A stretch of DNA of 20,626 nucleotides, from IMG/VR virus record IMGVR_UViG_3300043313_001533, positions 1-20,626 of that record; one strand, 5' to 3'. Positions 1-20,626 of the stretch are shown here, in pieces. The notes below the pieces were generated by a model. The model ran no database searches, was not told where the DNA came from, and worked only from the letters and a program-made list of their open reading frames with translations. This stretch comes from a virus. Position numbers and translations under genes: made by a program. Position 1 is the first letter of the stretch, and every line of letters begins with the position of its first letter.

Positions 1-218
1 GATTCGTATGCGCCCGGTAGGACTTCGATCTCAGGTTCGTGCCGCATCGCGCGACCGATGTTCGCATAGGCGATGCACTCCGAACAAATCGGTTCGCGCA
101 CCCCCTTGATTTTTACCGATGGAACTAGATGCGGGTTGAACGAGAACACTTTGGAGCACATACAACAATGCCCAAATGCAGTAGCGTATCCCATGTAATG
201 CTTTGCTCCGTTTCGCAC
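1..218 (-). CDS. zinc-ribbon-like small phage protein, 3' end cut by window edge
   Basis: The reading frame runs leftward off the window edge. It starts at a GTG (218-216) with GGAGGGG at 228-234 nine bases upstream. The 72 visible residues contain HCCMCSKVF near residue 18 and ICSECI near residue 45. This is a CxxC ... CxxC pair of the kind that binds one zinc ion, with FNPHLVPS and KGVREPIC between. I recognise the overall pattern (MGYAT..G.C..C...F.FNP..VPS....G.REP.C..C...AN) from small conserved phage proteins of unknown role. A sigma70-like promoter sits just upstream at 235-264. The short protein may bind nucleic acid, but that is inference only. The GTG start is chosen because the ribosome site fits it; the ATT and GTT codons just before are unlikely starts. 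Confidence 0.7.
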   Translation of the reverse strand, partial: MRNGAKHYMGYATAFGHCCMCSKVFSFNPHLVPSVKIKGVREPICSECIAYANIGRAMRHEPEIEVLPGAYE

Positions 219-234
219 AACAATGTGCCCCTCC

Positions 235-264
235 AGTATAGCACAGGCGTACATTGCTTGTCAA
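235..264 (-). promoter_or_regulatory. sigma70-like promoter, leftward
   Basis: On the minus strand TTGACA (264-259), an 18-base spacer and TATACT (240-235) preceded by TGC (extended -10). The expected start of transcription is near 228, so the leader of the zinc-ribbon gene would be only about 10 bases and its GGAGGGG site lies right at the predicted start. Confidence 0.7.
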
Positions 265-273
265 GTATCATTT

Positions 274-328
274 CGGATATTCCGGACATAAAGTATTCCA
301 CTGGTAGCCGCTTACTGCGCAGAAGCGG
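274..328. promoter_or_regulatory. two palindromes between divergent promoters
   Basis: CGGATATTCCG (274-284) is a perfect palindrome around TAT. Further right, CCGCTT (308-313) and AAGCGG (323-328) flank an inner CTGCGCAG palindrome (315-322). Both lie between the leftward promoter at 235-264 and the rightward promoter at 338-366, where operators for a shared regulator would be expected. No regulator is assigned; the second could equally be an RNA hairpin. Confidence 0.35.
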
Positions 329-337
329 AAACATAGG

Positions 338-366
338 TTGACAGCGTACCTCGGCTGTGGTACAAT
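338..366 (+). promoter_or_regulatory. sigma70-like promoter for the 407-1344 gene pair
   Basis: TTGACA (338-343), 17-base spacer, TACAAT (361-366) preceded by TGG. Transcription should start near 373, giving a leader of about 34 bases before the ATG at 407. Confidence 0.75.
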
Positions 367-406
367 TAGAGACTGGCCAATCAGGGTCAGGTGGAGCGAG
401 GATAGC

Positions 407-1120
407 ATGGCACGAAGAGCGAACGCAGGATTTAAGAGCAACAAGGCCGAGCGCCAAGCCGAACTGGGCAAGCGCCACGCGGCGCGAATATTGGCGAGCG
501 AAATCGAGCCACCCAAGCCCGAAGTAGAAACCAATCCAGAAGTAGAGCACCTCGACAAGACCATCGAGGGAGTGGAGAAGGCGATCGACAATACCAACGA
601 CCCTGCCGAGGCAAAGCGCCTGGAGAAGGTGGTGGACGGATTAGAGGAAGCAAAGGAGGAAGTTAATAATGAAGGCGGCGATGTGGACAGTGGCTTGGGT
701 GACGTGGGCGGCGACAAGGTGGGTGATGAAGAGGCTGTGGAAGGAGATGGTGAAAGAAAGCCGAGCAGCGTCGTAAAGCCGGTGTTCAAGGAGCGCTACG
801 CCGCAAATGCCCGCGAATTGGGCGTCAAGGGCAAGGCCGCAAAGCGCTCGAATTGGGACTGGCTGGCGCAAGAGATCGCCAAGTTCTGCCTCACCGACAA
901 GCACGCCATCCGAATGGACGACTTCAAGGCGCTGCTGAAAGCCAACGGGATCGACCATAATAAGTGGCCGAACCAGTCGCGCGGTTGGGAAGGCAGGCTA
1001 AGAATGACGGGTCGGGTCGCGTTGCAGCGAATTGTCGCGGACAGCGGGGTGCTCAAGTTCCCGGACGAGACCGAAGCCAAAGCCCCCATGGACTTCATCC
1101 TGAAGTACAAGGCCAAATGA
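407..1120 (+). CDS. hypothetical phage protein with conserved WDWLAQ/GWEGR C-terminal domain (paralogue of 3456-3983)
   Basis: The 237-residue protein starts at the ATG at 407, after GGAGCGAGG and 34 bases downstream of a promoter; an in-frame upstream start at 338 would overlap the -35 box and is rejected. Residues 1-30 are basic, 35-120 are low-complexity and acidic (Glu/Asp/Gly-rich, probably disordered with a helical stretch near 50-88), and 121-237 form a compact domain. The domain carries KRSNWDWLAQEI (147-158), NGIDHNKW (180-187) and GWEGRLRMTGRVALQRIV (193-210). The same motifs recur in the leftward gene 3456-3983, so the two are paralogues with unrelated N-terminal tails. I know no function for the family. 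The basic, Trp-rich core could bind nucleic acid, but nothing here proves it. The stop overlaps the start of the next gene (ATGA). Confidence 0.85.
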   Translation: MARRANAGFKSNKAERQAELGKRHAARILASEIEPPKPEVETNPEVEHLDKTIEGVEKAIDNTNDPAEAKRLEKVVDGLEEAKEEVNNEGGDVDSGLGDVGGDKVGDEEAVEGDGERKPSSVVKPVFKERYAANARELGVKGKAAKRSNWDWLAQEIAKFCLTDKHAIRMDDFKALLKANGIDHNKWPNQSRGWEGRLRMTGRVALQRIVADSGVLKFPDETEAKAPMDFILKYKAK

Positions 1121-1344
1121 GAAAGCTGGCTTTGATTATCCTTCTGGCCTCTCCGGTGAAAGCCGGGGAGGCCGAAATGCCGAGTGAAGCCACCAAAGTA
1201 AGAGCTTTGAAATTCGGTTACATGATGAATGGCGACAGCATGGTTCGCCCACTAAGTGAAGGTAGTCTTGATTTGGTGGAGGCGTTAAAACTTTCTGCGC
1301 CGAGGGACAAGGCTCGCAAGCCGGAAATCAGAAAAGTACATTGA
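1117..1344 (+). CDS. small exported protein with N-terminal signal-like segment
   Basis: The 75-residue frame starts at the ATG inside the ATGA overlap with the preceding stop, so translation is probably coupled; no separate strong ribosome site is visible. The N-terminus MRKLALIILLASPVKAGEA looks like a Sec signal peptide: two basic residues, a hydrophobic core of about nine residues, and a possible cleavage after AGEA or VKA. The mature part would be about 55 residues, mostly hydrophilic, with no cysteines and no motif I recognise. It could act in the periplasm or be a membrane-anchored peptide. It is the last gene of its unit and a strong terminator follows 16 bases after the stop. Confidence 0.7.
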   Translation: MRKLALIILLASPVKAGEAEMPSEATKVRALKFGYMMNGDSMVRPLSEGSLDLVEALKLSAPRDKARKPEIRKVH

Positions 1345-1360
1345 CAGCCAAATACGAATC

Positions 1361-1393
1361 AGCCCCGGCAGCGTAATGCGACCGGGGCTTTTT
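1361..1393 (+). terminator. rho-independent terminator after 1117-1344
   Basis: AGCCCCGG (1361-1368) pairs with CCGGGGCT (1382-1389), an 8-bp GC-rich stem with a 13-base loop, followed by TTTTT (1389-1393). It ends the rightward unit. Read leftward it lacks a U tract, so it is probably a weak terminator for the facing operon. Confidence 0.85.
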
Positions 1394-1416
1394 CGTGCTT
1401 AGGTATACTTTATCAT

Positions 1417-1596
1417 TTAGTTATCTTCAACTTCCTTGGGGATTACGATGCAGTGGTTCCCATCGTAGCGCCCGGTTCGCTTGATGCCCCAATGGATGTC
1501 ACTTTCGGGGCAATCGATGATTCGCGCCGCGTTAGCCAAATCGTTGACTTCATAGACTTCGGCAGACGCCGTGTTGATGATAAGGTAGTCGGCCAT
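1417..1596 (-). CDS. small conserved protein, paralogue of 3152-3325
   Basis: The 59-residue protein MADYLIINTASAEVYEV... starts at 1596, with AAGGAAA upstream. It is the third and last gene of a leftward operon, and its ATG overlaps the stop of the gene before it (TGATG). It aligns end to end with the 57-residue product of 3152-3325. Shared features are a short hydrophobic start (M.. LII), a variable stretch, VNDLANAARIIDCPESDIHWGI against VSLAEAAQRMGVEPDHILWAI, GR.D and IVIPKE against IAIKEE. The AA..(I/M)....(D/E).I.WAI segment (residues 32-40 here) looks like a small helix-turn-helix-sized unit. No known function; a DNA- or protein-binding regulator is a guess. Confidence 0.75.
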   Translation of the reverse strand: MADYLIINTASAEVYEVNDLANAARIIDCPESDIHWGIKRTGRYDGNHCIVIPKEVEDN

Positions 1597-1790
1597 CAGT
1601 GTTTCCTTTCGGTCATGTCCAATACTTCGAATCCCGCTGCCTCCAGCAGCTGGATTACGTGGGTCGGGTTGTCTCCTTGGGAAACGCACAGCTTGGCGAG
1701 CTTCATCAGGTGTTCATTATCGGCCCAGAACACCGAGCGCCACTCGACGAATTCGTCCTCGAAATGAAGAATGATGCGGGGGTTGCTCAT
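1596..1790 (-). CDS. hypothetical 64-residue protein
   Basis: Starts at the ATG at 1790 inside an ATGA overlap with the stop of the upstream gene and ends on the TGA that overlaps the next ATG, so it sits in a tightly coupled three-gene leftward operon. The product is hydrophilic and begins MSNPRIILHFEDEFVEWRSVF, with two predicted helices (HLMKLAKLCVSQ and THVIQLLEAAGFEVLDM). No signal peptide, membrane segment or cysteine motif. I do not recognise the family. Confidence 0.65.
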   Translation of the reverse strand: MSNPRIILHFEDEFVEWRSVFWADNEHLMKLAKLCVSQGDNPTHVIQLLEAAGFEVLDMTERKH

Positions 1791-1993
1791 TGCGCCTCGT
1801 CCGCTTGTTCATCGGCTTGGCATTCGGTGAGGAACTGGGCGTAGTGGTAAGCCGCGCTGCGGGCTTCCTCGGGGGATCGGAACGGCCCCAAAGGCTCAGG
1901 CGCAACGACGCCGTGGAAGTAGAAGTAATAGCCAGCTTCGGAAGGACCAGCGCCGTGGGGGAAGTCAGCGTGGCCGTCGTGGTAATGCAGCAT
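1787..1993 (-). CDS. hypothetical 68-residue His/Tyr-rich protein, first gene of operon
   Basis: The start at 1993 (MLHYHDGHADFPHG) is chosen because GGAG lies nine bases upstream and the promoter at 2029-2057 sits before it; the longer frame beginning at 2038 would start upstream of the -10 box. The N-terminal 30 residues hold four His and several Tyr/Phe (YYFYFHG). The remainder is helical, with FRSPEEARSAAYHYAQFL, and ends in an acidic tail (ADEQADEAQ). It might bind a metal, but spacing does not match a motif I know. It is co-transcribed with 1596-1790 and 1417-1596. Confidence 0.65.
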   Translation of the reverse strand: MLHYHDGHADFPHGAGPSEAGYYFYFHGVVAPEPLGPFRSPEEARSAAYHYAQFLTECQADEQADEAQ

Positions 1994-2028
1994 GGAAGTG
2001 ATGCTCCGTTGGGGTGGGGTAGTGGCGC

Positions 2029-2057
2029 ATTGTAGCACAGGGCTGCGCGGCTGTCAA
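2029..2057 (-). promoter_or_regulatory. sigma70-like promoter for the 1417-1993 operon
   Basis: On the minus strand TTGACA (2057-2052), 17-base spacer, TACAAT (2034-2029) preceded by TGC. Predicted start near 2022 gives a leader of about 29 bases to the ATG at 1993. It is back to back with the rightward promoter at 2100-2128. Confidence 0.75.
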
Positions 2058-2099
2058 GTAGGTTTTCAACAGTCGAACAGCCAAATAGAGAAAGGTACC

Positions 2100-2128
2100 T
2101 TGACAAGGATGGGCGCGCGTGGTAAAAT
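2100..2128 (+). promoter_or_regulatory. sigma70-like promoter for the structured leader/RNA
   Basis: TTGACA (2100-2105), 17-base spacer, TAAAAT (2123-2128) preceded by TGG. Predicted start near 2135. Downstream there is no ordinary gene on this strand before 4459, only two tiny frames and a large hairpin. Confidence 0.75.
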
Positions 2129-2157
2129 CGTCCAGACGATCAAGGAGAACGGCCTCT

Positions 2158-2196
2158 ATGAAACGCAGCTTCACGTGGTTACCCTTGTCTCAATGA
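2158..2196 (+). CDS. possible 12-residue leader peptide
   Basis: ATG at 2158 lies ten bases after AAGGAG (2142-2147) and 23 bases after the predicted transcript start. It encodes MKRSFTWLPLSQ and stops in an ATGA overlap with a second tiny frame. The first residues resemble the start of the 102-residue product of 2666-2974 (MKRSFAWIAANE), so it may be a decayed copy of that gene rather than a true leader peptide. Its support is the good ribosome site and promoter only. Confidence 0.35.
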   Translation: MKRSFTWLPLSQ

Positions 2197-2219
2197 GGGA
2201 ATCTAAACGTCCTTACTGA
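2193..2219 (+). CDS. possible 8-residue overlapping peptide
   Basis: The ATG is inside the stop of the 12-residue frame (ATGA), the same coupling used by real gene pairs in this window. It encodes MRESKRPY and ends 14 bases before a large hairpin. Such a short frame can easily arise by chance. Confidence 0.2.
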   Translation: MRESKRPY

Positions 2220-2233
2220 TCCTAGTACCCCCT

Positions 2234-2357
2234 CTACGCGGAGGCGCTATCAGGTTTTCATGGTGAGCTACGCAGGCGGTCTTTGGCTGTAGTGTTGTAG
2301 TGACGCAGCCGTTTAGCGCTACGGGCCTTGGTGACCTGATAGCGCCTCCGCGCGTAG
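2234..2357 (+). ncRNA. large structured RNA element (22-bp stem, about 78-base apical region)
   Basis: The arms at 2234-2255 and 2334-2357 are complementary: 19 consecutive base pairs (CGCGGAGGCGCTATCAGGT against its exact complement), then a 2-base bulge (CG at 2353-2354 or the equivalent pair) and three more pairs. The enclosed 78 bases can form a further hairpin with GGCTG (2285-2289) and CAGCC (2306-2310). It lies about 100 bases downstream of a promoter, with no gene on it, which suits a small RNA, a leader regulator or a transcript-end structure. It lacks a U tract, so it is not a standard terminator. The palindrome in DNA could instead be a replication or recombination site. I do not recognise it as a known RNA family. 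Confidence 0.5.
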
Positions 2358-2531
2358 TGGGCGCGAGGGCCTTCGCGTACCTCGAAACTTTTACGAGCTA
2401 GGCTTGGCGAAACGTTTACCTGCTCGCACCGTGTATCGAACCATATTCCGGGCTGCTGCGCGCCACGCGCGACACTTTTCGCCTCCCTTTGGCTGTGCTA
2501 CTTGCGAAGAGTTTCGCGAACGCGGCGTCCT
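2358..2531. other. gene-free spacer with small A/T-centred palindromes
   Basis: Between the 2234-2357 structure and the operon-end hairpin at 2532-2562 I see no credible gene on either strand; the 123-residue leftward frame here is Arg-rich and crosses two real features. It holds four small hairpins with A/T-rich centres: CTCG..CGAG (2381-2397), GGCGAAACGTTTACC near 2405-2419, GCGACACTTTTCGC near 2478-2491 and GCGAAGAGTTTCGC near 2506-2519. Confidence 0.4.
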
Positions 2532-2562
2532 CGCCCGGTGGAAGACCAGTTCCCACCGGGCG
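2532..2562 (-). terminator. strong hairpin at the end of the 2570-3325 operon
   Basis: CGCCCGGTGG (2532-2541) and CCACCGGGCG (2553-2562) form a perfect 10-bp GC-rich stem with an 11-base loop, 7 bases past the last stop of the leftward operon. There is no U tract; read leftward it is followed after about 13 bases by the small palindrome GCGAAACTCTTCGC. It probably ends or protects the transcript. Confidence 0.55.
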
Positions 2563-2569
2563 TAACGAT

Positions 2570-2665
2570 TTAAGCTGGTAGTAAGAATGCGATGCCGATT
2601 ATTCCACATGCTAGAAGTACCATTGTGACGATGAAGTCGAGTTCTTCGTGCCCCCGGCGTATCAT
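2570..2665 (-). CDS. 31-residue single-span membrane peptide
   Basis: The ATG at 2665 directly follows the stop of the preceding gene (TGA ATG), with GAGGAG eight bases upstream inside that gene. The product has a short charged N-terminus (MIRRGHEELD) and then about 21 hydrophobic residues ending IAFLLPA, so it should be a small inner-membrane protein. It is the last gene of a four-gene operon, and a perfect hairpin follows. It is far smaller than usual annotation limits; its good ribosome site, coupling and clear membrane segment are the support. Function unknown; a second single-span protein is encoded in the same operon (2991-3155). Confidence 0.6.
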   Translation of the reverse strand: MIRRGHEELDFIVTMVLLACGIIGIAFLLPA

Positions 2666-2974
2666 TCAGTTCTCCTCGTTGTCGTAGTAAACAATGTTCG
2701 ATATTCCGTTTTCGACTGGTTCTGTTACTTCGCCCTTCGCGTCGGCGTGTGACTTCGCCCATGCGATGAAGGCCTCCGTTACTTTAGCTTCCACCATCGC
2801 TTCGTCCCGGTCCTCTGGGAGAATCGAAACGAACTCGATTTGTTCGGTGTCCGGCGCTCCCCATTCTTTTAGTTGGGCACGCTCTTTTTCTCTTAGTTCT
2901 AGGCTGTCTTCAAGGTAGAAGCCTTCTTCGTCTGTGGCTTCGTTGGCCGCGATCCAAGCGAATGATCTTTTCAT
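2666..2974 (-). CDS. hypothetical acidic 102-residue protein
   Basis: The start at 2974 is set by AAAGGAG eight bases upstream; the longer frame to 3016 would overlap the upstream gene. The product begins MKRSFAWIAANEATDEE and is strongly acidic. It has a Glu/Arg-rich helix (LELREKERAQLKEW, near 25-38), a middle EFVSILPEDRDEAMVEAKVTEAFIAWAKS, and an acidic end with YYDNEEN. No motif I know. It is third in the leftward operon, 16 bases after 2991-3155, and its stop abuts the next ATG. Its first eight residues resemble the tiny frame at 2158. Confidence 0.7.
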   Translation of the reverse strand: MKRSFAWIAANEATDEEGFYLEDSLELREKERAQLKEWGAPDTEQIEFVSILPEDRDEAMVEAKVTEAFIAWAKSHADAKGEVTEPVENGISNIVYYDNEEN

Positions 2975-2990
2975 TGGTCTGCTCCTTTGT

Positions 2991-3155
2991 TTACCCCATT
3001 TTGTTCGCGATGACAAGAGCGGTTATCAGCAGAACGCCGCAACCGAGGGCGATGCTTCCTAACCACCAAAAAGCAGTTTCTAAGGAGTCTGTGGCTTCGT
3101 TCCAGTCGTCTATTGCTTCGTTTAGCCGCTGCGCCAGTTTTTCCTGTTCGCTCAT
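2991..3155 (-). CDS. 54-residue membrane protein with N-terminal helix and one transmembrane span
   Basis: The start at 3155 lies in an ATGA overlap with the preceding stop, with GAGGAA upstream. Residues 1-27 form an amphipathic helix (MSEQEKLAQRLNEAIDDWNE...); residues 28-50 are a hydrophobic span (WWLGSIALGCGVLLITALVIA) that ends in NKMG. The topology is probably N-terminus in the cytoplasm. The size and layout resemble small holin-like or membrane-anchor phage proteins, but a holin role would be unusual in this early-type operon and is not claimed. Confidence 0.65.
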   Translation of the reverse strand: MSEQEKLAQRLNEAIDDWNEATDSLETAFWWLGSIALGCGVLLITALVIANKMG

Positions 3156-3325
3156 GGCAGGTATTCCTCTTTGATTGCGATAAGTTGGTCCACGTCGCAT
3201 CGGCCGTATTCTTCGATGGCCCAAAGGATGTGGTCTGGTTCCACACCCATTCGCTGCGCCGCTTCGGCGAGCGATACGCGGCTAAGTGCCCAAGTAGTCC
3301 TGTCGATGAGAAGTAGCTTGTCCAT
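3152..3325 (-). CDS. small conserved protein, paralogue of 1417-1596
   Basis: The 57-residue first gene of a leftward operon starts at 3325 with AGGAGG seven to eight bases upstream and a promoter just before. The product MDKLLLIDRTTWALSRVSL... contains SLAEAAQRMGVEPDHILWAI (18-37), then EEYGRCDVDQLIAIKEEYLP. It aligns over its whole length with the 59-residue product of 1417-1596, while the other genes of the two operons are unrelated. The AEAAQRMGVEPDHI part has the spacing of a short helix-turn-helix, suggesting but not proving a regulator. Confidence 0.75.
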   Translation of the reverse strand: MDKLLLIDRTTWALSRVSLAEAAQRMGVEPDHILWAIEEYGRCDVDQLIAIKEEYLP

Positions 3326-3344
3326 GTGTCCTCCTAGTGCGCCA

Positions 3345-3373
3345 AGTGTAGCACGACGCGCGCTGTCTGTCAA
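3345..3373 (-). promoter_or_regulatory. sigma70-like promoter for the 2570-3325 operon
   Basis: On the minus strand TTGACA (3373-3368), 17-base spacer, TACACT (3350-3345) preceded by TGC. Predicted start near 3338, immediately before the AGGAGG site, so the leader is only about 13 bases. Confidence 0.75.
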
Positions 3374-3394
3374 GTCCTGTTTCGCTGCGGCGTT

Positions 3395-3444
3395 GCGAAA
3401 AGTTTCGTCATTCCCGGTGGCTGGGCGGTACCTTCGTACCGCCC
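3395..3444 (-). terminator. hairpin pair ending the 3456-3983 transcript
   Basis: GGGCGGTAC (3423-3431) and GTACCGCCC (3436-3444) form a perfect 9-bp stem with a 4-base loop, 11 bases after the stop of the leftward gene. Reading leftward, 13 bases later comes a second small imperfect palindrome, GACGAAACTTTTCGC (3409-3395). There is no run of U directly after the first stem. The pair resembles the arrangement after 2570-2665. Confidence 0.55.
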
Positions 3445-3455
3445 GCACCGTGCTC

Positions 3456-3983
3456 TCAGTTGCGGAACTTCGCCACCCAGTCGGCGGGGGCTTCGACCAG
3501 ATCGGTCTCGCCGCCTTCGGCGAGGATCGCCATCGTGCCCGCTTCGGCCACAACCCGCTGGAGTGCCAAGCGGCCTGTCATCCGGAACCGGCCTTCCCAG
3601 CCTTTGGACTTGTTGGTCCAGCGGCTGTGATCGACCCCGTTCAGTTCCAGAATGCGGCGGAACTTCTCGATGTCGATGCGCTGGCGTTCGTCGAGGCATT
3701 GGGCGGCGAGGGTCTGGGCGAGCCAGTCCCAAGCGCTGCGCTGCGCGCACTTCCGCTTGTCGCCGTGCGCGACGGCCCGTTCCGCGTAGCGGTGCTTGTA
3801 CTTGGGCAGCACGACGCTGTGCTTCTTCTCGTTGTCGACCGCCACTTCCGCGTCGACTTCGACCGGTTCCTCGGTCTTGGGTTCCACGTAGTGCTCGCCC
3901 GCCAGCAGCTTCGCTGCCGCGTCGTTGGCTGCGACGACTTCTGCGAGGGTGGGGGCGGGGGTCTGCTTCTGCTTGCGTGCCAT
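3456..3983 (-). CDS. hypothetical phage protein with WDWLAQ/GWEGR domain (paralogue of 407-1120)
   Basis: The 175-residue protein starts at 3983 (GGAG nine bases upstream), not at the longer frame end at 4097, which would lie upstream of the promoter. Residues 1-55 are variable, Ala/Glu/Val-rich and probably disordered. The domain from 57 carries LPKYKHRYAERA, RSAWDWLAQTLAAQCL (82-97), IDIEKFRRILELNGVDHSRW (103-122) and GWEGRFRMTGRLALQRVVAEAG (128-149). These match 407-1120 over about 110 residues at clearly more than one third identity by eye, so the pair arose by duplication or from two related phages. It is a single-gene transcript with its own weak promoter next to an operator-like repeat, so it is probably regulated. 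Function unknown. Confidence 0.85.
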   Translation of the reverse strand: MARKQKQTPAPTLAEVVAANDAAAKLLAGEHYVEPKTEEPVEVDAEVAVDNEKKHSVVLPKYKHRYAERAVAHGDKRKCAQRSAWDWLAQTLAAQCLDERQRIDIEKFRRILELNGVDHSRWTNKSKGWEGRFRMTGRLALQRVVAEAGTMAILAEGGETDLVEAPADWVAKFRN

Positions 3984-4050
3984 GGTCTGTTGCTCCGTTC
4001 GCCGGGGGAGGGGGGCGGCCAATCCGCCCTTGCGCCCCACCAGCAAGGAC

Positions 4051-4079
4051 ATCTTACCACGCTCGTACGCGCGTGCCAA
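4051..4079 (-). promoter_or_regulatory. weaker promoter for 3456-3983
   Basis: On the minus strand TTGGCA (4079-4074), 17-base spacer, TAAGAT (4056-4051) preceded by TGG. Both hexamers deviate from consensus more than those of the other promoters here. The operator-like repeat at 4080-4096 abuts the -35 box, where an activator would sit; its centre is about 44 bases upstream of the predicted start. Confidence 0.6.
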
Positions 4080-4175
4080 TGTGACAGAGTGTCGCAATTG
4101 TGCGCACAGACTGGCACGCTGCTTGCATTTGCAAGACTCGTGCCACAGATCGTGTCAATGTGACACAGTGTCGCA
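4080..4175. promoter_or_regulatory. symmetric operator-like array: two dyads flanking a central palindrome
   Basis: A 17-base near-palindrome TGTGACAnAGTGTCGCA occurs at 4080-4096 (n=G) and 4159-4175 (n=C); with flanks the copies match at 19 of 20 positions and are 79 bases apart. In the middle, TGGCACG (4112-4118) and CGTGCCA (4139-4145) enclose CTTGCA (4122-4127) and TGCAAG (4130-4135). The centre of this inner palindrome (about 4128) is the midpoint of the two outer copies. The layout suggests binding sites for a dimeric regulator with possible DNA looping. The half-sites resemble CRP-type TGTGA..TCACA but the spacing is one base too long. Confidence 0.6.
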
Positions 4176-4208
4176 TTTCAGAAACGCAAAACTTTTGAGA
4201 CCCCCCGA

Positions 4209-4288
4209 CCCCGAACTCGTCTTTGACGAGTTCGGGGCGGGACCCATTTCGAACCGGAACGTCTTGCGGCGCGCGTATTCGCGTCTGT
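4209..4288 (-). ncRNA. possible short RNA ending in a perfect hairpin
   Basis: The leftward promoter at 4295-4323 should start transcription near 4288. CCCCGAACTCGTC (4209-4221) and GACGAGTTCGGGG (4225-4237) form a perfect 13-bp stem with a TTT loop about 50 bases later. No frame with a ribosome site lies between; the ATG at 4292 is upstream of the predicted start. About 10 bases beyond the stem is the small palindrome CAAAACTTTTG (4186-4196). A stable short RNA of 75-100 bases is one reading; a hairpin that stops leftward transcription before the 4080-4175 array is another. Confidence 0.35.
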
Positions 4289-4294
4289 CCATGA

Positions 4295-4323
4295 ATTTTA
4301 GCACGCCGTGCGACGTCTGTCAA
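4295..4323 (-). promoter_or_regulatory. sigma70-like leftward promoter without an obvious gene
   Basis: On the minus strand TTGACA (4323-4318), 17-base spacer, TAAAAT (4300-4295) preceded by TGC. It is back to back with the rightward promoter at 4385-4413. Confidence 0.7.
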
Positions 4324-4384
4324 GGTATTTTTCAGCCCATCAACGCGAAAACTTGGACATAACTACAGATGTTCCGGTCCCAAC

Positions 4385-4413
4385 TTGACACGGCCCGCTG
4401 CACGTGTTACTAT
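4385..4413 (+). promoter_or_regulatory. sigma70-like promoter for 4459-5695
   Basis: TTGACA (4385-4390), 17-base spacer, TACTAT (4408-4413) preceded by TGT. Predicted start near 4420, giving a leader of about 39 bases. Confidence 0.75.
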
Positions 4414-4458
4414 GTGCGCAGCATAGCACGTATGTACCTCTTTATTTGGGAGACCAGA

Positions 4459-5058
4459 ATGGCAGAGGCTAAGTCAACTGCAGGCCCTTATGACCAGTTT
4501 ATTGGCGAACTCACCCCCGGAGACTACGGATGGCTCCCTTTGGATGAAGCTGGCAACCCAGTTGCCCCGGCAACCATCCAACCCCCTCGCATTGGGGAAT
4601 ATCCTGGAGCCTGCCATGTTTATTTGGCTGACAACGGGGAGTTCCTCACAGCATCGGGAGCACCGTTGAGTCCCCCTCTACAGTCCAACGTGGAGAAGAG
4701 AGTCAATGAAGGCGAGGAAACCCCTCCCCCTCTCATTTTGGCTCTCAACCCGAATACGGCGATATCGACAGACCCAACAGACATCGATATGATTATCGAT
4801 GGGGAAGGGTTCACAGAGAACTCAGTCATAGTGTTCAACGGGTATGATGAACCAACGACGCTTCTGTCGCCCACGCAAGTGAGTACAATCGTGAAGCCGA
4901 GCATATTCGGGGTTGCGGTGTGCCCGGTATTAGTGCGCGGCGAAGGGGGCGACTCGAACACGTTGGAATTCGAATTTACAGCCCCGAGCGGCGGGACGCG
5001 GCGACAAGACGACGAAGGGAGGGACGATCCCAGTATACTTCGTAATCGGAAAAGGTGA
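4459..5058 (+). CDS. IPT/TIG Ig-like domain protein, probable virion accessory or decoration protein
   Basis: The 199-residue protein starts at the ATG at 4459 with GGGAGA upstream and a promoter 46 bases before; a longer frame from 4369 would cover the promoter. Residues 15-72 form a module (GELTPGDYGWLPLDEAGNP ... FLTASGAPLSP) that recurs in the next gene. Residues about 92-175 read as an Ig-like IPT/TIG fold: PPLILALNPNTAISTDPTDIDM then IDGEGFTENSVIVFNG and a C-terminal strand LEFEFTAPS. The tail (178-199) is basic and probably disordered. Ig-like domains of this kind commonly decorate phage heads or tails. The position directly before the packaging module fits a structural role, but no enzyme motif is present and the exact site in the particle is unknown. 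Confidence 0.75.
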   Translation: MAEAKSTAGPYDQFIGELTPGDYGWLPLDEAGNPVAPATIQPPRIGEYPGACHVYLADNGEFLTASGAPLSPPLQSNVEKRVNEGEETPPPLILALNPNTAISTDPTDIDMIIDGEGFTENSVIVFNGYDEPTTLLSPTQVSTIVKPSIFGVAVCPVLVRGEGGDSNTLEFEFTAPSGGTRRQDDEGRDDPSILRNRKR

Positions 5059-5095
5059 CCTATTTTGGCTGTTGAAACATGAGGAGTAGAATGCA

Positions 5096-5695
5096 ATGGC
5101 GATGACACCAGAAGAGCAACGCAAAGCGGAAGAAGAGACGAAGCGTAAGGCTGAGGAAGCCAAGCGCCAGCAGGAATCAAAGCAGCAAGACGAGCAGCGT
5201 CGCAAAGAAGAAGAGCGCTCGCGTGTCGAGAAGCAACGCGCCGAGCGCGCGGAACGTTCTGCCGGCGAACACCAAAAGAGGGGTCGCGGCACTGTTGGTG
5301 GCTTGAAAGTATCCTCGTCCCGCGAAGAGCGTGTCGAGCGGCTTGAGAAGCAGCTTGAGTACGAACGCAACAAGATCGAGAACGCGGTCGATCCCCACGA
5401 ACTCGTAGGCGAACTGGGCCACGGCGAACTGGGTTGGGTCGAACTCGACGAAGAGGGAATGCCGACCGGACCGGCTCAAAAAGAACCGCCCCCGCTCGGA
5501 ACCGTTGCGGCGCGCGTCGTTGGATACTTCCCAACTCAAGACGAACTCGTAACCCCGTCTGGAGCACCCGTAACCGACCAGATGAACCCGGCCCCGGACT
5601 TCCAGGACGCCGGAATGCAGGCGCGCAACCCGCCGCCGGATGTGCCCCTTGATCCGAAGGGCGTCCCGGTGGTCAACACGCCGGTACAGGTCTGA
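5096..5695 (+). CDS. coiled-coil protein with module shared with 4459-5058
   Basis: The 199-residue protein starts at 5096, nine bases after GAGGAG; an ATG five bases earlier is in another frame and stops at once. Residues 4-56 are almost entirely Lys, Arg, Glu and Gln (a long charged helix or coiled coil), and 74-97 form a second helix (REERVERLEKQLEYERNKIE). Residues 104-162 (GELGHGELGWVELDEEGMP ... LVTPSGAPVTD) align with residues 15-72 of the upstream protein. The C-terminus is Pro-rich. It is 37 bases downstream of 4459-5058 and shares its promoter. The architecture suggests an oligomeric structural or scaffolding-type partner of that protein, but no family is recognised. Confidence 0.75.
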   Translation: MAMTPEEQRKAEEETKRKAEEAKRQQESKQQDEQRRKEEERSRVEKQRAERAERSAGEHQKRGRGTVGGLKVSSSREERVERLEKQLEYERNKIENAVDPHELVGELGHGELGWVELDEEGMPTGPAQKEPPPLGTVAARVVGYFPTQDELVTPSGAPVTDQMNPAPDFQDAGMQARNPPPDVPLDPKGVPVVNTPVQV

Positions 5696-5699
5696 TATT

Positions 5700-5773
5700 T
5701 GGGCGTTGGACCTTAGCCCAGATAGGCTTCGGCACTCAGGAAATAACCCCCCTGCCCCGACTTGGGTGCCGAA
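5700..5773 (+). terminator. structured intergenic region, probable transcript end
   Basis: TGGGC (5700-5704) pairs with GCCCA (5715-5719). Then TTCGGCAC (5728-5735) pairs with GTGCCGAA (5766-5773) around two inner hairpins, CAGG..CCTG (5737-5753) and CCC..GGG (5756-5766), making a small three-way junction. No U tract follows. It separates the coiled-coil gene from the terS promoter. Confidence 0.4.
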
Positions 5774-5785
5774 TGTCCTCCTAAC

Positions 5786-5815
5786 TTGACAGGCCGGTAG
5801 GCGGCGTGTTATAAT
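5786..5815 (+). promoter_or_regulatory. consensus promoter for the packaging module
   Basis: TTGACA (5786-5791), 18-base spacer, TATAAT (5810-5815) preceded by TGT. Both hexamers are perfect. The expected start (about 5821-5822) coincides with the A of the terS ATG at 5822. Confidence 0.85.
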
Positions 5816-5821
5816 GTTGCA

Positions 5822-6337
5822 ATGGACGGAAACGATAAAATCGACGATGGGATTCCCGGCGATCTTGTCGCTCTTCCGACCATGCCTTACTCCGAAAGAC
5901 CAGCTGAACTCCCTTTGGATGTCGAAGAGTGCCGAACTGCCATTTGGATGGCTGCCGGAAACATCACGGATGCGGCGAAACTACTTAAAATCACATCCAT
6001 TCGGTTAAGAAATTTCGTTAAGAAGTCCCCATATCTGTCCGCCGAAATGCAAGAAGCAGCGGACCGTATCGTAGATATCGCGGAGAAAAACGTTGTCGAA
6101 GCCCTCACCGACGAGTTGGACCCGGGCCGCAGGGATACCATGTCCAGATTCGTACTATCCAATATTGGGAAGCATCGTGGGTGGGGAACTGCAGGTAGCG
6201 GAAACGTCAACATCAAAAACACCGCAGGTGGAACTATTGTCGTCCAGTGGCAAGACGGATCAACTTTTGGCGAACAGAAACCGGAAGAAGGAGAAATAAT
6301 CGATGTCACAGCCCATGCAAGAACAGAATCACAATGA
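5822..6337 (+). CDS. terminase small subunit-like protein
   Basis: The 171-residue protein lies upstream of terL, where the small terminase subunit recognises the packaging site and hands DNA to the large subunit. Residues 34-70 form a helix-turn-helix type segment (VEECRTAIWMAAGNITDAAKLL ... RLRNFVKKSP). Residues 75-120 are helical with a conserved-looking end (FVLSNIGKHRGW), as in many small terminases; the last 50 residues are a variable tail. There is no ribosome site. The ATG falls at the predicted transcription start, so the message may be leaderless; the next in-frame ATG (residue 21, at 5882) has no site either. The gene overlaps the next by 35 bases. Confidence 0.75.
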   Translation: MDGNDKIDDGIPGDLVALPTMPYSERPAELPLDVEECRTAIWMAAGNITDAAKLLKITSIRLRNFVKKSPYLSAEMQEAADRIVDIAEKNVVEALTDELDPGRRDTMSRFVLSNIGKHRGWGTAGSGNVNIKNTAGGTIVVQWQDGSTFGEQKPEEGEIIDVTAHARTESQ

Positions 6338-6533
6338 CGAGCGTTCTGATGTGTTCCGTCAGACCTACCAAGACCTCACAAGCGACCAGAAAGATGACAT
6401 CATGAGGGTCAAGAATTTGGCTCGCATGATGAATGAATTCCTCGACAACCTGAAACCCTCCAGAGAAGTTTCTTTGGCTAAGACGAAGCTGGAAGAATGT
6501 GTGATGTGGGCGACGAAATCGATCACAAAATAG
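6303..6533 (+). CDS. probable Acb2/Tad1-hairpin-domain protein (anti-CBASS/Thoeris type cyclic-nucleotide sponge)
   Basis: The 76-residue protein starts at 6303 after GAAGGAG and overlaps the end of terS. The C-terminal 45 residues read VKNLARMMNEFLDNL.PSREVSLAKTKLEECVMWA.K. This fits the small helical hairpin seen in phage Acb2/Tad1-domain proteins as I know them: a helix with xxVKxx.., a turn ending in SRE, then a helix with A.TKLEEA.MWA.K. Members of that family form multimers that bind cyclic di- or trinucleotide signals and blunt CBASS or Thoeris immunity. Position between terS and terL does not suggest packaging. The assignment rests on the motif alone; ligand binding is unproven, and it might be a structural relative with another job. 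Confidence 0.6.
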   Translation: MSQPMQEQNHNDERSDVFRQTYQDLTSDQKDDIMRVKNLARMMNEFLDNLKPSREVSLAKTKLEECVMWATKSITK

Positions 6534-6543
6534 GGGCAAAGTC

Positions 6544-6846
6544 ATGGCAGAGCGTCAATTATCCGAAGAAGAACTCAAAAAGCAGCGCGACAGGGCTTCG
6601 GGCAAGCTTCGGTTGTCCCCGGAGGAACTGAAGAAGCAAGAGCAACACTTCGAATACATCGCACATCTTATGAACGCGATCCAAGTCGGCAAACACTTCC
6701 AAATGTATTTAGATAACCTGCCGAAAGGCCCCGCCGCGAACAAATCGTCTAGCGACAGCCACAAGAAGGTTATGGCCTATTTGGATGAGTTGAAGCGGGA
6801 TGCCGACGAGGTTGCGAGAAAGTTCCACGCGCAGAGCATTACATAA
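6544..6846 (+). CDS. hypothetical 100-residue helical protein
   Basis: Starts at 6544 with AGGGG nine bases upstream and 11 bases after the preceding stop; its TAA overlaps the terL ATG by one base. Residues 1-33 are charged and contain two similar stretches (LSEEELKKQRDR and LSPEELKKQEQH). Residues 34-60 hold HFEYIAHLMNAIQVGKHFQMYLDNL, then a Lys/Ser linker, then a charged helix to the end. All-helical and likely cytoplasmic. I do not recognise it. The position beside the Acb2-like gene makes an accessory role as likely as a packaging one. Confidence 0.65.
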   Translation: MAERQLSEEELKKQRDRASGKLRLSPEELKKQEQHFEYIAHLMNAIQVGKHFQMYLDNLPKGPAANKSSSDSHKKVMAYLDELKRDADEVARKFHAQSIT

Positions 6847-8168
6847 TGGAAGCAATCCAGCGTGAGGATGAAGTACCCCGGATAACTATTCCGTACACGC
6901 CTCGGGTGCACTTCCTACCGATGCACGCTTCGAAAAAGCGCTGGATATTCGTGGTAGCACACCGAAGGGCTGGGAAAACGGTCGCGCTGTGCAACAAAGT
7001 AATCCGGGGTGCGTTGGAAAACAAAAGGGTATTCCCACCGCCCCGTTACGCATATATTGGACCCAGCTTCGCCCAGGCTAAAGACCTCGTTTGGGGGTAT
7101 TATAAATACTACACCGGGGTTCTACCCCGGGTTAAGGTAGTAGAAGGAGATCTGCAGATCGTCCTCCCCAATTCAGCGATGATAAACCTATACGGGGGCG
7201 CTGCCGCTTACGAGCGGATGCGAGGCTTGTATTTCGATGGCATTGTCGCGGATGAGTACCCACTTCTTAATCCTTCTATGCTTGGTAGCGTGGTGCGGCC
7301 TTGTCTCGCTGATTACCAAGGTTGGGCTGTTATTTCTGGTACAAGCGCCGGAGACGACCACTTCCACGAACTCAAGAAGCGAGCCGAAAAAGACGACTCG
7401 TGGGACATCTACTCCATTCCCGTAACCGATACCGATGCGCTTCCCGAGGAAGAAGTCCGGGAGATGCGGAAGGATATGACGGCGGACGAGTTCGCGCGCG
7501 AAATGATGTGCTCTTTCGATGCGCCGATCGAGGGTTCGTACTATGGGGAAGTACTCAACGAGATTTCTATCGCAGGGCAGATTACTGGTGTTCCGTATGA
7601 CCCCAATGCTCTGGTAATGACATGGTGGGATTTGGGCATCGACGATGAGATGGTTATTTGGTTCGCGCAGATTTGCGGCAGAGAACTCCATGTCATCGAC
7701 CACCTACAAAACACTGGAAAAGGATTAGACTGGTATGTCGGACAAATCAAATCCAAGCCGTACCAATACGGGGTCCACGTCCTCCCTCACGATATTAAAG
7801 CCCGAGAACTTGGAACCGGGGTCTCCCGAAAGGAAGTTCTTGACGGCATGCTTCCAAACACATTCGTATGTCCACCCCACACCGTCGAGGATGGAATATC
7901 AGCAACTAGAGCTGCCATTCGAATGATGTGGTTCGACCGGGTTCGAACAGAACCTGGCGTAACCGCGCTGCGGAACTACCACAAAGGCCCTGCCGGGAAG
8001 CCGGTCCACAATTGGGCAAGCCATTCGGCGGATGCCATACGAATTGGTTCTGTCGCGCTGAACATGATCCGACCGATGGTCGGAGGTACCAATGTGATCG
8101 GCATTGGGTCAGGCGCGTTGAAGCGCGGTTTGAAGCGAATGGATAATGGGCCGAGGAGATTGCGATGA
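6846..8168 (+). CDS. terL: terminase large subunit
   Basis: The 440-residue ATP-driven packaging motor and nuclease cuts concatemeric phage DNA and pumps it through the portal. The ATPase domain has a Walker A of the VAHRRAGKT type (37-45), Walker B GIVADE (132-137) and the coupling motif SGTSAG (164-169). The C-terminal nuclease domain carries WWDLGIDD (261-266), LPHDIK (313-318) and SHSADA (392-397), which supply the acidic residues D262, D316 and D396 expected for an RNase H-like fold. Length and motif order are normal for the family. Its ATG overlaps the preceding TAA, and its TGA overlaps the portal ATG. Confidence 0.92.
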   Translation: MEAIQREDEVPRITIPYTPRVHFLPMHASKKRWIFVVAHRRAGKTVALCNKVIRGALENKRVFPPPRYAYIGPSFAQAKDLVWGYYKYYTGVLPRVKVVEGDLQIVLPNSAMINLYGGAAAYERMRGLYFDGIVADEYPLLNPSMLGSVVRPCLADYQGWAVISGTSAGDDHFHELKKRAEKDDSWDIYSIPVTDTDALPEEEVREMRKDMTADEFAREMMCSFDAPIEGSYYGEVLNEISIAGQITGVPYDPNALVMTWWDLGIDDEMVIWFAQICGRELHVIDHLQNTGKGLDWYVGQIKSKPYQYGVHVLPHDIKARELGTGVSRKEVLDGMLPNTFVCPPHTVEDGISATRAAIRMMWFDRVRTEPGVTALRNYHKGPAGKPVHNWASHSADAIRIGSVALNMIRPMVGGTNVIGIGSGALKRGLKRMDNGPRRLR

Positions 8169-10318
8169 ACGCGCACGAACGAGTATTTGATAACGGCGTC
8201 GTCGGCGGCCAGTTAGGGTTGGATTCCACTATTGTTGGAACTGAGCCGGACGAAACCGTATATGAAGCGACCGTCGCGGCGATGATCGAAGATGCCCGCA
8301 GCTTCGAGGAGAGCGTCCTTGGGCCGGATCGTGACGATAATCTTCAATTCTTTTATGGCGAGTATCCGGCGCAAGAGGGCACAGGAAAATCCTCCGCTGT
8401 ATCGACGGATTTTCGTGATACTGTTATGGCTATCCTTCCTAGCCTTATACGTATATTTACTTCCACTGAAAGAGTAGCGAACTGTACGCCGAACTACCAA
8501 GGCCAAGAGGAAATGGCCAAGCAGTGCACCGAATATCTCAACTATATCCTTTGGGAGGATAACAACGGGTTTCTAATCCTTCACGATGTCATCAAAGACG
8601 CTCTCCGTTGCAAGATCGGCGTCATGAAATGGTATACCGAAAATTTCGACGAGGTGACGGAGCAAGAATTCCACAGTGTGACCCGCGAGCAGTTCCAATA
8701 TTTACTCAGCGAGAATCCGACGCTGCAAGTGTTGGACGCACAACCCGACCAGAATAATCCGGAAGTCCTTGATAGCCTTCGGATACGTTTTGTGAAGTCC
8801 GCACCCCGCGTCTGCATCCATTCGGTACCACTGGACGAATTTCGGATTTCTAGAAAGGCCAAAGACGTCGATAATGCCCCGCTGATTGGTCACGACCAAA
8901 TCGTGAACGTCTCCGTCTTAGTGGAGCAGGGCTATGAACTGGAGGAAATTGCAGAGTTCATGCACACGACGCCTGACAACTATTCGACAGATCGTCTTTT
9001 CCGAAACCGGGGACTGGACGAAGGCGACCTTACTGACGCTTGGGATATTCGGTATGGCTGTTACTTTATTCGTATCGACAAGGACGGGGACGGAATCGCT
9101 GAACTACGCGAAATACACACTGTCGGTGACGATCATCATATTCTGTATGATGAAGTGGCTCAGTACCCCAACTTCGCTGTTTGGTGCCCTGATCCTGAAC
9201 CTCATACTTTGGTTGGCGATACTCCTGCCGATCTTGTCAAGGATATCCAAATAATCAAGACGAACATGCTCCGGGGTTCCCTGGACTCCTTGGCCCAGTC
9301 TATTTGGCCTAGGACAGTGTTCAACCAGACCACGACTAATTCCGACGACGTGTTGAACGATGAAATTGGTGCTCCGATCCGAACTACCGGCGATCCGGCC
9401 AGTTCCGTTATGTCGGTTAACCATCAGTTCGTCGGGCAACCCGTCTTCGCTATGTTCGAAATCATGGAAGGTCTCCGCCAAGCCCGCACGGGCATTTCGG
9501 ATGCGTCGAAAGGCGTTGACCCCCGCGCGTTGCAGTCTACCAATGTTACTGGTATTGACGCAATCGTGCAGGGCGCACAAGAACGCATCGAGTTGTGCGC
9601 CCGAATTTTAGCTGAGACAGGAATGAAGCAGCTGTTCAAGGGGGTCCTTCGGGAGATCGTGAGCAGCCCAAACCAAGAACGAACTGTTCAACTCCGGGGA
9701 AAGTGGACCAACGTAAACCCCTCCACTTACGACCCCACGATGCGCATTTCGGTTAACCCGACGCTCGGTAAGGGTTCCGACATGACGCGGCTTATGATTC
9801 TACAAGACGTCAAGCAAACCCAGACTACCGTAATGACCCAGTTCGGTGTCGAAAATCCGCTTTGTGGCATTCAAGAATTCCGCAACACCCTCACCGATAT
9901 TTTGGCCATCGCGAATGTCAAGAACGTCGGGAGGTATTACCGTGAGATTGACGAAGCGACTATTCAGCGCATCGCGCAGACACCGAAGGAGCCGGATGCT
10001 GCAACACTTCTCGCCCAATCAGAGATGGAAAAGAACCGAGTTAAGATGGCAACAGAGATTTCCAAGTCGAACTTCAACGACCGAAAACTCCGTGTGGATG
10101 ATGACTTCCGCCGGGATGAAATGATGGTCAAGGGAATTCTCGACGCCGCTAAGATCGAAGCCGAATACGCCGTGGACGTGAACGAGGCTGAGTTCGAAGC
10201 TGAAAATACACCCGTCGAAGAACAAGCGCCAACGCCTCCGCCAATTCCAGTACCGAATGTGGCAGGGCCAGTAATGGGAGCAGCCGGTGGAATCGAACCA
10301 GGACAAGCGCCTGTCTAA
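8165..10318 (+). CDS. portal protein (P22-type, podovirus)
   Basis: The 717-residue protein begins in an ATGA overlap with terL, with a strong GAGGAG site six bases before. It should form the dodecameric ring at one capsid vertex, the gate for DNA entry and exit and the docking site of terminase and tail. Size, an acidic N-terminus, YLNYILWEDNNGFLILHDVIKDALRCK near residues 120-150 followed by GVMKWY, and a charged helical C-terminal half fit the P22-like portal family. The last 50 residues are Pro-rich (PVEEQAPTPPPIPVP). It overlaps the next gene by 32 bases. Confidence 0.88.
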   Translation: MNAHERVFDNGVVGGQLGLDSTIVGTEPDETVYEATVAAMIEDARSFEESVLGPDRDDNLQFFYGEYPAQEGTGKSSAVSTDFRDTVMAILPSLIRIFTSTERVANCTPNYQGQEEMAKQCTEYLNYILWEDNNGFLILHDVIKDALRCKIGVMKWYTENFDEVTEQEFHSVTREQFQYLLSENPTLQVLDAQPDQNNPEVLDSLRIRFVKSAPRVCIHSVPLDEFRISRKAKDVDNAPLIGHDQIVNVSVLVEQGYELEEIAEFMHTTPDNYSTDRLFRNRGLDEGDLTDAWDIRYGCYFIRIDKDGDGIAELREIHTVGDDHHILYDEVAQYPNFAVWCPDPEPHTLVGDTPADLVKDIQIIKTNMLRGSLDSLAQSIWPRTVFNQTTTNSDDVLNDEIGAPIRTTGDPASSVMSVNHQFVGQPVFAMFEIMEGLRQARTGISDASKGVDPRALQSTNVTGIDAIVQGAQERIELCARILAETGMKQLFKGVLREIVSSPNQERTVQLRGKWTNVNPSTYDPTMRISVNPTLGKGSDMTRLMILQDVKQTQTTVMTQFGVENPLCGIQEFRNTLTDILAIANVKNVGRYYREIDEATIQRIAQTPKEPDAATLLAQSEMEKNRVKMATEISKSNFNDRKLRVDDDFRRDEMMVKGILDAAKIEAEYAVDVNEAEFEAENTPVEEQAPTPPPIPVPNVAGPVMGAAGGIEPGQAPV

Positions 10319-10568
10319 TTTGGAAGTAGACGAACTGGCGGCTGATGCCAAAGAATTGCTGAACAATCCTACGTTTAAGAAGGCTGTGGATGCTGTATAT
10401 TCCAGGGCCGTAGGAACATTACTAACTGCTGACATTGGGAGCTTGACAGCGCAGCAGGCGCATGCTATCATGCGGGCAACTGCCGAGATCAAATCCCAGT
10501 TAGAGCAGTACATAACTGACGCAAAAATGCGTCAGAAGTATCATTCGGAGAAGCCACATGGCGAATGA
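10287..10568 (+). CDS. hypothetical 93-residue protein between portal and scaffold
   Basis: Starts at a GTG (10287) inside the end of the portal gene, with GGGAG seven bases upstream, and overlaps the scaffold gene by 11 bases. The product is helical and charged (VDELAADAKELLNNPTFKKAVDAVYSRAVGTLL, then QQAHAIMRATAEIKSQLEQYI) with no membrane segment. Small helical proteins are common between portal and scaffold in podovirus-like genomes, but their role is unknown to me. A promoter for the capsid genes lies inside it (10443-10471). Confidence 0.8.
   Translation: MESNQDKRLSNLEVDELAADAKELLNNPTFKKAVDAVYSRAVGTLLTADIGSLTAQQAHAIMRATAEIKSQLEQYITDAKMRQKYHSEKPHGE
10443..10471 (+). promoter_or_regulatory. 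intragenic promoter upstream of scaffold and capsid genes
   Basis: TTGACA (10443-10448), 17-base spacer, TATCAT (10466-10471) preceded by TGC, the same pattern as the intergenic promoters. Predicted start near 10478, 80 bases before the scaffold ATG. It would give extra transcript of scaffold and capsid, the proteins needed in most copies. Confidence 0.6.
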
Positions 10569-11703
10569 CATCGAGAGCGCTGCAGTTGCGTTCGATGCGG
10601 TTATGCAGTCAGAACCGGGCGTCTCGAATGGTAAAGCCCCGCGTTCCGCCGAAGGCCCTCCCCAAGAACTGTTCCGAAGCCGAAGCACTGAAGTGGACGA
10701 CGATAGTCCCGCCAAGGGCGGTGGCGATGACGATGACCCGGAGGATTTGATCTATGGCAAAGAAACTTCTAAAGATTCCAAGAGAGATAAGGCCGGTCCA
10801 AGGGATCCTGACAAACCGGGCGGAGAGGATCGGACAGGCGACGATGACGAATCAGATGGGGACGACGCCGACGATGACGACGGAGAATCTGAAGAAGAAG
10901 ACGAAGAAGATGCTGACGCCTCCGATGAAGAGGCCGCCTTCCTTTCGCGTAAAGTAGAAGTTCAAGTCGACGGGGAACCTGAAGAAGTAACCATCAAAGA
11001 GGCTCTCGAAGGTTACGTCCGCACCAAGACGTTCCACCAGCGGATGAACCAGCTCGATGAGGCGAAGAAGATAGTTCGCCGAGCCGCTGTCGACGCCGTT
11101 CATAATTACGAATATTCCATGAACGTTGCGAGGCAGATGGAAGAGCATATGAAGACGATGATCCCACCGGAACCGGATTGGGATAAGGAATTTGCTGCAG
11201 ACCCCGCCAAGGCGCGTGAAATGCAGCGCTACTACGAGAAGGCCAATCAATTTAAGGCGCAGTTGAAGACACAGACCGAGGAAGCCGCCAAGAAGATGGT
11301 GGAATCCAACCACGCTCAACTGCAAGCGTTCGCTGAGGAAGAGAACCAAAAGTTCGAGGCAGCGAACCGCAAAAACTGGTCGGACCCCAAGCGGAAGGCA
11401 AAGGACCTCACTTCGATGAGGAAGACCGCCCTCTCCACCGGGTTCTCAGAAGAAGAGTTGTCGCAAGTATACGACAGCAGGATGCTTACGGTACTGTTGA
11501 AAGCGTCCAAGTACGATCGAATGATGGCTGCCAAGCCCAAGCCAATTGTTCGCTCGCAAGGCAAGCCGATTGCTCCGGGAACGGGAAACGCTAAACAGCG
11601 TGCGGTTCATAAGGGAGTTAACTCGGCGATGAAGAGGCTCAACCGAAGCGGTAGTGTCGAAGACGCTGCTGTGGTATTTGACCAACTTATCGCACAGAGG
11701 TAA
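10558..11703 (+). CDS. head scaffolding protein
   Basis: The 381-residue acidic protein precedes the capsid gene and starts at 10558 with GGAG eight bases upstream. Residues 45-126 are dominated by Asp and Glu (for example DDDGESEEEDEEDADASDEE), a typical disordered segment. Residues 131-170 contain VEVQVDGEPEEVTIKEALEGYVR then TKTFHQRMNQLDEA, which I recognise from phage scaffolding proteins. The rest is a long charged helix, with a basic C-terminus (HKGVNSAMKRLNRSG) that would bind the capsid protein. It helps capsid subunits assemble into a procapsid and leaves before packaging is complete. No protease motif is visible. Confidence 0.82.
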   Translation: MANDIESAAVAFDAVMQSEPGVSNGKAPRSAEGPPQELFRSRSTEVDDDSPAKGGGDDDDPEDLIYGKETSKDSKRDKAGPRDPDKPGGEDRTGDDDESDGDDADDDDGESEEEDEEDADASDEEAAFLSRKVEVQVDGEPEEVTIKEALEGYVRTKTFHQRMNQLDEAKKIVRRAAVDAVHNYEYSMNVARQMEEHMKTMIPPEPDWDKEFAADPAKAREMQRYYEKANQFKAQLKTQTEEAAKKMVESNHAQLQAFAEEENQKFEAANRKNWSDPKRKAKDLTSMRKTALSTGFSEEELSQVYDSRMLTVLLKASKYDRMMAAKPKPIVRSQGKPIAPGTGNAKQRAVHKGVNSAMKRLNRSGSVEDAAVVFDQLIAQR

Positions 11704-11709
11704 CAAACT

Positions 11710-12798
11710 ATGGCCCAAATTTCTGGCGCCTTTTCGACCTACGCGGCGAAAGGCAACCGAGAAGACCTGTCCAACGCGATTTACAACATCGATCCGTTCG
11801 ACACTCCCATTATGTCAATGGCACGTCGTCGAAATGCCAAGAATCGGACTTTCGATTGGCAGACTGAGAACCTTCCCGCAGTCGATCCGAACAACGCTCA
11901 GATCGAAGGCTTCGAGCTTATCCGATCTGCTTCGACGCCCACCGTTCGTCTTACGAACGTGGCGCAAATCTCCAAGCGCGATGCGACCGTTACCGGCTCC
12001 CAAGAAGCCGCCGACGCTGCTGGCAAGGGGTCCGAAATGGGCCACCAGATGGCAATGGCTTCCAAAATCCTCAAGTCGGATATGGAATCCATTATGTCGT
12101 CTCGCCAAGCTCGCGACGATGGTGCCGATCCGAACACCCCCCGCAAGACCGAAGCGATCTGCCATTGGTTGGGTCGTGCCAAGGATAAGCTTGGCGCTGC
12201 TGCTGGTGCTGTTGTCGGCGTAACGGCTGGCCTTCCGGTTCTGGCTACCGACGCTTTCGCTGCGGTTGCCGGTGCTTCTCAGGTTGCTATCACCGAACAG
12301 ATGGTCGGTGACGCAATGCAGAAGGCATACACCAATGGTGCTCACCCGGACAATATGGTTGTTCCTCCGGGCATCAAGCGCACCATCTCAACCTTCGAAG
12401 GCCGTGGCATTTCGCAGGTCCTCGTGGGCAAGACCGAAGTGGTCGCGACAGTAGACATCATTGCTACTGATTTTGGTCGTATCAAGGTTATGCCTTCACT
12501 CTGGATGCCGACGGATACTTCGCTGATCCTCGACGCTGATTTCCTCGCGGTTGCGTTCTTCCGGAACTTCCGTTCGTACCAGATCGCTAAGATTGGCGAT
12601 GCGGAAACCAGAATGATCTTGGCCGAATGGGGCGTCGAAATGCGCAACCCGCTGGCACACATTCTTCTCAACGGTGTCAAGCAGGGTGCCGTTATTACGA
12701 CCCTCGTCAACCCGGCAGCGCTTGCGGCGTCGCAAGCCCCGCACAGCCCGGATGTTACGACGTCCGAGCAGAAGCCGCATCCCCACGCGAAAGCCTAA
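11710..12798 (+). CDS. major capsid protein (SU10/DUF5309 type)
   Basis: The 362-residue protein starts at 11710, nine bases after AGAGG and six bases after the scaffold stop. It has the family pattern of the SU10-type HK97-fold capsid protein: SNAIYNIDPFDTPIMSMARR (26-45), FDWQTENLP, RLTNVAQISKRDATVTG (75-91), then GHQMAMASKILKSDMESIM. Further on come GIKRTISTFEGR, KVMPSLWMP and a late KIGDAETRMILAEWGVEMRNPLAH. The last 30 residues (PHSPDVTTSEQKPHPHAKA) are a Pro/His-rich tail. A strong terminator follows, so most of this transcript ends here. Confidence 0.92.
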   Translation: MAQISGAFSTYAAKGNREDLSNAIYNIDPFDTPIMSMARRRNAKNRTFDWQTENLPAVDPNNAQIEGFELIRSASTPTVRLTNVAQISKRDATVTGSQEAADAAGKGSEMGHQMAMASKILKSDMESIMSSRQARDDGADPNTPRKTEAICHWLGRAKDKLGAAAGAVVGVTAGLPVLATDAFAAVAGASQVAITEQMVGDAMQKAYTNGAHPDNMVVPPGIKRTISTFEGRGISQVLVGKTEVVATVDIIATDFGRIKVMPSLWMPTDTSLILDADFLAVAFFRNFRSYQIAKIGDAETRMILAEWGVEMRNPLAHILLNGVKQGAVITTLVNPAALAASQAPHSPDVTTSEQKPHPHAKA

Positions 12799-12816
12799 GT
12801 TACTGGCGAAGAACCT

Positions 12817-12844
12817 GGACCCGTAGAAATACGGGTCCTTTTTT
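12817..12844 (+). terminator. strong rho-independent terminator after the capsid gene
   Basis: GGACCCGTA (12817-12825) and TACGGGTCC (12830-12838) form a perfect 9-bp stem closed by a GAAA tetraloop and followed by six T (12839-12844). The next gene starts 15 bases later, so it depends on read-through. Confidence 0.95.
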
Positions 12845-12858
12845 CGTAGGAGAAGTGT

Positions 12859-13014
12859 ATGCCAAGCAAATCAGCCAAACAAGCTCGAACGATGGCGGCA
12901 GCGGCACATAATCCGAAGTTCGCTAAGAAGGTCGGCATTCCGACTAAGGTCGCCAAGGAATTCAACAAGGCCGACGCCGGTACTGGTCGAATTAAACCCA
13001 AGCGACGGAAATGA
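12859..13014 (+). CDS. small basic conserved phage protein
   Basis: The 51-residue protein starts at 12859 after AGGAG (12848-12852) and reads MPSKSAKQARTMAAAAHNPK, then FAKKVGIPTKVAKEFNKADAG and a basic end KPKRRK. I know this pattern (MPSKS..Q...M.AAAHNP.FAKKVGIP..V.KEF..AD.G) from many phage genomes, where its role is undetermined. The strong positive charge suggests contact with DNA or acidic scaffold/capsid surfaces. It is the first gene after the capsid terminator. Confidence 0.75.
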   Translation: MPSKSAKQARTMAAAAHNPKFAKKVGIPTKVAKEFNKADAGTGRIKPKRRK

Positions 13015-13196
13015 AACCGCTATCGGCAGTGCTATTGGTACTGTCGCTCGCCGGTTGCACTGCTCGCCTTCAGTGGGATCGCGAAGCGGTGGATGCTTAC
13101 TCGCGCGCTGAAACAAATTCCATTATTACTGAGAAGGCATGTCTTGATATTGCACGCACTCAAGTACAAGTCGCGCGATGCAGTATTCGTAGGTGA
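13011..13196 (+). CDS. small predicted lipoprotein
   Basis: The 61-residue frame starts in an ATGA overlap with the preceding stop. The N-terminus MKPLSAVLLVLSLAGC is a type II signal peptide with a lipobox (LAGC), so Cys16 would be lipidated after cleavage. The mature part, about 46 residues, has two further cysteines (C44 and C57) that could form a disulphide. Phage lipoproteins can be outer-membrane spanins or exclusion proteins; this one lacks the Pro-rich stretch usual for o-spanins and no partner i-spanin is nearby, so an entry-exclusion or host-envelope role is equally possible. Confidence 0.75.
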   Translation: MKPLSAVLLVLSLAGCTARLQWDREAVDAYSRAETNSIITEKACLDIARTQVQVARCSIRR

Positions 13197-14509
13197 ATAT
13201 GGTCGAAGCACCTTGGTGGAAAAAGCTATTTGATTATTCCGGCGTCGGTGAAGCGATGCCCGAGCACATCGGGCGCGATAAACCGATGGACCCGATCGTT
13301 AATGCTGGTATTTCGATGGCTACGCTTCCCAAGCGTGCCATGGGCGCTTCCGCCGAGGCGGTAACCAGCGGAATTTATAACCCCGGACCGGCATTAGAAA
13401 CTGTCGGCAATATGGCGGGCGTCGGTTCGATGGCCGGTGTTTCGGCTGCGCCGATGGAGGCTATATTTGGCTCTGGGATTCTGCGCCGAAAACCGCTTAT
13501 TGCAGGTTATCACGGAACTGGTAGTCCAACCGAGTTCGCTCAATTTAAACTTCCCCCCGCTACTCACGATTTGGGTATCCATGGAACTATAGATCCAAGT
13601 GTATCCAATATGTACACTTATGATAAACATAGCTTTGAACATAGTCTCAGTCATCTTAATCCAGAAGGTGGCGATATCGCTCATGTTCGAACTATGCCAA
13701 TTGTCATGGACGTACAAAATGCTCTCAAATACCCAATCGATGCCGGAAAATGGAATATACCCGAAAATGTGATAAATCCGTTAGCGGAGAAAGTGGCTAA
13801 GGGTTACAAAACTCCTCGCGGTCTTTTAAGCGATATGGAGAATATAGCTGGATCGAAGCAGATGTGGCAAGAACAATTCGTTCCAATGCTTAAAGAGCGA
13901 GGATACGATTCTATTTATTATCCTCATGGTACCGAGTATGGCGATCGCAATAAGTACAATACATTTATGGGTTTTGATGCTGAACAGTTCATGCCAAGAA
14001 TGTCGCCGGGAGGTCAGAAGCTGATCGGCGAGCGCGGCGTACATGAACCAATGAAAGTAGACCCCTCATATACTTCAGAAACACCTAAATGGCGAATCCC
14101 TAGCGGTATTTTGAAGAGGATAGATGATCCAGAGCCGCCTGAAGCTGCTAAGGGTATTTTAAAGAAACAGCGCAATGTGTATAAAGAAAAGTTAGAACAA
14201 TTAAAGAAGGAGCAAGAGGCTAAATTTGCGCTGGGTGGGAAAAAGGCGGCTGAAATTGAGTTAACAAAAGACTGGGATGCTAATAAATTAACAAATGCTG
14301 AATTGTTCCAAAAACACCAAGAATTGTATGGCTATAAAACACCAAGAGAAAATATATCATTGAGTATAAATCCATACCAATTTTTACATATGAACAACGA
14401 AGCGTTAGCACAGGCTCAAACTACTAAATCCATGTTAGACCCTGAGTACGCTAAATTAGTGGCGGAGTATGAGAAGAAATACAGCAAACCGTATCCCGGA
14501 TTTAAGTAA
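13193..14509 (+). CDS. ADP-ribosyltransferase-like (ART-PolyVal type) protein
   Basis: The 438-residue product begins at a GTG in a GTGA overlap; an ATG six bases later (13199) is an alternative start. Residues 105-132 read GYHGTGSPTEFAQF ... GIHGT, and 235-266 read ERGYDSIYYPHGTEYGD ... FMGFDAEQF. These are the shape of an ART fold: H107 in YHGT, the G.HGT strand, and E248 in the TEY position near a GYDSI(Y) strand and a FD.EQ end. ARTs transfer ADP-ribose from NAD+ to a target. Residues 320-438 are a charged helical tail. DNA beyond about 14000 is visibly AT-rich. Between capsid and connector it may be an ejected effector. Catalysis is inferred, not shown. Confidence 0.65.
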   Translation: MNMVEAPWWKKLFDYSGVGEAMPEHIGRDKPMDPIVNAGISMATLPKRAMGASAEAVTSGIYNPGPALETVGNMAGVGSMAGVSAAPMEAIFGSGILRRKPLIAGYHGTGSPTEFAQFKLPPATHDLGIHGTIDPSVSNMYTYDKHSFEHSLSHLNPEGGDIAHVRTMPIVMDVQNALKYPIDAGKWNIPENVINPLAEKVAKGYKTPRGLLSDMENIAGSKQMWQEQFVPMLKERGYDSIYYPHGTEYGDRNKYNTFMGFDAEQFMPRMSPGGQKLIGERGVHEPMKVDPSYTSETPKWRIPSGILKRIDDPEPPEAAKGILKKQRNVYKEKLEQLKKEQEAKFALGGKKAAEIELTKDWDANKLTNAELFQKHQELYGYKTPRENISLSINPYQFLHMNNEALAQAQTTKSMLDPEYAKLVAEYEKKYSKPYPGFK

Positions 14510-14523
14510 TGTTCCGTAACAAC

Positions 14524-14552
14524 TTGACACAGAACTAAGGGCGTGCTACCAT
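14524..14552 (+). promoter_or_regulatory. promoter-like sequence before the connector gene
   Basis: TTGACA (14524-14529), 17-base spacer, TACCAT (14547-14552) preceded by TGC. The -10 box overlaps the ATG at 14551, so a start near 14559 would miss that codon and serve only downstream genes or an internal start. Confidence 0.5.
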
Positions 14553-14853
14553 GGCGGAGAAGAAGGTTGTTTATCGAAACGATGGAGCGATTAAGCGGAC
14601 GATGATATGGGAAGACAATGCGCCAGAAACGGTGCATGTCTATACCGAACAAGACATGACCCAGACGTTGGAAAACAACAAGGTCATGAGGGAACTACAC
14701 CCTGTTCGATCCACAAACAAGCTGGTCGCAAGGGGTGTACCCGTTTCCGTCGCAGAACGAGCAATGCGAGAAGACTGGGACGACAACGACTGGAAAAAGT
14801 GGTTGAACGACCCCGATAACGCCGCATTCAGAGTTTGGCCAGGACGGGTTTGA
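14551..14853 (+). CDS. conserved phage protein of the connector region
   Basis: The 100-residue product starts at 14551 (AAGG about ten bases upstream) and ends in a TGATG overlap with the adaptor gene. The first half is a charged beta-rich segment, the second contains VSVAERAMREDWDDNDWKKW followed by LNDPDNAAFRVWPGRV. I have seen this ending (DPDN..FRVW.GRV) in proteins placed before the adaptor in podovirus-like genomes, with no known function. The position suggests a virion or assembly role. An internal start at 14602 (residue 18) is possible if transcription begins at the nearby promoter. Confidence 0.75.
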   Translation: MAEKKVVYRNDGAIKRTMIWEDNAPETVHVYTEQDMTQTLENNKVMRELHPVRSTNKLVARGVPVSVAERAMREDWDDNDWKKWLNDPDNAAFRVWPGRV

Positions 14854-15488
14854 TGGCGACATTCCTTACCGAAAAATGCGAAGAAATCCGTAATTGGTTG
14901 GCGATTGGTGCGGACGTTTATCCGGACCTTGTTGTTACCCGGTGGATTCGCATGGCCGAGGAACAGCTGTCTACCGTGCTTCGCGTTAAGCACATGCTCC
15001 AAATTGACGAATCCAATCTCATCAATGATCGAGTTCCACTCCCATTGGATTGGCAGGAAATTCGTCTGGTGCGTTGGCCGGACGGTGGCGTTATTCGTTA
15101 TCAGACCCCTGACGCGTTCTTTAATCCAGAATATGATGACCCGCCACACTCTGACGCCACGGGTAAGTATCGCCGTTATACCATACTAGGCAACTACATC
15201 GTGGTTGGAGGCGTTAGCAGCGATTCTGGTACTACAGTAGAATTAACGTACTATCAAAATATTCCGCCACTAACAAATGAAACTAATAACTGGATTAACA
15301 GTTACCATTCGACAGTTTACACCGTTAAAATCCTCCATATTGCTTCAATGTACTCGATCGAAGATGAGCGCGGTCCGATGTGGGATAAAGAAGTTGTGCG
15401 GACTGTCAACGACATGAACAACGCACATAAAGTAGATATGGCGAGTGGTTCCGTACTGATGCAAACAAGGCGTAAGACATTTGGCTGA
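14853..15488 (+). CDS. head-tail adaptor protein (gp4/gp6-like)
   Basis: The 211-residue product starts at 14853 in a TGATG overlap, with AGGACGGG upstream; a TTG at 14835 is less likely. The N-terminal helices (FLTEKCEEIRNWLAIGADVYPDLVV, then WIRMAEEQLSTVLRVKHM) and the beta-rich middle (LINDRVPLPLDWQEIRLVRW, YTILGNYIVVGG, VELTYYQNIPPL) fit the helical-bundle-plus-strand adaptors that plug the portal and attach the tail. The C-terminal helix LHIASMYSIEDERGPMWDKEVV is also typical. It would act at the portal-tail junction. Confidence 0.78.
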   Translation: MATFLTEKCEEIRNWLAIGADVYPDLVVTRWIRMAEEQLSTVLRVKHMLQIDESNLINDRVPLPLDWQEIRLVRWPDGGVIRYQTPDAFFNPEYDDPPHSDATGKYRRYTILGNYIVVGGVSSDSGTTVELTYYQNIPPLTNETNNWINSYHSTVYTVKILHIASMYSIEDERGPMWDKEVVRTVNDMNNAHKVDMASGSVLMQTRRKTFG

Positions 15489-15681
15489 TGGACGCAAATT
15501 CGGGCGCTTACTATTTGGGGCTTACTCATTCGATTTGTGGCCTTCATGGAAACCAATACCGCCCAGCGGAGCACCGGGTGAAATTTGGGAGCCGATAAGT
15601 GAGGTTCTACCGGAAGAGATTTGGAACGCTTCGCCGTTTGATAGGATCGAAATTTGGGTACCAGTTGCACCTAGGGCTTAA
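15481..15681 (+). CDS. small Trp-rich phage protein
   Basis: The 66-residue frame begins with a TTG (15481), overlapping the adaptor gene by 8 bases, with AAGG about ten bases upstream; no ATG is available near. The product has five Trp in a repeated pattern (LWPSWKPIPP, EIWEPISEV, EIWNASPF, EIWVPV). The spacing of W.P units is about 11-18 residues. I recognise such W/P/E-repeat proteins next to adaptor and fibre genes in related phages, with no known function; they may be short connector or chaperone-like peptides. Confidence 0.65.
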   Translation: MADGRKFGRLLFGAYSFDLWPSWKPIPPSGAPGEIWEPISEVLPEEIWNASPFDRIEIWVPVAPRA

Positions 15682-15683
15682 CG

Positions 15684-17276
15684 ATGGCTGATGAGCTTAC
15701 TGTTAATTTGGGTCTGATCAAACCTGAAATCGGGGGATCTGACGACACTTGGGGCGAAAAGCTGCATTATAATTTTGACATCATCGATGCAGCTATTAAG
15801 GAGGCTGGAAGCGGCGGAGATAGCGGAGGTAACGGAGATAACGGGACTAGTGTCACTATTTCGGAGTCGCCACCTAGTACTTCAACGCCGGGAAATTTAT
15901 GGTGGGAAAGTGATACGGGTATTTTGTATATTTACTATGACGACGGAACTTCGTCGCAGTGGGTGTCAATCGGTGGAGGTAGTAGTTCGTCGTTAGCCTA
16001 TACTTCTGACACGGCTCCGCCTAATCCGGTTGATGGAATGTTATGGTGGCGCTCTAGCGATGGTGTTCTTCTCGTTTATTACGACAATGGTGTTTCTCCG
16101 CAATGGATGCCAGCATCTAATTTGTTGGTTCACACTTCCGACATTGCTCCGTCAAATCCGAAAGACGGGACGCTGTGGTGGCGCTCTAGCGATGGTGTTC
16201 TCCTCATTTATTACGACGATGGTACTCCGGAATGGACGTTAGCGTCTCCCGCTAGTAGTTCAATTGCTACCAAAAATTACATCTTGAATAGTGCGATGAT
16301 GGTGTCGCAGCAGAACGGTTCAACAGCGCTGCCGCTAAGCCAATCTGGTACGCCCAGTGGTTATCCGGTGGATGAATGGCAAGGTTCATTGGCTAGCTCC
16401 GGAACGCTTACTGTAGCACAAGTGGCGTCAACGACCCCGGCAGGGAGTCCAAATCGGATACGATGTACGGTGTCTGTGGCCGATACAACGGTCGATGCTT
16501 CTGATCTTATTTTGCTTATCCACAGGATAGAAGGTTTCCGCATCGCTGATCTTATGTCGGGCACGGCTAGCGCAAAGACGGTTACGTTAGCATTTGGCGT
16601 CAAGGCACCAGCCGGGACTTACGGCGTTACGTTCTACAATAGCGCGGCTAATCGTTCGCGCGTTGAGACGTTTACCATTGCAGCAGGTGAAGCTAATACC
16701 GATGTGCGTAAGACTATAACGTTGCCTCTCGATACAACCGGTGCATGGCAAATTAACAATTTAGTCGGGCTGACGGTTGCGTTTGTGTTGATGTGCGGCA
16801 CGAATAACCACACCACGGCTGGAGCGTGGGCGGCAACATGGAAAGCATCGACATCGGCACAATTCAACTTAATGGCGTCTACTAGCAACATTTTTGAATT
16901 GTTCGACGTGTCTCTGACAGTAGGAACTACTGCTCCCGCATTTGTAGTGCCGAACTATCAAAGCGAATTAACACTGTGCAAGCGATACTACAAACGGTTT
17001 GGCGGCAAGCAAACTCACGATCTTGATCTTAGCGCTGGATACATTGATGCAGCGGATTACGCTAGGTTCCAGCTATTCTTTGATGTAGAAATGCGAGACG
17101 CCCCAACCTTCTCGCTTATAGGCACTTGGTCTTACCAAAATGTCACTGGTGCGCTTACAGGAGGTTATCTGTCGGCAGATACTGCTTCTCTTACATTGTT
17201 GGCTACTGCTGGCGGCAAGGTGCGCGGTTGGAATAACGCAGCAGGAGCAGGTTTTTCTTTTAATGCGAGGCTATGA
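15684..17276 (+). CDS. tail fibre protein with three tandem W/Y repeats
   Basis: The 530-residue protein starts at 15684, with AGGG ahead. Residues 1-38 (VNLGLIKPEIGGSDDTWGEKL ..) are a tail-anchoring module shared with 18098-19096. Residues 45-60 are a Gly-rich linker. Three repeats follow at about 62-93, 109-141 and 152-184, each with P.NP.DG.LWW.S.DG.L..YYD(D/N)G...W. From about 195 the C-terminal half has the beta-rich pattern of phage receptor-binding regions: NYILNSAMMVSQ, PVDEWQGS, then LTLCKRYYKRFGG near residue 428. It would bind the host surface at the tail tip. No enzyme motif is visible. Confidence 0.8.
   Translation: MADELTVNLGLIKPEIGGSDDTWGEKLHYNFDIIDAAIKEAGSGGDSGGNGDNGTSVTISESPPSTSTPGNLWWESDTGILYIYYDDGTSSQWVSIGGGSSSSLAYTSDTAPPNPVDGMLWWRSSDGVLLVYYDNGVSPQWMPASNLLVHTSDIAPSNPKDGTLWWRSSDGVLLIYYDDGTPEWTLASPASSSIATKNYILNSAMMVSQQNGSTALPLSQSGTPSGYPVDEWQGSLASSGTLTVAQVASTTPAGSPNRIRCTVSVADTTVDASDLILLIHRIEGFRIADLMSGTASAKTVTLAFGVKAPAGTYGVTFYNSAANRSRVETFTIAAGEANTDVRKTITLPLDTTGAWQINNLVGLTVAFVLMCGTNNHTTAGAWAATWKASTSAQFNLMASTSNIFELFDVSLTVGTTAPAFVVPNYQSELTLCKRYYKRFGGKQTHDLDLSAGYIDAADYARFQLFFDVEMRDAPTFSLIGTWSYQNVTGALTGGYLSADTASLTLLATAGGKVRGWNNAAGAGFSFNARL
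16044..16223 (+). repeat. tandem direct repeats inside the fibre gene, 132-base period
   Basis: Segments beginning at 16044 and 16176 are identical over 26 bases (starting TGGTGGCGCTCTAGCG) and remain similar to about 16091 and 16223. The 132-base step equals 44 codons. They encode the second and third W/Y repeats of the fibre; the first copy (around 15900) is more diverged. Confidence 0.8.
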
Positions 17277-18076
17277 TGGCTGCGTTTGATTTTCCATCTT
17301 CCCCAACTGTTGGTCAGATAGCTAACGGTTATACTTGGGACGGCGAGAAATGGGTGCTTCCGGAATTTGGCGGTACTCCGTTGGTTTCTAAGGCAACGAT
17401 CGCCTTTTGTTTTGATACTTACAGATCCGCCTACGACAACGCTGCGTTGACGTTCATGACTGATTTGGGATTTGTCGGGACATTTTTTATGGTTCCGGAA
17501 AGCATTGATACGGGTGGTCAACTATCGAGCGACGAGCTTGCTATATTGTTTGCTAAGGCGTGGGAAATAGGGGCTTATGCTTCGAGCGCTGACTTATCTA
17601 AAAACTTGGCACAGATGTATGATACCGATCGTAAGTCGGTGCTGCTGCGGTTCAAGGTGATACAAGACTTAATGCATGCCAAAGGTATGCCGGTGCACGC
17701 AATAGCTGCCATGCAACGTACGACACTGCATCCACAAATTACCGAAATGGCGCGACCGTGGTTCAAAGTGGTTCGTGTTGCGGGCGAAATGGAATTTGCT
17801 ACATATCCAATTGTCGAACCGCTATACCTTATTAAAGGTGGCGGTTCCAATTCGCTTAGTTCAACCGACACCATTGCAAGCTTAAGCGCTACACTGGATG
17901 CATGCATTGCGGTCAAGGGTTTGTGGTGTCCTATAATTCATGAAGTGGGCACGCCAGCATCTGCAACCAAAGTTGACCCGAGTGTGCTTAGCGGATTTAT
18001 GAGTTATTGTAAAACTAAGGTGGACGCTGGTTTGTTGCGCGTAACAACATTGTCGAAAGCGATGCAACCAGCGTAA
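17273..18076 (+). CDS. NodB-like (polysaccharide deacetylase-fold) tail protein, catalytic site altered
   Basis: The 267-residue protein starts at 17273 in an ATGA overlap with the fibre gene. Residues 5-29 (FDFPSSPTVGQIANGYTWDGEKW) are a short module typical of phage tail proteins. From 41 a NodB-like fold appears: ATIAFCFDTYRSAYDNAALTFM then LGFVGTFF (66-72) and EIGAYAS (98-104), with a late IIHEVG (221-226). Active family members remove acetyl groups from surface polysaccharides at a metal site. Here the first motif is FDTY instead of the usual (T/S)FDDG, and the HSxxH-type motif is replaced by YASSADL; D48 and H223 remain. It may be inactive, use another chemistry, or just bind glycans. 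Confidence 0.6.
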   Translation: MMAAFDFPSSPTVGQIANGYTWDGEKWVLPEFGGTPLVSKATIAFCFDTYRSAYDNAALTFMTDLGFVGTFFMVPESIDTGGQLSSDELAILFAKAWEIGAYASSADLSKNLAQMYDTDRKSVLLRFKVIQDLMHAKGMPVHAIAAMQRTTLHPQITEMARPWFKVVRVAGEMEFATYPIVEPLYLIKGGGSNSLSSTDTIASLSATLDACIAVKGLWCPIIHEVGTPASATKVDPSVLSGFMSYCKTKVDAGLLRVTTLSKAMQPA

Positions 18077-18097
18077 TGCTGATAAGAGGTTTTAGTC

Positions 18098-19096
18098 ATG
18101 GCTGATACAGTAACCCCAAAACTAGGTTTAGTCAAGCCTGAAGTGGGCGCGTCTGCCGATAGTTGGGGGACTAAGACTAATTCAAATTGGGATAAAGTCG
18201 ACGCAAACGTGGTCCGGCAGACAAAGCAGTGGACCATTTCGATGGGTGATGATACTCCAGGTAGTTCTTCTGGCATTTGGGCCATCAATCGATACGGCAA
18301 TGACGAGATATATATCGATAGTCCAATATACGTAAATCGACAAACCGGTGATACCACAATTTCTGGTAAATTAAACGCTCCTGCTGGTCAAGTTGCCCCA
18401 ATTATTATGCCGTACCAAGCTACTATTCCCAGTGCTCCGCCCGCTGGTCATAGTAAGATATACTTCGATGCTAACGGTAACCCAGTTGTTATGCGTCCAG
18501 ACGGCGTAATTATGCATATGGGCCTTGCGCCGGGGATGATAACTTATACCGGTGCTTTAACCCCGGATTATGGTTGCGCATTTTTGAACGGCCAAGCAAT
18601 TAGCAGAGCAGCTAATCCACTTTTGTTCGCTCGTTACGGCACGATTTACGGTGCGGGTGATGGTTCTACCACGTTCAATTTGCCTGATGCTAGAGGTTGT
18701 GTATTTGCTCACCCGGATCAAGGCGTTGGTCGCCTTACATCGGTATGGTTCGGCACCACGGTTGCTGTAGGTTTCCGTGGCGGTTTGGAATATAATACAC
18801 TTACTGCAACAGAGATGCCTTCCCATCGCCACGTAGTTACAATCTACGACCCCACTCATTATCACTCTGTTCCATCGGCGGCCAACTTAGCTGGCGGTAA
18901 TAACAACACTGGAGGCGGCGGCGGATCATTTGGTGCGGTTAACAGTGTATTGGGTGCAAATACAGCGTACGCCGCAACCGGGATATATATCAATGGTGAC
19001 GGAGGAGCGCATTATAGTTACGCCACTGGTTCAGGCGGCGCTCACGCGAATGTTCAACCTACTATGATTATGAACGCTCAGATCAAGTTGGGATAA
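18098..19096 (+). CDS. tail fibre with phage tail collar domain
   Basis: The 332-residue protein starts at 18098 with AAGAGG nine bases upstream. Residues 1-38 (TPKLGLVKPEVGASADSWGTKTNSNWDKVDA) match the N-terminal module of the 15684-17276 fibre, so the two probably attach to the same tail site. Residues 145-200 are a tail collar domain (FLNGQAISRAANPLLFARYGTIYG, GDGSTTFNLPDARG). The C-terminus is Gly/His-rich, with EMPSHRH and HYHS, and ends QPTMIMNAQIKLG, usual for collar-containing fibre tips. It probably trimerises and contributes to receptor binding. Confidence 0.82.
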   Translation: MADTVTPKLGLVKPEVGASADSWGTKTNSNWDKVDANVVRQTKQWTISMGDDTPGSSSGIWAINRYGNDEIYIDSPIYVNRQTGDTTISGKLNAPAGQVAPIIMPYQATIPSAPPAGHSKIYFDANGNPVVMRPDGVIMHMGLAPGMITYTGALTPDYGCAFLNGQAISRAANPLLFARYGTIYGAGDGSTTFNLPDARGCVFAHPDQGVGRLTSVWFGTTVAVGFRGGLEYNTLTATEMPSHRHVVTIYDPTHYHSVPSAANLAGGNNNTGGGGGSFGAVNSVLGANTAYAATGIYINGDGGAHYSYATGSGGAHANVQPTMIMNAQIKLG

Positions 19097-20611
19097 ATGC
19101 CAGCCATCGAATTTCCAGCCGGAGTAACTACCCTTTTATCGAGGTCCGCCAAAATAAACAACTGGCGGGACGCAAATCTTGTGCGTTGGGATGATGGCGT
19201 TACGCTCCGACCAGTTGGTGGTTGGGAAGAAACTGTAATGTCTGGTGGACCATTTGCATCTCGCATTCGTGAAATGCATCGTTGGGTGGATATTGCGGGT
19301 ATATTTTGGACTGCTTATCTATGTGAACAGCATTGCTATGTTGAGTCCGGTGGCGCATTAGTAGATATTACGCCCGCTGGTGGAATGGCTCCATTAGTCG
19401 GCGATTCCGCTGGCTACGGCGAATTGGACTACGGCGAGCACACTTACGGTACGCCGCGCGACGGCGTTTCAACGATGGTAAAATTCTCCCCTGCTTGGAC
19501 ACTTGACAATTGGGGTGAGGATCTGTTGGTAATGACCAGTTACGATGGTCGTCTACTTAGATGGTCACCTTCTAGTGCTCCCGGCACCAAATTAGCTGTG
19601 GTTACAGGCGCTCCGACGAACAATAGGCAATTTGTGGTTACCCCCGAACATCATTGTATGCTGTTCCAGATGGGCGGAAATTTCGGTGATTTCGGATGGT
19701 GTAGCCAAGAAGACTTGGGGGATTGGAATTTCTCCAGTACTACCAACACAGCAGGAATGTATACAGTCGATCCGTATTCGCCCATCGTGGCGGTACAATT
19801 GGCGAGTACCGGTATTACTGTATTTACCCCCGCGATGTCTCACAACGTTGATTTTATCGGATTGCCTTATATTTATCGAAGGCGTGAGATCGGGAAAATT
19901 CCGATTCCTATTTCGGCGTCGTCTACGGCTTCTATTCCGGAGGGTACTCTTTGGATTTCGGTCGAAGGTTGGTGGCTCTACAACGGTTCTACCGCCGACA
20001 TTATTCCATGTCCTCTCTGGGATTCTATTGCAGTGAGGATGGATTTTGCCAGAACCATCCGCGAAGCTACTGTCGTCAGCATTCCGAATCGAGGCGAAGT
20101 GTGGTGGTTCTGGGTGGACAAAAACTTAGGGTTGCGTACCAGCCGTTATACCGCGTTGGATTATCGATCGAAAGTATGGATGCCGGGATATCTTAGCAGA
20201 ACTTGCGGACTTACCTACGGCAACGATCGAAATCCGGTGATGTCTGATGGTTACAAGGTGTGGAAGCATGAGGTCGGATTACAATATCCCGAGGCTCCGT
20301 ATATGCCTTTCTTAGAGTCCCAAACGTTAAACATTGGGGGCGGCGAGCGGTGGATTACTATCAATAAAATACTTCCAGACATCATGGGGAGTAAAGACGC
20401 GCTAGCATTTTCGCTGGCATTAAACAACGACCGCACCGATTATGCCACTCAGCGATACACTACTCGCCGCACGGTGAACGGGCACGGTTGGGTGGATATA
20501 CGAGAAACAGCGCGTGACGTTCGGTTACGCATAGAAATGGTCCGTCCTGAAGATTGGAGCACAATCGGTCCCATCATATTCGATAGTAAGCCGAGGGGTA
20601 GGAAAAAATGA
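19097..20611 (+). CDS. tail hub / stabilisation protein (P22 gp10-like)
   Basis: The 504-residue protein starts at 19097 directly after the preceding TAA. It is beta-rich with many Trp and reads like the gp10-type tail stabilisation or tubular hub: INNWRDANLVRWDDGVTLRP near 20-40 and then GGWEE; a central MYTVDPYSPIVAVQLASTGI followed by VFTPAMSHNVDFIG; and EGTLWISVEGWWLYNG near 295. Such proteins form the ring beneath the adaptor that closes the head and receives fibres. Its stop overlaps the start of the next gene (ATGA). Confidence 0.78.
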   Translation: MPAIEFPAGVTTLLSRSAKINNWRDANLVRWDDGVTLRPVGGWEETVMSGGPFASRIREMHRWVDIAGIFWTAYLCEQHCYVESGGALVDITPAGGMAPLVGDSAGYGELDYGEHTYGTPRDGVSTMVKFSPAWTLDNWGEDLLVMTSYDGRLLRWSPSSAPGTKLAVVTGAPTNNRQFVVTPEHHCMLFQMGGNFGDFGWCSQEDLGDWNFSSTTNTAGMYTVDPYSPIVAVQLASTGITVFTPAMSHNVDFIGLPYIYRRREIGKIPIPISASSTASIPEGTLWISVEGWWLYNGSTADIIPCPLWDSIAVRMDFARTIREATVVSIPNRGEVWWFWVDKNLGLRTSRYTALDYRSKVWMPGYLSRTCGLTYGNDRNPVMSDGYKVWKHEVGLQYPEAPYMPFLESQTLNIGGGERWITINKILPDIMGSKDALAFSLALNNDRTDYATQRYTTRRTVNGHGWVDIRETARDVRLRIEMVRPEDWSTIGPIIFDSKPRGRKK

Positions 20612-20626
20612 GAGGCGTTCCCAAAT
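20608..20626 (+). CDS. first codons of a further tail-region gene (cut by window edge)
   Basis: ATG at 20608 is in an ATGA overlap with the hub gene stop, with GGGGTAGG ahead (20595-20602). Only MRGVPK is visible, so no family can be assigned. The overlap style matches its neighbours, which supports it as a real start. Confidence 0.5.

Follow-up and report, generated by a model that had tools for sequence, protein, structure and literature searches.

A predicted Acb2/Tad1-family hairpin protein encoded at a swap site between a putative small terminase gene and the large terminase gene of a virus

The window analysed here, a 20,626-base virus record from IMG/VR, encodes a small protein that is predicted to fold into two helices and belongs to the Acb2/Tad1 hairpin family. 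Very probably it is a sponge, most likely homo-hexameric, for host nucleotide immune signals, and its gene stands at a swap site between a putative small terminase gene (terS) and the large terminase gene (terL). The hexamer, the ligand, the anti-defence effect and the timing are features that we infer. The family (PF24729) is already known, its tested members sequestering the small nucleotide signals with which bacteria respond to phages, and the newer part is the locus; in titles and abstracts of the literature, searches combining Acb2 with terminase, and anti-defense hotspots with the terminase small subunit, returned no description of this location. The features of the region are listed in Table 1.

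Table 1. Features of the region around the hairpin protein gene (positions in the window)
Feature	Position	Strand	Evidence or remark
Perfect sigma-70-like promoter, TTGACA-N18-TATAAT, TG before -10	5786..5815	+	12/12; upstream of putative terS
Putative small terminase subunit, 171 aa	5822..6337	+	Homologues: OH p59, relatives upstream of terL
Predicted Acb2/Tad1-family hairpin protein gene, 76 aa	6303..6533	+	PF24729 63.5 bits; Foldseek top 18 all Acb2/Tad1
Acb2_Tad1_hairpin domain	6363..6530	+	Profile 1-58 of 58, full-length match
Codon of Y22	6366..6368	+	Equivalent of T4 Vs.4 Y8 and PaP2 Acb2 Y11 (T4: cGAMP stacking)
Codon of K37	6411..6413	+	Equivalent of T4 Vs.4 K23 and PaP2 Acb2 K26
Second-helix signature SREVSLAKTKLEECVMWATK	6459..6518	+	R, E, T, K, E, M, W near-invariant across relatives
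ORF100, second gene of the interval	6544..6846	+	Stop overlaps terL start; one clear homologue (L066)
Large terminase subunit, 440 aa	6846..8168	+	PF03237 35.6 bits; PHROG terminase large subunit
Portal protein	8165..10318	+	phrog_1216 portal protein, 371 bits

Identification and family assignment of the 76-aa protein

The gene starts with ATG, has a Shine-Dalgarno-like GGAG ∼10 bases 5' of the start and shares its first 35 bases with the end of the putative terS. A preliminary description of this DNA had placed an open reading frame here and quoted a hairpin pattern from its product; the boundaries were exact and the pattern is present in the 76-aa protein (VKNLARMMNEFLDNLKPSREVSLAKTKLEECVMWATK). 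The frame is a gene rather than a chance frame, because it has a Pfam match at 2e-17, its relatives are encoded on 43 viral contigs and dN lies far below dS in type A, the window's own type. For the unsaturated pairs of type A homologues dN was 0.14-0.52 and dS 1.2-2.0, while nearly all pairs involving the window's own gene were saturated at silent sites (pS 0.73-0.93, pN 0.31-0.43). dN was well under dS in type A pairs and likewise in pairs of a second group, type B; purifying selection acts on type A.

The Acb2/Tad1 family had been guessed from the hairpin pattern, and a profile search bore the guess out, with PF24729 matching at 63.5 bits (E 2e-17), far over its curated gathering cut-off of 27 bits. 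The same profile had zero matches among 14 control genomes, and an NCBIfam search of four genes returned no match. The closest solved protein by sequence was 'Acb2 homolog 43' (PDB 9ptq), matched by phmmer at E 1e-5, and an alignment-profile search also reached Tad1, T4 Vs.4 and PaP2 p26.

An AF2 monomer model built from 28 sequences (pLDDT 87.5) contained helices at residues 27-48 and 54-75 and no strands; it had no N-terminal helix before the hairpin, and residues 1-20 were of low confidence (pLDDT 60-64). When the model was compared with the PDB by Foldseek, ranks 1-18 were exclusively Acb2 or Tad1 chains, the best E-value being only 0.1. T4 Vs.4 (7uq2) was the top match by both Foldseek and VIA, and the VIA-align Z scores (6.5 to 7uq2, 6.2 to 8h2x and 5.7 to 9ptq) were tied with that of an unrelated helical protein, 3gnl (Z 6.1). 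Helical hairpins are common folds. The fold backs the sequence result and could not have carried the claim by itself, since the VIA Z scores lie within the range of unrelated helical proteins. By profile match and model together, the 76-aa protein is assigned to the Acb2/Tad1 hairpin family.

Comparison with solved relatives and the predicted ligand pocket

Tad1 (7uav, 8kbb) shares the hairpin, with an RE-A-T-E-MW signature in its C-terminal helices, and has an N-terminal antiparallel beta-sheet domain followed by helices (PMC12043709). The window protein, with its 76 aa and strandless model, lacks the beta-sheet domain and is therefore Acb2-like in layout. Homolog 43 has the same short loop, an RE-S-KTKLEE signature and a comparable length, but FF replaces MW in its second helix and identity is ∼30%; its structure title records 3'cADPR as the ligand, and no open publication on this protein was found in the literature. 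T4 Vs.4 shares the second helix (IAKTKL..A.MWA) and has a loop ∼20 residues longer (26% identity). PaP2 Acb2 (p26; 8h2j, 8h2x) likewise consists of two long antiparallel helices, but is 93 aa long with a longer inter-helix loop and 23% identity, and its gene adjoins replication genes whereas the window gene lies between terminase genes.

In T4 Vs.4, Y8 and F82 stack cGAMP, while Y8, H11, K23 and R79 hold it, and affinity fell more than 5-fold in Y8A and more than 25-fold in F82A (PMC10097602). In the window protein the alignment places Y22, L25, K37, K72 and T75 opposite these five residues (Y8, H11, K23, R79 and F82, in that order). The Tyr and Lys are thus kept, and their Tyr-x14-Lys spacing, which is independent of gap placement, is shared exactly with T4 Vs.4 and PaP2 Acb2; in PaP2 Acb2 the pair also stands in the same Y-x-D-L-S/T context. 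Of 28 relatives, 25 have Tyr at position 22, and every one has Lys or Arg at position 37. The pocket, as read from the alignment, is compatible with nucleotide binding, although the sequence does not specify the ligand, and the Y22/K37 pair suggests that a dinucleotide-type pocket between two protomers may be retained.

Two of the five T4 pocket residues are lost (H11 to L, F82 to T) and a third, R79, is changed to K. These changes would fit a protein of the family that no longer binds ligand, or one with another small-molecule or protein target. We consider this improbable, as type A is under purifying selection and both lost residues are also missing from PaP2 Acb2, which has Leu and Ala at those positions (and Arg at window K72) and was nevertheless solved with cGAMP (8h2j); the missing F82 and H11 are therefore not fatal to the sponge reading.

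Neighbouring genes and other features of the record

The preliminary description had set the gene between terS and terL, where its expression from the terS promoter would be early to middle. The terL assignment was confirmed (Terminase_6N, PHROG), while the small subunit is putative and the interval also contains ORF100. Aligned relatives conserve the putative terS upstream of terL; no library names its product as TerS, and relatives gave weak HTH matches. The region contains seven sigma-70-like sites against 2.3 expected, and sites comparable to the promoter in Table 1 (9-12 of 12) precede the putative terS in some relatives and are absent in others. No terminator-like site was found on the + strand from the promoter to position 8300, so the 76-aa gene is probably co-transcribed with terL. 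Host assignment by TerL among GTDB genomes gave no result.

Elsewhere on the record, 338-1120 (+) and 3456-4097 (-) encode a homologous pair in opposite orientation (47% identity over 137 aa; no Pfam match). The neighbours upstream of terS, 4369-5058 and 5096-5695, have a 59-aa segment in common, 39% identical at E 3e-12, and neither is matched by Pfam or PHROG. The tail-region protein at 17273-18076 resembles a polysaccharide deacetylase by eye (FCFDTYR...TFFMVPESI) and had no match in Pfam.

The terS-terL interval in related phages

The nearest isolate by TerL is Ochrobactrum phage vB_OspP_OH (59% identity), in which terL follows the putative terS directly at a distance of 17 bases, with no gene between them and zero PF24729 genes in the whole phage. 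Several further relatives likewise have no gene between the putative terS and terL, while a PF24729 gene is present in 27 of the 72 related records searched. A clade was defined by TerL identity of at least 71%, comprising 38 dereplicated loci that carry both putative terS and terL. In these loci the gap between the two genes has a median length of 419 bases (5 to 1794), and 22 of the 38 gaps contain a PF24729 gene, with three types represented. All the PF24729 genes found in the clade lie in this interval, except in L088, where the gene stands just before terL on a contig too short for terS. The more distant L098 and L099 have the gene upstream of terS, and the L111 record has it elsewhere.

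The three types are distinguished by their sequence patterns: SREVSLAKTKLEEaVMWAvKsIT in type A, RVRESFNPS...YEEAAMWAVKaaTT in type B and EYLKPTdeQ...DGPDKTY..RKLREVAMWANVAIT in type C. Types B and C each matched type A in hhalign at E 2e-11; the type B profile gave chance matches only against the PDB, apart from a weak match to Vs.4. Two types occur together at one locus in L051 (A and B) and L081 (B and C). A clean swap separates the type C locus L076 from the type A locus L079, with identity of 97% as far as the terS end and of 90% from ∼21 bases before terL, and L068 and L071 differ by the gain or loss of a single gene.

Turnover was assessed on the TerL tree of the clade, where the presence of PF24729 changes 14 times against 13.2 for shuffled labels and the type 9 times against 9.6, a coarse measure since the tree was built quickly and many of its branches are weak. 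Shuffling the labels thus gives about as many changes as are observed, for presence and for type alike, which indicates that exchange of the gene is fast compared with the backbone.

If the protein instead helped the terminase in packaging or DNA binding and shared the hairpin fold by chance, this would account for the position of its gene, which lies directly in the packaging module and, in the window as in most relatives carrying such a gene, begins within the 3' end of the putative terS. However, OH and several relatives have no gene at this position, and OH lacks the family entirely; one of the three types can stand in for another while the surroundings stay almost identical, as the L076/L079 pair shows; and the PaP2 member is encoded outside the packaging module. 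A helper role is therefore very unlikely. Type A genes also occur in the packaging module of other phages, before the portal gene in L008, after it in L009 and just before terL in L011.

Other genes share the site. In L055 (2592-2810) and L090 (2738-2971) a Tad2-like gene (PF11195, 81-85 bits) lies in the terS-terL interval alongside the PF24729 gene, and thus two unrelated sponge folds share the site. Further cargo of the interval includes an amidase and small membrane proteins. Across this phage group the interval from the terS-like gene to terL serves as a cargo site. In the L103 record a Tad2-like gene lies ∼1.4 kb upstream of terS.

These Tad2-like genes, named for Thoeris anti-defence, also bear on which signal would be bound. 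A sponge directed chiefly at a Thoeris-type cADPR signal, rather than at CBASS nucleotides, would agree with them, with the 3'cADPR in the structure of homolog 43 (9ptq, E 1e-5), the closest solved relative, and with the missing stacking residue F82 of T4. Against this, the Tyr and Lys of the cyclic-dinucleotide pocket stand at exactly the T4 and PaP2 Acb2 spacing, PaP2 Acb2 has no F82 either and yet was solved with cGAMP, and relatives in the family can bind several signals simultaneously (PMC12043709). A chiefly Thoeris-directed sponge appears rather unlikely on balance. The broader reading as a nucleotide-signal sponge, which the preliminary description had proposed, is supported by the PF24729 match, the first ranks of Acb2/Tad1 chains in the fold search, the retained pocket Tyr and Lys and the Tad2-like genes in the interval of relatives.

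Type D hairpins and ORF100

A further hairpin pattern, type D (GSSERTSAKARAEEALAYLQKL), was found in about nine loci. Pfam PF24729 matched just one of ten type D members, and weakly (E 0.011). The type D profile matched type A in hhalign at E 1e-5, scoring 30.8, where none of 60 column shuffles exceeded 13.3; circular rotations retained much of the score and were unusable as a control. Type D has neither the N-terminal Tyr nor MW, and its AF2 model matched generic helical hairpins and no Acb2 in Foldseek, so that the kinship is argued from the profile comparison.

No homologue of ORF100 was confirmed among viral contigs; among the TerL relatives there was a clear one in L066 and a weak one in L056 only. 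In profile comparison, ORF100 distantly resembles the type D hairpins found in relatives. A direct relationship of ORF100 to the type A hairpin was considered and found unsupported, the profile link reaching type D only.

We tentatively suggest, as a possibility short of an even chance, that the terS-terL interval of this uncultivated phage group may be a dedicated, fast-exchanging counter-signalling island. Type D and an ORF100-like type E could then be divergent sponges that take up additional nucleotide signals, and at loci where they accompany a canonical Acb2-like gene they would widen the range.

Discussion

The preferred reading is that during infection the 76-aa two-helix protein most likely assembles into a homo-hexamer, which would bind second messengers of host immunity and keep them from their effectors without cleaving them. 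The signal could be a cyclic di- or trinucleotide of CBASS or a cADPR isomer of Thoeris. The gene lies in the interval from the putative terS to terL, which is where this phage group gains, loses and swaps such sponge genes.

The gene predicts that hosts encountered by this phage use nucleotide signalling in immunity. Of greater importance is the locus, a site of known boundaries that is occupied by interchangeable sponge types and by Tad2-like genes. The L076 and L079 pair represents a natural experiment in the swapping of sponge specificity, and the terS-terL site is a place to mine for new sponges of immune signals.
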